Origin: an uncultured Pelagibacteraceae bacterium | GTDB taxonomy: Bacteria; Pseudomonadota; Alphaproteobacteria; Pelagibacterales; Pelagibacteraceae | DNA: 64,000 nucleotides | Assembly: GCA_902596925.1 (NCBI GenBank) | Contig: CACJVT010000002.1 | Span: 62,001-126,000 of the forward strand | Direction: 5' to 3' | Part shown: positions 1 through 64,000 of the stretch, piece after piece | How the letters are laid out: each line of letters begins with the position of its first letter | How positions within the stretch are numbered: position 1 is the stretch's first letter | Position numbers and translations under genes: made by a program | The notes under the pieces: model-generated | What the model saw: the letters and a program-made list of their open reading frames with translations, nothing else | What the model was told of the DNA's origin: nothing | Database searches by the model: none

Positions 1-1421
1 CAATATCTTCTTATAGCAGCTCTGGCTTTTCCAGTTTTTGTTGTTGGAATCCAGTGAAGTGATGGCGATTGATTTTTTGAAGTAATTATTTTTATTCTAT
101 CACCATTTCTTAAAATTGATTGAAGTTCACTCTTATTTCCGTTTATTTCACATCCAACTGCAGTATCACCAATTTTTGTATGTACGGCATAAGCGAAATC
201 TATTGCTGTTGCATCTTTGGGTAATTTGATTACTGAACCTTTGGGAGTAAAACAAAAAACATTTTCCTGAAACATTTGAAGTTTAGTGTATTCATAAGAG
301 TGTTCAGGATTTTCATTTTTTTCTATAATTTCAACTAAATCTTTCAACCAATCATATTCTTTCCAGGTGAGAGAGTTAAATTTTTCTGAGGACTTATATT
401 GCCAATGAGAAGCTATTCCTCTCTCAGCAAAATCGTGCATCTCTTTAGTTCTTATTTGAATTTCTATGGGTTTTCTATTAGAACCAATAACTGCGGTATG
501 AATTGATTTATAGCCATTAATTTTTGCTGAAGATATATAATCTTTAAATTTCCCAGGTATACAATTATATTCTTTGTGAATTATTCCTAAAGTTTTATAA
601 CAGTCATCAACATTATCCAAAATAATTCTAAATCCAATGATATCGGTAATTTGTTCCAAAGAAACTCTTTTTTTCTGAACTTTTCTCCAGATTGAAAAAG
701 GTGTTTTTTCTCTTCCATAAATTTTTGAGGAAATTTTATTTTGATCTAATAATTTTCTTATTTCAGTTGATAAAGTTTCAAAAATATCTTTTTTATCTAA
801 TTTTATTTCATCAAGTCTTTTTTGAATTAACGACCTAGCTTCATTATTTAAAATTTCAAAAGAAAGATCTTCTAACTCATCCCTAATTCTATGCATTCCC
901 ATTCTGTCCGCTAATGGAGCATAAATTTCCATAGTTTCTTGGGAAATCCTTTTTCTTTTTTCCTCTTTTGAAATTGCTTTTATAGTTCTCATGTTATGCA
1001 GTCGATCAGCAATTTTTACTAATAAAACTCTAATATCTTTTGAAGTTGCTAAAATTAATTTCCTAAAATTTTCTGCTTTAGAATTGGATGAGGCATTATT
1101 TTCAAGTGCAGATATTTTTGTAACACCATCAACTAAATCTGCAACTTCATCTCCAAACTCACCTTTGATAGTTTCATAAGTTGCATATGTATCCTCTATT
1201 GTGTCATGTAATAAACCCGTAGTTATGGTTGCACTATCTAATTTTAAATCGGTTAATATATTTGCTACTTCAATTGGATGAACTGAGTATGGATCACCTG
1301 AGGCTCTTTTTTGATTGCTATGGGCCTTAACCGCAAAGTCATAAGCCTTATTTAACCTATCTGGATTTAAAAACTTATTATATCCTTTTACTTTATTTAT
1401 CAAATCATCTGAATTAAGCAT
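1..1421 (-). CDS. rel: Bifunctional (p)ppGpp synthetase/hydrolase, Rel/SpoT family (3' end outside window)
   Basis: About 473 N-terminal residues are visible and the reading frame stays open to the window edge, so the C-terminal part is cut off. The product makes and degrades the stringent-response alarmone (p)ppGpp in the cytoplasm. Seen in the translation: an HD hydrolase domain with His72-Asp73 inside LLHDTIEDT and the downstream DRLHNMRT motif (139-146), then the synthetase domain, then a TGS-like segment (ending SPSLHWIPTTKTGKARAAIRRY-like) near the edge. An intact HD motif argues for an enzyme that can hydrolyse as well as synthesise, as expected where a single Rel serves an alphaproteobacterium. 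The start is the ATG at 1421-1419. folK follows upstream after 21 nt on the same strand. I cannot tell Rel from SpoT naming without the C-terminus. Confidence 0.93.
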   Translation of the reverse strand, partial: MLNSDDLINKVKGYNKFLNPDRLNKAYDFAVKAHSNQKRASGDPYSVHPIEVANILTDLKLDSATITTGLLHDTIEDTYATYETIKGEFGDEVADLVDGVTKISALENNASSNSKAENFRKLILATSKDIRVLLVKIADRLHNMRTIKAISKEEKRKRISQETMEIYAPLADRMGMHRIRDELEDLSFEILNNEARSLIQKRLDEIKLDKKDIFETLSTEIRKLLDQNKISSKIYGREKTPFSIWRKVQKKRVSLEQITDIIGFRIILDNVDDCYKTLGIIHKEYNCIPGKFKDYISSAKINGYKSIHTAVIGSNRKPIEIQIRTKEMHDFAERGIASHWQYKSSEKFNSLTWKEYDWLKDLVEIIEKNENPEHSYEYTKLQMFQENVFCFTPKGSVIKLPKDATAIDFAYAVHTKIGDTAVGCEINGNKSELQSILRNGDRIKIITSKNQSPSLHWIPTTKTGKARAAIRRY

Positions 1422-1442
1422 ACACCTTATTATATCATTAAT

Positions 1443-1955
1443 TCAGATTTGTTTAATAGATCTTATGTCTCTATTTGGTAATGATATTATGAGTTTTTTA
1501 ATGTGATCTTTGGAAATTGGGTGTTTCCAATTTTTATTTAATTCAAATAATGGAAAAAGGACAAAATTTCTATTGTGCATTCTTGGATGAGGTAAATTGA
1601 TTTTTTGACTGATTTTTTTACTTTTATAATCAATTATGTCTATATCACATTCTCTTGGGGCATTTTTATACCTTTTTTTACGACCGAGGCTGATTTCAAT
1701 GTCTTTAGATTCTTTAAGTAACTCCAAAGGTTTTAGATCAGAAATAACTTCTAAGACAATATTTAAGTATTTAGGTTTACTTTCATCTGGCCATGATAAA
1801 CTCTCATAAAAATTTGATGATTTGACAAGTCTAATATTTCTTAACGATAATTCATACTTAGCTTGTTCAATTTTATATCTTCTGTTTCCTAAATTTGAGC
1901 CAATACCTAAATAAATACGATTAGCTTGATTTTCTAAAATATCTTGATTTGTCAC
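1443..1955 (-). CDS. folK: 2-amino-4-hydroxy-6-hydroxymethyldihydropteridine pyrophosphokinase (HPPK)
   Basis: Transfers pyrophosphate from ATP to 6-hydroxymethyl-dihydropterin in folate synthesis. The 170-residue length fits the family. The N-terminal block [11 protein letters not shown] (about 15-25) and the later block [12 protein letters not shown] carry the conserved Arg and paired Asp residues that bind ATP and two magnesium ions. The only plausible start upstream of the GIGSN block is a GTG at 1955-1953, which makes the gene overlap the end of smpB by 35 nt, long for this genome, so the true start could be slightly different. It sits in the minus-strand group dapA-smpB-folK-rel. Folate made here would also serve the tetrahydrofolate-dependent sarcosine oxidase encoded nearby (inference). 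Confidence 0.9.
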
Positions 1956-2391
1956 GATTCCAATCCCTATCCTTTTTACTAGCTCTTTTGTCGTGCAGTT
2001 TTTTTCCTTTTGCTACCGCAAGTTCAATTTTTGCTTTTCCTTTTTTAAAATACATTTTAGTGGGAACAATGGTAAGACCGTCTCTTTGCATTTTTCCTAT
2101 TAATTTATTTATTTCCCGTTTATTTAAAAGTAACTTTCTTTCATCTGTTGGATTGTGGTTAGAATAACTGGCTTGTTTATAAGACGCTATATGAGAATTA
2201 ATTAAAATCAACTCACCGTCTTTTTCAACAGCATATGAATCTGCAATATTTACTTTTCCCTCTCTTATTGATTTAATCTCAGAGCCTTTAAGGACAATCC
2301 CAGCTTCTAGTAAATCTTCAAAAAAATAATTAAAACTAGCCTTTCTATTCAAACATATTATTTTTAAACCAGAATTGGTTTTTTTGTTCAT
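1921..2391 (-). CDS. smpB: SsrA (tmRNA)-binding protein SmpB
   Basis: Binds tmRNA and delivers it to stalled ribosomes for trans-translation. At 156 residues it is the usual length. Seen: the oligonucleotide-binding barrel beginning [19 protein letters not shown], the conserved [16 protein letters not shown] segment, and the basic tail with [20 protein letters not shown], which corresponds to the C-terminal helix that enters the decoding centre. The ATG at 2391 overlaps the end of dapA by 4 nt, suggesting translational coupling. No tmRNA gene was seen in this window. Confidence 0.95.
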
Positions 2392-3272
2392 TGAATTAAT
2401 TTAGCTGTATGAAGAGCCTTTTTAACAATATCTTTAGTAGCGTCTGTTACTTTTACTAATGGTAATCTTACATCGTCATCACATAAATCTAATAATTTTG
2501 CAGCGTACTTAACTGGGCTAGGATTGCTTTCAACAAACATAGCGTGATGAACAGGCTGCAATATTTCATTTAATCTCTCAGCCTCTTTAATTTCATTATC
2601 ATTATTAGACTTTGAAAATCTTTGGAAATCAGAACAAAGTTTTGGAGCAATGTTGGCTGTTACACTTATAGCACCTACTCCACCTTTTCTATTAAACTCT
2701 AAAGCGTTGTCATCATTTCCTGTTAATTGTATAAAATCTTTGCCTAATTTTTTTAATGTTTTATCTACTCTTGTTAAATCTCCTGTTGCATCCTTAACAC
2801 CAATAATATTTTTTAATTCAAATAATCTTGCCATTGTTTCAACTGACATATCAATCACTGATCTTCCAGGAATGTTATAAATAAGAATTGGAATTCCACA
2901 TTTATCATTTATTGCTTTATAATGTTGATAAAGTCCCTCTTGGGTAGGCTTATTATAATAAGGAGTTACAATTAAAGCTCCATCTGCTCCCATTTTTTCA
3001 GCATGAGTAGTCAACGAAATAGCCTCCTCAGTAGAGTTTGACCCAGTACCAGCAAATACAGGTAATTTTCCATTACTTTCTTTGACACATAAATCAATTA
3101 CCCTTTCATGCTCATTATGGCTTAAAGTTGGAGACTCACCAGTTGTTCCAGCTGGAACCAAACCATTTGTCCCATTTTCAATATGAAAATGGATTAACTT
3201 AATGTAAGTTTCATCATCAAGTTTATCATTTTTAAACGGAGTGACTAAAGCAACATTTGATCCTTTGAACAT
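2388..3272 (-). CDS. dapA: 4-hydroxy-tetrahydrodipicolinate synthase
   Basis: Condenses pyruvate with aspartate semialdehyde, the first committed step to diaminopimelate and lysine. The 294-residue TIM barrel carries the hallmark residues: the AGTTGES loop (41-47), the proton-relay Tyr132 in IYNIPGR with Arg137, and the Schiff-base Lys160 in GVKDATGD. It is the first gene of a short minus-strand unit (dapA-smpB-folK-rel) and is divergent from slt across only 43 nt. Diaminopimelate links it loosely to cell-wall turnover by the neighbouring transglycosylase, but divergent position alone is weak evidence for joint function. Confidence 0.96.
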
Positions 3273-3315
3273 AAATACTTATAACATAGTTTGTGGATTC
3301 ATATACTAAAAGATT

Positions 3316-5535
3316 ATGCTAAAAAAATTCATATTTTTTATCAATTTATTTTTCTTCTCTACTATTACTATTTTGTTTTCTGCTGAAATAATACCTTTAA
3401 AGAAACCGATCCAAACTAAAGCAGAAAAGGACCAGAAGTTATTAATTGATGTAATGAAGCCTCTGCCAAAACCAATTCCCAAAAAAATAGTAGAGGAAAT
3501 TAAAAAAAAGCCTGAAGGTGAAATAAAGTTAAAAGCTGAAAAAGACTTAGGTATTATTCTACCAAAAAAGAAACCTTTAATAGCTGGAACCAAAAAAACT
3601 GATACAGCGAAAAAATCCAAATATTATAACAAGAAAGATTTCGAAATTGCGAAAAAGGCTATTTCAGAAATGAAACAAGCAAAATGGCCTGCCGCATTGA
3701 AAACAGCAAAAAAAGCAAGAGATAAATCAGTCTATAATTTCATACAATGGAGACATCTACTAACTAAAGGAAATAAAGCATCATATTACGATTATAAAAC
3801 TTTTATAGACAAAAATGAGGATTATCCACGATTGGGAAGAGTAAAATATTTAGCAGAGCATAAACTTTCTACAGACACTATTTCACCCAAAAAAATTATC
3901 GATTGGTTCGGTGTTGATGAACCTTTAAGTGGTTTTGGAAAAATGATACTTGGAGAAAGTATAATTCTCAATGGTAATACACAAAAAGGTATTTCATATA
4001 TTAAAGAAGGATGGATTACTGCCGAATTAAGCAAATCTGAATTAAGATTCTATAGAAAAAAATTCAAAAAATATCTCAATGCGGATGATTATATTAAAAG
4101 AGCAGATTACTTGGCTTGGAATAATAAATACTGGGATTTAAAAAGATTATTAAGATATTTACCTAAAGATTATGAGTTGCTTTATACAGCACGTCAATTG
4201 TTAATGAGTAAATCGTATGGTGTAGATAATGCTATTTCTAAAGTTCCAGCAAAATTTAAAAACGATGCGGGTTTAAATTACGACAGATTAAAATGGAGAA
4301 GAAAAAGAGGAAGAGTTGATAGTTCTGTTGAAATTTTAGTAAAAATTAAAAATACCAAAGATTATTTAGTCAGACCAGATAAGTGGTGGTTTGAAAGAGA
4401 AATCATTTCAAGATCATTAATTTATAAAAAGAAATATGCTTTAGCTTATAAAATTGCAAGTAATCATGCTTTGACTGATGGACCTGAATATGCGGCCGCG
4501 GAATGGATGAGTGGATGGATAGCGTTAAGTTTCTTAGATGATCCTTTGTTAGCTAAGGATCATTTTGAAAATTTTTATAATAATGTTGGTTACCCGATAA
4601 GTACTTCGAGAGGAGCCTATTGGTTAGCTAAAACTTATCAGAAACTTGGTAAAAATGAATTAGCTAATGAATGGTTTGGTAAAGCATCTAATTTTCTAAC
4701 TACATATTATGGTCAGTTAGCATTTATGGAGTTAAATCCCAATCAGCCTTTTGAACTATCTAGAGATATTGAAGTTTCAAAAGAATATAGAGACTACTTT
4801 TTTAAAAAAGAACTAGTCAAAACAGTTTATCTTCTTGATGAGCTGAACGAAGATAAATATACAAAACATATTCTAAGACATTTGGCTAATGATGATATAA
4901 ATAATGGTAGTGAAGTTTTAGCAGCAGAATTAGCAACAAGCATTGATAGATTTGATTTTGCTATTCAAATAGCAAAAATTGCATCATATGAAAAAAGATT
5001 TCATAACAAATATAATTATCCAATTATTAGTACTCCAAATTATATAAATGGAAGAAAAATTCCTGATACTGCATTTATACTGTCAATAATAAGACAAGAA
5101 AGTGAATTTGATTTAAGTGCTAACAGTCACGCAGGAGCAAAAGGATTAATGCAGCTCATGCCTTACACGGCAAAAGTAGTTGCTAAACAAGCAAAACTTC
5201 CTTATTCAAAATCTAGATTAACAAGAGATGCAGAATATAATATCAATTTAGGTTCTCACTATATAGCTGGACTAATTTTAGAATATGATGGTGCTTATCC
5301 CTTTGCAATAGCGGCCTATAATGCCGGACCTAAAAGAGTCAGATATTGGAAAAAAATAAATAAAAATCCACAAAAGAACCAAATTGATTATGTAAACTGG
5401 ATTGAATTAATCAAATTTAAAGAAACAAGAAATTATGTGCAAAGAGTACTGGAGAACTACAACGTCTATCGTTATATTTTAGCCCAAAAGCCAGTTACAA
5501 TGATAAATTTCTTTAAGGATGATCCTTTATACTAA
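3316..5535 (+). CDS. slt: Soluble lytic murein transglycosylase (Slt70-like)
   Basis: Cleaves the MurNAc-GlcNAc bond in peptidoglycan with formation of 1,6-anhydro ends, in the periplasm. At 739 residues it has the size of Slt70-type enzymes. Seen: an N-terminal hydrophobic signal sequence (about residues 2-22), a Lys/Pro-rich low-complexity stretch (about 30-100), a long alpha-helical region as in the Slt superhelical ring, and a C-terminal SLT domain. The catalytic Glu is about residue 595 in SIIRQESEFD, followed by GAKGLMQLMPYTA and AIAAYNAGPKRV. The stop lies 3 nt from the 3' end of the oppositely oriented tRNA-Ser, so no terminator fits between them. Confidence 0.93.
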   Translation: MLKKFIFFINLFFFSTITILFSAEIIPLKKPIQTKAEKDQKLLIDVMKPLPKPIPKKIVEEIKKKPEGEIKLKAEKDLGIILPKKKPLIAGTKKTDTAKKSKYYNKKDFEIAKKAISEMKQAKWPAALKTAKKARDKSVYNFIQWRHLLTKGNKASYYDYKTFIDKNEDYPRLGRVKYLAEHKLSTDTISPKKIIDWFGVDEPLSGFGKMILGESIILNGNTQKGISYIKEGWITAELSKSELRFYRKKFKKYLNADDYIKRADYLAWNNKYWDLKRLLRYLPKDYELLYTARQLLMSKSYGVDNAISKVPAKFKNDAGLNYDRLKWRRKRGRVDSSVEILVKIKNTKDYLVRPDKWWFEREIISRSLIYKKKYALAYKIASNHALTDGPEYAAAEWMSGWIALSFLDDPLLAKDHFENFYNNVGYPISTSRGAYWLAKTYQKLGKNELANEWFGKASNFLTTYYGQLAFMELNPNQPFELSRDIEVSKEYRDYFFKKELVKTVYLLDELNEDKYTKHILRHLANDDINNGSEVLAAELATSIDRFDFAIQIAKIASYEKRFHNKYNYPIISTPNYINGRKIPDTAFILSIIRQESEFDLSANSHAGAKGLMQLMPYTAKVVAKQAKLPYSKSRLTRDAEYNINLGSHYIAGLILEYDGAYPFAIAAYNAGPKRVRYWKKINKNPQKNQIDYVNWIELIKFKETRNYVQRVLENYNVYRYILAQKPVTMINFFKDDPLY

Positions 5536-5538
5536 AAA

Positions 5539-5630
5539 TGGCGGAAGAGGAGGGATTCGAACCCTCGGTACAAGTTTCCTCGCACGGTCATTTAGCAAAC
5601 GACTGGTTTCAGCCTCTCACCCACTCTTCC
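5539..5630 (-). tRNA. tRNA-Ser(GCT)
   Basis: Read on the minus strand from 5630 to 5539, the 92-nt sequence folds as a class II tRNA with a long variable arm. The acceptor strand GGAAGAG pairs with CTCTTCC, the anticodon stem GTCGT/ATGAC encloses loop TTGCTAA with anticodon GCT, and the T loop TTCGAAT is standard. CCA is encoded at 5541-5539. It decodes AGC/AGU serine codons. Confidence 0.96.
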
Positions 5631-5637
5631 AATAAAT

Positions 5638-5666
5638 TTGTCACTTCTGATTGTATTGAATAATCA
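5638..5666 (+). promoter_or_regulatory. Candidate promoter of the sox operon
   Basis: TTGTCA at 5638-5643 followed after 17 nt by TAATCA at 5661-5666 resembles a sigma70-type promoter just upstream of soxB. The -10 match is moderate only. It lies in the 64-nt gap between tRNA-Ser and soxB, the only place where an operon promoter fits. Confidence 0.3.
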
Positions 5667-5691
5667 ATATTTATAAAGTAATTATTCAATA
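5654..5691. promoter_or_regulatory. 11-bp perfect inverted repeat upstream of soxB (operator or RNA hairpin)
   Basis: TATTGAATAAT (5654-5664) and ATTATTCAATA (5681-5691) are perfect inverted copies separated by 16 nt, ending 3 nt before the soxB ATG at 5695. The repeat overlaps the candidate -10 element and the expected ribosome-binding region. It could be a repressor operator or an mRNA hairpin that hides the start site; the sequence alone does not decide. Confidence 0.45.
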
Positions 5692-5694
5692 ATT

Positions 5695-6948
5695 ATGAAA
5701 AATAAGTATTCAATATTTTCACTTATTAAAAACGCTTTTTCTTATCATGAAAATTGGGAGAAAGCTTGGAAAGATCCTGAGCCTAAAAAAGAATATGATG
5801 CAGTAATTGTTGGTGGTGGAGGACATGGTCTTGCAACTGCCTATTATCTAGCAAAAAAACATAACATGAAGAATATTGCTGTTGTGGAAAAAGGTTGGAT
5901 AGGAGGAGGAAATACTGGTCGAAATACCACAATAATAAGATCTAATTATTTATGGGATGCAAGTGCGGGTTTATATGACCATGCTCTTAAAATTTGGGAA
6001 GGTTTATCTCAAGAATTGAATTATAATGTTATGTTTAGTCAAAGAGGAGTTATGAATCTTGCACATAATTTGCAAGATGTTAGAGATTTAAAAAGAAGAA
6101 CTCACGCTAATAGATTGAATGGTATTGATGCAGTTTATTTAAATACTGAAGAAGTTAAAAAATTTTGTCCAATCATAAATACCTCGCAAGATATTCGTTA
6201 TCCAGTTTTAGGTGGAACTCTTCAAAGAAGAGCCGGTACAGCTAGGCATGATGCTGTTGCTTGGGGATACGCAAGAGGTGCTGATGAAATGGGTGTTGAT
6301 ATAATTCAAAATTGTGAAGTAAAAGGTATAAAAAGAAATGGTGATACAGTTGAAGGAATTGAAACAACTAAAGGATTTATCAAAACAAAAAAAATTGGAG
6401 TAGTAGCAGCTGGTCACTCCAGTGTAATAGCGAATATGGCTGGATTGAAATTACCTTTAGAAAGTAAACCACTTCAAGCTTTAGTGTCTGAACCAGTAAA
6501 ACCAATAATAGATACAGTTGTAATGTCTAACGCTGTTCATGCTTATGTCAGCCAATCTGATAAGGGAGAATTAGTTATTGGAGCAGGAACTGATGATTAT
6601 GTATCTTACTCTCAAAAAGGAAGTCATGATATTGTGGAAGGAACTTTAAATGCAATTTTAGAACTATATCCAATATTTAGTAGAATGAGAATGCTTCGTC
6701 AGTGGGGTGGAATAGTTGATATATGTCCTGATGCAAGTCCAATCATAAGTAAAACTTCAATTAAGGGTTTATACTTTAATTGTGGTTGGGGAACTGGAGG
6801 TTTTAAAGCAACACCTGGCTCAGGGGATTTATTTGCTCACACCATTGCAAATGACGAACCTCATAAATTAAATGCTGCGTTTAATATAAATAGATTTGTA
6901 AGTGGTGATCTAGTTGATGAACATGGTGCAGCCGCTGTTGCACACTAA
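5695..6948 (+). CDS. soxB: Sarcosine oxidase beta subunit
   Basis: FAD-containing subunit of heterotetrameric sarcosine oxidase, which oxidatively demethylates sarcosine to glycine. The 417-residue length is typical. Seen: the dinucleotide-binding motif GGGGHG (40-45), the following TAYYLAK helix, and [12 protein letters not shown], whose His187 I infer to be the residue that carries covalent FMN in characterised heterotetrameric enzymes. The conserved C-terminal [14 protein letters not shown] is present. It heads the operon soxB-soxD-soxA-soxG; its stop overlaps the soxD ATG by 1 nt. In SAR11-type cells this route supplies glycine and one-carbon units from methylated amines and osmolytes (established for the family, inferred here). 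Confidence 0.96.
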
Positions 6949-7223
6949 TGTTTTTAATTAATTGTCCTTTTTGCGGTGAGAGAGAACAAAGCGAATTTAA
7001 AGCTGGTGGTGAAGCACATATTGTAAGGCCAAAACAACCTACAGAACTAAGTGATGATGAATGGGCAGAATATTTGTTCATGAGAAAAAACATAAAAGGA
7101 GTTCAATTTGAAAGATGGAATCATGTTCATGGTTGTAGAAAATGGTTCAATATGGTTAGAGATACATCAAACGACCAAATAAAAGCTGTATACAAAATGG
7201 GTGAAAAACCACCAGTAAAGTAA
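6948..7223 (+). CDS. soxD: Sarcosine oxidase delta subunit
   Basis: Small 91-residue zinc-binding subunit of heterotetrameric sarcosine oxidase. The ligand positions Cys6 and Cys9 (in INCPFCGERE), His59 and Cys63 (in NHVHGCRKWF) match the zinc site described for this subunit. It overlaps soxB by 1 nt and is followed after 1 nt by soxA, so the three are surely co-translated from one message. Confidence 0.95.
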   Translation: MFLINCPFCGEREQSEFKAGGEAHIVRPKQPTELSDDEWAEYLFMRKNIKGVQFERWNHVHGCRKWFNMVRDTSNDQIKAVYKMGEKPPVK

Positions 7224-7224
7224 A

Positions 7225-10200
7225 ATGACTAATAATTTAAGATTTAAAACAAGTAAATTCATTGATGAAACTTATCGGGTTTCTTTTAAATTTAATAACA
7301 AAACATATTTTGGTTTTAAAGGTGATACTCTAGCATCAGCTTTGTTGGCTAATGGAATTCATCTTGTTGGACGAAGTTTCAAATATCATAGACCTCGAGG
7401 AATTATGACATCAGGTTCTGAAGAACCCAATGCAATTATTCAATTGCATGATAATTCCTCAAGGACTGAACCAAATGTAAGAGCTACAGAGGTCGAAATC
7501 TATGAAGGTTTAGTTGCATCTAGTCAAAATTGTTGGCCTAGCGTTAATTTTGATATTGGAGGGATTAATAATCTATTATCCCCTATCTTACCTGCAGGTT
7601 TTTATTATAAAACTTTTATGTGGCCTGCAAGTTTCTGGGAAAAGTATGAATACTTTATTAGAAAATCTGCGGGTTTAGGTAAATCACCTAAAGTAGCTGA
7701 TCCAGACATATATGAACATAAATATATTCATTGTGATGTTTTAGTTATCGGAGCAGGTATTTCAGGAATAATCGCAGCTAAAATGGCAGCTAAAAATGGT
7801 TTTAAGACTCTTTTAGTTGATGAAAAGCCTTATTTGGGGGGATCTTCTATTTATGATAACTCAGAATTTTCAAAGATTAATAATCAAATAACAAGTTCAT
7901 GGTTAGAAAAAGAAATTAACGAAATATCTAAATTAGAAAATTTAGAAATAAAGATAAGAACTAGCGTTGCAGCATTTCATGGATACAACTTTTTATTGGC
8001 CCGTGAAAATCTCACTGATCATTTACCGATTAATCAAAGAGAAAATAAAGTAAGACAAAGATTATTAAAAATTCGAGCTAAAAAAGTAATCACAGCAACT
8101 GGCTCTATAGAAAGACCTTTAATATTTGATAATAATGATCGTCCAGGGATACTGTTATCTTCAGCAATTAAAAAATATATTGATTTATATGGTGTGGCTT
8201 GTGGTGAAAATAATATTCTTTTTACCAATAACGATACCGCATATGAAACAGCCATGAGCTTAATTCAAAGAGGAATTAAGATTAATGCAATAATTGATAA
8301 TAGAGAGCAGATTGACTCTAAAATTTCATACGAAGTTGAGAAAAATAATATTGAAATTTATAAAGGTTATACTGTCGTTGATACTTACGGATATAGAAGA
8401 ATTAATAAAATATCCATCATGAAACTTTCAAAAGATGGTCAAACAGTCATTGGTGACAAAACAAAGTTGAATTGTGATTGTTTAGGTGTATCTGGTGGTT
8501 GGACCCCAGCAGTACACTTGTTTACACAATCGGGAGGTAAATTAAAATTTAGGGAAGAAGACCAAGTATTTATACCTAATGTTTATCCTTCAGATCAAAT
8601 AAGTGTTGGATCTTGTAATGGAGACTTTGGTTTAGAGGAAATAATAAGGAACACCTTATCTTCTATTAAAAAGTTTCTTGATATTGATAATTCTGAATAC
8701 AAAACTGTTGAAACTATCTCAGGTTTAAATCAATCAAAGAGAAATATTTGGTTATTACCATCTGATAAATCCTTAGGGAAAACTAAGTCTTTTGTTGATT
8801 ATCAAAATGATGCAACTGCAAAAGATATTAAATTAGCTCTAAGAGAAGGGTTTAGATCTATAGAACATGTAAAAAGATACACTACTACTGGTATGGGAAC
8901 TGATCAGGGTAAACTTGGTAATATGCATGCTCTTGGAATTATCTCAGAAACAGCGGGAACTAAAATGGGTGAACACGGAACTACAACTTTCAGACCTCCT
9001 TATACACCTCTTACTTTTGGAACTATTGTTGGAAGAAATGTAGGAGAATTTTTTGATATATTTAGACGTACTCCGATACATGATTGGCATGTTGCCAACA
9101 AAGCTGAGTTTGAAAATGTTGGTCAATGGAAAAGAGCTTGGTACTATCCAAAGGATAATGAAAATATGCATCAAGCAGTACAAAGAGAAAGTAAAGCTGC
9201 TAGAGACTCAGCAGGTATTCTGGATGCATCTACATTAGGAAAAATTGATATTCAGGGCACAGATGCCTCGGAATTTTTAAATCGTGTTTATACTAATGCT
9301 TGGTCAAAACTAGCAGTGGGTAAATGTCGTTATGGTTTAATGTTAAATGAAGATGGAATGGTTTATGATGATGGCGTCACAACTAGACTAGGTGAAAATC
9401 ATTACATTATGACCACTACTACTGGTGGTGCGGCTAACGTATTGGGAAAACTTGAAGACTATCTTCAGACAGAATGGCCTGAATTAGATGTCTATTTATC
9501 ATCTGTAACTGATCATTATGCTACAATAAGTGTGTGTGGGCCTAACAGTAAAAAAATCGTTTCAAAAGTTATTCCTGATTTAGATCTTTCTGATGAAAAG
9601 TTTCCACATATGTCATTCAAAAATGCAAAAATAGATAATATTAAATGTAGAGTGATGAGGATCAGTTTCACTGGAGAACATAGTTATGAAATTAATATCC
9701 AAGCAAATTTTGGTAAATCTGTTTGGGAAAAATGTATGGAAGCAGGTAAAGATTTTAATATTACGCCCTATGGAACTGAAACGATGCACTTATTAAGAGC
9801 AGAAAAAAGGTTTTATAATTGTTGGTCAAGACACTGATGCAACACTAACACCAATTGATTTACAGATGGATTGGATAGTAAGTAAAAAGAAATATGATTT
9901 TATTGGAAAAAGATCATTATATAGATCTGATACTATTAGAGAAGATAGAAAACAATTAGTTGGTTTATTGACAGAAAATCCTGAGGAAGTTTTGGAAGAA
10001 GGCGCACAGATAGTTGCTAATATAAAAAAATCACCTATTGAAATGCTTGGCCATGTAACCTCAAGTTATTACAGTCCAAATTTAAAAAAGTCGATCGCAT
10101 TAGGAGTTGTAAAAGGTGGGAAAAATATGTTGGGGCAAAAATTGATCATACCAATGGAAAATAAGAATATTAATGTAACTGTAGCTGATCCAGTTTTTTT

Positions 10201-10237
10201 AGATAAAGAAGGTGAAAGATTAAATGCTAAATTATAA
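7225..10237 (+). pseudogene. soxA: Sarcosine oxidase alpha subunit, interrupted by a single-base frameshift
   Basis: The large subunit binds NAD and tetrahydrofolate and traps the sarcosine methyl group as methylene-THF. The reading frame from 7225 ends at 9837 (870 residues), and the missing C-terminus continues in another frame to 10237. The break maps to a run of six A at 9803-9808. With five A the frame reads LLRAEKGFIIVGQDTDATLTP and gives about 1003 residues, the family length. Seen: an N-terminal ferredoxin-like fold (GDTLASALLANG), SFKYHRPRG, a nucleotide-binding motif VIGAGISGIIAAK (about 174-186), and a C-terminal GcvT-like folate domain (about 610 to end) that contains the break. 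All else is well conserved, so a homopolymer sequencing error or a very recent mutation is more likely than an old pseudogene. soxG overlaps its end by 14 nt. Confidence 0.93.
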
Positions 10238-10787
10238 TCATACAATTAAAGAGGAAAAATCATATCAAGGTCTACAAATGAACGAGGTTAAACCTGTTAT
10301 GAAATTGATAGTAAGAGGTAAAAAAAGAGAATTTTTATCAGCTGTTGGTAAATCTTTAAATATGGTTTTGCCTACAAAAGCAAATACTTCCACTCAAAGT
10401 GAAAAATTGACTGCTCTATGGTTGAGTCCTGATGAATGGATGATTTTTTCAAATGGCGTTGTTAAAGAAAATACAAATTCTTATGAAACTGAAACACTTT
10501 TGAATAAAAACATATCTAAATTAAATTTAGGAGCTGTGGTGGATGTCACAGATCAATTTGTAAGGATTAATCTCAAAGGGGATAAGATATATGATTTGTT
10601 TCAAACAGGCTCTCCTTTTAATTTTAATGATTTTAAAGGTAAAATTGGCTCAGTGACCCAAACAATTCTCGCAAAAATAGATGTAATCATTCATAATCAA
10701 AATAAAAATGAAGTGAATTTGTTTGTAAGACGCTCATTTTCTGAGCATTTATTTGCATGGATGAATGATAGTGCGTCAAGATTATAG
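10224..10787 (+). CDS. soxG: Sarcosine oxidase gamma subunit
   Basis: The smallest folate-domain-like subunit of heterotetrameric sarcosine oxidase, 187 residues. Recognised by position after soxA and by segments such as LWLSPDEWMIFS (about 72-83), GAVVDVTDQFVRINLKG (about 109-125) and LFVRRSFSEHLFAWM near the end, typical of SoxG. The ATG at 10224 lies inside the end of soxA (14-nt overlap), which suggests coupled translation. It is the last sox gene of the operon; 35 nt follow before the transporter genes. Confidence 0.93.
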   Translation: MLNYNHTIKEEKSYQGLQMNEVKPVMKLIVRGKKREFLSAVGKSLNMVLPTKANTSTQSEKLTALWLSPDEWMIFSNGVVKENTNSYETETLLNKNISKLNLGAVVDVTDQFVRINLKGDKIYDLFQTGSPFNFNDFKGKIGSVTQTILAKIDVIIHNQNKNEVNLFVRRSFSEHLFAWMNDSASRL

Positions 10788-10822
10788 TCACATTTAGATC
10801 TCAAATAAGTTAAATAAAAAAT

Positions 10823-11590
10823 ATGAAAAAATTATTTTTAGTAGCATTATTTGCTCTTTTACCCTTCTCACTAAACGCAGAATCTAATCTAGATAAAATT
10901 TTGTCTTCTGGAGTACTTAAAGTTGGTACTACTGGAGATTGGGATCCTATGACAGTCAAAGATCCTGCAACCAACAAATATAAAGGTTTCGATATCGATG
11001 TAATGAATCAATTAGCTAAAGATATGGGTGTAAAAATTGAGTTTGTACCTGCAGAATGGAAAACTATTGTTTCAGGAATAACATCTGCAAGATATGATAT
11101 CTCAACTAGTGTTACAAAAACGCCAAAGAGAGCTGAAGTAGCCGGTTTTACAGATACTTATTACAAATATGCTACTGTGCCACTTGTTCTCAAAAAGAAC
11201 TTAAAAAAATTTCCAACTTGGGACTCGCTCAATAATTCAAATGTAACAATCGCAACTACTCTTGGTACTTCTCAAGAGGAAAAGGCAAAAGAATTTTTTC
11301 CAAAATCAAAATTAAACTCAATTGAAGCACCAGCAAGAGACTTTCAAGAAGTCTTGGCAGGTAGAGCTGATGGTAATATTACAAGTTCAACAGAGGCAAA
11401 TAAATTGGTTATTAAATATCCTCAGTTGGCAATCGTTCCAGATGGTGGAAAAAATCCAGCATTTTTAGCAATGATGGTACCAAAAGGTGATACTAAGTGG
11501 AATGATTATGTCAATAAATGGATAAAAGACAAAAAATCTTCAGGCTTCTTCACTAAGTTATTAGCTAAATATAATTTAAAGAGCTTATAA
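10823..11590 (+). CDS. Amino-acid ABC transporter substrate-binding protein (family 3, PheC-like)
   Basis: A 255-residue secreted protein with a signal peptide (about 1-19, cleavage near LNA-ES) followed by a family-3 extracellular solute-binding domain. The start [13 protein letters not shown] plus [18 protein letters not shown] resembles both polar-amino-acid binding proteins and cyclohexadienyl/arogenate dehydratase (PheC), which share this fold. An amino-acid-type permease follows, so transport is the better reading. Its place directly after soxG suggests the ligand may relate to methylated amines or glycine derivatives (inference only). The ligand cannot be read from sequence. Confidence 0.85.
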
Positions 11591-11611
11591 AAAATTAGTA
11601 ATTAATTTTTT
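11589..11611 (+). terminator. AT-only hairpin with T run between binding protein and permease (attenuator-like)
   Basis: A six-A run plus TTA (11589-11597) pairs with TAA plus a six-T run (11603-11611) around a 5-nt loop, giving a 9-bp stem that starts in the stop codon of the binding-protein gene. Partial termination here would leave more binding protein than permease, a common pattern. The lack of G:C pairs makes it weak. Confidence 0.35.
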
Positions 11612-11630
11612 ATTCTTTATAAGTTAAGGA

Positions 11631-12362
11631 GTGAAAAATCTACTTTTATTAATTCTAATTTTCCCATTAACATCATGCGGTAAAAGTGAATTAAACTGGT
11701 TGATCTTGTCACCAAACAATATTGAGGGATTAACTAATCTGAAGTTTTTATTAAGTGGTATAACAACTACTATTTATATTAGTATAGTCTCAATCATTAT
11801 TTCAATTATTCTAGGTCTTTTAGTTGCTATTCCATCACTGGCTAAAAGTAAATTTTTAACCTACCTCAATATTGGTTATGTTGAGATTGTACGAGCAATT
11901 CCTTTACTAGTTTTAATTTTATGGATTTATTATGGTCTTCCAATCATGACAGGTATAAGTTTTAGCCCATTCGTTTCTGGTATCATAGCTCTATCAATAA
12001 GCGAAAGTGCTTTTCAAGCAGAAATATTTAGAGCAGGAATTAATTCAATAAAAAAATCGCAGTGGGAGGCTGGAAGCTCTTTAGGATTAAGTTTTTTTAG
12101 AAAATTAAGATTAGTAATCCTACCTCAGGCAATAAAGAATATTTTACCAGCTATTGGTAATCAATTTGTATATGTGCTTAAAATGTCCTCTCTTGTATCG
12201 ATAATTGGTATTGGAGATCTGACTAGAAAAGCAAACGAATTGGTTGTGACGACTTATCGGCCTCTTGAAATATATACATTTCTAATTCTAGAATATTTAG
12301 TCTTGATATTAATTGTTTCTTATCTTGTTAGAAAATTAGAAAAAAAATTACAAAAAGATTAA
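11631..12362 (+). CDS. Amino-acid ABC transporter permease (HisM/GlnP family) with lipoprotein-like N-terminus
   Basis: Integral inner-membrane permease of 243 residues with about five hydrophobic segments. The EAA loop that contacts the ATPase is visible as KSQWEAGSSLGLSFFRKLRLVILPQA (split: WEAGSSLGLS and LRLVILPQA), and VEIVRAIPLLVLILW matches the family. A GTG start at 11631 follows AAGGA by a proper distance. Oddity: residues 1-16 look like a lipoprotein signal peptide with lipobox LTSC and Cys16 ahead of the normal permease start. No ATPase gene and no second permease are nearby, so the ATPase must come from elsewhere. It ends convergently, overlapping the nuclease gene by 4 nt. Confidence 0.9.
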   Translation: MKNLLLLILIFPLTSCGKSELNWLILSPNNIEGLTNLKFLLSGITTTIYISIVSIIISIILGLLVAIPSLAKSKFLTYLNIGYVEIVRAIPLLVLILWIYYGLPIMTGISFSPFVSGIIALSISESAFQAEIFRAGINSIKKSQWEAGSSLGLSFFRKLRLVILPQAIKNILPAIGNQFVYVLKMSSLVSIIGIGDLTRKANELVVTTYRPLEIYTFLILEYLVLILIVSYLVRKLEKKLQKD

Positions 12363-12368
12363 TTTTTT
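12352..12368. terminator. AT-only hairpin across convergent gene ends
   Basis: AAAAAG and TTTTTT pair (one G:U) around ATTAA exactly over the overlapping stop codons of the permease and nuclease genes. T runs follow on both strands, so it could act in both directions. It is short and has no G:C pairs. Confidence 0.25.
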
Positions 12369-12838
12369 CTTCTATAGTCCCAAGGATATTCAAAAGTCAT
12401 TGCCCACATACCTTTTTTATTTTTTTTGGCATAATCTTCATCTGTAATGTATTTTGTTGAATATTTCCTGTAAGCAAAAGCATAACCCTCTCGAACAAGA
12501 TACTTAGATAGACTTTGATTATTTACAAAACATTCAGCTAAAATTCTCTTATATCTATCTATCCCCTCCTTGACACATCTTACTTTGTTTTTACCTATCT
12601 TATTAATAAGTAATTGTTTTGCTTGAATTCCACATTTGATAACCTCATTATTCTTATTACAAATTTGTTTTATTTCAGGAGTATCAATGCCACTAAAACG
12701 AATTTTTTCGTTTTTTAAATGAATAGTATCTCCGTCTATAACCTTTATTTCACTAGATTTTACATCAAGGTATGTGACAAAGAAAAATATTAGACAAATA
12801 CTAGTAAGTAAAAAGACTTTTATTTTGTTTGAAAACAT
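12359..12838 (-). CDS. Secreted thermonuclease-like (SNase) nuclease
   Basis: A 159-residue protein with an N-terminal hydrophobic signal (about 5-23) and a staphylococcal-nuclease domain. Catalytic-site residues are visible: Asp36/Asp38 in VIDGDTI, Arg47 in IRFSG, Glu55 in DTPE, and an Arg in RYKRILAE (about 95-102), matching the D/R/E/R set of SNase. C-terminal KKGMWAMTFEYPWDYR is typical for bacterial members. It probably degrades nucleic acid in the periplasm or outside the cell, perhaps for phosphate or nucleoside scavenging (inference). The ATG overlaps the end of the MATE gene by 38 nt; a later internal start is possible but would shorten the signal peptide. Confidence 0.88.
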   Translation of the reverse strand: MFSNKIKVFLLTSICLIFFFVTYLDVKSSEIKVIDGDTIHLKNEKIRFSGIDTPEIKQICNKNNEVIKCGIQAKQLLINKIGKNKVRCVKEGIDRYKRILAECFVNNQSLSKYLVREGYAFAYRKYSTKYITDEDYAKKNKKGMWAMTFEYPWDYRRKN

Positions 12839-14171
12839 TATTCAAAAAATACCCAATAAATATTAGAACTGCAATTCCCATAAACCAATTTGTTACTAAA
12901 ATCGTATAAAAAATATCCTCATAATCCCCTCCTTTAATATTAATTACATACCATAAACTTAAAAATGGAAGAGCTGTTAATCTAAGAATACTTAGATAAA
13001 GACTGTACAATGGTTTTTTCACTGCTTGGAATACTGCAGTGGTTATAAAAAAAACAGGATAAATTGGGCCAATTAATGCAGCAACTTTTAGATATATAGC
13101 ACCATGCTTTATTGCCTCTTGGTTATCAGTAAATAATGAAACTAAAAACTCTGCACCTAAAAATATTATTATTCCTGCACATATCATAAAAGATGATCCA
13201 AACATTAAAGCTTTTCTGTACAATTCTCTCAATCTATCATAATTTTTTGCACCAAAATTTTGTCCCCCAATTGATAATACCGCTGTATTTAATCCAATTA
13301 CAGGAAGTAGAAAAACTTGTTCAATTCTTAAAGCAGCACCATAACCAGCAGTAGCTAAATCTCCAAATTGACCAATGAAGTAAAGGATGTTGAACAAACC
13401 AACACCAATCAACAACATGCTAAACATTACAGGAATTGTCTGATACAAGAGTTCACCAAGAAGATCAAATTTTGGAATAAAACACTCAGGCTTAAGATAT
13501 TGTTTTAATTCACAACAATAAACTTTATATGCTAAATACAAAAGACCAACAAACTGAGCCACTACAGTAGCTATTGCAAGTCCAGCTATACCAAATGCTG
13601 GAATAAAACCATAACCAAAAATAAATAATGGATTTAGAATAATATTTAAAAAGAAACTAAAAATTAAAACGTTTCTGTAACTTTTTGTATCCCCTTGCGC
13701 ATTTAGAGTTCCATTTAAGGAAATTTGTATCAAAACAATTATAGTTCCATAGAAAATTACATCTAGATATTTTCTAGTTAATATAATTGCCTCTTGGTCT
13801 GATCCCATAAGAGAAAGTAAAAAATCTGAAACATTTAAACCAAAAAAAGTAACTAGTATGGATAAAAAGATTGCAAAAATAATTGATTGAGCAACAAATA
13901 ATGACGCCTTCTTTTTATTATTAGCCCCTATATTATTTCCAATTAAAGTATTAGTTCCAGCAGTTAATCCAACACCTATTGCAATAATAGTAAAATAAAT
14001 TGGAAAAGATTTTGCGATCGCTGCTATTGCTTCAGCAGATATTCTTCCCGCGAACCATGTGTCTACTAGATTGTAAAAGGTTTGAAATAATGAACCAACA
14101 CTTGCTGGAATAGTAACTTTTCTCAATAAAAACCATATTGGATCTTTAGTTAATTTGAAAGATTGTGACAA
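12801..14171 (-). CDS. MATE-family multidrug/Na+ efflux transporter
   Basis: A 456-residue inner-membrane protein with about twelve hydrophobic segments in two similar halves. The start TIPASVGSLFQTFYNLVDTWFAGRIS is the typical MATE N-lobe helix 1, and the central IPVMFSMLLIGVGLFNILYF begins the C-lobe. The family exports cationic drugs or metabolites in exchange for H+ or Na+. The substrate cannot be read from sequence. It follows trhO by 8 nt on the same strand and overlaps the nuclease gene. Confidence 0.92.
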   Translation of the reverse strand: MSQSFKLTKDPIWFLLRKVTIPASVGSLFQTFYNLVDTWFAGRISAEAIAAIAKSFPIYFTIIAIGVGLTAGTNTLIGNNIGANNKKKASLFVAQSIIFAIFLSILVTFFGLNVSDFLLSLMGSDQEAIILTRKYLDVIFYGTIIVLIQISLNGTLNAQGDTKSYRNVLIFSFFLNIILNPLFIFGYGFIPAFGIAGLAIATVVAQFVGLLYLAYKVYCCELKQYLKPECFIPKFDLLGELLYQTIPVMFSMLLIGVGLFNILYFIGQFGDLATAGYGAALRIEQVFLLPVIGLNTAVLSIGGQNFGAKNYDRLRELYRKALMFGSSFMICAGIIIFLGAEFLVSLFTDNQEAIKHGAIYLKVAALIGPIYPVFFITTAVFQAVKKPLYSLYLSILRLTALPFLSLWYVINIKGGDYEDIFYTILVTNWFMGIAVLIFIGYFLNNVFKQNKSLFTY

Positions 14172-14179
14172 ATAAATCC

Positions 14180-15088
14180 TTAGTTAAATTCTTTTTGAAA
14201 ATTATATTTTTTTCCTGATAGCTTTGCCTTGTATATCTGACTTTGTCTCATTCTAAAACGAGATTTTTGGTTTTTTGAGAGTTTATCAAAACAATTAGGA
14301 CAAGTTACACCCTCCTCATATTTTTTAGATTTTTTATCTTTAATCGAGATTGGTTGTCTACATCCACCACAAATTGAATAGGTTCCTTGTGCTAATCCGT
14401 GTTTTAAACTTACTCTGTTATCGAATACAAAACACTCGCCTTTCCATAAACTTTTTTTTGGTTTGATTTTTTTTAAGTAATTCAAAATTCCACCCTTTAA
14501 TTGATAAATATTTTTAAAACCTTTTTTTTCTAAAAATACAGAGGCTTTTTCACACCTAATTCCACCAGTGCAAAACATTGCTATTGGCTGATCTTTTTTT
14601 AACTTTTTTAAGTATTTCGGGAAATCTCTAAAGTTACTTATATTTGGATTTACTGATTTTTTAAAAGAACCAACTTTATGTTCAAAAGGTTTTCTTGCAT
14701 CTAATAAAAGAGTTTCTTTTTTTTTAATTAATTTATTCCATTTTGTTGGATCAATATGAGTATTCTTTTTTGTGATCCTATTCGACATTTTAAGATCCAT
14801 TGGAACAACTTCTCTTTTAATTTTCACTTTAGGTTTATGAAAAGGTTTAAATTTACTTATTGAATTATTGACACTATCAAATTCTTTAATATTCAAAATT
14901 TTTTTTAATCTAATAATTGTAGTCTTAATATCTTTATTCATTCCAGAAATAGATCCATTTAAACCCTCTTTAGAAATGATAATTGATCCATTTATATTTC
15001 TATTATTTAAAAGATTACTCAATATCTTTTGATTTTTTTTTAAATCATTTATTTTTTGAAATTTATAAAAACCAAATACAGTGAACAT
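14180..15088 (-). CDS. trhO: tRNA uridine(34) hydroxylase, rhodanese-like
   Basis: 302 residues. TrhO (YceA) makes 5-hydroxyuridine at the wobble base of some tRNAs using oxygen. Seen: an N-terminal acylphosphatase-like domain with KEGLNGSISG (40-49), a rhodanese domain with DARKPFEHKVGSF (about 130-142) and active-site Cys173 in FCTGGIRCEKA with Cys179, and a C-terminal region with CxxC pairs (ICGGCRQP, TCPNCFD) that may bind a metal. The start codon overlaps the stop of the O-methyltransferase gene by 1 nt. Confidence 0.93.
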   Translation of the reverse strand: MFTVFGFYKFQKINDLKKNQKILSNLLNNRNINGSIIISKEGLNGSISGMNKDIKTTIIRLKKILNIKEFDSVNNSISKFKPFHKPKVKIKREVVPMDLKMSNRITKKNTHIDPTKWNKLIKKKETLLLDARKPFEHKVGSFKKSVNPNISNFRDFPKYLKKLKKDQPIAMFCTGGIRCEKASVFLEKKGFKNIYQLKGGILNYLKKIKPKKSLWKGECFVFDNRVSLKHGLAQGTYSICGGCRQPISIKDKKSKKYEEGVTCPNCFDKLSKNQKSRFRMRQSQIYKAKLSGKKYNFQKEFN

Positions 15089-15738
15089 TAAATCTTCCTA
15101 CAAACAGTCATTCCATCACCAAAAGGCACCATGACCTTTTCAATTCTTGTATCCTTAGAGATAAAATCATTCAAATCTCTAATACTTTTTGTAATTTTGT
15201 CATTTTTATCTTTGTTAACAACTTCCCCATGCCATAATACATTATCGATTATCACTAAACCCTCTTTATTCAATAAATCTAAAGAAATTTCATAATATTT
15301 TTTATAATTCATTTTATCTGCATCAATAAAAACTAAGTCAAATTTTTCATTTCTTATACTCATTAAAGTTTCTAATGCTGGTTTAATCATTGTTTTAATC
15401 TTATGATCTTGATTAGCCTTTTTAAAAAAACTTTGTGCAACTTTAGTTGTTTCCACATTTTTATCTAATGCAATTATACTGCCTTCATCTGGTAAGGCTA
15501 ATGCCATAGATAATGTACTTAAACCTGTAAAAGTTCCTATCTCTAGGACTTTTTTAATTTTAGAAACTTTTATAATCAGATGTAGAAATTGACATTGAGA
15601 AATAGATATTTGCATTTTTTTTAAATCACCAAGTGATAGGTTGTAATCTATTATTTCTTTTTGAATTGGATGTAATTTCAAACCATTCTTTAGAATATAA
15701 TCTTGTAAATGTTTTGTGATATTAAGGTCTGAACCCAT
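15088..15738 (-). CDS. SAM-dependent O-methyltransferase (family 3, CCoAOMT-like)
   Basis: About 216 residues from the ATG at 15738, which places the start 4 nt after the gatB stop; an upstream ATG at 15768 would overlap gatB by 26 nt. Seen: the family N-terminus ITKHLQDYILKNG, the SAM-binding motif VLEIGTFTGLSTLSMA, the metal/substrate block FIDADKMNY, and LVIIDNVLWHGEV. This family uses divalent cations to methylate small catechol-like hydroxyls, but bacterial substrates are mostly unknown. It is co-oriented with gatCAB and trhO, with no clear functional link. Confidence 0.9.
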   Translation of the reverse strand: MGSDLNITKHLQDYILKNGLKLHPIQKEIIDYNLSLGDLKKMQISISQCQFLHLIIKVSKIKKVLEIGTFTGLSTLSMALALPDEGSIIALDKNVETTKVAQSFFKKANQDHKIKTMIKPALETLMSIRNEKFDLVFIDADKMNYKKYYEISLDLLNKEGLVIIDNVLWHGEVVNKDKNDKITKSIRDLNDFISKDTRIEKVMVPFGDGMTVCRKI

Positions 15739-15742
15739 AACC

Positions 15743-17218
15743 TTATAATTTTTTCTTAAGGATCTCATTTATTAATTGAGGGTTAGCTTTTCCACCTGAT
15801 GCCTTCATTGCTTGACCAACAAAAAAACCAAATAATTTTTCTTTACCTTGTTTATATTCAATAGCTTTTTCTCTGTTGTCATTTATAATTTTATCAATTA
15901 AAGCCTCTAAAGCTTTTGGATCGCTTTGTTGTTTTAATCCTTTTTCCTCAACAATTTTTTGTGGATCTTTATCTCCATCTATCATCAATTCAAAAACAGT
16001 TTTTGCTATCTTTCCTGAGATAGTTCCATTCTTAATAAGATTTATCAATATGGCAAAATTCTTAGCACTCACTGGACTTTGAGAAATTTCTAAACCTTTG
16101 CTATTTAAAACAGCAAATAGTTCTCCTGTGATCCAATTGACTGCCAACTTAATATCTTTATTTTTACCCATTTTAGCAACAACCTCTTCAAAGTATTTTG
16201 CAGTATCAATATCAGACACTAAAATATTGGCTTCATAAGAAGATAATTTAAACTCTTCAATAAATCTTTTCTTTTTATCATCTGGAAGTTCTGGAATATC
16301 ATTTTTAAGTTCTTCAATAAATTTTTCCGACACCTCCAAAGGTAATAAATCAGGGTCCGGAAAATATCTATAATCATGAGCGTCTTCTTTTGATCTCATT
16401 GACCTTGTCTCATTTTTCTTCGTATCAAAAAGCCTTGTTTCTTGATCAATAGTTTTGCCCTCTTCTATTAAATCAACTTGCCTATTAGCCTCATATTCTA
16501 TCGCCATTTGCATAAACTTAATTGAATTAACATTTTTAATTTCACATCGAGTACCGAATTCCTTTGAGCCTTTTAGTCTTACAGAAACGTTCACATCAGC
16601 TCTTAAAGAGCCCTCTTGCATATTTCCATCACAAGTTCCCAAGTATCTCATTATAGATCGTAATTTTTTAATGTAAGCATTAACCTCATCTGGGGATCTT
16701 AGATCAGGTTTGCTCACTATTTCCATTAAAGCTACTCCTGATCTATTTAAATCTACAAAAGTATTTTGTGGGTCAAGATCATGTATACTTTTTCCAGCAT
16801 CTTGTTCTAGGTGTAATCTTTCTATACCAACTTCTTTTTGACCATTAGGCATATCCAAAATAACTTTACCCTCGCCTACTATAGGATCTTTAAATTGTGA
16901 TATTTGATATCCTTGAGGTAAATCAGCATAAAAATAATTTTTTCTATCAAATACTGAACGTTTATTAATTTTTGCGTTAAGGCCAATGCCAGTTTTAATT
17001 GCTTGTTTGACACAAAATTCGTTTATTACTGGTAACATTCCTGGAAATGCAGCATCAACTAAACTAACTTGCGTATTAGGTTCTGCTCCAAATTTGGTTG
17101 CTGAAGTAGAAAATAATTTAGACTCAGATAAAACTTGAGCATGAACTTCTAAACCAATTACTACTTCATACTGATTATCTTTTCGATTGATCAAATATTC
17201 TGAATCTTTTTTACTCAC
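15743..17218 (-). CDS. gatB: Aspartyl/glutamyl-tRNA(Asn/Gln) amidotransferase subunit B
   Basis: GatB phosphorylates the misacylated Asp-tRNA(Asn) or Glu-tRNA(Gln) and takes ammonia from GatA. Seen: [12 protein letters not shown] at the N-terminus, [41 protein letters not shown] and the C-terminal YqeY-like tail ending in [11 protein letters not shown] choose the GTG at 17218 because it overlaps the gatA stop as GTGA, the coupling arrangement common here (491 residues); TTG at 17230 and GTG at 17227 are in-frame alternatives. The full gatC-gatA-gatB operon is present. Confidence 0.95.
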
Positions 17219-18672
17219 TTTATCCACCAATCGGTAATTTTGTTTTTAAAATTGATCTTTTCTTCCATAGCATAAGCTATATTCAGTATATTTTGTTCAT
17301 CAAAAGCTTTGCCAATAATTTGTAAACCTAAAGGATAACCTTTTGCATCATGTCCTGCAGGTATTGAGATGCCTGGAAGTCCAGCCAAGTTAACAGGTAC
17401 TGTAAATATATCATTAAGATACATTGAAACTGGGTCATTCGTTTTTTCACCTATTTTGAATGCTGAGCTAGGTGTTGATGGAGTTAAAATTGCATCGACT
17501 TTTTTATAAGCCTCATCAAAATCATTTTTGATAAGTTTCCTTACTTTTTGAGCTTTAAGATAATACGCATCGTAATATCCAGAAGACAAAACATAAGTTC
17601 CAATCATAATTCTTCTTTGAACTTCAGCGCCAAAACCTTCTGATCTAGTTTTTTCGTACATATCAATTAAATTTTCACCTTTTGCTCTAAATCCATACTT
17701 TACACCATCATATCTTGCTAAGTTTGATGAAGCCTCTGCTGGAGCAACTATATAATATGTTGGTAAGGCATAACTTGTATTTGGGAGAGAAATATCAATA
17801 GTTTCAGCACCACAATCTTTAATATATTGAATACCTTTTTGCCAGAGATCTTCAATTTCTTTTGGCATACCGTCGACTCTATATTCTTTTGGTATTCCAA
17901 TTTTTTTTCCTTTTATGTTATTTGTAAGTTCTTTACTGTAATGATTTCTTTTAAAATCTATTGAAGTAGAGTCTTTAGGATCATAAGAACTAATCACTTC
18001 ATGCAATAAAGCACAATCCTTGACATTTTGTGCCATTGGTCCTGCTTGATCCAATGATGAAGCAAAAGCAACTATTCCATATCTTGAACAACTTCCGTAT
18101 GTAGGTTTCAATCCAACAATTCCAGTAAAAGAAGCTGGTTGTCTAATTGATCCACCAGTATCAGTACCAATTGTAACAGGAGTTAATTGTCCAGCTACAG
18201 CTGAAGCTGAACCACCAGATGATCCACCTGGAACTAAATTTTTATCAATAGGACTTTGAACATTGCCAAAAAAACTTGTTTCATTTGATGAGCCCATTGC
18301 AAACTCATCACAGTTTAGCTTACCTAAAAGTATTGCACCTTCATTCCAAATATTTTCTGTTACTGTTGATTCATAAGTTGGAACAAAATTATTTAAAATT
18401 TTACTACCAGCAGTTGTTTTAATGTCTTTTGTGCAAAATAAATCCTTAACTGCCATTGGTATACCTGGCAGTTTTAAATCAAGATTAGGTTTTTGATCAA
18501 ATTTTTTTGCTTTATCTAGAGCTGATGTAAAGTCATTTGTAATATAAGCATTCAATTTCTCAGATTTTTCAGATCTATCAATAAATGCTTTGGTTACATC
18601 TGTTGAAGAAAGTTTTTTATTTTTAATATTTTCAACAAGTTCTGTAAGGGATTGTTTTGTAATATCTGACAT
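17215..18672 (-). CDS. gatA: Aspartyl/glutamyl-tRNA(Asn/Gln) amidotransferase subunit A
   Basis: Glutaminase subunit of GatCAB, 485 residues of the amidase-signature family. The Ser-cisSer-Lys triad is visible as Lys76 (AVKDLF), Ser151 (PGGSSGGSA) and Ser175 ([12 protein letters not shown]). It releases ammonia from glutamine and channels it to GatB. Its ATG overlaps the gatC stop by 1 nt. Presence of GatCAB means that Gln-tRNA, and possibly Asn-tRNA, is made by the indirect route. Confidence 0.97.
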
Positions 18673-18959
18673 TATTCAATAACCTTGGGTACTACAAAAT
18701 AGTCCTCATTATTTTGAGGAGAATTTTTAATAATTTGTTCTCGTATATTTTTACTTTTTACTTCATCAGATCTTAATTTTAATGTTGTTTCTGCAATAGA
18801 AGTTAATGGTTCTACATTGTCAGTTTTTAATTCATTAAGTTTTTCAATAAAATCAAAAATAGAATTTAAATCACCGGCTAATTTTTCAGCTCTTTGCTGG
18901 TCAACTGAAATTCTTGCCAATTTAGATATATGTTTTATTGTTTTAAGATCTATACTCAT
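18672..18959 (-). CDS. gatC: Aspartyl/glutamyl-tRNA(Asn/Gln) amidotransferase subunit C
   Basis: A 95-residue helical protein that wraps between GatA and GatB. Seen: KHISKLARISV at the N-terminus, LNSIFDFIEKLNELKTDNVEP in the middle and the C-terminal segment ending FVVPKVIE, all family hallmarks. It is first in gatCAB and divergent from ruvX across 50 nt in which I see no convincing promoter. Confidence 0.95.
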   Translation of the reverse strand: MSIDLKTIKHISKLARISVDQQRAEKLAGDLNSIFDFIEKLNELKTDNVEPLTSIAETTLKLRSDEVKSKNIREQIIKNSPQNNEDYFVVPKVIE

Positions 18960-19009
18960 ATGCTATTTAAATAAGAGGCAAAGTATCACTTAAGTTTAAA
19001 ATATACAAT

Positions 19010-19465
19010 ATGATCACTTTAGAGGAATTTAAAAAAAAACACTCAGATAAGTGTAGATTGATAGGTTTAGACCTTGGATCTAAAAGAATTGGTGTGTCAA
19101 TCTGTGATGACAAACAACTAATAGCCACTCCATTAAAAACAATAAATAGAAATTCATTAAAAGATCTAGTTGATGAACTAAGATTAATCATTAATGAAAA
19201 TGATATAAAAGGAATTATTATTGGAAATCCTTTAAATATGGATGGATCCTCAGGTAGGTCAGCTCAATCTGTAAAAGATACAACTGAAAATATTGAAAAA
19301 AACTTGGATATTCCAATTTGTCTCTGGGATGAAAGACTCTCAACTGTTGGTGCTTTTAATCTGTCTAGCCAGTTAGATATTAATGTGAGTAAAAGAGAAA
19401 AAAAGATCGACGAAAATGCTGCTGCTTTTATATTACAAGGAGCTTTAGATTTTTTGAATAATTAA
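19010..19465 (+). CDS. ruvX: Putative Holliday junction resolvase / pre-16S rRNA nuclease (YqgF)
   Basis: 151-residue RNase H-like nuclease. The first catalytic Asp is Asp21 in GLDLGSKRIGVS; GIIIGNPLNMDGSSG and LWDERLSTV supply the other family blocks, and DENAAAFILQGALD ends the protein with the last conserved acidic residue. YqgF matures the 5' end of 16S rRNA in E. coli and has been proposed as a backup resolvase. It is the first gene of the plus-strand group ruvX-pyrB-pyrX-plsY-topA. Confidence 0.93.
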   Translation: MITLEEFKKKHSDKCRLIGLDLGSKRIGVSICDDKQLIATPLKTINRNSLKDLVDELRLIINENDIKGIIIGNPLNMDGSSGRSAQSVKDTTENIEKNLDIPICLWDERLSTVGAFNLSSQLDINVSKREKKIDENAAAFILQGALDFLNN

Positions 19466-19507
19466 TACTTGCTATTATAGAGGTTTATAGTTATAGAGTT
19501 GGTTTTA

Positions 19508-20449
19508 ATGGCAATTAAAACAAATCAAGCTATTAAAATATCTCAAAAACACCTATTAGGAATTCAAGATTTATCAATCAATGATGTTAATTTAATACTT
19601 GATGAAGCAAATTCATTTATAAAAGTAAATCAGAGTAAAAATAAAAAAGTTGACGTTTTAAGAGGTAAAACTCAAATTAATTTATTTTTTGAACCTTCTA
19701 CTAGAACTCAAAGCTCTTTTGAACTAGCTGGTAAAAGACTTGGCGCTGATGTTATGTCAATGAATATTAGCAACTCTGCAATTAAAAAAGGTGAAACATT
19801 AATAGATACAGCAATGACTCTTAATGCGATGCATCCTGATATTATTGTAATTAGACATCAAGATTCTGGAGCATGTAATCTTCTTTCACAAAAAGTAAAC
19901 TGTGCAGTTCTTAATGCTGGTGATGGAAGAAGAGAGCACCCTACTCAGGCTTTATTAGATGCATTAACAATCATAACTCGTAAAAAAAAGATACAAGGAT
20001 TAAAAATTGCAATCTGTGGAGATATTCTTCATTCAAGAGTTGCTAGATCAAATATTTACTTACTTAGTATGTTGGGGGCAGAAGTGAACATAATCGCTCC
20101 AACAAATCTTATGCCAAAAGAAATTGAAAAATTTGGTGTTAATACTTTTACTGATATGAAAAAAGGATTGAAAGATTGTGATATTGTTATGATGTTGAGA
20201 TTACAGAATGAGCGAATGACAAGTTCATATCTTTCATCCAATAGAGAATATTATGAATATTACGGATTAACTCCTGATAAATTACAACATGCCAAATCTG
20301 ATGCTTTAATTATGCATCCTGGTCCAATGAATAGAGGTATAGAAATAGATACAATGCTAGCAGATGATATCAACAAAAGTGTAATTAAAGAGCAAGTTGA
20401 ATTGGGTGTCGCGGTAAGGATGGCTTGTCTTAAAGTATTTTGTACATAA
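19508..20449 (+). CDS. pyrB: Aspartate carbamoyltransferase catalytic subunit
   Basis: Joins carbamoyl phosphate and aspartate in pyrimidine synthesis. 313 residues from the ATG at 19508 (a TTG at 19499 is possible but less likely). Seen: [20 protein letters not shown], the carbamoyl-phosphate loop; [18 protein letters not shown]; and HPGPMNRG. The stop TAA shares its last base with the pyrX ATG, so the two proteins are likely made together and may form the stable ATCase-pseudoDHOase complex known from Pseudomonas (inference). Confidence 0.96.
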
Positions 20450-21735
20450 TGAAAAAACAATATTTTATAAACGCTAATATAATTGATCCTTACAACTCCA
20501 TGAATGAAAATGGGGGTCTGATTATAAGTGAAGATGGAAAAATTGAGGCCATAGGAAAAAAAGTAAATATTAATAATTTACCAAGTAGAGAGAAACCAAT
20601 TGATTTAAAGGGGAAGTATATTTTCCCTGGATTAGTCGATATGCGAGTTTTTGTTGGTGAACCAGGCTATGAGTATAAAGAAAATTTTAGAACACTGAGT
20701 AACGCGGCACTCTCAGGTGGTGTCACTTCAGTTGTAACAATGCCTAATACAGATCCAGTAATTGATAATGTTTCTATAGTCGATTTTCTAAAAAGAAGAG
20801 GAAGAGATAAATCAAAGATAAATATTTTTCCATGTGCCTCCTTAACAAAAAATACTGAAGGTACAAATATGACTGAATTTGGTTTGTTACAAAATAAAGG
20901 AATAATTGCATTCACGGATGGCGTTAAAACAATTCAAAATCCAAGATTGATGTCTAGAATAATGAACTCTGCTAAAGATTTGGGTAGCTTAATAATGCAG
21001 CACGCTGAAGATTATGAGCTAGCAAAAAACGGTATGATTAACTCCGGAATAATTGCTTCAAAATTAGGTCTATCTGGTATACCTGAAATCGCTGAGCGTA
21101 TTCTGATCGAGAGAGATTTAACATTACTGGAAAAGGTTAAATGTAGATATCATATCTCTCAATTGTCATCACAAAAGTCTGTCGATGTAATTAAATCAAG
21201 AAAGGAGATAGTAAAATTCACATGTGGTGTTTCGATTAATAACTTATCTTTAAATGAAAACGACATAGGAGATTTCAAAACATTTTTGAAATTATCTCCA
21301 CCATTAAGAAGAGAAGAAGATAGACTAGCTTTAGTACAAGGTTTAAAGGACGATTTAATTGATGTAATAGTTTCAGACCACAAGCCTGAAGATGAAGAGT
21401 CAAAAAGATTAACATTTGCTCAAGCAGCAACTGGTGCGTCAGGTATAGAAACTCTGCTGTCTCTAAGTTTAGAATTATATCATAACGGATCACTCAAATT
21501 AGAGACAATTATAAAAGCATTAACATCAAACCCTGCTAAAATATTAAAGATAAATAAAGGGAATCTATCTATTGGTAATAATGCTGATCTTTGTATAGTA
21601 GATATAGATAAACCATGGATTGTAAAGAAAGATAAACTTATCTCAAAATCAAAAAATACATCTATCGAAGATAAAAAACTTCAAGGCAAAGTCACAAATA
21701 CATTTGTAAACGGTAAAGAATTATTTAAGCTATAG
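20449..21735 (+). CDS. pyrX: Dihydroorotase-like protein lacking the zinc HxH motif (pyrC')
   Basis: A 428-residue amidohydrolase of the dihydroorotase class I type. The strand that normally carries the metal-binding HxH reads GLVDMRVFVGEPG, with Arg66 and Phe68 in place of the two His residues. Other landmarks remain: MPNTDPVID, QHAEDYELAKNG, YHISQLSS and SDHKPED. Without HxH it is probably not an active dihydroorotase but a structural partner of PyrB, as described for pyrC' of pseudomonads; similar proteins occur next to pyrB in other alphaproteobacteria. A working dihydroorotase should then be encoded elsewhere. The ATG at 20449 overlaps the pyrB stop by 1 nt. Confidence 0.9.
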   Translation: MKKQYFINANIIDPYNSMNENGGLIISEDGKIEAIGKKVNINNLPSREKPIDLKGKYIFPGLVDMRVFVGEPGYEYKENFRTLSNAALSGGVTSVVTMPNTDPVIDNVSIVDFLKRRGRDKSKINIFPCASLTKNTEGTNMTEFGLLQNKGIIAFTDGVKTIQNPRLMSRIMNSAKDLGSLIMQHAEDYELAKNGMINSGIIASKLGLSGIPEIAERILIERDLTLLEKVKCRYHISQLSSQKSVDVIKSRKEIVKFTCGVSINNLSLNENDIGDFKTFLKLSPPLRREEDRLALVQGLKDDLIDVIVSDHKPEDEESKRLTFAQAATGASGIETLLSLSLELYHNGSLKLETIIKALTSNPAKILKINKGNLSIGNNADLCIVDIDKPWIVKKDKLISKSKNTSIEDKKLQGKVTNTFVNGKELFKL

Positions 21736-21736
21736 T

Positions 21737-22315
21737 ATGGACACTTTTATCATAGGTATAATTTCATATTTGATGGGTTCAATTCCATTTGGATTGATAC
21801 TAACCAAAATTTTTTTGAAAAAAGATATAAGAGATATTGGATCTGGAAATATTGGGGCTACAAATGTACTTAGAACTGGTAATAAGACGGTTGGTTACAT
21901 CACGCTAACTCTTGATATTTTAAAAGCTGTTATCCCTGTAATATTTGTTAAAATTTATTACACAGATTTTTTATATTTAGCATCATTATGCGCATTTATA
22001 GGTCATGTATTTCCTATATGGCTTAAATTTAAAGGAGGGAAAGGTGTTGCAACATACGTTGGTATTCTATTTGCTATAAATATTTATTTTGGAATAATCT
22101 TTGCTTTATCCTGGTTTGTAATTTTTGCTATAACAAAATTTTCATCTTTATCCTCATTAATTGCTTCTGTATCAATTCCTATTTATTTGCTAGTCACGGG
22201 TCAATTTAAAGATATATTTTTTTTTGTAATCATGTTTGTGTTAATATTTTTTACTCATCGAGAAAATATCAAAAGATTGAAAAATAAAGAAGAAACTAAG
22301 ACAAAAATTTATTAA
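21737..22315 (+). CDS. plsY: Acyl-phosphate:glycerol-3-phosphate acyltransferase
   Basis: 192-residue inner-membrane enzyme that acylates glycerol 3-phosphate using acyl phosphate, the first step of phospholipid synthesis. Seen: the N-terminal block YLMGSIPFGLILTK, the glycine-rich DIGSGNIGATNVLR, and FKGGKGVATYVG, the three conserved PlsY motifs, among about five hydrophobic segments. It begins 1 nt after pyrX ends. In many relatives dprA lies between plsY and topA; here only 36 nt separate them. Confidence 0.95.
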   Translation: MDTFIIGIISYLMGSIPFGLILTKIFLKKDIRDIGSGNIGATNVLRTGNKTVGYITLTLDILKAVIPVIFVKIYYTDFLYLASLCAFIGHVFPIWLKFKGGKGVATYVGILFAINIYFGIIFALSWFVIFAITKFSSLSSLIASVSIPIYLLVTGQFKDIFFFVIMFVLIFFTHRENIKRLKNKEETKTKIY

Positions 22316-22351
22316 TTTGACTATCTAACTCTTTTAGGTAGTTTGTCATTT

Positions 22352-24931
22352 ATGAACCTGGTCATTGTAGAAAGTCCGGCTAAAGCTAAAACTATCAATA
22401 AATATTTAGGTGATAATTATAAAGTATTAGCTAGTTATGGGCATATTAGAGATTTACCTTCTAAAAATGGTTCAGTTGATCCAGATCAAGATTTTAAAAT
22501 GGAATGGGAAATTGATAGCTTTTCAAAAAAATATCTTAAAGAAATTACTGATGCAGCCAAAGATTCTTCAAAAATTATACTAGCAACTGACCCTGATCGT
22601 GAAGGAGAAGCAATAGCTTGGCATGTAAAAGAATATCTAAATGAAAAAAAACTTCTTAAAGATAAAGAAATAGAAAGAGTTGTTTTTAATGAAATTACAA
22701 AAAAAGCAGTAATTCATGGAATTGAAAATCCAAGACAAATTGAACCGCTTTTAGTTGATGCTTACATGGCTCGAAGAGCTTTAGATTACTTGGTTGGCTT
22801 TAATATTTCACCAATATTATGGACAAAACTTCCAGGCTCTAAATCTGCTGGAAGAGTTCAATCAGTAGCTTTAAAATTGATAACTGAAAGAGAACATGAA
22901 ATTGAATCCTTTAAGCCAGAAGAATTTTGGACTTTAAGTGTCAAATTTAAAGATGAAAAAAATCAAAATATCCTTGCAAGTATTAGTCAACTAGATAATA
23001 ACAAAATTGAAAAATTCTCTTTTAGAAATAAAGACGAGATAAATAAAGCTATATCAAGTATCAATCAAAAAAAATTCAGTATTACAGATATATCTAGTAA
23101 AGTAGTAAATCGTAATCCATCAGGACCATTTACTACATCAACTCTTCAACAAACAGCTTCAAGTCGATTAGGGTTTGGTGCATCAAGAACTATGCAAATT
23201 GCTCAAAAGCTTTATCAAGGAGTCGAAATTGAAGGAGAAACTATTGGTTTGATAACATATATGAGAACAGATGGTACTAATTTATCAAAAGATGCAGTTG
23301 TGGCTTTTAGAGATTATATCAAAAAAGAAATCGGTAATGAATATTTACCTGAGAGTGCTTTAAATTACTCTGGTAAAAAGGCAAAAAATGCACAAGAGGC
23401 ACATGAAGCAATAAGACCCACAGATGTTATTAGAACTCCACAGAGTGTAAAAAAGTATCTAAGCACAGATCAAAATAAACTTTATGATTTAATATGGAGT
23501 AGAGCTTTATCTTCTCAAATGCAATCTGCTAAATTTGATAGAAATACTATAACGATTACATCAACTAATAATGATACAGTATGCAAAGCAAGTGGATCAG
23601 TTCTTAAGTTTGATGGATTTTTAAAGATATACAATAATCAAGGTAAGGATGATGACGAAAATATTCTACCTTCTGTTTCTAAAGGATTTGTAAATATTGA
23701 GTCCTTAATAGATGAACAGCATTTTACACAACCACCTCCAAGATATTCTGAAGCTAGCTTAGTAAAAAAACTAGAGGAATTAGGAATAGGAAGACCATCT
23801 ACTTACGCAAGTATAATTTCTACAATAGCAAATAGAGGTTATGCAGAAATATTGAATAAAAGATTTTTTCCAACTGATAGAGGAAAACTTATTTCAGCTT
23901 TTCTTGAAAAATTGTTCTCAAAATATGTAGATTATAACTTTACTGCTGGTTTAGAGGATCAATTAGACGAAATTACAACTGGTAAAGAAAGTTGGATAAA
24001 AGTCTTAGAACTATTCTGGAAAGACTTCAATAGTAATGTGGCTGAAGTGAAGGAAAAAAGAACAAGAGAGGTCTTAGATCTTTTAAATGATAGTTTAGGG
24101 GATTTGGTTTTCGATAAGGATGATAAAGGAAATATTGTAAGAAAGTGTCAATTATGTAATTCAGGGACACTAAGCTTAAAAAACAGCTTTAGGGGTGGAG
24201 CATTTATTGGTTGTTCAAATTACCCTGAATGTAAATTTACAAGACCTTTGTCTAAAGCTAAAGCAGCAGCACAAGCACAATTAGCTGAACCTAAATTTAT
24301 TGGAAAGCATGAGAACGGCAATGATATATATCTTAAAAATGGAAGATTCGGTCCGTATTTGCAATATGAAAAAATTCCAGAAGATATTGAAATCGAAAAA
24401 ACACCAAAGAAAAAAAAGAAAACAAAAAAAATAAAATCAGATGTAAATGAACTTTTAAAAAATGTCTCCATTCCAAAGGGTTTAGAACTAGAGAGTATAG
24501 ATTTAGAAAAAGCACAATTTTTATGCTCACTACCAAAATCTTTAGGAATAAATCCTGATAATCAAAAAGAAATTACTTTAAACACTGGAAGATTTGGTCC
24601 TTACCTAAAGTGTGAAAATAAATCAGCTAGAATAGAAAATATTGAAGAAATTTTTTCTATTGGTTTAAATAGAGCGATAACATTAATTGCTGAAGCTAAA
24701 CCAGGAAGAATGTCTTCTTCGATGATCAAAGACCTAGGTGAACATCCTGAGGATAAAAAACCAGTAAGAATTATGAAGGGACAATATGGGCCATATATCA
24801 AATATAAATCACTAAATGCGACAATACCTGAGGAAAAGGATCCAACAGAACTTACAATGGAAGAAGCATTAATATTGATTGAGAAAAGAAAAGAATACGA
24901 TAAAACAAAAAAGAAAAAAAAGAAAAAATGA
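22352..24931 (+). CDS. topA: DNA topoisomerase I
   Basis: Type IA topoisomerase that relaxes negative supercoils, 859 residues from the ATG at 22352 (a TTG at 22343 is also in frame). Seen: the TOPRIM start VIVESPAKAKTINKYLG, the acidic DPDREGEAIAWH, the active-site Tyr303 in GLITYMRTDGT, HEAIRPTD, and RPSTYASIISTI. The C-terminus has one four-Cys zinc motif (Cys599-x2-Cys602 ... GCSNYPEC) and later repeats of the form NGRFGPYLQ, TGRFGPYLK and KGQYGPYIK, joined by lysine-rich linkers and a poly-Lys tail. Such basic tails help processive binding of DNA. Confidence 0.97.
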   Translation: MNLVIVESPAKAKTINKYLGDNYKVLASYGHIRDLPSKNGSVDPDQDFKMEWEIDSFSKKYLKEITDAAKDSSKIILATDPDREGEAIAWHVKEYLNEKKLLKDKEIERVVFNEITKKAVIHGIENPRQIEPLLVDAYMARRALDYLVGFNISPILWTKLPGSKSAGRVQSVALKLITEREHEIESFKPEEFWTLSVKFKDEKNQNILASISQLDNNKIEKFSFRNKDEINKAISSINQKKFSITDISSKVVNRNPSGPFTTSTLQQTASSRLGFGASRTMQIAQKLYQGVEIEGETIGLITYMRTDGTNLSKDAVVAFRDYIKKEIGNEYLPESALNYSGKKAKNAQEAHEAIRPTDVIRTPQSVKKYLSTDQNKLYDLIWSRALSSQMQSAKFDRNTITITSTNNDTVCKASGSVLKFDGFLKIYNNQGKDDDENILPSVSKGFVNIESLIDEQHFTQPPPRYSEASLVKKLEELGIGRPSTYASIISTIANRGYAEILNKRFFPTDRGKLISAFLEKLFSKYVDYNFTAGLEDQLDEITTGKESWIKVLELFWKDFNSNVAEVKEKRTREVLDLLNDSLGDLVFDKDDKGNIVRKCQLCNSGTLSLKNSFRGGAFIGCSNYPECKFTRPLSKAKAAAQAQLAEPKFIGKHENGNDIYLKNGRFGPYLQYEKIPEDIEIEKTPKKKKKTKKIKSDVNELLKNVSIPKGLELESIDLEKAQFLCSLPKSLGINPDNQKEITLNTGRFGPYLKCENKSARIENIEEIFSIGLNRAITLIAEAKPGRMSSSMIKDLGEHPEDKKPVRIMKGQYGPYIKYKSLNATIPEEKDPTELTMEEALILIEKRKEYDKTKKKKKKK

Positions 24932-25182
24932 AAAAAATAGTTTTCATAATTATTACCCTTTTATTTTATTTAAATAGTTACTCTTTTTCTGACGAATTAA
25001 ATTGTAACGAATTTAAAAAATTTTCAGTAAGTTATATGAAATGTAAAGCTAACTTAATTAAGAATAAAACAGTATCTGCTGGTAAAAATTTTATAGATGA
25101 CACTAAGAATTATCAAAATAAACAATGGTCTGACGAAAAAAATAAATTAAATAATTTAAAAGAAAAACTTACAGAAAAATGA
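24928..25182 (+). CDS. Small secreted protein of unknown function
   Basis: An 84-residue protein I do not recognise. It has a clear signal peptide (about 1-19, cleavage near YSFS-DE), two Cys residues (26 and 39) that could form a disulfide in the periplasm, and a charged, Lys- and Asn-rich helical C-terminus (KQWSDEKNKLNNLKEKLTEK-like). It is likely real because its ATG overlaps the topA stop by 4 nt and its own stop overlaps the ridA start by 4 nt, so it is sandwiched in a tightly coupled operon. Confidence 0.7.
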   Translation: MKKIVFIIITLLFYLNSYSFSDELNCNEFKKFSVSYMKCKANLIKNKTVSAGKNFIDDTKNYQNKQWSDEKNKLNNLKEKLTEK

Positions 25183-25640
25183 ATTACGAACAAAACTTAA
25201 AAAAGATAGGTTTAAAATTACCTGAAGCTAAAGCTCCAGTTGGTAATTATGTTGCAACTAAAATTTCTGGAAAAATGTTATTTGTATCTGGACAAATTTC
25301 AATTAATGAAAAAGGTGAATTAATCAAAGGAAAAGTTGGTAAAGATTTGGATGTTGAGTCTGGATATAATGCAGCAAAAAGATGTGCTTTAAGTATTATT
25401 TCTCAAATAATGAAGGCATGCGATAATGATCTTACAAAGATTAAATCCTGTATTAAACTTACAGGTTTTGTCAATTCTACAGATAATTTTGAGGATCAAC
25501 CTAAAGTAATTAATGGTGCATCTGATTTAATTGCATCTGTTTTTGGAGATGCAGGAATGCACACTAGAGCGGCTGTAAGTGTTAATAGTCTTCCCCTGGG
25601 TGTTGCTGTTGAAGTTGATGCTATATTTGAGCTTAATTAA
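25179..25640 (+). CDS. ridA: RidA/YjgF family reactive-imine deaminase
   Basis: 153 residues. RidA proteins hydrolyse reactive enamine/imine intermediates released by PLP enzymes. Seen: FVSGQISINEKGELIKGKVG (split about 33-43 and 44-52), the LTGFVNSTDNF block, and AGMHTRAAVSVNSLPLGVAVEVDA with the conserved Arg that binds the substrate carboxylate. The longer N-terminus and the MHTRAAV form are typical of the YjgF subgroup close to LL1-type RidA. Its end faces ugd with a 3-nt gap. Confidence 0.92.
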   Translation: MNYEQNLKKIGLKLPEAKAPVGNYVATKISGKMLFVSGQISINEKGELIKGKVGKDLDVESGYNAAKRCALSIISQIMKACDNDLTKIKSCIKLTGFVNSTDNFEDQPKVINGASDLIASVFGDAGMHTRAAVSVNSLPLGVAVEVDAIFELN

Positions 25641-25643
25641 AAT

Positions 25644-26945
25644 TTATCTTCCAATACTATAATATTTAAAACCTTGGTTTTTAATTTTCGTTGGAGAATA
25701 TATATTCCTCATATCATAAATAATAAATTTTTTACCTCTTGCTAGACTCTTAAAATTGATTGATTTAAAATCATTCCATTCTGTGTGAATTATTACAAGA
25801 TCTGAGCCTTTTAAAGACTCTCTTATATTATCAATATAAGAAACATTTTTAACTTTTGAGAATTCTTTTTTAATACCTGTTGGATCAAAATAATTTATCT
25901 TAGCACCCTTTTTTGATAATGCAGGTATCATTTTTAAACTAGAAGAGTCTCTCATATCATCTGTGTTAGCTTTAAATGTGACACCTAAGAAAGTTATTCT
26001 CTTATTATTAACTTTATTATTTAAAATTTTATAGACTTTATTTAGTAAAAAATTAGATCTATTTTCATTTGATTTTATGACAGATTTAATTACAGAAAGA
26101 TTTATTTTGAATTTATCAGCTGTAGAAGTTATAGCTTTAGTATCTTTAGGAAAACATGATCCACCATAACCAGGCCCTGCTCTTAAAAAACGACTCCCTA
26201 TTCTTTTATCTAAACCCATCCCAATTGAAATATCTTCTACATTTATTCCTGTTTTTTCACACAAATTTGCTATTTCATTAATGAATGTAATTTTCGTAGC
26301 CAAAAAAGCATTGGATGCATATTTGATTAATTCTGCAGCTCTTCTAGATGTGTGAATATATTGAGCTCCTTTAGAAATTAAAGGTGCATACAAATTATTC
26401 ATTACTCGGTTAGACTTTTTATCATTAGATCCGACAACAATTCTATCAGGAAAAGTAAAATCTCGGATAGCTTCACCTTCTCTTAAAAATTCTGGATTTG
26501 ATACAACAGAAAATTTATTCTTATTACTCTTTTTTTTTAATAAAATTTTTTCAATTTCATCACCAGTTGTCACAGGTACCGTTGATTTAGTGACTATTAT
26601 CTTAAATTTATTAATTGATAAACTTATCTCTTTTGCCACTTGAAAAATTTGACTTAGATCTGCGCTACTACCGCTTTTTTTTGTTGGTGTTCCAACACAA
26701 ATAAAAATTATATCAGATTCTTTTATTGATTTTTTTAAATCTGATGAAAATTTTAATCGTTTATTTTTATAATTTTTATTAACTAATTCAGTAAGTCCAG
26801 GTTCATATATAGGAATTTTTCCTTTTGAAAGCAGATCTATTTTTTTTAAATCTTTGTCAACACAAATCACATTATTTCCTAGATCAGCAAAGCATACACC
26901 ACTAACTAAACCTACATAACCTGTTCCTATCATACAAAGTTTCAT
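25644..26945 (-). CDS. ugd: UDP-glucose 6-dehydrogenase
   Basis: Oxidises UDP-glucose twice to UDP-glucuronate, a precursor of surface polysaccharides. 433 residues from the ATG at 26945, chosen because the NAD-binding motif MIGTGYVGLVSG then begins at residue 5 and the ATG overlaps the galU stop as ATGA; a longer frame extends 17 codons into galU and is unlikely. Seen: CVGTP, the catalytic Cys264 in GPGYGGSCFPKDTKA, and the C-terminal UDP-binding domain with LGVTFKANTDDMRDSSS. It pairs functionally with galU, which makes its substrate. Confidence 0.96.
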   Translation of the reverse strand: MKLCMIGTGYVGLVSGVCFADLGNNVICVDKDLKKIDLLSKGKIPIYEPGLTELVNKNYKNKRLKFSSDLKKSIKESDIIFICVGTPTKKSGSSADLSQIFQVAKEISLSINKFKIIVTKSTVPVTTGDEIEKILLKKKSNKNKFSVVSNPEFLREGEAIRDFTFPDRIVVGSNDKKSNRVMNNLYAPLISKGAQYIHTSRRAAELIKYASNAFLATKITFINEIANLCEKTGINVEDISIGMGLDKRIGSRFLRAGPGYGGSCFPKDTKAITSTADKFKINLSVIKSVIKSNENRSNFLLNKVYKILNNKVNNKRITFLGVTFKANTDDMRDSSSLKMIPALSKKGAKINYFDPTGIKKEFSKVKNVSYIDNIRESLKGSDLVIIHTEWNDFKSINFKSLARGKKFIIYDMRNIYSPTKIKNQGFKYYSIGR

Positions 26946-27757
26946 GATTTTGCTATTTCTAATGTTGATTTGATATAACCATCCATACTTCCACAATCCA
27001 AGTATTTACCGGTAAAATTATGAGCAATAAATTTTTCTTTGTTTTGTATCAATGATTGTATTGCGTCTGTGATATGAATTTCACCACCTTTACCTGGTTT
27101 TTGATTTAATAATTTAGAAAATATTTTTTTTGGAAGAATATATCGTCCTATTACAGCTTTATTTGATGGTGCTGTTGAAATTGATGGTTTTTCGATAACA
27201 TCATTTATAACATAATTATTTTTATTTATCTTTTTTCCTAATTTATAAATTCCCCATCTTGAGACAGTTTTTTTTGGGACATTAATACTTGCCATTACAG
27301 ATGATTTGTAACGGTTATGTATATTAATCATCGACTTTGAGCAATTCTTCTTAATTATTAGATCATCTGGTAGTAACATCAGAAAAAAATCATCTGTGAT
27401 AAATTTTTTTGTTTTTAATACTGCATCACCTGTTCCCAGCGGTTTATTTTGATAAACAAATTTAATCATCTTTTTATATTTTAAAATTTTTTTATATTCT
27501 TTAATAACTCTAGGATCATTTTTCTTTTTAATTATTTTTTTATAAAAACTATCCTTATAAAAATAATCTTTTATCATTTGTTTTTTTTTTGAAATAATAA
27601 AAATTATTTTTTTAATACCAGCATCTGCACATTCATCTAAAATATACTCAATTCCTGGTTTTCCATTAATAGGAAGAAGTTCTTTGGCAAATATACTGGT
27701 TAAAGGTAATAACCTTGTACCTAGACCAGCTAAAGGAATAATTGCTTGTTTAATCAT
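26942..27757 (-). CDS. galU: UTP-glucose-1-phosphate uridylyltransferase
   Basis: Makes UDP-glucose from UTP and glucose 1-phosphate. 271 residues with the nucleotidyltransferase N-terminus IPLAGLGTRLLPLTS followed by AKELLPINGKP, the block QNKPLGTGDAVL, and LPDDLI, which carries the metal-binding Asp. The usual TKxxPKEMLP is changed to TSIFAKELLP but the key Lys-Glu is kept. It is first in a two-gene unit galU-ugd for UDP-sugar supply and is divergent from panC. Confidence 0.94.
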   Translation of the reverse strand: MIKQAIIPLAGLGTRLLPLTSIFAKELLPINGKPGIEYILDECADAGIKKIIFIISKKKQMIKDYFYKDSFYKKIIKKKNDPRVIKEYKKILKYKKMIKFVYQNKPLGTGDAVLKTKKFITDDFFLMLLPDDLIIKKNCSKSMINIHNRYKSSVMASINVPKKTVSRWGIYKLGKKINKNNYVINDVIEKPSISTAPSNKAVIGRYILPKKIFSKLLNQKPGKGGEIHITDAIQSLIQNKEKFIAHNFTGKYLDCGSMDGYIKSTLEIAKS

Positions 27758-27791
27758 TTAAATGTTTTACTTATTAAAGTGTTTTATACAA

Positions 27792-28604
27792 ATGAAAATT
27801 TTATTAAACAATATTGATTTAAATGAGGCATTATTTGGCAATTCAAATATTGGATTTGTGCCTACTATGGGCAGCCTACATCGTGGTCATATCTCATTAA
27901 TTAAGAAATCTCAAAAAATTTCCAATAAAACCTTAGTAAGTATATTCATAAATCCTAAACAATTTAATAACAAAGAAGACTACAAAAAATATCCCAGAAA
28001 TATAAAAAAAGATTTAAAAATTTTAAAAAGACTAAAAGTGGATTTTGTGTATTTACCAAAAATCAAAGATATCTATAAAACTAAAAACAAAATAAAAATT
28101 AAACTAAATAAACAAGACAAAATACTATGTGCAAAATATAGAAAGGGTCATTTTGAAGGGGTGATTGATGTGATGACTCGTTTAACAAAAATAGTTAGTC
28201 CATCAAAAATATTCATGGGTGAAAAAGATTTTCAGCAATTATTATTGGTAAAGAGATACGTTGAAAAAAATTTCAAGTCTAAAATTATTTTTTGTAAAAC
28301 AATTAGAGATAAAAATAAATTAGCTTTATCATCTAGAAATATTCTTTTAAAAAAAAATGATTTGATAAAAGCAGGTAAAATAACAAAGAGTCTTATTATC
28401 TTTAAAAAAAAATTATTAGATAAGAAAAATTTAAATAATTTGATTTTTATGAAAAAAAACGAACTTATAAAAAAATATGATATTAAGATAGATTATCTCG
28501 AATTAAGAAATACAAAAAATCTTAGATTAGCTAATAAAATAAAAAATGCTAAAATTTTTGTTGCTTATTTTATTAATAAAGTAAGGCTAATAGATAATTT
28601 TTAA
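27792..28604 (+). CDS. panC: Pantothenate synthetase
   Basis: Joins pantoate and beta-alanine with ATP to form pantothenate. About 270 residues from the ATG at 27792; an ATG at 27762 would add 10 residues but reaches close to the divergent galU start. Seen: FVPTMGSLHRGHISLI with the HIGH-like motif, the VSIFINPKQF block, FMGEKDFQQLLLV, and KMSK-like LALSSRN. The protein is unusually rich in Lys, Ile and Asn for the family, reflecting extreme AT bias. panB is not in this window. Confidence 0.93.
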   Translation: MKILLNNIDLNEALFGNSNIGFVPTMGSLHRGHISLIKKSQKISNKTLVSIFINPKQFNNKEDYKKYPRNIKKDLKILKRLKVDFVYLPKIKDIYKTKNKIKIKLNKQDKILCAKYRKGHFEGVIDVMTRLTKIVSPSKIFMGEKDFQQLLLVKRYVEKNFKSKIIFCKTIRDKNKLALSSRNILLKKNDLIKAGKITKSLIIFKKKLLDKKNLNNLIFMKKNELIKKYDIKIDYLELRNTKNLRLANKIKNAKIFVAYFINKVRLIDNF

Positions 28605-28618
28605 TTTTTATAAAAAAT
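28604..28618. terminator. AT-only hairpin between convergent panC and mgtE
   Basis: ATTTTT and AAAAAT pair around ATA over the 3-nt gap and stop codons of the convergent genes. It is symmetric and could serve both strands, but is short and free of G:C pairs. Confidence 0.25.
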
Positions 28619-29981
28619 AAGCTCCTACGCCTAAAAAAGATACGAACCCGATAACATCAGTTATAGTTGTTACAAAAACACTTGATGCTATAGCTGGATC
28701 TATATTCATCTTTTTTAGTGTGACAGGCACCAATATCCCAAACAAACCTGCAACGATCATTGTCAAAATCATTGAAATTGAAATTATTAAAGAGAGTATA
28801 ATGTCCTGAAACCATAACTGAACAATAAAAGAACTTATAATTGCGAAAATAATTCCATTTAAAATTCCAATATTAAATTCTTTAAAAATATTCTGATTAA
28901 AATTATTTTTTGTTAAATCATTAGTGGCAAGAGTTCTAACTGTTACAGCTAATGTTTGCATTCCAGCATTACCACCCATTGATGCAACTATTGGCATCAA
29001 GAAAGCTAAAACAACCATTTGTTCAATAGTTGCTCCAAATAAACTAATACAATATGTGGCTAAAAATGCAGTGAAAAGATTTAATAACAACCAATTAAAT
29101 CTTCTTTTCGTTTTCGTTATTACTCCATCTGTAATTTCCTCATCGCCTACACCGGCTAATCTTAATGCATCTTCTTCTGCCTCTTCTTTTAAAACTGTTA
29201 GAACATCATCTGACGTGATCATTCCAACTAATTTATTATTTTTATCAATAACACATGCTGAATTTAGATTATAATTTTCAAATGAATTACCAACTTCTTC
29301 TCTATCCATATCTACTGGAACTAAAAAAATAGAGTCATCCATAATTGATGACATTTTTGTTTCTCTTGGTGTTCTTAGAACTTTGGATGATGGTACAGCT
29401 CCAATAGGTTTAAAATTTTCATCAACAATATAAATTTCTAAAAATTGTTCTGGTAAATCTTTATTTTCTCTTAAATAATCAATAGTTTGACCAACAGACC
29501 AGTTACTAGGTATTGCAGTAAATTCTCTCTGCATAATTCTAGCTGCGCTATCCTCAGGATAACTAAGACCCTCCAATAAAGCAAAACGATCTTTAGGTGG
29601 TAGTAAACTTAAAATAGAATTTTTATTTTTTTCATCTACATTTTCAAGAATAGCGATAGCATCGTCGGACTCCAGGTTTTTTAATATTCTAACTATCGCA
29701 TCAGAGGAAAGATATTTTATAATTTCAGTTTGAACTGACTCATTTAACTCAACAAAAACCTCAGGATCTATTTTGAAATTATTAAGTTTAATTAAATTTT
29801 CTCTATCATTTTGCCCTAAGTGTTCTATAATATCAGCTGCATCAGCAGGGTGCATTTCTTTAAATGAATTCGTGATAAAAGTTGCATCATTATTTGAAAT
29901 TTTATCAGTAACTACTTTTATGTACTCTTTATTAAATTCAAAATTGACTTTTTTATCTTTGATTTTTTTAATTAAAGTCAT
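28608..29981 (-). CDS. mgtE: Magnesium transporter MgtE
   Basis: Mg2+-gated Mg2+ channel of the inner membrane. 457 residues in the standard order: an N-domain superhelix (about 1-130, with HPADAADIIEHLG), two CBS domains (about 130-260, with VDMDREEVGNSFENYNLNSA), a plug helix and five transmembrane segments. The pore-region motif MPIVASMGGNAGMQTLAVTVRTLA is clear, as is the C-terminal MNIDPAIASSVFVTTITDVIGF, which contains the conserved Asp of the selectivity filter. It is convergent with panC and divergent from lipB. Confidence 0.96.
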   Translation of the reverse strand: MTLIKKIKDKKVNFEFNKEYIKVVTDKISNNDATFITNSFKEMHPADAADIIEHLGQNDRENLIKLNNFKIDPEVFVELNESVQTEIIKYLSSDAIVRILKNLESDDAIAILENVDEKNKNSILSLLPPKDRFALLEGLSYPEDSAARIMQREFTAIPSNWSVGQTIDYLRENKDLPEQFLEIYIVDENFKPIGAVPSSKVLRTPRETKMSSIMDDSIFLVPVDMDREEVGNSFENYNLNSACVIDKNNKLVGMITSDDVLTVLKEEAEEDALRLAGVGDEEITDGVITKTKRRFNWLLLNLFTAFLATYCISLFGATIEQMVVLAFLMPIVASMGGNAGMQTLAVTVRTLATNDLTKNNFNQNIFKEFNIGILNGIIFAIISSFIVQLWFQDIILSLIISISMILTMIVAGLFGILVPVTLKKMNIDPAIASSVFVTTITDVIGFVSFLGVGAYFL

Positions 29982-30004
29982 AAATTTTCCTATTATTTAG
30001 GTCG

Positions 30005-30029
30005 ATCTTTTAATACATAATCAAAAGAT
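30005..30029. promoter_or_regulatory. 7-bp inverted repeat in the divergent mgtE-lipB promoter region
   Basis: ATCTTTT (30005-30011) and AAAAGAT (30023-30029) form a perfect inverted repeat with an 11-nt spacer in the 60-nt gap between divergent starts. The size and spacing suit a dimeric regulator, but in DNA this AT-rich such repeats also occur by chance. Confidence 0.25.
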
Positions 30030-30041
30030 TACAATTTTTAA

Positions 30042-30662
30042 ATGAGTATAGAAATTAAAAAGTCTGAAAAACCTGTCATTTATGAGGACGCTAAAAAAAT
30101 AATGGAAGAAAGATTGTTAAATGTGGATCAAAATAAATCAAATGAATTAATTTGGACTTTAGAACATCCAGACATTTATACAGCGGGGACAAGCTATAAT
30201 AAAAGTGATATTTTAGATAAATCAATTAAGATTTTAGAGACGAATAGAGGGGGTAAAATTACCTATCATGGACCAGGTCAACTAATTTGTTATTTTGTAA
30301 TAGACCTAAAAAAAAGAAAAAAAGATATAAGAAATTTTATTACAATTATAGAAAAAACAATAATGGAGACGTTACAATTTTTTAATATAAAAACTTTTTC
30401 AGATAAAGAAAATATTGGGATATGGTACAAAGATAACGAACAAACAAAAAAGGTAGCTGCGATTGGAGTAAGAATTAGTAAATGGATAGCTTATCATGGT
30501 TTTTCAATTAATATTAATAACAATTTAGATAAATATAGAGCGATAATTCCATGTGGTATTAAAGATAAAGGAGTCACGAATCTAAAACAAATCAAAGATC
30601 AAAATTATAAAGAATTAGACAAAAAACTAGTTAAAATCTTTATTTCAAATTTGAATAAATAA
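30042..30662 (+). CDS. lipB: Lipoyl(octanoyl) transferase
   Basis: Transfers octanoyl groups from acyl carrier protein to the lipoyl domains of 2-oxoacid dehydrogenases and GcvH. 206 residues with the signature [15 protein letters not shown] (about 67-81), the active-site Lys region [13 protein letters not shown] and the catalytic Cys in [14 protein letters not shown] (about 167-180). Lipoylated GcvH would be needed for breakdown of the glycine made by sarcosine oxidase (inference). The 3' end overlaps the convergent rluC by 23 nt. Confidence 0.95.
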
Positions 30663-31557
30663 GTCTTTTAATTTTTAATAATTTTTTAAAATAATCAGGT
30701 AGTAAAGCTCTATAAGTATATTTTTTGTCTTTAATCATGAATTTTATTTCGTATGCATGAAGCATTAATTCTTTGTTAATACCAATTGTTTTGGTGAAAG
30801 ATTTGTATTTATTATCCCCATAAATTGAGTGACCAATATTAAAAAGTTGTTTTCTTAATTGGTGTTTTCTACCAGTAATAGGTTTCATCTCAACAAGACT
30901 AGAATTAGAATTCTTATCAATGACTTTGTAAATTGTTTTTGCTTTTTCAATAATTTTTTTTCCATTATCATAACGTACTAAATCATCATTCCATTCTCCT
31001 GAATTTTTTTCAAGTTCACCATGACAAATAGCTAGATAAGTTTTATGCACTTTTCTTAATCTAAATAATGATGTTAATAATTGTGCTGTCTCTCTGTTTT
31101 TAGCCATTAAAAGAATACCTGATGTATCTTTGTCTAATCTGTGAACAGAAAAAGGTTTTAAGTCAGAAAAAATTTCACTTTTTTTGAATATATCAATTAA
31201 GTTTTTTTTTGATTTTGTTCCACCCTGAACAGAAATGCCAGCACTTTTATTTAAAACAATAAAATTTTCATTATTATCTATTATTAAATCCTCATTTGCT
31301 TTGATTATTTTATTAGAAGGATTAAAAATTATTTTTTTTTGTAGAATTCTTTCCTCAAATTTAAAACCATAAAAATCAATTTTGTCATTAGATTTTATCT
31401 TATGAGAACTTTTTATTTTTTTTTTATTAACCTTGATTTTTCCTGATCTTAGAGATTTTTCAATTAGGCCTTGGGGAATTCTCCCAATTGTATTACGTAT
31501 CCATTTATCAACACGCATATTATTACACGTTGAATCAACGATGTAACTTTTTAACAT
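30640..31557 (-). CDS. rluC: 23S rRNA pseudouridine synthase, RluC/RluD family
   Basis: 305 residues: an N-terminal S4 RNA-binding domain ([24 protein letters not shown], about 16-39, in two parts) and a pseudouridine synthase domain with the catalytic Asp142 in [16 protein letters not shown] and [12 protein letters not shown] in [13 protein letters not shown]-like form. I name it RluC rather than RluD from general resemblance and its place after rplQ; the exact target uridines cannot be read. It follows rplQ by 9 nt and is the last gene of the long ribosomal run. Confidence 0.9.
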
Positions 31558-31566
31558 AAAAAAATA

Positions 31567-32016
31567 TTATTTAGATGCAGTGACTAGTTTTTTATCTTCT
31601 TTTTTATCAGGCTCTTTTGAGGTAGATTTTTTCTTTTTATCTACTTTTTTTGCCTCAACATCTCTATCTACAAACTCAATAATTGCCATCGGTGCATTAT
31701 CACCATATCTAAAACCAGCTTTGATTATTCTTGTGTAACCACCCGATCTTTTCTCGTATCTTTTTGATAATGTTTTTTTAACTTTATTTGCAGATTTAAT
31801 ATCTTGTAACTTTGAGACTAAAGCTTTTGTGTTATGAAGAGTATCATTCTTACCTAATGTAATAATTTTATCAGCTTGAGGTTTTAAAAACTTTGCTTTT
31901 GGTAATGTTGTTTTAATTTGCTCATATTTTATCAAAGAATTAAGCATATTTTTTAACAATGCTTTTCTATGCTCGGAAGTTCTATTAAGCTTTTTGTTAG
32001 CAATCCCATGTCTCAT
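31567..32016 (-). CDS. rplQ: Ribosomal protein L17
   Basis: 149 residues, beginning [24 protein letters not shown]-like (first half shown), with [13 protein letters not shown]-type core and [16 protein letters not shown]. About 30 C-terminal residues are an added Lys/Asp/Glu-rich tail not found in the E. coli protein. L17 lines the area around the peptide exit tunnel. It ends the alpha operon rpsM-rpsK-rpoA-rplQ, 2 nt after rpoA. Confidence 0.97.
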
Positions 32017-32018
32017 TA

Positions 32019-33047
32019 TTATATAGCTTCCTCAAGTTTTTTTGACATTTCAGCAATATTGTCTGGTGGCCAATTAGGTATTTCCATACCTAAATATAAA
32101 GACATTCCTGTTAAAACCTCTTTAATTTCATTCAATGATTTTCTACCAAAATTTGGTGTTCTTAACATCTCGCCCTCTGATTTTTGAACTAAGTCACCGA
32201 TGTAAATTATATTATCATTTTTTAAACAATTCATAGACCTAACAGATAATTCTAATTCATCCACCTTCCTTAGTAAATTTTTATTGAATTCTGGCTCTGT
32301 TGATACTTCTTTGACAGGTGCTTCAACTGGTTCATCAAAATTAATAAACATTTTTAATTGATCTTGAAAAATTCTGGCAGAATAAGCAACTGCATCTTCA
32401 GCTGAAATTGAACCATCAGTTTCTACTTCCATTGTCAATTTATCATAATCAAGAGCTTTACCTTCTCTAGCAGTACTAACTGAGTAAGAAACTTTTTTCA
32501 CTGGACTATATAGAGAGTCTATTGCAATCAAACCTAATGGTGGTTCCTCAGGTTTATTTAGTTCTGCTGGCACATATCCTTTTCCAGTATTAACATTCAT
32601 CTCCATATGAAAACTTGTGTTTTCATCTAAATTGCAAATCACTAATTCTGGATTTAAAATTTCGATATCTGCGAGAGGTGTTATATCAGAAGCTTTTATC
32701 TCACCAGGTCCTTTTGCATCTAGAACAAGTTTTTTGGTTCCTTCAGAGGAAGATTTAAGTGCTAAAGATTTAACATTCAATACTATATCTGTAACATCCT
32801 CTCGTACTCCCTTAATAGAAGTAAATTCATGTAATACACCATCAATTTGTATTGAAGTTACTGCTGTACCTCTAATTGATGATAACAAAATTCTTCTTAG
32901 CGAATTACCTAGCGTGAGGCCATAACCCTTTTCAAGAGGTTCAGCTATAATTTTCGCACGAGATAAGTCGTCACTCATCTGTACATCGATTTTCGATGGT
33001 TTGATAAGTGATTTCCAATTTTTAATATTTACGTTTTCAGTTTCCAT
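32019..33047 (-). CDS. rpoA: RNA polymerase alpha subunit
   Basis: 342 residues. The N-terminal domain (about 1-240) that nucleates RNA polymerase assembly shows [21 protein letters not shown] and [12 protein letters not shown]; the C-terminal domain that contacts UP elements and activators shows the helix-hairpin-helix [15 protein letters not shown] and [14 protein letters not shown]. The start codon overlaps the rpsK stop by 1 nt. Confidence 0.98.
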
Positions 33048-33496
33048 TAAACTCTCCTTTTTTTTGGTGGTCTAGTCCCGTTATGCGGCATTGGTGTGGT
33101 ATCTTTTATAGATAAAATTTTAAATCCTCTCGCCTGTAATGCTCTTAGTGCTGTTTCTCTTCCTGAACCAGGTCCTTTTACTTCTACAGATAAAGTTTTC
33201 ATTCCATATTCTAATGCTTTAGAAGCCGCAGCATCTGCAGCAATTTGAGCAGCGTAAGGAGTAGATTTTCGTGATCCTTTAAAACCTTTTTGACCTGCAG
33301 AGGCCCAAGAAATTACATTTCCATTTGTGTCAGCAATTGAAATTATTGTATTATTGAAAGTTGATTGTACAAAAGCAATTCCATTCAAAATATTTTTTTT
33401 TGTTTTTTTCTTTTTTGAGTAAGAACTTTTTTTTGTCTTACTTACTGTTTTTTCATTTTTTTGATCTTTGTTATCAACCTTGTCTACTTTTGCCAT
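33047..33496 (-). CDS. rpsK: Ribosomal protein S11
   Basis: 149 residues; roughly the first 35 form a Lys-rich extension (with a KKKKTKK run) about 20 residues longer than in E. coli. The core is plain: [33 protein letters not shown], and the C-terminus [17 protein letters not shown]11 lies in the platform of the small subunit at the mRNA exit. It follows rpsM by 2 nt. Confidence 0.97.
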
Positions 33497-33498
33497 AA

Positions 33499-33882
33499 CT
33501 ATTTCTTTAATGGTGTTAATTTTTTACCGGCTATCGCAATTGCTTTACCTTTTCTTGTTCTAGCATTACATCTGGTCCTTTGGCCTCTAACAGGTAATTT
33601 TTTTCTATGTCTTGAGCCTCTGTAACACGCAAGGTCTATTAATCTCTTTATACTCAAAGAATAATCTCTTCTTAAATCACCTTCAACTTTAAAGTTTTGA
33701 TCTATGTACTCTCTAATTTTTAAAATCTCATCATCAGTAAGTTGATTAACCCTCTTATCTTTTGGTATCTTTAATGATGAGCAAATTTGAGAAGAAAATT
33801 TATCACCAATCCCATAAATATATGTAAGTCCAATATGAACAAGTTTATTCTGTGGAATATTTATACCTGCAATACGAGCCAT
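33499..33882 (-). CDS. rpsM: Ribosomal protein S13
   Basis: 127 residues beginning [22 protein letters not shown]-like, with YGIG and the basic tail [16 protein letters not shown] that contacts tRNA in the P site. It is first in the alpha operon and is preceded by 56 nt that hold a good promoter-like sequence, unlike the other junctions in this run. Confidence 0.98.
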
Positions 33883-33906
33883 AATTTGATGATAATTTTT
33901 CAGCCT

Positions 33907-33934
33907 TTTATATAAGAAGATCTTTTAAAGTCAA
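33907..33934 (-). promoter_or_regulatory. Promoter-like sequence ahead of rpsM
   Basis: On the minus strand, TTGACT (33934-33929), 16 nt, then TATAAA (33912-33907), ending 24 nt before the rpsM ATG. It matches the sigma70 consensus well and lies in one of the few real gaps (33883-33938) of the ribosomal block, so the alpha operon may have its own promoter. Confidence 0.5.
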
Positions 33935-33938
33935 CGGC

Positions 33939-34502
33939 TTAAACAGTGAGAAAATTGTCAATTTTGGCTGTTATTTCCTCAATTTTAGAACTGCCATCTA
34001 TCTCATAAAAATTTGGATTATTTGAATAGAAATCTAAAACGGGTTTAGTAGTTTTCATATATGTGTCATATCTTTTAATTATTGTATCTAATTCATCGTC
34101 AGATCTTTTTTCTATAGTTTTTCTCTGCTCAATTCTTTTAATTATTGTATCCTTATTCACATTGAGAAAAAAAATAAAATCTATTTTTTGATTTGATTTT
34201 GTAAGCAACTGCTCAAGATTTTTTGCTTGTGATAGTGATCTTGGATATCCGTCAAATATTAATCTATTATTTTTTTGTGGATCAAAAATCACATTTTCAA
34301 TTAATGTGTTTACTATTTCATCATTTACAAACTTCCCATCATTCATATCTTTAATAATTTTTTTACCAATTTCAGAATTTTTTTGAATTTCTTCTCTAAG
34401 CATATCGCCTGTTGATATTTGAAAATTGTTTAATTTTTTAACCAAATACTTTGCTTGTGTCCCTTTACCAGCGCCTGGTGGTCCAAATAAAATTAAATTC
34501 AC
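33939..34502 (-). CDS. adk: Adenylate kinase
   Basis: Balances ATP, ADP and AMP. 187 residues: P-loop GPPGAGKGTQAK (8-19), AMP-binding ISTGDMLREEI, DGYPRS, and RSDDELDTIIKRYDTY. It is the short form without the zinc-type LID insertion: the LID segment is only a few residues (EQRKTIEKRSDDE). Position between secY and rpsM is the usual alphaproteobacterial order. Confidence 0.97.
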   Translation of the reverse strand: MNLILFGPPGAGKGTQAKYLVKKLNNFQISTGDMLREEIQKNSEIGKKIIKDMNDGKFVNDEIVNTLIENVIFDPQKNNRLIFDGYPRSLSQAKNLEQLLTKSNQKIDFIFFLNVNKDTIIKRIEQRKTIEKRSDDELDTIIKRYDTYMKTTKPVLDFYSNNPNFYEIDGSSKIEEITAKIDNFLTV

Positions 34503-34511
34503 TTTTTAAAA

Positions 34512-35792
34512 CTACCTACCAAATTTAGTTTTTTTAATCAGTTGTTCATATTGAGAGCTCATAAGTCTCGTTTGTATCTGTGTTACTGTGTCAATCGCTA
34601 CAACAACAACAATTAATATTGAGGTACCACCTAAATAAAATGGGATAGGATAATTTGCTATTAAAAATTCTGGCATCAAACAAACTAAAGTCAAATACAA
34701 AGCACCAATAGTTGTCAATTTAGTTAAAATATTTTCGATATAAATTGCTGTGCTTTCCCCTGGTCTGATACCAGGAACAAAACCACCATACTTTCTTAAG
34801 TTATCAGCGGTTTCAGTAGGATTAAATGTTATGGATGTGTAAAAGAATGTAAAAAAAATTATGCCTGATGCATAAAGTAACATATACAAAGGTTGTCCCT
34901 GAGTAAAATACGAACTTAGATTTAGAAATGTTTCACTCTCAGAAATGTTAAAATTTGAAAAAGTTACTGGTAATAAAAGTAAAGCTGAAGCAAAAATTGC
35001 TGGTATTACCCCCGCCTGATTTATTTTCAAAGGAAGATGTGATGACTCGCCACCATACATTTTATTTCCCATTTGTCTTTTTGGATAGTTAATAAGAATT
35101 TTTCTTAAAGCACGTTCCATAAAAACAATAAATAATATAGTTAGTATTAATAAAATAAATATAGCAATAATCATTAAAGTTGATATTGCTCCAGTTCTGC
35201 CTAATTCAAATGTTGTTACTAATGCCCTAGGAATTTCGGCAACAATACCTGCAAAGATTATCAAAGATATTCCATTTCCAATTCCTCTTTGAGTTATTTG
35301 TTCACCTAGCCACATCAGAAAAATTGTACCAGCTACAATTGTTGTCACTGTAGAAATTTTAAAAAATAAGCCAGGATTGATCACTAAATTTGCTGAAGAC
35401 TCTAAACCTACAGATAAACCATAACCTTGAACAGTTGCAAGTAAAACAGTACCGTATCTAGTTATTTGCGTTATTTTTGCTCTTCCTGTTTCACCTTGTG
35501 CTTTGAGATTTTTAAAGTAATCAGATACACCTGTTAACAACTGAACAATAATTGACGAAGATATATATGGCATTATCCCAAGTGCAAAAATAGCCATTCT
35601 GCTCACAGCTCCTCCTGCAAACACATTAAACATTCCTAGTAATCCTTTTTGATTACCCTCCATTAAAACTTTTAATTGCTCTGGGTCAATTCCGGGTAAT
35701 GGAACAAAAGTACCAAATCGGTAAACAGCTAAAATTGCAATGGTAAATATTATTCTATTTCTTAAATCACTACTTGAAGATGACGAGCTCAT
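34512..35792 (-). CDS. secY: Preprotein translocase subunit SecY
   Basis: The protein-conducting channel of the inner membrane, 426 residues with about ten transmembrane segments. Seen: the N-terminal RIIFTIAILAVYRFGTFVPLPGID (two parts), GIMPYISSSIIVQLL around the plug region, GNGISLIIFAGI, and the cytosolic loop GGFVPGIRPGESTA that contacts SecA and the ribosome. It begins 11 nt after rplO ends; SecE of the same complex is encoded at 58478-58669. Confidence 0.98.
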   Translation of the reverse strand: MSSSSSSSDLRNRIIFTIAILAVYRFGTFVPLPGIDPEQLKVLMEGNQKGLLGMFNVFAGGAVSRMAIFALGIMPYISSSIIVQLLTGVSDYFKNLKAQGETGRAKITQITRYGTVLLATVQGYGLSVGLESSANLVINPGLFFKISTVTTIVAGTIFLMWLGEQITQRGIGNGISLIIFAGIVAEIPRALVTTFELGRTGAISTLMIIAIFILLILTILFIVFMERALRKILINYPKRQMGNKMYGGESSHLPLKINQAGVIPAIFASALLLLPVTFSNFNISESETFLNLSSYFTQGQPLYMLLYASGIIFFTFFYTSITFNPTETADNLRKYGGFVPGIRPGESTAIYIENILTKLTTIGALYLTLVCLMPEFLIANYPIPFYLGGTSILIVVVVAIDTVTQIQTRLMSSQYEQLIKKTKFGR

Positions 35793-35803
35793 TTCTTAAA
35801 TTA

Positions 35804-36256
35804 TTATTTCTTTAATTGTATTGATCCACCAATTTTTTCAAGTTTAGCTAATGCTGATTTTGATGCTAAATCTGCCTCAATATTAATTTTATCTTTAATT
35901 TCTCCAGTCCCTAAAATTTTGAGTTTTTTTGAATTTTTATTTATTAAATTTAATTTTTTAAGAGTAGAAGAGTTAAGTACATTATTTGTATCAATAGTTT
36001 TTTTGTTTATAAAGAATTGAATTTTATCTAAATTTAGAATTGCGATATTTTCTTTTTTTAAAGGATTAAAACCTCTTTTTGGTAAACGTCTGTATAATGG
36101 CATTTGACCACCTTCAAAACTTTTAATTGCTACTCCTGATCTGGATTTTTGACCTTTGACTCCTCTGCCTGAAGTTTTACCTTTACCCGAACCTATCCCT
36201 CGTCCAACTCGAATTTTAGATTTTTTTATTTTAGATCTATTATTTAATTTTATCAT
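35804..36256 (-). CDS. rplO: Ribosomal protein L15
   Basis: 150 residues with the conserved Gly-rich N-terminus [24 protein letters not shown] (parts) and [17 protein letters not shown]. The start codon shares one base with the rpsE stop, which leaves no room for rpmD (L30), normally encoded between the two. Confidence 0.97.
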
Positions 36257-36771
36257 TATCCTCTTTTTTCAATTATTTCTGATATTTTTTTATTTCTGAT
36301 TGATGAGATCTGTTTTGGTGAATTTTGTTTCATAAAAGCTTTAATTGTTGCTCTTATTACATTATGTGCATTGGAAGTCCCCATAGATTTTGCAACTATA
36401 TCTTTAACACCTAAAACTTCACAAACAGCCCGAACTGCTCCACCTGCAATTATACCTGTTCCTTTTGAAGCTGATCTTAAGATGATACGGCCAGATCCAT
36501 CTTTTGCTTTAACGTCATGATGAATAGTTCTTCCCTCTCTTAAAGGAATTTGAATTAATTTTCGTCTCGCAATTTCATTAGCTTTTTTGATTGCATCTGG
36601 AACTTGTTTTGCTTTAGCATGAGCAATACCAATTTTTCCAGCTTGGTTACCCACAACTACAAGAGCAGAAAAACCAAACCTTCTTCCACCCTTTACAACT
36701 TTTGTAATTCTATTGATATGTACTAGTTTTTCTAAAATATCATCAGATTTTTTTTCTTTAAAATTATCCAT
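36256..36771 (-). CDS. rpsE: Ribosomal protein S5
   Basis: 171 residues: a double-stranded RNA-binding-like N-domain with [19 protein letters not shown] and [12 protein letters not shown], then [20 protein letters not shown] and [23 protein letters not shown] (parts). S5 helps accuracy of decoding and mRNA entry. It follows rplR by 2 nt. Confidence 0.98.
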
Positions 36772-36773
36772 AA

Positions 36774-37130
36774 TTAAAATTCCAATCCATTTTTTCTTAA
36801 TGTTTCAGCAAAAATTTTTACTCTCCCATGATATTTATATATACCTCTATCAAAATAAATCTTGCTTATTTTCTTTTCTTGAGCTTTTTTTGCCAATTTT
36901 TCGGCGACAATTTTTGAAAGTTCTGACTTATTTTTTGTTTTTGAATCTTTTATATCTTTTTCAACTGATGAAGCAGATAGTAAAGTAATTTTTTTATTAT
37001 CATCAATAATTTGCGCTGAAATATTTTTTGAAGATCTAAATATACTTAGTCTATATCTTTCTGCTTTAGCAGTTTTTTTAAGTTTGTTTGTAACTCTAAA
37101 TTTTTTTCTAGTTTTTGTATCTAACTTCAT
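36774..37130 (-). CDS. rplR: Ribosomal protein L18
   Basis: 118 residues. The family shows in [18 protein letters not shown] and the C-terminal [26 protein letters not shown] (parts). L18 binds 5S rRNA and lies in the central protuberance. Start overlaps the rplF stop by 1 nt. Confidence 0.97.
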
Positions 37131-37669
37131 TATTTTTTCTTACCCTCTTTTTTTAAAATATATTGACCTTTCTCTCGAACACCTTTTCCTTTATAAGGTT
37201 CAATTTTTCTTAGTGACTTTATTTTAGAAGCAACAGTACCAACTAGTTGCTTATCAAAACCAGTTATTTTTAAAGTTGTTTGTTTTTCAATTGCAATCTT
37301 AATTCCATCAGGGATATCAAAATTAATATCATGACTATACCCCAGTTGAAGATTTAGTTGATTTCCTTTCAATGCAGCTCTATAGCCTACGCCTACTAGT
37401 TCTAATACTTTTTCATATCCTTTTACAGATCCAATAACTGCATTATTAATCAAGCTTCTGTTCATTCCCCACAATCTTTTTGTGTTTTGATCAATTGTTT
37501 TTGGACGAATAGCTATTTCTTTACCATCTATTATATTTAGGCTAAAAATTTCTGGGTCAATATTGAGAGATTTCTTACCCAATGGACCCTCTATTCTTAA
37601 AATATTTTCATTAAATACAACCTTAACTTTTTCAGGAATTGAGATGTTTATTTTACCAATTTTAGACAT
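37130..37669 (-). CDS. rplF: Ribosomal protein L6
   Basis: 179 residues from the ATG at 37669 ([15 protein letters not shown]), which lies 1 nt after the rpsH stop; a longer open frame upstream of this would run into rpsH and is rejected. Seen: [31 protein letters not shown], and the C-terminal [24 protein letters not shown] (parts). Confidence 0.97.
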
Positions 37670-37670
37670 A

Positions 37671-38066
37671 TTAAAATACCTTGCAAATAATTTCTCCACC
37701 AACTCTTTGTTTTCTTGCATCTATGTCAGTCATCACACCTTTTGGTGTAGATAATATAGCAATGCCTAAACCATTATTTATTTTAGGCAAACTATCTGCG
37801 CTTGAAAAAATTCTTCTTCCAGGTTTTGAAACTCTCTCAAAATTACTTATAACTGGATTGCCAGAGTGATATTTTAGTTCTAAAGATAAAATATTTTTAT
37901 TTTGCTCATTTAAAACTTTAAAATCTTTAATGAAACCCTCATTTTTAAGAATATCTGCAATTTTGCTTTTAAAATTTGATGATGGTAAATCTACTTTTTT
38001 ATGGTTTCTAGCTTGAGCGTTTTTTACTCTTGCTATCATATCTCCTATTGGGTCACTTAAACTCAT
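37671..38066 (-). CDS. rpsH: Ribosomal protein S8
   Basis: 131 residues starting [18 protein letters not shown], with [12 protein letters not shown] and [28 protein letters not shown] at the end. In E. coli S8 represses the spc operon by binding near rplE; no obvious copy of that RNA site was seen here. Confidence 0.98.
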   Translation of the reverse strand: [131 protein letters not shown]

Positions 38067-38078
38067 ACTAATTCCTTT

Positions 38079-38384
38079 CTACCAACTTGATTTAATTAAA
38101 CCTGGAATTTTTCCTTGTAATCCAAGTTGCCTCAATGCAATTCTTGATATTTTTAATTTTCTATAGACACCATGTGGTCTCCCAGTTATTTGACATCTAT
38201 TCATAACTCTATTTTTTGCCGAATTACGGGGTAATTTAGAAAGTTTTTGTTGCGCCTTAAATCTTTCCTCTAAAGAAATTTTTTTATCCATAACTATTTT
38301 TTTAAGCTTAGCTCTTTTTTTATAAAATTTATCTGAAAGTTTAATTCGCCTATTATTTTTATTTATTGAGCTTAATTTAGCCAT
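38079..38384 (-). CDS. rpsN: Ribosomal protein S14
   Basis: 101 residues: the long, zinc-free form (no CxxC pairs), ending RCQITGRPHGVYRKLKISRI-ALRQLGLQGKIPGLIKSSW. It lies between rplE and rpsH as usual for the spc operon. Confidence 0.97.
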   Translation of the reverse strand: MAKLSSINKNNRRIKLSDKFYKKRAKLKKIVMDKKISLEERFKAQQKLSKLPRNSAKNRVMNRCQITGRPHGVYRKLKISRIALRQLGLQGKIPGLIKSSW

Positions 38385-38385
38385 C

Positions 38386-38940
38386 TTAGTTATCTCCTTT
38401 TTTTATGAATGGAAAATTCATTTTTTCTAGTAATGAAAAACTATGTTCCTTGCTCTTAGATGATATTACTATTACAATATCTAGCCCTCTAACCTTATCT
38501 GCTCTATCAAAGCTTACTTCTGGAAATATAATATGTTCTTTAATACCAAATGTATAATTTCCAAATTTATCAAAACCCTTAGCAGATAAGCCTCTAAAAT
38601 CTTTTACTCTAGGAAGTGCTATATTTACAAGTCTATCTAAAAATTCATACATCTTATGTTTTCTTAAAGTAACCTTTAAACCTGCATTGGAACCTTTACG
38701 AGTTTTAAAATTAGCAACAGATTTTTTAAATTTAGTTATTACAGGTTTCTGACCAGTTATTTTTGCCAAGTCCTCCTCACATGATTTCAAAATCTTCGAG
38801 TCATTACCATCAAGACCTAGTCCCATATTCAAAACAATTTTTTCAATCTTAGGACTCATGTTTAAATTTTTAAAACCAAATTCAGTTTTTAATGATGGTT
38901 GTATCTCTTTAAGATAAAGTTCTTTTAATCTTGGTGTCAT
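38386..38940 (-). CDS. rplE: Ribosomal protein L5
   Basis: 184 residues. Seen: KIEKIVLNMGLG, AKITGQKPVITKFKKSVANFK (parts), and RDFRGLSAKGFDKFGNYTFGIKEHIIFPE (parts). L5 binds 5S rRNA and touches the P-site tRNA. Its start shares a base with the rplX stop. Confidence 0.98.
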   Translation of the reverse strand: MTPRLKELYLKEIQPSLKTEFGFKNLNMSPKIEKIVLNMGLGLDGNDSKILKSCEEDLAKITGQKPVITKFKKSVANFKTRKGSNAGLKVTLRKHKMYEFLDRLVNIALPRVKDFRGLSAKGFDKFGNYTFGIKEHIIFPEVSFDRADKVRGLDIVIVISSKSKEHSFSLLEKMNFPFIKKGDN

Positions 38941-39188
38941 TATTTCTTAGCCTCTGTTTTTTTTATTTTTTTTTGTCCATCAAGTAATCTAAGGTTAGAC
39001 ATATGAATAAAGTTTTCTTTTGAAAAAATTCCGCCCTTTTTCTCTTTTGTAGTTTTAACGTGTTTCTTTATCATGTTAATGTCTTTGACCTTTGCTCTGT
39101 TATTAGCTCTATCAATTTCAATTACCTCACCTTCTTTGGTCTTATCTTTTCCCGTCAAAATTTTTACTTTTAATCCTTTTTTAATCAT
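38940..39188 (-). CDS. rplX: Ribosomal protein L24
   Basis: 82 residues, about 20 shorter than in E. coli, so the C-terminal part is trimmed. The KOW motif is clear: [21 protein letters not shown], then [21 protein letters not shown]. It overlaps rplN by 1 nt. Confidence 0.96.
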
Positions 39189-39556
39189 TATAAAACCTCA
39201 GGTGCTAGTGAAATTATTTTCATTTGTCCTCTTGTTCTTAATTCTCTTGTTACTGGACCGAAAATTCTTGTTCCTACTGGTTCACCTTTATCATCAACTA
39301 AAACTGCTGCATTATTATCAAATCTAACTTTTGATCCATCATCTCTGTGAATACCTTTCTTAACTCTTACAACTACTGCTTTGTGAACAGATCCCTTTTT
39401 AACTTTACCTTTCGGAATTGCTTCCTTTACTGCGATAACAATAGTGTCTCCTATACTTGCATAACGTCTTTTTGATCCACCTAAAACTTTAATACACTCT
39501 ATTTTTTTTGCACCAGTATTGTCAGCTACTTGCAATTCTGTTTGAACCTGTATCAT
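39188..39556 (-). CDS. rplN: Ribosomal protein L14
   Basis: 122 residues, [20 protein letters not shown] at the start and [17 protein letters not shown] near the end; highly conserved throughout. Start overlaps rpsQ by 1 nt. Confidence 0.98.
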
Positions 39557-39792
39557 TATTTTGAACTCTCCATTACCTGAAATTTTTTATTTTTTGAAAA
39601 AGGTTTGCTTTCAATAATTGAAACTTTATCACCAGTTTTGTATTTATTATTTTCATCGTGAGCATTATATTTTTTTCTTACTTTTACTACTTTTTTTAAT
39701 ACTGGATGTGAGTATTTCCTTTCAATTAAAACAGTAACTGTTTTATTTGGCTTATCACTAACAACGACTCCTGTTAAAATTTTTTTAGGCAT
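39556..39792 (-). CDS. rpsQ: Ribosomal protein S17
   Basis: 78 residues with [20 protein letters not shown] and the [29 protein letters not shown] block (parts) of the S17 OB fold. The ATG lies inside rpmC (8-nt overlap). Confidence 0.97.
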
Positions 39793-39976
39793 TTGTTTTC
39801 CCTTTTAATGTAGTTTTCAATCTTGCAATTATTTTTTTAGTTTCTCCTATTTTAGAAGGATTTGTCACTTGAGAATTAATTTTTTGAAATCTAAAATTAA
39901 ATAAATCTTTCTTAAATCTATCTATATTTTTTAAGATTTCATCCTTTGATAATTTTTTAATTTCTTGTTTTTTCAT
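39785..39976 (-). CDS. rpmC: Ribosomal protein L29
   Basis: A 63-residue two-helix protein; [22 protein letters not shown] matches the L29 core. It sits near the tunnel exit and helps to bind trigger factor and SRP. Overlaps rpsQ by 8 nt, follows rplP by 2 nt. Confidence 0.95.
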
Positions 39977-39978
39977 TT

Positions 39979-40389
39979 TTATAAAAATCTTTTAATTGTT
40001 TTTGTTTTTATTGGAAGTTTTGCTGAAGCCTTATATAAAGCTTCTTTTGCAATTTGTTCTGAAACACCATCAACTTCAAATAAAATTCTTCCCGGTTTCA
40101 CTCTACAAGCATAAAATTCTGGGGAACCTTTACCTTTTCCCATTCTTACCTCAATAGGTTTTTTTGATACTGGTATATTAGGAAATATTCTTGTCCAAAC
40201 TCTTCCTTGTCTCTTCATGTGTCTAGTCAATGCAACTCTAGCAGCCTCTATTTGTTTACCAGTAACTCTCTCAGGACTTAAAGCTTTCAAGGCATAAGCA
40301 CCATAATTAATAAAGTTTGCTCTTGATGCTTTGCCGTGTATTCTTCCTTTGTGAGCTTTCCTCCATTTAGTTCTTACGGGCTGTAACAT
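39979..40389 (-). CDS. rplP: Ribosomal protein L16
   Basis: 136 residues beginning [19 protein letters not shown], with [22 protein letters not shown] and [24 protein letters not shown] (parts). L16 lies close to the A-site tRNA elbow. It abuts rpsC directly. Confidence 0.98.
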
Positions 40390-41070
40390 TTATTTTGCGC
40401 TCTCTTTTGAAATTGTTTTATTTGTTTCTTGACTGAATTCTTTAGCAAAAACCTCACCTTTATAAATCCAAACTTTTATTCCTATTATCCCGTATGTTGT
40501 TAAGGCCTCAGATTCAGCATAATCAATATCAGCTCTTAAAGTATGTGAAGGAATACTTCCATCTCTTAACCATTCTGTTCTTGCAATCTCATTTCCTCCC
40601 AATCTACCACTTATTGAAACTTTAATTCCTTTCGCTCCGAGCCTTAAGCATGACTGCATTGCTCTTTTCATCGCACGTCTATAGGAAATTCTTTTTACTA
40701 ATTGTTGAGCTATATTTTCTGCAACTAAAAAAGCATTAGTTTCCGGTTTTTTGACTTCTTTAATATTTAAAGCTACTTCATTTTTAGTAAATTTTGACAA
40801 GTTATTTTTAATTTTATCGATATCACTTCCTTTTTTTCCAATTACAAATCCTGGTCTTGAAGTATAAATTGTTACATAACATTTGTTTGAAGTCCTCTCT
40901 ATCATAACTTTAGAAACACCCGAGTTAATCACATTTTTTTTTATATATTCTCTTATTTTAAAATCTTCGATTAAAAAATTTCCAAAGTCTTTTTTTTTGG
41001 CGTACCAAACGGAGTCCCAACCTCTATTAACTCCTAATCTAAAACCTACTGGATTAACTTTTTGTCCCAT
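40390..41070 (-). CDS. rpsC: Ribosomal protein S3
   Basis: 226 residues: [22 protein letters not shown] start, a KH domain with [16 protein letters not shown], and [22 protein letters not shown] (parts). S3 forms part of the mRNA entry channel. Its start lies 17 nt inside rplV. Confidence 0.98.
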
Positions 41071-41452
41071 GACTCTCCATTTTTTTTATTTCTGATAAAA
41101 TTATTGTTACACTTGAATATGGTTTAATTATTGGCGCAGCTCTTCCTTTTGCTCGTGGTCTAAATCGTTTCATTATAATTTTTTTACCACAATAAGCTTC
41201 TTTAACTATTAATTTGTCAATATCATATTGGAAATTATTCTCTGCATTTGCAACAGCAGAACTTATTGTTTTTCTAATATCTCTTGTTACTCTTTTTTCA
41301 GAAAATTCTAAATCCCTTATAGCTATATCTACTTTTTTTCCAACTATTCCTCTTAATATAGGATTTAACTTTCTTACACTCGATCTCACATTATTATTTA
41401 TTGATTTCACAGTTTTATCTTTGTCATTTTTTTTTTTATTTTTTTTACTCAT
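41054..41452 (-). CDS. rplV: Ribosomal protein L22
   Basis: 132 residues; the first 20 or so are a Lys-rich extension ([11 protein letters not shown]) beyond the normal start. The core shows [17 protein letters not shown] and the tunnel-lining hairpin [21 protein letters not shown]. It overlaps rpsC by 17 nt, one of the longer overlaps in this block. Confidence 0.96.
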
Positions 41453-41454
41453 AA

Positions 41455-41754
41455 TTATTTTTTAGCCTCAGATTCTGCTGGTTTTGCTTTTTTATCTGCA
41501 GGTGTATGACCAAAAAAAGTTCTTGTTGGAGCAAATTCACCTAACTTGTGACCAACCATGTCCTCAGAAACAGTTATAGGAATAAATTTTTTTCCATTAT
41601 ATATCAAAAAACTTACACCTACAAAATCAGGTAAAATTGTTGATTTTCTAGACCAAGTTTTAATAGGTATTTTTTTGGGATCTGTTTTATATTTATCAAC
41701 CTTTTTCATCAAACTTTCTTCAACAAAAGGACCTTTCCAAACTGCTCTTGCCAT
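41455..41754 (-). CDS. rpsS: Ribosomal protein S19
   Basis: 99 residues, [19 protein letters not shown] start and [17 protein letters not shown] core; a short Ala/Lys tail ([15 protein letters not shown]) is added at the end. Its start overlaps the rplB stop by 1 nt. Confidence 0.97.
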
Positions 41755-42593
41755 TATTTAGTATCCTTTCGTTTATTTCTTCTTCTTACAATAAATTTAT
41801 CTGTACGTTTGTTATCTCTTGTTTTAAGACCCTTAGCTGACTGACCTGTAGGTGACACTGGATGTCTTCCACCAGCACTCTTTCCTTCACCACCACCATG
41901 TGGATGATCAACTGGATTTTTAACAACTCCCCTTGTATGTGGTCTTCTACCTAACCATCTTGATCTACCCGCTTTTCCTATTTTGATATTTTTTTGATCT
42001 GGGTTGCTCAAAACTCCTATTGTTGCTAAAGCTCTTGAGTCAATTTTTCTAACCTCGCCTGATGCTAATTTTATAAGACTATAATTTCCATCTAAACCAC
42101 TAATTGTTACAGAGGTACCTGCCGATCTAGCAATTTTACCCCCAGCACCTGGTTGAATTTCAACATTGTGAATATCTATACCTACAGGAATATCTTGTAG
42201 TGGCATACAATTACCAATTTTAATTTCTTTTTTGGAACCATTTTCAACTTGATCACCAACCTTTATCTTTTGTGGAGCCAAATAATATGCGTGAGAATTA
42301 TCCTCAAATTTGACTAACATAATGTAACATGATCTATTTGGATCATATTCTATTCTTTCAACAATTGCAGGTGAATCAAATTTCTTTCTATAAAAATCTA
42401 CATGTCTGTACATTTTTTTATGGCCGCCAGCTCTATTAGTTGAAGTTATATGTCCATTATTGTTTCGACCTTTCATTGCATTTTTTGGAGAAACTAAAGT
42501 TTTGAAAGGTTTTCCTTTCCATAAACCAGATCTATCAACTAGAATTGTACCTCTAGTTGATTTTGTATAGGGTTTAAAAGTTTTTAGTGCCAT
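41754..42593 (-). CDS. rplB: Ribosomal protein L2
   Basis: 279 residues with [22 protein letters not shown] (parts), [24 protein letters not shown] (parts) and the signature [21 protein letters not shown] whose His is needed for peptidyl-transferase centre assembly. Directly abuts rplW. Confidence 0.98.
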
Positions 42594-42887
42594 CTAAATT
42601 CCTGTCGTTAGGTCAATACTTTGACCTTTTTTTAGAGTTATTATTGCTTTTTTAAAACCAGAGATTTTTACTTTTCTGCCTCTAGTAAACTTTGTTCTTT
42701 TCTGTTTATTTATAATATTAATCTTCGTTACATTTACTTTAAAGATTTTCTCTATATTTTTTTTTAAATTTTTCTTATTGGCGTTTTTACGAACTTTAAA
42801 AACTACTTTATTTTGACTAGATAGATTTGTAGTTTTTTCTGTCAATAAAGGTGATAAAATTTTATCGTATAGGTGAATATCATCCAT
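42594..42887 (-). CDS. rplW: Ribosomal protein L23
   Basis: 97 residues from the ATG at 42887 (MDDIHLYDKILSPLLTEKT), 1 nt after the rplD stop; an in-frame start at 42908 would overlap rplD by 20 nt. Seen: KVVFKVRKNANKKNLKKNIE-like core and the tip with KQKRTKFTRGRKVKI. L23 is the docking site for trigger factor and SRP at the tunnel exit. Confidence 0.96.
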   Translation of the reverse strand: MDDIHLYDKILSPLLTEKTTNLSSQNKVVFKVRKNANKKNLKKNIEKIFKVNVTKINIINKQKRTKFTRGRKVKISGFKKAIITLKKGQSIDLTTGI

Positions 42888-42888
42888 T

Positions 42889-43512
42889 TTATGAGTACCT
42901 TTTTTCAAGTTCTTTTACTGAACTTTCAGTTAAAACAATCTTTTTAAATTTAACAATATCAAATGCACTAAAGTGATTAATATCTGTAACTTTAATATTA
43001 GGAATATTTCTTATTGATTTTTCAATTTTACTTTTTGATGATTTATCCAAGATTATTAGTGAATTTAAAATTTCAAATTTTTTTAATATTAAACTCATTT
43101 CTTTAGTCTTCTTAATTTCACTTCCAAAATCATTAAAAATTAATAAATTTTTACTTTTGATTTTTTCACTTATCAAAGACGCTATACTTTGTTTCTTCTC
43201 ACTCTTATTTAACTTTCTTGTTTTGTAAGATAATTCTCCTTTAGGTCCATGAGCTACACCTCCACCAACAAATATAGGAGCTTTTCTACTAGCGTGTCTA
43301 GCGTTACCCGTTCCTTTTTGTGCATAAATTTTTGAGGTAGGTCCTGATACTTCATTTTGTTGTTTAGTTTTAGCGTGTCTTCCTTTATAATTAGCATTTG
43401 TCTTATATAGCACGTTACTGACTAGTTTATGATTTACCTTGGCTGAAAAAACTCTATCTAAAACTTCTATTGAAGTTTTTTTTCCATCTAAATTTAATTT
43501 ATCAATCTTCAT
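42889..43512 (-). CDS. rplD: Ribosomal protein L4
   Basis: 207 residues. The tunnel loop is clear: KTKQQNEVSGPTSKIYAQKGTGNARHAS (parts), then APIFVGGGVAHGPK. L4 also represses the S10 operon in E. coli; no room for that leader exists here because rpsJ abuts fusA. Overlaps rplC by 1 nt. Confidence 0.97.
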   Translation of the reverse strand: MKIDKLNLDGKKTSIEVLDRVFSAKVNHKLVSNVLYKTNANYKGRHAKTKQQNEVSGPTSKIYAQKGTGNARHASRKAPIFVGGGVAHGPKGELSYKTRKLNKSEKKQSIASLISEKIKSKNLLIFNDFGSEIKKTKEMSLILKKFEILNSLIILDKSSKSKIEKSIRNIPNIKVTDINHFSAFDIVKFKKIVLTESSVKELEKRYS

Positions 43513-44222
43513 TATTTTTTCTTCTTATCTGGTGTTTTTTTTGCTTGTTCAGCTACTTTTATTTTTTCATCTATTGTTAGCTTAACAATATTTTTTACAG
43601 AACTTTTAACTAAAACTTCAGAGTTTTTAGAACCTGGTATGGAACCTTTTAAATAAAGTAATTCATTTTCTAAATCTGTCTTAATTATTTCAATATTCTG
43701 CATAGTTCTTAATTTGTCTCCCATGTGACCTGCCATTTTTTTCCCTTTGAAAACTTTACCTGGATCTTGTCTTTGACCAGTTGAACCATGTGATCTATGG
43801 GAAATTGAAACTCCATGGGTAGCTCTTAAACCCCCAAAGTTATGCCTTTTCATTGCACCTGCAAAACCTTTACCAATAGTTTTTGATCTCGTATCTACAA
43901 ACTTTATATCTTTGAATATCTCTAGACCAAATTCATTACCCTCTTTATAATTTTCAAGATTTTCCACTCTAAATTCTTTTAATCTTTTTTTTGCCTCTGT
44001 GCTTCTTTTTGCAAAAAAACCTTTCATAGATTTTGTTAATTTAGAGGTTTTAATTTTGCCATACCCTAATTGAACCGCTTTATATCCTCTTTTTTCAGTG
44101 TCAATAATTTGTATCACACGAGCTTTTTCCATTTTCAGTATAGTTACAGGAACAACCTGTCCAGTTTTATAAAACTCTCTAGTCATACCTAATTTTTTTC
44201 CAATTAAAGCAATTTCTTTCAT
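43512..44222 (-). CDS. rplC: Ribosomal protein L3
   Basis: 236 residues: ALIGKKLGMTREF start, GKGFAGAMKRHNFGGLRATHGVS (parts), and SHRSHGSTGQRQDPGKVFKGKKMAGHMG (parts) with the Gln that is methylated in E. coli L3. About 25 residues longer than E. coli L3 with a Lys-rich end. Follows rpsJ by 2 nt. Confidence 0.98.
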   Translation of the reverse strand: MKEIALIGKKLGMTREFYKTGQVVPVTILKMEKARVIQIIDTEKRGYKAVQLGYGKIKTSKLTKSMKGFFAKRSTEAKKRLKEFRVENLENYKEGNEFGLEIFKDIKFVDTRSKTIGKGFAGAMKRHNFGGLRATHGVSISHRSHGSTGQRQDPGKVFKGKKMAGHMGDKLRTMQNIEIIKTDLENELLYLKGSIPGSKNSEVLVKSSVKNIVKLTIDEKIKVAEQAKKTPDKKKK

Positions 44223-44224
44223 AA

Positions 44225-44533
44225 CTAAATCTTTATCTCCACGTCAACACCTGAAGCTAAGTCTAACTTCATTAGAGCTTCAACAGTCTGCGGTGTTGGC
44301 TCTACAATATCTATTAATCTTTTATGAGTTCTTGACTCGAATTGTTCTCTACTTTTTTTGTCAATATGAGGTGATCTTAAAACAGTATATCTCTCTATTT
44401 TTGTTGGTAAAGGTATTGGTCCCTTTATTGTTGCCCCAGTTCTTTTAACTGTATTTACTATCTCCTCTGTAGACGCATCTAGGATTTTATTATCATATGC
44501 TCTCAACTTAATTCTAATATTTTGTTTTTCCAT
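44225..44533 (-). CDS. rpsJ: Ribosomal protein S10
   Basis: 102 residues: [45 protein letters not shown] (parts), and the C-terminal GVDVEIKI. Also NusE, the partner of NusB in antitermination. It abuts fusA directly; tuf, often found between fusA and rpsJ, is not here. Confidence 0.98.
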
Positions 44534-46612
44534 TTAACCTGCTATTTTTTTTGTAACTTCATCTTGAACATTCTGTGGAACTTTTGAATAATGATCAAAA
44601 AACATTGAATATTGAGCTCTGCCTTGAGACATAGATCTTAAACTATTGATGTATCCAAACATGTTGGCTAAGGGCACCATTGCTGTAATTACAGTAGCAT
44701 TACCTCTTTGTTCTTGAGTGCTGATTTGACCTCTTCTACTATTTAAATCCCCAATCACATCTCCCATGTAATCTTCGGGTGTAACTACCTCAACTCTCAT
44801 AACAGGTTCTAAAAGTTTTAATCCACCTTTAGTACATGCTTCTTTAAAACAAGCTCTACTTGCTAGCTCGAATGCTAATACACTTGAGTCTACATCGTGA
44901 TGTAATCCATCTAAAATTGTTACTTTATAATCAATCATAGGAAATCCAGCTAGAATTCCACTATCAGAAACTGTTTCAATACCTTTTTCCACTCCAGGAA
45001 TAAACTCTTTTGGTATTGCACCACCTTTAATTTTACTTTCAACTTCTCTACCTTTTCCTGGTTCTTGTGGCTCAACTAAAAGCTTAACCTTAGCGAATTG
45101 GCCTGCACCACCGCTTTGCTTTTTATGAGTGTACTCAACTTCAGATGAAGTTTCGATTGTTTCTCTATATGCAACTTGTGGAGCTCCAACATTAGCTTCA
45201 ACTTTAAATTCTCTTTTCATTCTATCAACAATGATATCGAGATGTAGCTCTCCCATCCCTTTTATAATTGTTTGTCCTGACTCTTCATCGGATGTTACTC
45301 TAAACGAGGGATCCTCTTTTGCTAATCTACCCAATGCCTCACCCATTTTTTCTTGGTCTGCTTTAGTTTTTGGTTCAACAGCGATTTCTATAACTGGATC
45401 TGGAAATTCCATAGGTTCTAGAAGAACACCATTTTCTTCGTCACACAATGTATGACCAGTAATAGTGTTTTTGAGACCAGCTAATGCTACAATGTCACCT
45501 GCATTAGCTTCTTTTATGTCTTCTCTAGAATTAGCATGCATTAGAAGCATTCTACCAACTCTCTCTTCTTTTTCTTTGGATGAATTATACACTGCAGTAC
45601 CAGTTTTGATTGTCCCAGAGTAAACTCGTATAAAGGTTAGTGATCCCACAAAAGGATCGTTCGCTACTTTAAAAGCTAATGCTGAAAATGGTGCGTTATC
45701 CTCGAATTTCATCTCAACCTCATCCTCACTACCAAGTTTTGTCCCTTTAATTGACCCGATATCAACAGGACTGGGTAAATAGTTCACTACTGCATCCAAT
45801 AATGGTTGAACACCTTTATTTTTAAAAGCTGAACCAGTCATTACAGGTACAAAACTAAAATCTAATGTACCTTTTCTAATACACTTAATTAAGTCTTCCT
45901 CTTTAATCTCGTCACCGTTTAGATAAGCCTCCATTAATTTTTCATCCTGTTCGACAGCTGCTTCTACTAACTCTGTTCTATACTTTTGCGAAATTTCTTT
46001 AAGATCATCAGGTATATCTTTATATTCCCATTCTGCACCCAAAGCCTCGTTTTTCCAAACTTGAGCTTTCATTTTCACTAAATCTACTACTCCTGTTAAT
46101 GAAGCCTCAATACCAATTGGAACTTGAATAACCAAAGGTTTTGCTCCTAACCTATCTTTGATCATATCCACACATCTAAAGAAATCTGCACCAGTTCTAT
46201 CTAATTTATTTACGAAACAAATTCTTGGAACTTTGTATTTATCTGCCTGTCTCCATACAGTTTCAGATTGTGGTTCAACACCAGCAACACCGTCAAATAC
46301 AGCTACAGCACCGTCTAAAACTTTTAAAGATCTCTCTACCTCAATAGTAAAATCAACGTGACCAGGAGTATCAATTATATTTATTCTGTGATCTTGCCAA
46401 AAACATGTGGTAGCAGCAGAAGTGATAGTAATTCCTCTTTCTTGTTCCTGTTCCATCCAATCCATTGTCGCTGCACCGTCATGAACTTCTCCTATCTTAT
46501 GACTTTTACCGGTATAATATAAAATTCTTTCAGTCGTAGTAGTCTTCCCAGCATCAATATGGGCCATAATACCAATATTTCTATATTTTTCTAAAGTATG
46601 AGTTCTTGCCAT
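44534..46612 (-). CDS. fusA: Translation elongation factor G
   Basis: GTPase that moves tRNAs and mRNA through the ribosome. 692 residues from the ATG at 46612 ([15 protein letters not shown]), 5 nt after the rpsG stop; an alternative start at 46624 lies inside rpsG. Seen: P-loop [15 protein letters not shown], switch [28 protein letters not shown], and the domain III-V blocks ending with LNSRRGQI. It belongs to the str group rpsL-rpsG-fusA. Confidence 0.98.
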
Positions 46613-46617
46613 AGCTT

Positions 46618-47088
46618 TTACCACCTAAAATGCGCAAAGGCTTTGTTTGACTCTGCCATCTTGTGCACATCCTCTTTTTTTTTAACTGCAGCACCTTTTT
46701 TTTCGTAGGCGTCATAAAGTTCATTAAAAATTTTATCTGACATGTGTTTGTCTTTCCTCTTTCTAGCTGAGTCAATTAACCATCTAATTGCAAGAGCTTG
46801 AGCTCTTTTATTCTTTACTTCAACTGGAACTTGATAAGTTGCACCACCAACTCTTCTAGATCTAACTTCAACAGTAGGTTTTATATTGTTGATAGCTTCA
46901 TTAAATACATTAATAGGTTCATCTTTTGATTTAGATTTAATCTTTTCGATGGCATCATAGACAATTTTAGATGCGATACCTCTTTTTCCATCATACATTA
47001 AATTATTAATTAATTTTGGGATTACTGTTGAATTAAACTTTGGATCAGGGACAATATCTTTTTTCGGTTGAGATTTTTTTCGAGACAT
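46618..47088 (-). CDS. rpsG: Ribosomal protein S7
   Basis: 156 residues with the assembly core [22 protein letters not shown] (parts), [21 protein letters not shown] (parts) and the C-terminal [13 protein letters not shown]7 starts assembly of the 30S head. Follows rpsL by 2 nt. Confidence 0.98.
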
Positions 47089-47090
47089 AA

Positions 47091-47462
47091 TTATTTACCC
47101 TTTTTTGTTCCGTATAAAGATCTTCTTTTTTTTCTATTGGCAACACCCTGAGTATCAAGATTGCCTCTTAAGATATGATATCTAACACCTGGTAAATCTT
47201 TTACTCTTCCTCCTCTTATTAAAACTACAGAGTGCTCCTGTAAATTATGTCCTTCTCCAGGTATATAAGCAGTAACTTCAAAACCATTTGACAATCTTAC
47301 TCTTGCAACTTTTCTTAAAGCTGAATTAGGTTTTTTTGGTGTTGTTGTATAAACCTTAACACACACACCACGCTTCAATGGTTGTTTTTGTAAAGCAGGA
47401 ACCTTGTTCCTCTTTAATTGTTTAACTCTTTTCTTTTTTAACAACTGATTAATTGTTGGCAT
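47091..47462 (-). CDS. rpsL: Ribosomal protein S12
   Basis: 123 residues, [20 protein letters not shown] start. [19 protein letters not shown] carries the wild-type Lys at the streptomycin site and [13 protein letters not shown] carries the Asp that RimO methylthiolates in E. coli. Preceded by 159 nt that hold a promoter and leader, so a transcript probably starts here as well as reading through from rpoC. Confidence 0.98.
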
Positions 47463-47563
47463 AAAATAATAATTTTTTTATTTTTGATGAAATAACTGAC
47501 AGGTTATTCATGGCAGCGTTTAGTACTCCAAATTGGTACTACATTCCAACCAAAAACATCGCC

Positions 47564-47591
47564 AAAATACTTAATAATCACACTTTGTCAA
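47564..47591 (-). promoter_or_regulatory. Promoter-like sequence and leader of the rpsL-rpsG-fusA group
   Basis: On the minus strand, a consensus TTGACA (47591-47586), 16 nt, then TATTTT (47569-47564). Transcription from here would give a leader of roughly 95 nt before the rpsL ATG, containing a small hairpin from AGTAC and GTACT (about 47522-47540). It lies in the 159-nt gap between rpoC and rpsL, the largest gap in the ribosomal block; I see no strong terminator for rpoC in that gap. Confidence 0.5.
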
Positions 47592-47621
47592 ATTAAAACC
47601 TTTGATTTTAGTGTATTTTTT

Positions 47622-50600
47622 CTATTGATTTGCTTGATTTTCTGAAGCTTCTATCTTCTCTTGCTCAGATAGGAATTTATTATCATCCTCAAGGGCTTTT
47701 TTATTCCATCTATTCTTAATATTTCCTGTGCCTGCAGGTACCAATCTACCAACAATCACATTTTCCTTAAGTCCATTTAATGGGTCTATTTTTCCTTTGA
47801 TAGCAGCATCTGTTAAAACTCTAGTGGTTTCCTGGAAGGAAGCTGCCGAAATAAATGACTCAGTCTGTAATGACGCTTTAGTAATACCCATAAGAACTCG
47901 TTCGCCAATTGCTGGGGTTTTGTTATCTGATTTAAGTTTTTCATTAACATTTTCAAATTTAATTCTATCAACTATTTCACCTGGCAAATATGAGGAGTCG
48001 CCTGAAGATTTTACTTCAACTTTTTTAAGCATTTGCCTTAAAATTGTTTCAATGTGCTTATCGTTTATAATAACACCTTGCAGTCTATAAACTTCTTGAA
48101 CTTGATTTACAAAATACTCTGTCAAATCTTTAATACCCATAATTCTTAAAATATCATGTGGTAAAGGCTGTCCATCTAAAAGATATTCACCTTTGTTAAT
48201 TTTTTCACCTTGATTAAAATTTATATGCTTTCCTTTAGGTATTAAATAATTTGAAGGCTCATTTCCATCTTCAGGAACTATTGAAACACGTTGTTTTCCT
48301 CTTACCTCTTTACCAAAAATAACTTGGCCATCATTTTCTGCTATTATTGCACTATCTTTTGCTTTTCTTGCCTCAAATAACTCTGCTACTCTAGGAAGAC
48401 CACCCGTAATATCTTTTGTCTTAGTTGTTTCTTTTGGCAATCTAGCAATAACATCACCTGCTGAAACTTTTTGACCATCTTTCACTGATAAGATTGAGTC
48501 TGGAACTAAATAATATCTTGCTTCATTATCATCAGCTTTTTTAATTACGTTTCCTTTTTCATCTCTTAATGTAATTCTTGGTTTTAAATCAGTACTTTTC
48601 GATTGAGATCTCCAATCTACTACAGATTTAGAGGATATACCTGTAACATCATCTGTAGTTTCTTGTATTGATACACCATCAATTAAATCTACATAACTAG
48701 CTATACCACTTTTTTCTGCAATCACGGGGGTAGTGTAAGGATCCCACTCGCAAATCTTTGTATTTGCTTTTATTTTCTCTCCATTTTTAAAAAATAATCT
48801 AGATCCGTACGCTACTTTATAAATTGCGATTTGAACTCCTTTATCATCTTCTATAGATAACTGAGTATTTCTACCCATAACAATTAAATTCTTTTTAGAA
48901 TCCTCTAAAATGTTTGAGTTAATAATTTTTAAAATACCTTCATTTTTACTTACAATTTGAGAGTCTTGCTTGACTGAAGCAGTTCCTCCAACGTGAAAAG
49001 TTCTCATTGTTAATTGAGTTCCAGGCTCACCAATTGATTGAGCTGATATCATTCCAATTGCCTCACCGACGTGAACCATTTTACCTCTTGATAAATCTCT
49101 TCCGTAGCAAGTTGCACACACACCCTCTTTTGAACTGCATGTCATCACTGAATAAACATTAAGTGATTTAATTCCTGCTGCATCGATTTTGTCACAACCG
49201 GCCTCATCGATCATCGTAGATTTTTTCAGTATAACTTCACCTGTTAATGGATGTTTTAGATCAGAGGCCGTAACTCTTCCAAGCGCCCTTTCTGATAAAC
49301 TTACAACTACATTTCCACCTTCTAAAATTTCAGATAGCTCTATAAATCCAGGCTTATCACATTTGACTTTTGTAATAGTTAAATCTTGTGCTACATCGCA
49401 AAGCCTTCGAGTTAAATACCCTGAGCTAGCAGTTTTTAAAGCTGTATCAGCTAATCCTTTTCTAGCTCCATGAGTTGAATTAAAGTATTCTAAAGCAGTA
49501 AGGCCTTCTTTAAAATTAGATGTAATTGGACTTTCGATAATTTCTCCTGATGGTTTTGCAATAAGACCTCTCATACCTGCTAATTGTTTCATTTGAGCCG
49601 CAGATCCTCTCGCACCACTGTCAGCCATCATAAAAACTGAGTTGATTTTTAATCCATCTGGTGTTTTTTCAGTTGCCGAAATGCCCTTCATCATCTCTCC
49701 AGCTACGCGATCTGTACATTTAGACCAAGCATCGACAACCTTATTATATTTTTCTCCTCTAGTAATAAGGCCTTCTGCGTACTGAGTTTCATAATCTGAA
49801 ATTAGTTTTTTTGTATCTTCAATTAATTGAGTTTTATTACCTGGTATTACCAAGTCATCTTTACCAAAAGAAATTCCAGCTTTAAAAGCATGTTTAAAAC
49901 CTAGATCTTTCAGTTTATCACAGAATATAACTGTTGTTTTTTGTCCACAGAATCTAAACACAATATCAATCACTTCCGAAACTACTTTTTTAGGTAATAA
50001 TCTATCTACTAAAGAAAACTTAATATCTTTATTTTTTGGTAATAAGTTGGCTAGTAAAAATCTTCCAGCTGTAGAAGTATATTTTTCAAATTTTTTATTT
50101 CCATTTTCATCAAGAGTTTCAAACCTTGAAATAATTGTGCTATGAACTTTTAGCTGACCTGATGATAAAGCAAACTCTATTTGATCAGCATTTAAAAAAT
50201 ATCCAGCTGGTTTATCTGTTAAAGGTTCTTGTGATAAATAATAAATACCTAAAATCATATCCTGACTGGGAACTATTATTGGTTTACCGTTTGATGGTGA
50301 TAAAATATTATTTGTAGATAACATCAATATTCTTGCCTCTAACTGTGCCTCTAAACTTAAAGGGACATGCACTGCCATTTGATCTCCATCGAAATCAGCA
50401 TTAAATGCTGCACAAGTCAGTGGGTGTAATTCAATTGCATCTCCTTCAATCAACTTAGGTTCAAAAGCTTGAACTCCTAATCTGTGAAGTGTTGGAGCTC
50501 TATTTAATAACACAGGATGTTCTCTTACAATAAGTTCTAATGCGTCCCAAACTGCATTAGTCTCTTTCTCAACCAATTTTTTAGCCTGTTTAATTGTAGA

Positions 50601-51785
50601 GGCTAACCCAAGTTTATTCAGTCTCGCGTATAAAAATGGTTTAAATAACTCTAAAGCCATTTTTTTTGGAAGACCACACTCGTGTAATTTTAAATCAGGA
50701 CCGACTACGATTACAGATCTTCCAGAATAATCAACTCGCTTACCAAGAAGATTCTGTCTAAATCTACCTTGTTTTCCTTTTAACATTTCAGCCAAAGATT
50801 TGAGAGGTCTTTTGCCTGTACCTGTTATTACTCTCCCTCTTCTACCATTATCAAATAATGCATCTACAGACTCCTGAAGCATTCTCTTTTCGTTTCTAAC
50901 TATTATGTCAGGAGCTTTAAGATCCATTAATCTTTTTAAACGATTGTTTCTATTAATTACTCTTCTATACAAATCATTTAAATCTGAAGTAGCAAAACGA
51001 CCTCCATCAAGTGGAACTAATGGTCTTAATTCTGGAGGGATGACAGGAACAACTGTCATTATCATCCATTCAGGTTTTTGACCTGTCTCGATAAAAGACT
51101 CTATTAGTTTTAATCTTTTAATTGCTCTCTCTTCATTGACCTTAGATTTTGTTTCTTTGATGTAATTAACTAAGTTTTTCCTCTCTAACTCTAAATCTAA
51201 ACTTTTTAACATTTCTAAAACAGCTTCTGCTCCAATACCCGCGGTAAAAGCCTCTTCGCCAAATTCATCTTGGAATTTTGCTAATTCTTCCTCATTCAAA
51301 AGTTGATTTTTTTGTAAGCCTGTTAAACCCGGTTCAATTACAATAAAGTTTTCGAAATATAACACTCTTTCTATTTCTTTTAATTTCATATCGACAGCCA
51401 ATGCTATTCTGCTTGGTAAAGATTTTAAAAACCATATATGTGCAACAGGTGTAGCTAAATTAATATGTCCCATTCGCTCTCTTCGAACATTTGATTTTGT
51501 TACTTCAACACCACACTTTTCACAAATTATTCCTCTAAATTTCATTCTCTTGTATTTTCCACACAAACATTCATAATCTTTTATGGGACCAAATATTCTT
51601 GCACAGAATAATCCATCTTTTTCTGGTCTGAAAGTACGATAGTTAATTGTTTCAGGTTTTTTAATTTCACCATAAGTCCATGATTTTATCTTTTCAGGAC
51701 TCGCCAAAGATATCTTAATACTATTAAAATTTTGAGAGTCTGTAATTTCAGTATTTTTAAAAAGATTTGATAATTCTTTACTCAT
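47622..51785 (-). CDS. rpoC: RNA polymerase beta' subunit
   Basis: 1387 residues. Seen: the N-terminal zinc site around [23 protein letters not shown] (parts), the catalytic [12 protein letters not shown] binding magnesium, the bridge/trigger region with [18 protein letters not shown], and the second zinc cluster [16 protein letters not shown]. Follows rpoB by 2 nt. Confidence 0.99.
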
Positions 51786-51787
51786 AA

Positions 51788-54700
51788 TTAGTTTAACTCC
51801 ACATTTAAAGCCAAAGATTTAATTTCTTTAACTAAAACGTTAAATGACTCAGGAATTCCTGACTCAAAATTTTCTTCACCTTTTACAATGGTCTCATAAA
51901 CTTTTACTCGACCAGCAACATCATCTGATTTTACTGTTAATATTTCTTGTAAAGTATATGAAGCACCATATGCTTCTAAAGCCCAAACTTCCATTTCACC
52001 AAATCTTTGACCGCCTAATTGAGCTTTTCCTCCAAGAGGTTGTTGTGTAACTAAACTATAGGGACCGGTTGATCTCGCATGAATTTTATCTTCTACAAGG
52101 TGATGAAGTTTCAACATATATATAATCCCAACGGTTACTGGTCTATCAAATTTTTCACCAGTTCTTCCATCCCATAAAGTTGTTTGACCAGATCCAGGTA
52201 ATTTTGCTAATTCTAGCATTTGAGTTACATCATTTTCTTTAGCACCGTCAAATACTGGAGTAGAAATTGCGATACCATTTTGTAGATTTTCGCATAGATC
52301 TTCAAATTCTGTTTTGCTTAGTTTATCAACTTTTTGATCAAAAATTTCTTCTCCATAAACTGACTTTAGAAATTTTGAAATCTTTTCAGTTTTTTCAATT
52401 CGTCTACTATTTTCATTTATTAAATTTTTTACTTTTTCACCAAATTCTTTACAAGCCCAGCCTAAATGTGTTTCTAGAATCTGGCCAACATTCATTCGAC
52501 TAGGAACTCCAAGGGGATTTAATACAATGTCAACAGGTCTTCCATCTTCTCTATATGGCATGTCCTCAACTGGGACTATTTTACTAACAACACCTTTATT
52601 TCCATGTCTACCTGACATTTTATCACCTGGTCTTAATCTTCTTTTTATTGCAACAAACACTTTAACCATTTTCATTACACTCGGTAAAAGGTCATCTCCA
52701 CTTCTAATTTTTAAAACTTTATCCTCAAATCTGTCAATAATATCCTGTTCTGCCTTACTATATTGATCTTTAAGTTGTGCTATTGCTGCTTCATTTTTTG
52801 CATTTCCATCTGAAATCTTAAATACATCATTAATTGTCAATTTATTAATAGTTTCAAAATCAAGTTTCGCTCCAACTTCAATGTTTTTAATTTTTTTGGT
52901 CAGTGAAGATCCAGAAAAAATTTGTGAAGCTCTTTGTTTAATGCTTCTTTGTAAAATTTCCTCCTCAACAATTTTATCTTGTTGCACCTGCTCTATTTCG
53001 GCTCTTTCAATTGTAATAGATCTCTCATCTTTTTCTATTCCATGACGATTAAAAACTTTAACATCAACAACTGTTCCACTGCTACCTCTAGACATTCTCA
53101 ATGAGGTATCAGTTACATCAATAGCTTTCTCTCCAAATATTGATCTTAGTAATTTTTCCTCTGGACCTGATGCTGAGTCACCTTTTGGGGTTACTTTACC
53201 AACAAGAATATCACCTGCATTAACTTCAGCACCAATATAAACTATTCCAGACTCATCTAGATTTTTTAAAGCTTCCTCATTAACATTTGGAATATCTCTG
53301 GTTATTTCTTCCTCACCCAATTTAGTATCTCGAGCCATTATCTCATATTCTACAATGTGTACAGATGTAAACACATCATCAGTTACACATCTCTCAGATA
53401 TAAGGATTGAATCCTCAAAATTATATCCCTGCCATGGCATGAATGCTACTGTAACATTTTTACCTAAAGCTAATTCACCTAACCTTGTCGATGGACCATC
53501 GGCTATGATATCTCCAGTTTTTACTTTGTCGCCAACTCTTACTAATGGTCTTTGGTTAATACATGTGTTTTGATTTGATCTTTTAAACTTTTGTAAATTA
53601 TAAATATCAACACCTGATTTTGTAAAATCAGTTTCCTCTGTAACTTTTACAACAATTCTTTTTCCGTCTATTTTATCAACAACGCCATCTCTTTTAGCAA
53701 CAATCGTGACACCTGAGTCTAGTGCTACATCACTCTCTATTCCAGTTCCAACTAGTGGGGCCTCTGGTTTTAACAATGGGACTGCCTGTCTCATCATATT
53801 TGATCCCATTAATGCTCTATTTGCATCGTCATTTTCTAAGAATGGAATTAGAGAGGCAGCAACAGAAACTAGTTGTTTGGGTGATACATCAATAAAGTCA
53901 ATGGTCTCAGGTTTTGCAAGTAAAAAGTTTAAGTTTTGTCTACAAGAAACAAGTTCTTCGGTAATCTTATTATTTTTATCTAGTTTTGTATTGGCCTGAG
54001 CAATAGTATATTTTGTTTCTTCCATTGCAGAAAGATATTCAACTTTATCTTGAACAACTCCTTCTTTAACTCTTTTATAGGGACTTTCAATAAAGCCATA
54101 TTTATTAATTTTTGCATATGTCGATAAACTATTTATTAAACCAATGTTTGGTCCCTCTGGAGTTTCTATTGGACATATTCTTCCATAATGAGTCGGATGA
54201 ACATCTCGCACCTCGAAACCTGCTCTTTCTCTCGTAAGACCACCTGGACCGAGAGCGGATACCCTTCTCTTATGTGTTATTTCAGATAGTGGATTTGTCT
54301 GATCCATAAATTGTGACAATTGAGAACTGGCAAAAAAATCTTTTAATGAAACCGTCAGGGGTTTTGCGTTAATTAAATCTTGGGGCATTGCTGACTCAAT
54401 ATCTAATGTTGTCATCTTTTCTTTTATTGCTCGTTCCATTCTATAGACACCAATTCTAGCTTGATTTTCTACTAACTCTCCTACTGAACGAACTCTTCTA
54501 TTACCAAGATGATCGATATCATCTACCTCATCTTTACCATCTCTTAAATCAAGCATTTTATGAATTATAGCAATAATATCATCATTTCTTAGAATTGTAA
54601 TTTTATCTGAACACTCAAGATTCAATCTAGAATTCATTTTTACTCTTCCAACATCAGAAAGGTCATATCTATCTGAACTAAAAAATAAATTATTAAATAT

Positions 54701-55876
54701 TTGGGTGGCAATCTCAATAGTGGGTGGCTCCCCTGGTCTTAACATTTTATAAATTTCAGTTATGGCTTCGTCTTTGCTGTTATTTTTATCATTAAAAATA
54801 GTCGTTAATAAATAGCCACCTTTATTGATTGAGTTGGTAATAGATATCTCTAGAGTGTGGATATTGGCATCTAAAATTTGTTGTATAACTGTCTCGTTTA
54901 ATTCAGTTCCAATCTTCAGAACTCCACCTTCATCATTATTGATTTTTACATCGGTATGTAAAAATTTTCCATATAATGACTCTTTTGAAACTAATATATT
55001 TTTCAAACCATCATTAGACAATTTTTTAGCAGTGAGATAATTTATTTTATCACCTAGTTTAATTACAATTTTACCATTGCTTGCATCTATAATTTCCTCA
55101 GAAAAATTTTTTGTTTTATAATTTTCAGGATTAAACTTTGTTTTCCATTTTTGAGAAGAAGTATCGAAAATATATTTTTCACTTTCATAGAATTCATTAG
55201 CTATATCAGATTTTGAGTATCCTAATGCCAGTAATAATGAAGATGCAAAGATTTTTTTCTTTCTATCTATCTTAAAATATAAGAAATCTTTAACATCATA
55301 TTCAAAATCTAACCATGATCCTCTATTGGGTATTACTCTACAATTAAACAATAATTTTCCACTTGCGTGTGTTTTGCCCTTATCATGATCAAAAAAAACA
55401 CCAGGACTTCTATGCATCTGGTTCACAACCACTCTTTGAACTCCATTGGTAATGAAGGTTCCGCTATTTGTCATCATTGGAACCTCGCCCATATAGACTT
55501 CTTGCTCTTTTGCAGAAAGTATATCCTTTGTATTATTTTCTTGATCTATCTCATAAACAACCAATCTAAGTGTGCATTTTAAAGCTGAAGAATATGTAAG
55601 TCCCCTAGCTATGCATTCCTCAACATCAAATTTTGGTTTTTCCAATCTGTAAGAAACATATTCAAGAGTTGCTTTATCATTCAAGTCTTCTATTGGAAAA
55701 ATGCTTTTAAAGACTCTATCAAAGCCTTTTGTCAATTCAGCCTCAATAGCGTTATATTCTGTTAATTCTTTATATGAATTTTTTTGGACTTCTATCAGAT
55801 TTGGAATTGATAAACTTTCTTTAAGTTTACCAAAACTTTTTCTAATATTTTTCTTTTCAGTAAAAGATATTTGCAT
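51788..55876 (-). CDS. rpoB: RNA polymerase beta subunit
   Basis: 1362 residues from the ATG at 55876; a TTG codon just before it is less likely. The rifampicin region reads [21 protein letters not shown] and is wild type at the usual resistance positions that I can see (Gln, Asp, His, Ser/Arg positions). Other blocks: [36 protein letters not shown] (parts), [12 protein letters not shown], and [12 protein letters not shown] 9-bp hairpin lies in the 55-nt gap between it and rplL. Confidence 0.99.
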
Positions 55877-55888
55877 CAATGCTTAACA

Positions 55889-55909
55889 CTGATTAATTAA
55901 ATTAATCAG
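55889..55909 (-). promoter_or_regulatory. 9-bp perfect hairpin between rplL and rpoB
   Basis: CTGATTAAT and ATTAATCAG form a perfect stem with a 3-nt loop, 12 nt before the rpoB ATG on the minus-strand message. In E. coli the same junction holds an attenuator and an RNase III site that lower rpoBC expression relative to L7/L12. No T run follows the hairpin, so processing or slowing is more likely than simple termination. Confidence 0.45.
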
Positions 55910-55931
55910 AGCTAAAAAAATCCTTTTTAAT

Positions 55932-56297
55932 TTATTTAAGTTCTACTTTAGCGCCTGCAGCTTCTAATTTAGCCTTAATTTCCTCAGCTTCTTTTTTTGG
56001 AACGCCAGTTTTTACTTCCTTAGGCGCACCTTCAACTAAATCTTTAGCCTCTTTTAGGCCTAGTGAAGTTGCTGCTCTTACTTCTTTAATAACGTTTATT
56101 TTTTTATCTCCTGCAGAAACTAACATGATGGTAAAGTCATCTTTATCTTCTGCCGCTGCCGCTGCTGCACCTGCTGCTGGTGCTGCTGCTGCCATTGGGG
56201 TAACGCCCCATTTTTCCTCTAATTGTTTTGAAAGATCTGCTGCTTCAGCAACAGTCAAACTTGATAAATCTTCTATAATTTTGTTTAAGTCAGGCAT
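55932..56297 (-). CDS. rplL: Ribosomal protein L7/L12
   Basis: 121 residues: N-terminal dimerisation domain ([20 protein letters not shown]), an Ala-rich hinge (about 35-52), and the C-terminal factor-binding domain with [27 protein letters not shown] (parts). Follows rplJ by 3 nt. Confidence 0.98.
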
Positions 56298-56300
56298 TTT

Positions 56301-56822
56301 CTACTCTTTGGGTTGTGTTTCAGAATTTTTAGTGGGTAAATTACTCATTTTTTCCGATCGTGCAAGTAAAATACTGACTAATTTTGATGCAGAAGCATTC
56401 AAAATACCCACAATATTTGCCCTTGCTTCATCTAAAGTTGGTAAACTAGCTACATTTAATACTCCAGCTTGATCTAGAACCTCATTATCCATGATTCCAC
56501 CAATTAATTTTAAATTCTCGTTATCCTTAGCAAATTTCGATAAAATTCTTGCAGACATAATTGCATCCTCTCCAAATGCTACTGCTGTTGGCCCTGTAAA
56601 TAATTTTGATAAATCCTTACATTTAGTTTTTTCTAAAGCTAATTTTGTAATTCTATTTTTTGTAATTTTAAAAACTATTCCATGTTCTCTCATTTTTGAC
56701 CTTAACTCATCAAGTTGAGGCATTGTTAAACCTTGATAATGAGTTACCATAACTGCTTTACTATTTTCAAATTGTGCAGTCATTTCAGTTATATAATTTT
56801 TTTTTTGTTCTTTGTTCATCAT
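56301..56822 (-). CDS. rplJ: Ribosomal protein L10
   Basis: 173 residues, binds L7/L12 dimers through its C-terminal helix. Seen: NSKAVMVTHYQGLTMPQLDELR (parts), KITKNRITKLALE, and FTGPTAVAFGEDA. Two adjacent ATG codons can serve as start. Only 5 nt separate it from rplA, so the L10-binding leader known from E. coli cannot fit in the gap. Confidence 0.97.
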   Translation of the reverse strand: MMNKEQKKNYITEMTAQFENSKAVMVTHYQGLTMPQLDELRSKMREHGIVFKITKNRITKLALEKTKCKDLSKLFTGPTAVAFGEDAIMSARILSKFAKDNENLKLIGGIMDNEVLDQAGVLNVASLPTLDEARANIVGILNASASKLVSILLARSEKMSNLPTKNSETQPKE

Positions 56823-56827
56823 AAAAT

Positions 56828-57514
56828 TTAAATGCTTTTTCCTATTTTTAATCTATACGAAACACCCATTGTTGAGGTTACAAAAGCAGACTTAACTAAT
56901 TCACCTTTAACTGTATTGTTAGATTTTTCTTTTTCAAGAGTTTCAATAATTGCATTATAATTCTTAATTAGTTTGTCATCAGCAAAAGATTTTTTACCGA
57001 TACTCACACCAATATTTCCATCTTTATCATTTCTTATTTCTGCTTGACCAGATTTTGCATCTGTTACGGCTTTTTTTAAATCCTCAGTTACTGAACCAAG
57101 TTTTGGGTTAGGCATCAAGCCCTTTGGACCAAGCACTTTTCCTAACTTAGATAATTTAATCATCATAGAAGGTGTGCAAATAAGTTTTTCAAAACTAATT
57201 TCACCACTTTTAATTTTTTCAATAAAATCATCACCTCCAACAATATCTGCACCAGCTGACTTTGCATCAGCAGATTTTGAATCCTCACAAACTACTGCAA
57301 CTTTTACTTTTTTTCCTGTTCCTCCTGGAAGATTTACTACAGTTCTAATATTAATTTCATTTTTTTTTTGTTTATTGTTAATTTGAAAACTTAAATCAAC
57401 CGACTCATCAAATTTAGTAGTACAATTTTTTTTAATTATAGGAATTAATTTTTCAATACTTTCAGAAGGTAACTGGGAAGTTTTTTCGGGTAGTTTTTTA
57501 AATCTTTTTGACAT
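56828..57514 (-). CDS. rplA: Ribosomal protein L1
   Basis: 228 residues forming the mobile L1 stalk. Seen: VNLPGGTGKKVKVAVVCE, ADIVGGDDFIEKIKSGEISFEKLICTPSMM (parts), LGPKGLMPNPKLGSV and the C-terminal MGVSYRL. Follows rplK by 2 nt. Confidence 0.98.
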   Translation of the reverse strand: MSKRFKKLPEKTSQLPSESIEKLIPIIKKNCTTKFDESVDLSFQINNKQKKNEINIRTVVNLPGGTGKKVKVAVVCEDSKSADAKSAGADIVGGDDFIEKIKSGEISFEKLICTPSMMIKLSKLGKVLGPKGLMPNPKLGSVTEDLKKAVTDAKSGQAEIRNDKDGNIGVSIGKKSFADDKLIKNYNAIIETLEKEKSNNTVKGELVKSAFVTSTMGVSYRLKIGKSI

Positions 57515-57516
57515 TA

Positions 57517-57948
57517 TTAATCTTTTACCTCAATTCCCATAGATCTCGCAGAACCTGCAATAATTTTAACAGCTTGATCTAAATCTAAGGCATTTAAATC
57601 ATTCATTTTTTGTTTTGCTATTTCTTCTGCTTGTTTTTTTGTAATAGATGCAACTATATTTCTTCCTGGTTCTTGAGAGCCACTTTTCAATTTTGCAGCT
57701 TCTCTTATAAAGAATGAGGCTGGTGGTGACTTAATCTTAAAATCAAACTTTTTATCTTTGTAGACTGTAATTTCAACAGGAACTGGCTTTCCAGCTAAAG
57801 CTTTTGTCTTATCATTAAATGCTTTACAAAATTCCATTATATTTACACCACGTTGACCTAAAGCAGGACCGACTGGAGGAGCTGGATTCGCTTGACCACC
57901 TTTAATTTGTAATTTTATAAATCCACTAATTTCTTTTTTTGCTGCCAT
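57517..57948 (-). CDS. rplK: Ribosomal protein L11
   Basis: 143 residues: [37 protein letters not shown] (parts) with the flexible Pro-rich linker, and the RNA-binding C-domain. It is part of the GTPase centre that Rel senses. The start overlaps the nusG stop by 1 nt. Confidence 0.98.
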
Positions 57949-58478
57949 TAACTAATCTTCTCCACTTGATTATATTCTAATTCAACTGGTGTTGGTCTTC
58001 CAAATATAGAGACTGAAACTTTCAATCTCGATTTCTCCTCATCAATTCCTTCAACCATTCCACTAAATGAAGCGAACGGACCATCTACAACTTGAACTTT
58101 TTCACCAACGTTGTACTCTATACCAGATTTTGGTTGAGCCACACCATCTTTTATTTGACCTAAAATTTTTTCTATTTCCTTATCTGATACTGGGACAGGT
58201 ATACCTTTTGATCCTAAAAAACCGCTAACTCTCTTTATATTCTTTATCATATGATAAATACCGTTATCCATCTCACTCTTAATAAGAACATAACCAGGGA
58301 AATATTTTTTTTTTCTTTGAACTCTTTTACCTCTTTTAACCTCCGTTACATCATGAGTCGGAACAATTATTTCATCAAATTTATCTGAAATCTTAGCTTT
58401 TTCTGCTTCTTCCTTTATTAAACCAGCCACTTTGTTTTCAAAGCTTGAATGTGATTGAACTATGTACCAATTTTTCAT
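57948..58478 (-). CDS. nusG: Transcription antitermination/elongation factor NusG
   Basis: 176 residues: the NGN domain with [15 protein letters not shown] and [13 protein letters not shown] that binds the RNA polymerase clamp, and a C-terminal KOW domain [22 protein letters not shown] that binds Rho or S10. Overlaps secE by 1 nt. Confidence 0.98.
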
Positions 58479-58669
58479 TACAAACTCACTTTAAGTAAAA
58501 GCTCTAAGAAAAACTTCAAAACTTGATCAAGTAAAAGAAAAAATAATGACATCACTACTGCCATAGCAAATACCATCAAGGCACCTTGTATCGTTTCCTT
58601 TCCAGTTGGCCAACTAACTTTAAAAGCTTCTTGCTTGACCTCTTGAATAAATTTAATTGGGTTTCTCAT
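58478..58669 (-). CDS. secE: Preprotein translocase subunit SecE
   Basis: 63 residues with one transmembrane helix (about 28-55) after the amphipathic segment FIQEVKQEAFKVSWPTGKETIQG, the conserved SecE signature. The short single-span form is usual in alphaproteobacteria. It lies 22 nt after tRNA-Trp. Confidence 0.96.
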   Translation of the reverse strand: MRNPIKFIQEVKQEAFKVSWPTGKETIQGALMVFAMAVVMSLFFLLLDQVLKFFLELLLKVSL

Positions 58670-58691
58670 AATATTATTTTACATTATCAAT

Positions 58692-58767
58692 TGGCAGGAG
58701 CGGAGGGACTCGAACCCTCAGCCTCCGGTTTTGGAGACCGGCGCTCTACCAATTGAGCTACACTCCT
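58692..58767 (-). tRNA. tRNA-Trp(CCA)
   Basis: 76 nt read from 58767 to 58692: acceptor AGGAGTG with CGCTCCT, anticodon stem CCGGT/ACCGG enclosing CTCCAAA, anticodon CCA; T loop TTCGAGT; the 3' CCA is encoded. It sits 9 nt after tuf, an order seen widely in alphaproteobacteria. Confidence 0.97.
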
Positions 58768-58776
58768 ATATAGAGT

Positions 58777-59967
58777 TTACTCTATAATTTTAGTTACAAC
58801 TCCAGCACCTACAGTTCTTCCACCCTCTCTAATTGCAAAGTTCAATTTTTCTGACATTGCAATAGGAGTTATTAGTTTTACTGTAAACTTAGCATCATCA
58901 CCTGGCATGACCATTTCAGTGCCTGCTGGTAATTCAACTTCGCCTGTTACGTCTGTAGTCCTAAAATAAAATTGTGGTCTGTATTTAGTAAAGAAAGGAG
59001 TATGTCTGCCACCCTCTTCTTTTTTTAATACATAAGCTTGCGCTTCAAACTTTGTGTGAGGTGTAACTGAACCTGGCTTACAAAGAACTTGTCCTCTCTC
59101 AATGTCAGTTCTTTCGACTCCTCTTAAGAGAACTCCAACGTTATCACCTGCTTCACCTGAGTCTAGAAGTTTTCTAAACATTTCAACACCTGTGCAAACT
59201 GATTTTTTTGTTTCTCTAATACCAACTATTTCCAATTCGTCACCAGTTTTTAACACACCGGACTCAACCCTTCCAGTTGCAACTGTACCTCTTCCAGAAA
59301 TAGAAAATACATCTTCAACAGGCATTAAAAAGTCCTTATCTTTTGGTCTATCTGGTTGAGGAATAAATTCATCAACATTTTTCATTAATTCTAATATTGA
59401 TTTTTTACCAATTTCCTCATCTCTTCCTTCAACAGCTGCAAGAGCAGAACCTTTTGCTATTGGAGTTTTATCACCTGGAAACTTGTATGAAGTTAATAGT
59501 TCTCTTATCTCCTCTTCAACAAGATCAATCATTTCTTTATCATCAACTTGATCTACTTTATTTAAGTAAACACAAATTGCAGGAACACCAACTTGTCTTG
59601 CTAAAAGAATATGTTCTCTTGTTTGAGGCATAGGTCCATCTGCAGCATTTACTACTAAGATAGCTCCATCCATTTGCGCTGCACCAGTAATCATATTTTT
59701 TACATAATCAGCATGACCTGGACAATCTACGTGAGCATAATGTCTTTTCTCTGTCTCGTATTCTACGTGGGCAGTAGATATAGTGATACCTCTCTCCTTT
59801 TCCTCTGGAGCTTTATCAATTTGATCATATGCAACAGCTTGTGCACCACCAGTTTCAGATAAGACTTTAGTGATAGCAGCAGTTAAAGTTGTTTTACCAT
59901 GATCGACATGACCAATTGTACCAATGTTACAATGTGGTTTATTTCTTACAAATTTTTCTTTCGACAT
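58777..59967 (-). CDS. tuf: Translation elongation factor Tu
   Basis: 396 residues. Brings aminoacyl-tRNA to the ribosome as the GTP complex. Seen: P-loop [15 protein letters not shown], switch regions with [14 protein letters not shown] and [21 protein letters not shown] for guanine binding, and domain III with [23 protein letters not shown] (parts). The ATG at 59967 has an upstream GAGGA. It is the only tuf in the window and stands between tRNA-Gly and tRNA-Trp instead of after fusA. Confidence 0.99.
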
Positions 59968-60007
59968 TACTTTTTTTCCTCACTTTTCAAATTTAAATTT
60001 ATTTTCT

Positions 60008-60081
60008 TGGAGCGGGTAAAGGGAATCGAACCCTTACATCCAGCTTGGAAGGCTAGCGTTCTACCATTGAACTACACCCGC
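60008..60081 (-). tRNA. tRNA-Gly(TCC)
   Basis: 74 nt read from 60081 to 60008: acceptor GCGGGTG with TACCCGC, anticodon stem CTAGC/GCTGG enclosing CTTCCAA, anticodon TCC; T loop TTCGATT; CCA encoded. It precedes tuf by 40 nt. Confidence 0.97.
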
Positions 60082-60126
60082 ACAACCCCAAGAGTAACAC
60101 TCCAGTATTGTTGAAAACATATTGAA

Positions 60127-60212
60127 TGGTGGAGGGGGAAAGATTCGAACTTTCGAAGACCGAAGTCAACGGGTTTACAGCCCGCCCCATTTGACCGCTC
60201 TGGAACCCCTCC
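60127..60212 (-). tRNA. tRNA-Tyr(GTA)
   Basis: 86 nt read from 60212 to 60127: acceptor GGAGGGG with CCCCTCC, anticodon stem CGGGC/GCCCG-type pairing around CTGTAAA, anticodon GTA, a long variable arm, T loop TTCGAAT, and encoded CCA. First gene of the tRNA-tuf run. Confidence 0.96.
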
Positions 60213-60215
60213 CTT

Positions 60216-60231
60216 AGGGGAAGTGTCCCCT
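60216..60231 (-). promoter_or_regulatory. 6-bp GC-rich hairpin directly before tRNA-Tyr
   Basis: AGGGGA and TCCCCT pair perfectly around a 4-nt loop, ending 4 nt before the tRNA-Tyr 5' end on the transcript. Its TCCC arm could also pair with the GGGA that spans the mature 5' end, so the two folds compete. It may mark RNase P processing of the tRNA-tuf message. Confidence 0.4.
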
Positions 60232-60260
60232 TGTTCAATAAAGCTTCAAACAACATGCGT

Positions 60261-60288
60261 TTTATATATTTTATTTACTCAATTGCAA
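60261..60288 (-). promoter_or_regulatory. Candidate promoter of the tRNA-Tyr/tRNA-Gly/tuf run
   Basis: On the minus strand TTGCAA (60288-60283), 16 nt, TATAAA (60266-60261). It would start transcription about 40 nt before tRNA-Tyr, in the divergent gap with rlmB. The 16-nt spacing equals that of the rpsL and rpsM candidates. Confidence 0.45.
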
Positions 60289-60342
60289 CACGTGATTTAA
60301 TAGGAAAATATTCAAAAAAACGTGTAAAACATAGGATTATTT

Positions 60343-61089
60343 ATGAATAAATCATCATTTTTCATTGTTGGCCAACACGCTGTTATTGAGGCTCTCAAAA
60401 ATCCAGAAAGAAAGGTGTTGCGAGTTTTTTTAACAGAGGAAAGTAAAAAAAATATTCACAGACAAAGTCCAAATAAAAACCTATTAAATAATCTTAAAGT
60501 TTATTTTAAAACTAAAAAAGAATTAGACAAATATACCAGCAAAGAAAACCTTTTACACCAAGGATATGTTGCTGAAATAGAGCATCTTGATAAAGAAAAT
60601 CTTAAAGAATTTATTAAAGGAAAAAATAATATTACGTTAGCTTGTTTAGATGGAGTTACTGATCCTAGAAATATTGGAGCGTTAATTAGAAGTGCTGTAT
60701 CTTTTAATATTGATGGGGTTATAATTAAAGAAAGACATTTTCCAAAGGAAAGTAAATTGATGTATAAAGCTGCAAGTGGTTCAATGGAACACTTAAAGAT
60801 TTTTGAAGTTTCAAACATAAATTCTACTTTAAAAAATTTAAAAAATAAAAATTATTGGATTTACGGTTTTGATGGAAGGGGAGATAAAGATTTTACTGAA
60901 GTTGATTGGAAAGGTAACAACATACTTTTATTTGGATCAGAGGGCTTTGGTATGCATCACCATACATCTAAATATGCTGACTTTTTAGTAAGAATTGATA
61001 TTAGTAAGAAAATTGATAGTTTAAATATATCTAATAGTGCAGCAATTGTATTTCATCACTTAAGCTATTTAAAAAAAAGTGTTGATTAA
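60343..61089 (+). CDS. rlmB: TrmH-family rRNA/tRNA 2'-O-methyltransferase (RlmB-like)
   Basis: 248 residues of the SPOUT class. The N-terminal substrate-binding part begins FIVGQHAVIEALKNPERKVLR; the knotted SAM-binding domain shows LDGVTDPRNIGALIRSA, LLFGSEGFGMHHH and RIDISKKIDSLNISNSAAIVFHHL (parts), the three TrmH motifs. RlmB methylates G2251 of 23S rRNA in E. coli; I infer the same target from length and the start motif. It lies between the divergent tRNA-Tyr and the co-oriented tRNA-Thr. Confidence 0.93.
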   Translation: MNKSSFFIVGQHAVIEALKNPERKVLRVFLTEESKKNIHRQSPNKNLLNNLKVYFKTKKELDKYTSKENLLHQGYVAEIEHLDKENLKEFIKGKNNITLACLDGVTDPRNIGALIRSAVSFNIDGVIIKERHFPKESKLMYKAASGSMEHLKIFEVSNINSTLKNLKNKNYWIYGFDGRGDKDFTEVDWKGNNILLFGSEGFGMHHHTSKYADFLVRIDISKKIDSLNISNSAAIVFHHLSYLKKSVD

Positions 61090-61118
61090 TTTACAAATAA
61101 TTAATAATTATTGCGCAT

Positions 61119-61194
61119 GCCCTTGTAGCTCAGCTGGTAGAGCAATTGATTTGTAATCAATAGGTCCGCGGTTCGAATCCGTGCGGGGGCACCA
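61119..61194 (+). tRNA. tRNA-Thr(TGT)
   Basis: 76 nt: acceptor GCCCTTG with CGGGGGC (two G:U pairs), anticodon stem ATTGA/TCAAT around TTTGTAA, anticodon TGT; T loop TTCGAAT; CCA encoded at 61192-61194. Accessory genes start directly behind its 3' end, and a decayed copy of its 3' half lies at 63257-63306. Confidence 0.97.
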
Positions 61195-61205
61195 TCATTT
61201 AATAA

Positions 61206-61219
61206 AATTAATATTAATT
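61206..61219. terminator. 14-nt AT palindrome between tRNA-Thr and the convergent oxygenase gene
   Basis: AATTAATATTAATT is a perfect palindrome in the 39-nt gap after tRNA-Thr. It might end transcription of either side but has no G:C pairs and no loop, so support is weak. Confidence 0.2.
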
Positions 61220-61233
61220 ATTTAAAAAAAATA

Positions 61234-61977
61234 TTACTGATTTAACATCCATTTAACATTGTTAAATGCTGTGTAGCTACCGTAAAGAAATATTCTCTTT
61301 TCGTCTTGAAAAGAATTAAAGTTTTCAACACCATGTATTGAGTCTGGGCTGGATAAAAAAACTATTAATTTACCAAATTCAGGTTTTATTTTAGTAAATA
61401 AATCTAAATCATCTTTCTTTGGAAATCTCTCATAAAAATTATTATTATCATTTTTATATTTGTAAATTTCTAAAGATCCTCCACTTTTTATATTAGTTGT
61501 ATTTAAATAAAGTAAAAAACTCAGAATTCGACTATGTTTATCATGATGAGGTTCTCTTGAGTAATTTTTTTCAGCTATCGAAAAATCCATCTCTAAGTAA
61601 AATTTTTTTTTATACAAAAAAGGAAGAAATTGATTAATTTTTTTATCTTTTTTAGTTATTTTATTAAGAAATGTAGTATAGTTATTTTTTAAATCAAATT
61701 TACTTAGTGAATTATTTAATTCATTAAATAAAAAATTATAGGTACTTTCTTTATTAAAAAAATTAAAAATATGATTACAATATTTTAGTTTTGTAAAAAA
61801 GTTACTTGAATATTTATAACGGCCACCCATCACCATTTCAGTATTTTCTTTTCTTTTAATTTCTAAAATTTCATTACAGATAAGATTTTGATTTTCTTTC
61901 TTTAAAAAATCATCTGATATATCTGATATCATCAAAGGAAAGGGGTTAGTCAAAATTTTTTTATTTTTAAAATCCAT
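61234..61977 (-). CDS. 2-oxoglutarate/Fe(II) oxygenase-like protein
   Basis: 247 residues. The iron-binding triad of the prolyl-4-hydroxylase-type fold is visible: His144-x-Asp146 in EPHHDKHSR, distal His215 in SSPDSIHGVENF, and Arg228 in DEKRIFLYG, which would bind 2-oxoglutarate. LLYLNTTNIKSGGSLEIY between them is the typical double-stranded beta-helix strand pair. The substrate is unknown; such enzymes hydroxylate sugars, lipids or proteins. The gene starts 2 nt after the SGNH gene stops, so the two form one unit. It is very rich in Asn, Lys, Ile and Phe. It lies in the segment between tRNA-Thr and its decayed copy, which suggests horizontal gain. Confidence 0.78.
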   Translation of the reverse strand: MDFKNKKILTNPFPLMISDISDDFLKKENQNLICNEILEIKRKENTEMVMGGRYKYSSNFFTKLKYCNHIFNFFNKESTYNFLFNELNNSLSKFDLKNNYTTFLNKITKKDKKINQFLPFLYKKKFYLEMDFSIAEKNYSREPHHDKHSRILSFLLYLNTTNIKSGGSLEIYKYKNDNNNFYERFPKKDDLDLFTKIKPEFGKLIVFLSSPDSIHGVENFNSFQDEKRIFLYGSYTAFNNVKWMLNQ

Positions 61978-61979
61978 AA

Positions 61980-63089
61980 TTAGTTAAAATCATTTTGTAT
62001 AAGATCATAAATATTTTCAGCAATCTTTTTATTTGCATAAGGAGAATAATGAACTTTGTCAATATATCCTAACTTTTTAGAATTTTTGAGTGCATCTGAT
62101 ATATTTGTTATTCCTTTAACTTCTTTTAAAACATTCCACCTTTTTTTCATATAATTTATAGAACTTTCATTACCAACTAAATTTTTAATAACTCCACGAC
62201 TTTGTTTTTTGAAATATACCCCGTGTATTGTAGCAAATGGTTGTAAGAGATTATAGCAGTTTAACTCATAATTTTTACAAATACTATTTCTGATAACTAT
62301 ATTTTTTTCTAAAATTACTTTAATATTTTTGAAAAACTCATTTGAGTAATTTGTTTTTGTTTTAGAAATATTATTTTTTTTTATTATTCTTTTAAAAAAT
62401 TGATTTATTGTTAAACTATCAAGAAAAATTAAAAATCCTATATTTTGCATATTCCAGAATTTTTGATTTGAAATACTGTATAATTGAGTGAGAAGAGCTG
62501 TATTTCTAGGTTTACTATCTCCATGCTCATTAATACCATCTAAAAAAATGATAATGTCTTTTGACTTAATGTTATTATTGAGAATATGTTTTTGAAACAA
62601 TATTGTCTCTTGAAATGAAAAATAGCTTCTTCTGCCATAATTTTTCACACAAATATTTTTCTTATCATTAATTAACATTTGACCCAGATAACTTCCTATG
62701 GTTTGACTATCTGTTACACCAGCACCAAAAGTCGTACTGCCACCGTACAAAAATATAAATTTTTCACATTCTGTTGGCGAAATTGTTTTTCTTCCTAATT
62801 CAGGGTTCACATTAACGAACTTATTATTATAGCCTTGATTTTCTGCGAAACCTAGAAAAGGTGCATACTCGTATTTTCTAGTTGTGATGTATGTTTCAAT
62901 ATAAAGGGTTAATGCATCTTGTTTATTTAGGTTTAAAGCTTTTCTGACTATTTCATCAAATGGTTCGAAATCTTTAAACTTATATTTTGTTCTAATTTCC
63001 CAAATCCAACCTAATAAAAAATTTAAAACTATAAATAGCAAAATCGAAATTAAAAAAACATTCGCAATTTGTTGAATTTTATTTTTCAT
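61980..63089 (-). CDS. Membrane-anchored SGNH/GDSL-hydrolase-like protein
   Basis: 369 residues from the ATG at 63089, chosen because a signal-anchor helix (about 9-30) then follows directly; an open frame extends 39 codons further upstream without resemblance to a protein start. Four SGNH blocks can be seen: Ser118 in YGGSTTFGAGV (block I), the Gly of KNYGRRSYFS (block II), Asn187 in FLDGINEHGD (block III), and Asp344-x-x-His347 in IDKVHYSPYA (block V). Such proteins remove or move acyl groups, often on exported polysaccharide. With the neighbouring oxygenase and the nucleotide-sugar gene this points to surface-glycan modification (inference). Confidence 0.75.
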   Translation of the reverse strand: MKNKIQQIANVFLISILLFIVLNFLLGWIWEIRTKYKFKDFEPFDEIVRKALNLNKQDALTLYIETYITTRKYEYAPFLGFAENQGYNNKFVNVNPELGRKTISPTECEKFIFLYGGSTTFGAGVTDSQTIGSYLGQMLINDKKNICVKNYGRRSYFSFQETILFQKHILNNNIKSKDIIIFLDGINEHGDSKPRNTALLTQLYSISNQKFWNMQNIGFLIFLDSLTINQFFKRIIKKNNISKTKTNYSNEFFKNIKVILEKNIVIRNSICKNYELNCYNLLQPFATIHGVYFKKQSRGVIKNLVGNESSINYMKKRWNVLKEVKGITNISDALKNSKKLGYIDKVHYSPYANKKIAENIYDLIQNDFN

Positions 63090-63256
63090 TAATTTAAGAC
63101 AATTTACCTCAAAAAAATTAGATCTACTACAAAATACTCTATCATAAATTAAATATGTGATATCAATATTTACTTTTTGTATTACATTCAAATTATTGAT
63201 AACCAAAAAATATTTACAACTAATATTGAAAACAATTATTTGATTTAACTAATATA

Positions 63257-63306
63257 GTTGATTTACAATTAATAAAACCATAGTTTTAATCTGTGCGGGA
63301 GCAGCT
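63257..63306 (+). pseudogene. Decayed direct copy of the 3' half of tRNA-Thr (attachment-site remnant)
   Basis: Aligned without gaps to 61145-61194 (anticodon stem to the CCA end of tRNA-Thr), 34 of 50 positions agree. Of 16 differences, 12 are transitions and 11 change G or C to A or T, as expected for a dead copy in AT-biased DNA. The longest shared blocks are TTGATTT, CAAT/AATA and GTGCGGG. Upstream of 63257 the similarity stops, so there is no 5' half. Same strand as tRNA-Thr, 2.1 kb downstream, ending exactly at the stop of the next gene. This is the layout left by integration into a tRNA 3' end. Not a working tRNA. Confidence 0.65.
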
Positions 63307-64000
63307 CTAATTATTAAAATAATCTTTTAATTGTTTAAGACTGTAATTGTACATATCTTTTTTCTTGTAATATGCATCATACCAATTAACTGTTAATTTA
63401 ATTGTATTTTCTAAATTAAGTTTTGGCTTATAATTGATTTTTCTTTTTGCATTTAAACTTGATAATCTTAAGATTGAACTTTCGTATTGTTTTTTTTTTT
63501 TAATAATTACTTTTAGTTTTCTGTAACTACCAATTTTTTTTATCAGACTAACTAATTTAATTACTTTAATATTTGATTTTAAGTTTGGAGCAATATTAAA
63601 AATTTCTGGTTCATTAGAATTTTTTGTCTTTTTTATTATAGCAAGATTAAAAAAATTTAATATTTCAAAAATATGTTGCCATGGTCTTATTGCATTAGGA
63701 TTTCGTATTTGTATCTTTTTAAAACTATATAGACACCTAAAAATGTCAGGAATTATTCTATATTTATTCCAATCACCACCACCTATAATATTGCCTGCGC
63801 GTAAAATAATTATTTCTATTTTTTTTTTATAAATTGATGATTTATATGTGGTAGTTATTATATCCTGACATGATTTACTTGAACTATATGGATCTATTCC
63901 ACCCAAAGATGAGTTTTCATTTAAAATCTTTCCATTTAAATTTCGATAAACTTTATCTGAAGTAAAAATAATTATTTTTTTGATTGATTTAATTTCTTTA
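63307..64000 (-). CDS. rfbG: CDP-glucose 4,6-dehydratase-like NAD-dependent epimerase/dehydratase (5' end outside window)
   Basis: The last 231 or so residues of an extended short-chain dehydrogenase/reductase. The frame is open to the right edge, so the N-terminus with the NAD-binding motif is missing. Seen: IIIFTSDKVYRN, the catalytic Tyr-x3-Lys in GGIDPYSSSKS, then RAGNIIGGGDWNKYRIIPDIFR and IRNPNAIRPWQH, a set of motifs that I associate with CDP-glucose 4,6-dehydratase. The enzyme starts synthesis of CDP-linked dideoxy or branched sugars for surface polysaccharide. The stop codon lies directly next to the tRNA-Thr remnant. Confidence 0.85.
   Translation of the reverse strand, partial: KEIKSIKKIIIFTSDKVYRNLNGKILNENSSLGGIDPYSSSKSCQDIITTTYKSSIYKKKIEIIILRAGNIIGGGDWNKYRIIPDIFRCLYSFKKIQIRNPNAIRPWQHIFEILNFFNLAIIKKTKNSNEPEIFNIAPNLKSNIKVIKLVSLIKKIGSYRKLKVIIKKKKQYESSILRLSSLNAKRKINYKPKLNLENTIKLTVNWYDAYYKKKDMYNYSLKQLKDYFNN

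Follow-up and report, generated by a model that had tools for sequence, protein, structure and literature searches.

A probable old integrase-less cassette at the tRNA-Thr gene of a Pelagibacteraceae bacterium and its candidate family of mobilizable relatives

The tRNA-Thr gene, its displaced 3′ half and the genes between them

Near the right end of the window (the whole 64,000-nt stretch of DNA that was analysed) lies a gene for tRNA-Thr(TGT) (61119-61194, + strand; Rfam tRNA model, 70.9 bits), the putative attachment gene of the arrangement described here. Positions 30-76 of this tRNA (61148-61194, + strand) form a 47-nt attachment core that recurs in relatives, and a second, decayed copy of the same tRNA positions, in register with the copies of the relatives, is found at 63260-63306 (+ strand) and is probably an old tRNA 3′ half that was displaced. 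The genome that contains the window is 1.12 Mb in size, and its gene content suggests a member of SAR11. Very small genomes are typical of such bacteria, and to our knowledge little is understood of how they gain genes.

A first-pass annotation of the window had described an ungapped match of 34 of 50 positions between 63257-63306 and the 3′ half of tRNA-Thr at 61145-61194, with 12 transitions among the 16 mismatches and 11 changes from G/C to A/T, and all of these figures were reproduced. On the + strand of the window, only the tRNA-Thr gene itself scores higher than this segment; the next-best matches to the tRNA 3′ half reach 25/50 on the + strand and 27/50 on the − strand. Shuffling, which the annotation had named as a means of exposing a chance match, gave at most 28 matches when the dinucleotides of 61195-63500 were shuffled (0/2000 reached 34) and at most 30 when the whole window was shuffled and both strands were scored (0/100 reached 34). 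A permissive covariance-model search of 61050-63500 with Rfam, also proposed there, did not call the remnant a tRNA. When 63190-63420 was searched in 200 other genomes of the genus, no second full-length copy of the decayed segment was found; the matches were short and mostly AT-rich, with exceptions that consist of an arm plus a core (e.g., G116 C6:6940-7052). Relatives that carry the 63257-63306 segment without tRNA-linked cargo, which would speak against an insertion, were not encountered in these 200 genomes, the search being not exhaustive. The far boundary is marked by a direct repeat of the tRNA 3′ end, as in tRNA-anchored integrative elements.

Two genes and no integrase lie between the two copies, as the annotation had stated. 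The first (61234-61977, − strand), an open frame, belongs to the 2OG-Fe(II) oxygenase family (PF13640, E 1.4e-10), in agreement with its earlier label. The second (61980-63089, − strand), also open, encodes 369 amino acids if translation starts at the ATG at 63089; its earlier label, SGNH-like, corresponds to motifs that we take, by eye only, to be those of SGNH hydrolases, the protein having no Pfam or NCBIfam match and a best E of 0.031 in a PDB search. No homologue of either cargo gene was present in the fetched loci of relatives. This cargo is rare: among the 200 other genomes, relatives of the SGNH-like protein occur in three (37-41% identity) and a relative of the oxygenase in 36 (34-45% identity), none of them on the contig of the Thr array where contigs were compared.

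The ends of this cassette were located with profiles made from 39 cassettes of other genomes. Among 63,956 positions on the + strand of the window, the left-arm profile scores best at 61195 (1/20,000 shuffles was as good), at the start of a decayed left arm (61195-61239, + strand), and the right-arm profile scores best at 63215 (0/20,000 shuffles), within a decayed right arm that adjoins the second core copy (63205-63259, + strand). A right-arm sequence model, R1, which was built from 12 cassettes with the window excluded and whose E-values are rough, has its best window match at 63205-63257 (E 0.008). Because the two profile peaks fall exactly at the predicted cassette ends, the window cassette has both arms, decayed like the displaced core. 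A pattern search of the cassette found no tandem arm repeats. A cis-mobilizable element (CIME) would have no integration or transfer genes but would keep its attL and attR ends; in the window copy both ends are recognisable but decayed, and in many relatives they are intact.

The first gene beyond the cassette (63307-63999, − strand) belongs to the NAD-dependent epimerase family and continues past the end of the window. The annotation had suggested that the insertion explains why variable surface genes begin directly behind this tRNA. This idea is supported in part: the first 2.1 kb entered in such a way, past 63307 no further right arm was found up to the contig end, and the same route of entry for the surface genes there is conjectural.

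Core-bounded cassettes across the genus

A search with rlmB and tRNA-Thr in 60 relatives and the window's own genome revealed, among the matches listed, that the intact tRNA-Thr is followed in many genomes by near-perfect copies (47-54 nt) of its own 3′ half. With up to three mismatches allowed, at least one copy of the 47-nt core is present in 287/399 genomes of the genus and at least two in 99/399, normally including the tRNA itself; the latter count was read by eye from a table, takes in copies anywhere in the genome, leaves decayed copies uncounted and refers to genomes that are mostly incomplete. Within these 99, G095 has one core at another place, and G162 and G177 have cores on both strands. 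Beyond the tRNA there are four cores in G059, two each in G004, G016, G028 and G031, and five in G130, the last of which has decayed to 31/47.

Comparison of occupied and empty sites in relatives shows serial insertion. To the right of the fourth core of G059, counting the tRNA as the first, lies the same sequence that directly follows the tRNA in G044, and the second core of G040 stands in the same relation to G046; in G018, G021 and G027, a nadK-family gene directly adjoins tRNA-Thr. Empty sites are thus available for cassettes of relatives, and for the window cassette there is a rough counterpart only, in G022, where a 51% identical epimerase lies behind the tRNA. When the farthest displaced core was compared with the nearest in 17 multi-core arrays, the farthest was more decayed in eight, less decayed in two and equally decayed in seven. 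The tRNA-Thr locus may therefore keep a record of insertions, the farthest core being the more decayed in eight of the ten arrays that differ. Replacement of the tRNA 3′ half by an incoming element should leave displaced cores whose T-loop alleles are unlike that of the present tRNA. Such alleles were seen in 12/58 displaced cores, and eight remain after removal of those in G095, where the stretch contains no complete tRNA, and in G071, G116 and G118, which look like decay.

The format was examined in 71 core-bounded cassettes from 49 genomes, a sample that is not random: the nearest relatives and the window account for 16, genomes retrieved for their R1 matches for 24, and the other 31 stem from 20 genomes hand-picked among the 99 (in several cases because their cores are widely spaced) and from L153, which was found via its integrase; genomes of family f2 were left out. 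The cassettes have a median size of 1.7 kb (range 0.73-9.9 kb; 56/71 below 3 kb). ORFs of 60 amino acids or more number one to three in 58/71, and in 63 all of the ORFs of this size lie on the minus strand. The last minus-strand ORF starts exactly 94 nt from the right core in 28/70 cassettes and 91-96 nt from it in 42/70. An integrase was found in 2/71, which is a minimum, because the integrase profile missed the integrase of G063 and the PF00589 search covered only 101 genomes.

The right arm contains a tandem repeat with units about 11 nt apart, which was found by pattern in 23/40 cassettes and lies 81 nt from the core in 22 of them and 80 nt from it in one. In 18 cassettes the hexamers of the left and right arms agree at 102/108 letters, as against a permuted mean of 88 (0/20,000), and on the last three hexamer letters the agreement is 48 as against 34 (2/20,000); this permutation test overstates independence, because cassettes that are related may have inherited their two ends together. 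When profiles trained on 39 cassettes were applied to the 31 held out, the right arm was recognized in 17/31, the left in 21/31, both in 15/31 and at least one in 23/31. These figures are preferred to the in-sample ones (right arm 57/71, left arm 52/71), which score training data. The eight held-out cassettes with neither arm comprise the two integrase-bearing ones and six with sizes of 3.5-9.9 kb; these may represent a different type. R1 has matches in 33/101 genomes, and 35 of the 45 checked (46 in all, G076 being left out) adjoin a Thr core of at least 30/47, or 23/33 without the 12 from which R1 was built.

Cargo functions are predicted from family names. Pfam and PADLOC were applied to 67 proteins, namely the largest ORF of 66/71 cassettes (those of AH326M17, G010, G063, G112 cassette 1 and G268 being left out) and the second ORF of the window. 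The 25 commonest Pfam families include a pilin-type N-terminal motif in five proteins, Mrr_cat_2 in three, MrcB_N, autotransporter and trypsin-like families in two each and an MmeI-type enzyme in one, and PADLOC reported restriction and candidate defence families, by family name only. Thirteen of 30 proteins scanned singly, two of which are landmark genes rather than typical cargo, have no Pfam match.

Near-identity across species is seen in some cassettes. Between their cores, G130 cassette 4 and G268 cassette 1 share 99.9% identity over all 1075 nt, as against 76.8% in the rlmB flank, the assemblies being taken as given; the two occupy different array positions and the sequences right outside their cores differ. 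These sequences suggest a recent transfer of this 1.1-kb cassette between the two species. Cassette identity also exceeds that of the flank in G318/G353 (93.6% over the full length vs 77.4% for rlmB) and G250/G329 (93.4% over 960 nt vs 75.8%). There is little excess in G017/G031 (79.0 vs 78.0%), G173/G391 (82.7 vs 81.7%) and G031/G085 (79.3 vs 76.2%), and in G112/G117 the cassette is more diverged (69.6%) than the flank (91.7%). In total, 17 pairs were compared, five of which lack a flank match, and a further pair, G218/G394, was left out. Profile searches found no integrase in the near-identical units of G130/G268, G318/G353 and G250/G329.

Integrase-bearing elements on the same core

Larger elements that carry an integrase use the same core. 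The single-cell genome AH-326-M17 contains a 6.9-kb element (L153) with a Thr core of 47/47 at both ends, an integrase and a primase; its integrase gene starts 103 nt from the right core, near where the cassettes start their cargo, and the element has negative scores on both arm profiles. G063 harbors a 7.7-kb element on this core, with an integrase near the left end, and in G272/L154 an integrase of the L153 kind, cut by the contig end, lies beside a Thr core. The core is also present in 15 viral contigs, where a tyrosine integrase adjoins it in seven; six of the others appear to contain a complete tRNA-Thr, and in two the core lies at the contig end. One viral contig with this core, L077, has matches to an integrase, a primase and a terminase small subunit.

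The integrase family, fragments included, is present in 21/399 genomes. Outside Thr sites, the closest relative of the L077 integrase (76% identical) is that of L152, in a 17-kb stretch without a Thr core, so the family and the site are not strictly linked. At three further loci (L157, L158 and L160), related integrases are preceded by TTGTGACA-type tandem repeats, which are of the same kind as those in the cassettes, together with the 3′ half of tRNA-Met. In G396, a left end that by eye is of the cassette type is followed by cargo and by a right end that holds 78 aa of an integrase N-terminus next to a 39/47 core, a combination that joins the cassettes and the integrase elements.

No integrase with arms of the common TGTGAC/TGTGTA type was found at tRNA-Thr. 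Among the viral contigs, exact cassette-arm patterns were absent, and a looser left-end pattern matched six contigs, none of which has a Thr core at the match. A comparison of R1 with 18 integrase-bearing loci gave one weak match, in G148, which does not adjoin a Thr core. Two other candidates were discarded: a weak integrase-like match in G112 proved to be an unrelated 149-aa ORF, and an Xer-like recombinase beside a glycosyltransferase-like gene at two loci (318 and 334 aa; NCBIfam match for one) was not taken as a helper, because nothing connects it to the Thr core.

A probable route of insertion, its alternatives and related systems

The stretch 61148-63306 is, with good confidence, an old and decayed cassette without an integrase that was inserted at tRNA-Thr and belongs to a candidate cis-mobilizable family that would be moved in trans; the held-out result and the L152 locus lower this confidence slightly. 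The conclusion of the first-pass annotation that this is an old, tRNA-anchored insertion devoid of a recombinase is thus supported, and in relatives other cargo occupies the interval between this tRNA and the repeat. Cassettes of the family run from a core through a left arm, cargo that is mostly encoded on the minus strand and thus opposite to the tRNA, and a right arm of about 94 nt to a second core. A circular form with one core and two arms would recombine with the tRNA-Thr 3′ half by site-specific recombination of the tyrosine-integrase type; the incoming core would rebuild the tRNA, and the old 3′ half would be displaced to the far end, at 63260-63306 in the window. The present 3′ half of tRNA-Thr (61119-61194) would then derive from the last incoming element. 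Integration and excision are presumably supplied in trans by the integrase family of the larger elements with the same core, and small cassettes of this kind, which are common in the genus, would stack up at tRNA-Thr. The circular intermediate, the trans-acting integrase and a means of passing DNA between cells are parts that this route presupposes. In the window copy, decay of the arms and of the displaced core suggests that the cassette is now fixed, and the two cargo frames are still open. Counting against the proposed route are the two of 17 multi-core arrays in which the more decayed core is nearer to the tRNA, the failure to find an integrase with the common arm type at tRNA-Thr, the negative arm scores of L153, the L152 locus, the eight held-out cassettes with neither arm, the tandem repeats missed by the pattern search in the window, the absence of window-cargo homologues from the fetched loci, and the finding that, where contigs were compared, none of the cargo relatives in other genomes lies on the contig of the Thr array.

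Cores and arms also offer repeated homology, and it is conceivable that cassettes are exchanged through them by homologous recombination after DNA uptake or transduction, with no integrase involved. Consistent with such exchange, no matching helper integrase was seen, and two pairs of cassettes (G029/G130 and G099/G152) are alike at one end and different inside. We regard this as rather unlikely, because serial tandem addition, arm repeats at a fixed distance and the agreement of left and right arms fit an integrase better, and because the near-identical cassettes of G130 and G268 differ in sequence immediately outside their cores.

Alternatively, each cassette might be a prophage or integrative element that decayed independently, having lost its integrase after insertion as in classical CIME decay, with none of them mobile. 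The truncated integrase retained in G396 would be a relic of such decay, and the ends of family f2 resemble the flanks of integrase-carrying viral contigs (3/11 left ends and 1/11 right ends, better than 100 single-letter shuffles). Independent decay is nevertheless quite unlikely to have left so many integrase-free cassettes in one format, with the 94-nt spacing in 28/70 and 91-96 nt in 42/70, or cassettes that are near-identical in different species. The annotation's statement that the mobility genes are gone probably gives the wrong history: an integrase is found in only 2/71 cassettes and is absent also from the recently moved ones, so the window cassette probably arrived without one of its own. 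That the 63257-63306 match is due to chance or to an unrelated pseudo-tRNA fragment, as its mere 34/50 identity in AT-rich DNA and the lack of a covariance-model match might suggest, is scarcely credible, because shuffles never reach 34 and two arm profiles from foreign genomes flank both cores in register.

Beyond the probable insertion of a trans-mobilized cassette in the window, a broader proposal is tentative and somewhat closer to being wrong than right, namely that the family is a tRNA-based counterpart of integrons. Standard integrase-free cassettes would be written into and removed from tRNA-Thr by helper integrases in trans; their cargo would stand at a fixed distance behind an arm, at about the place where the integrase gene begins in a larger element, and they would circulate between species as single units that supply restriction, pilin-like and surface genes. 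Integron gene cassettes are likewise recombinase-free, stack at a fixed site and have an attC hairpin. The likeness is one of outline, recombinase-free cassettes stacked at one site; unlike in integrons, the core is a tRNA half with arms instead of an attC hairpin, and in most genomes no integrase was found at the site. A compact and mostly recombinase-free format at one conserved tRNA would provide a specific, testable path by which genes could pass from species to species.

Among established classes, the window cassette has no integrase of its own, as an integrative element would, no tyrosine recombinase inside its tRNA boundary, as a tycheposon would, and not the integrase, replication and packaging genes of PICI-like phage satellites. 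The islands at ssrA of Dehalococcoides, as far as described in the text available, are similar in being tandem, bounded by the 3′ end of an RNA gene and repeats, and in many cases without an integration module; they are possible CIMEs, and movement together with neighbours that have common att sites has been proposed for them (PMC3146451, PMC5704250). They differ in having a serine recombinase and a 20-bp repeat at ssrA, with an integration module in 16 islands and none in 15, whereas the present cassettes have a 47-nt tRNA-Thr core, a median size of 1.7 kb, common arms at fixed spacing and an integrase in 2/71. The flexible island fGI-2 of Methylopumilus, also from a streamlined aquatic bacterium, is described as additive and marked by tRNA-end repeats; its host, tRNA and core are others, and in the parts of that source available neither arms nor a cassette format nor a test of transfer is described (PMC10872708). 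Tycheposons, as described in the same source, are likewise tRNA-bordered elements of marine bacteria; they carry a tyrosine recombinase and are 4-200 kb in size (PMC10872708), whereas 56/71 present cassettes are below 3 kb and in nearly all no recombinase was found. In SAR11, the HVR2/O-chain cluster contains variable surface genes and HVR2 is said to include an integrase gene; by the accounts available it lies between 23S and 5S rRNA and is linked to homologous recombination, not to tRNA-Thr cores (PMC2217521, PMC11898729).

Tandem RNA-gene-anchored islands without integration modules, and tRNA-end repeats that mark an additive island, were thus already known. A search of open-licence papers found no report of such arrays in SAR11, and the elements that appear to be new here are the standard cassette format, the arms at fixed spacing with agreeing letters, the scarcity of integrases and the near-identical cassettes in different species. 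Outside the genus, sequences 80-90% identical to the core occur in 25 records of annotated phages, in tRNA-Thr genes or at unannotated places, and the phages concerned are those of Erwinia, Salmonella, Hafnia and Acinetobacter.

A candidate helper for the second cassette family

The second cassette family (f2) may be served by a helper, that is, an integrase of a larger element acting in trans, of another type. The left ends of three cassettes of this family, in L046 (G042), L048 (G040) and L055 (G059), are similar to the flanks of the integrase-carrying viral contigs L138, L142 and L143, and a different type of helper is therefore possible for this family. A further viral contig, L077 (IMG/VR 3300017731_002668; 8.9 kb), has the Thr core, the attachment core formed by the 3′ half of tRNA-Thr, and gives family matches to an integrase, a primase/helicase and a terminase small subunit; it may represent either a phage satellite or part of a phage. 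Judged by sequence, a sister element family is found at a different tRNA, tRNA-Met, in L157, L158 and L160, where TTGTGACA tandem repeats and a tRNA-Met 3′ half stand before integrase genes.

Tandem cargo genes and an isolated right-arm match

Cassettes 3 and 5 of L170 (G130) carry 7 and 11 tandem ORFs, respectively, each of approximately 120–180 amino acids. N-terminal motifs of the pilin type occur in comparable ORFs of other loci, and the two units are possibly pilin gene cassettes. In L134 (G102), a weak match to the right-arm model near record position 26141 is followed by a truncated core, and neither tRNA-Thr nor a full core was found in the surrounding 13-kb stretch.

Unusual arrangements of tRNA-Thr and rlmB

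A truncated 5′ copy of tRNA-Thr of approximately 45 nt lies behind rlmB in L057 (G019; 12974–13018) and in L036 (G026; 2372–2416). In G019, the truncated copy at rlmB is followed, at a distance of 6.3 kb, by an intact tRNA-Thr (6577–6652), which reverses the usual order. In contig C3 of both G022 and G034, rlmB and tRNA-Thr are several kb apart. The intervening DNA is 5′ of the tRNA, a position in which integration at the 3′ half is not expected to leave an insert.
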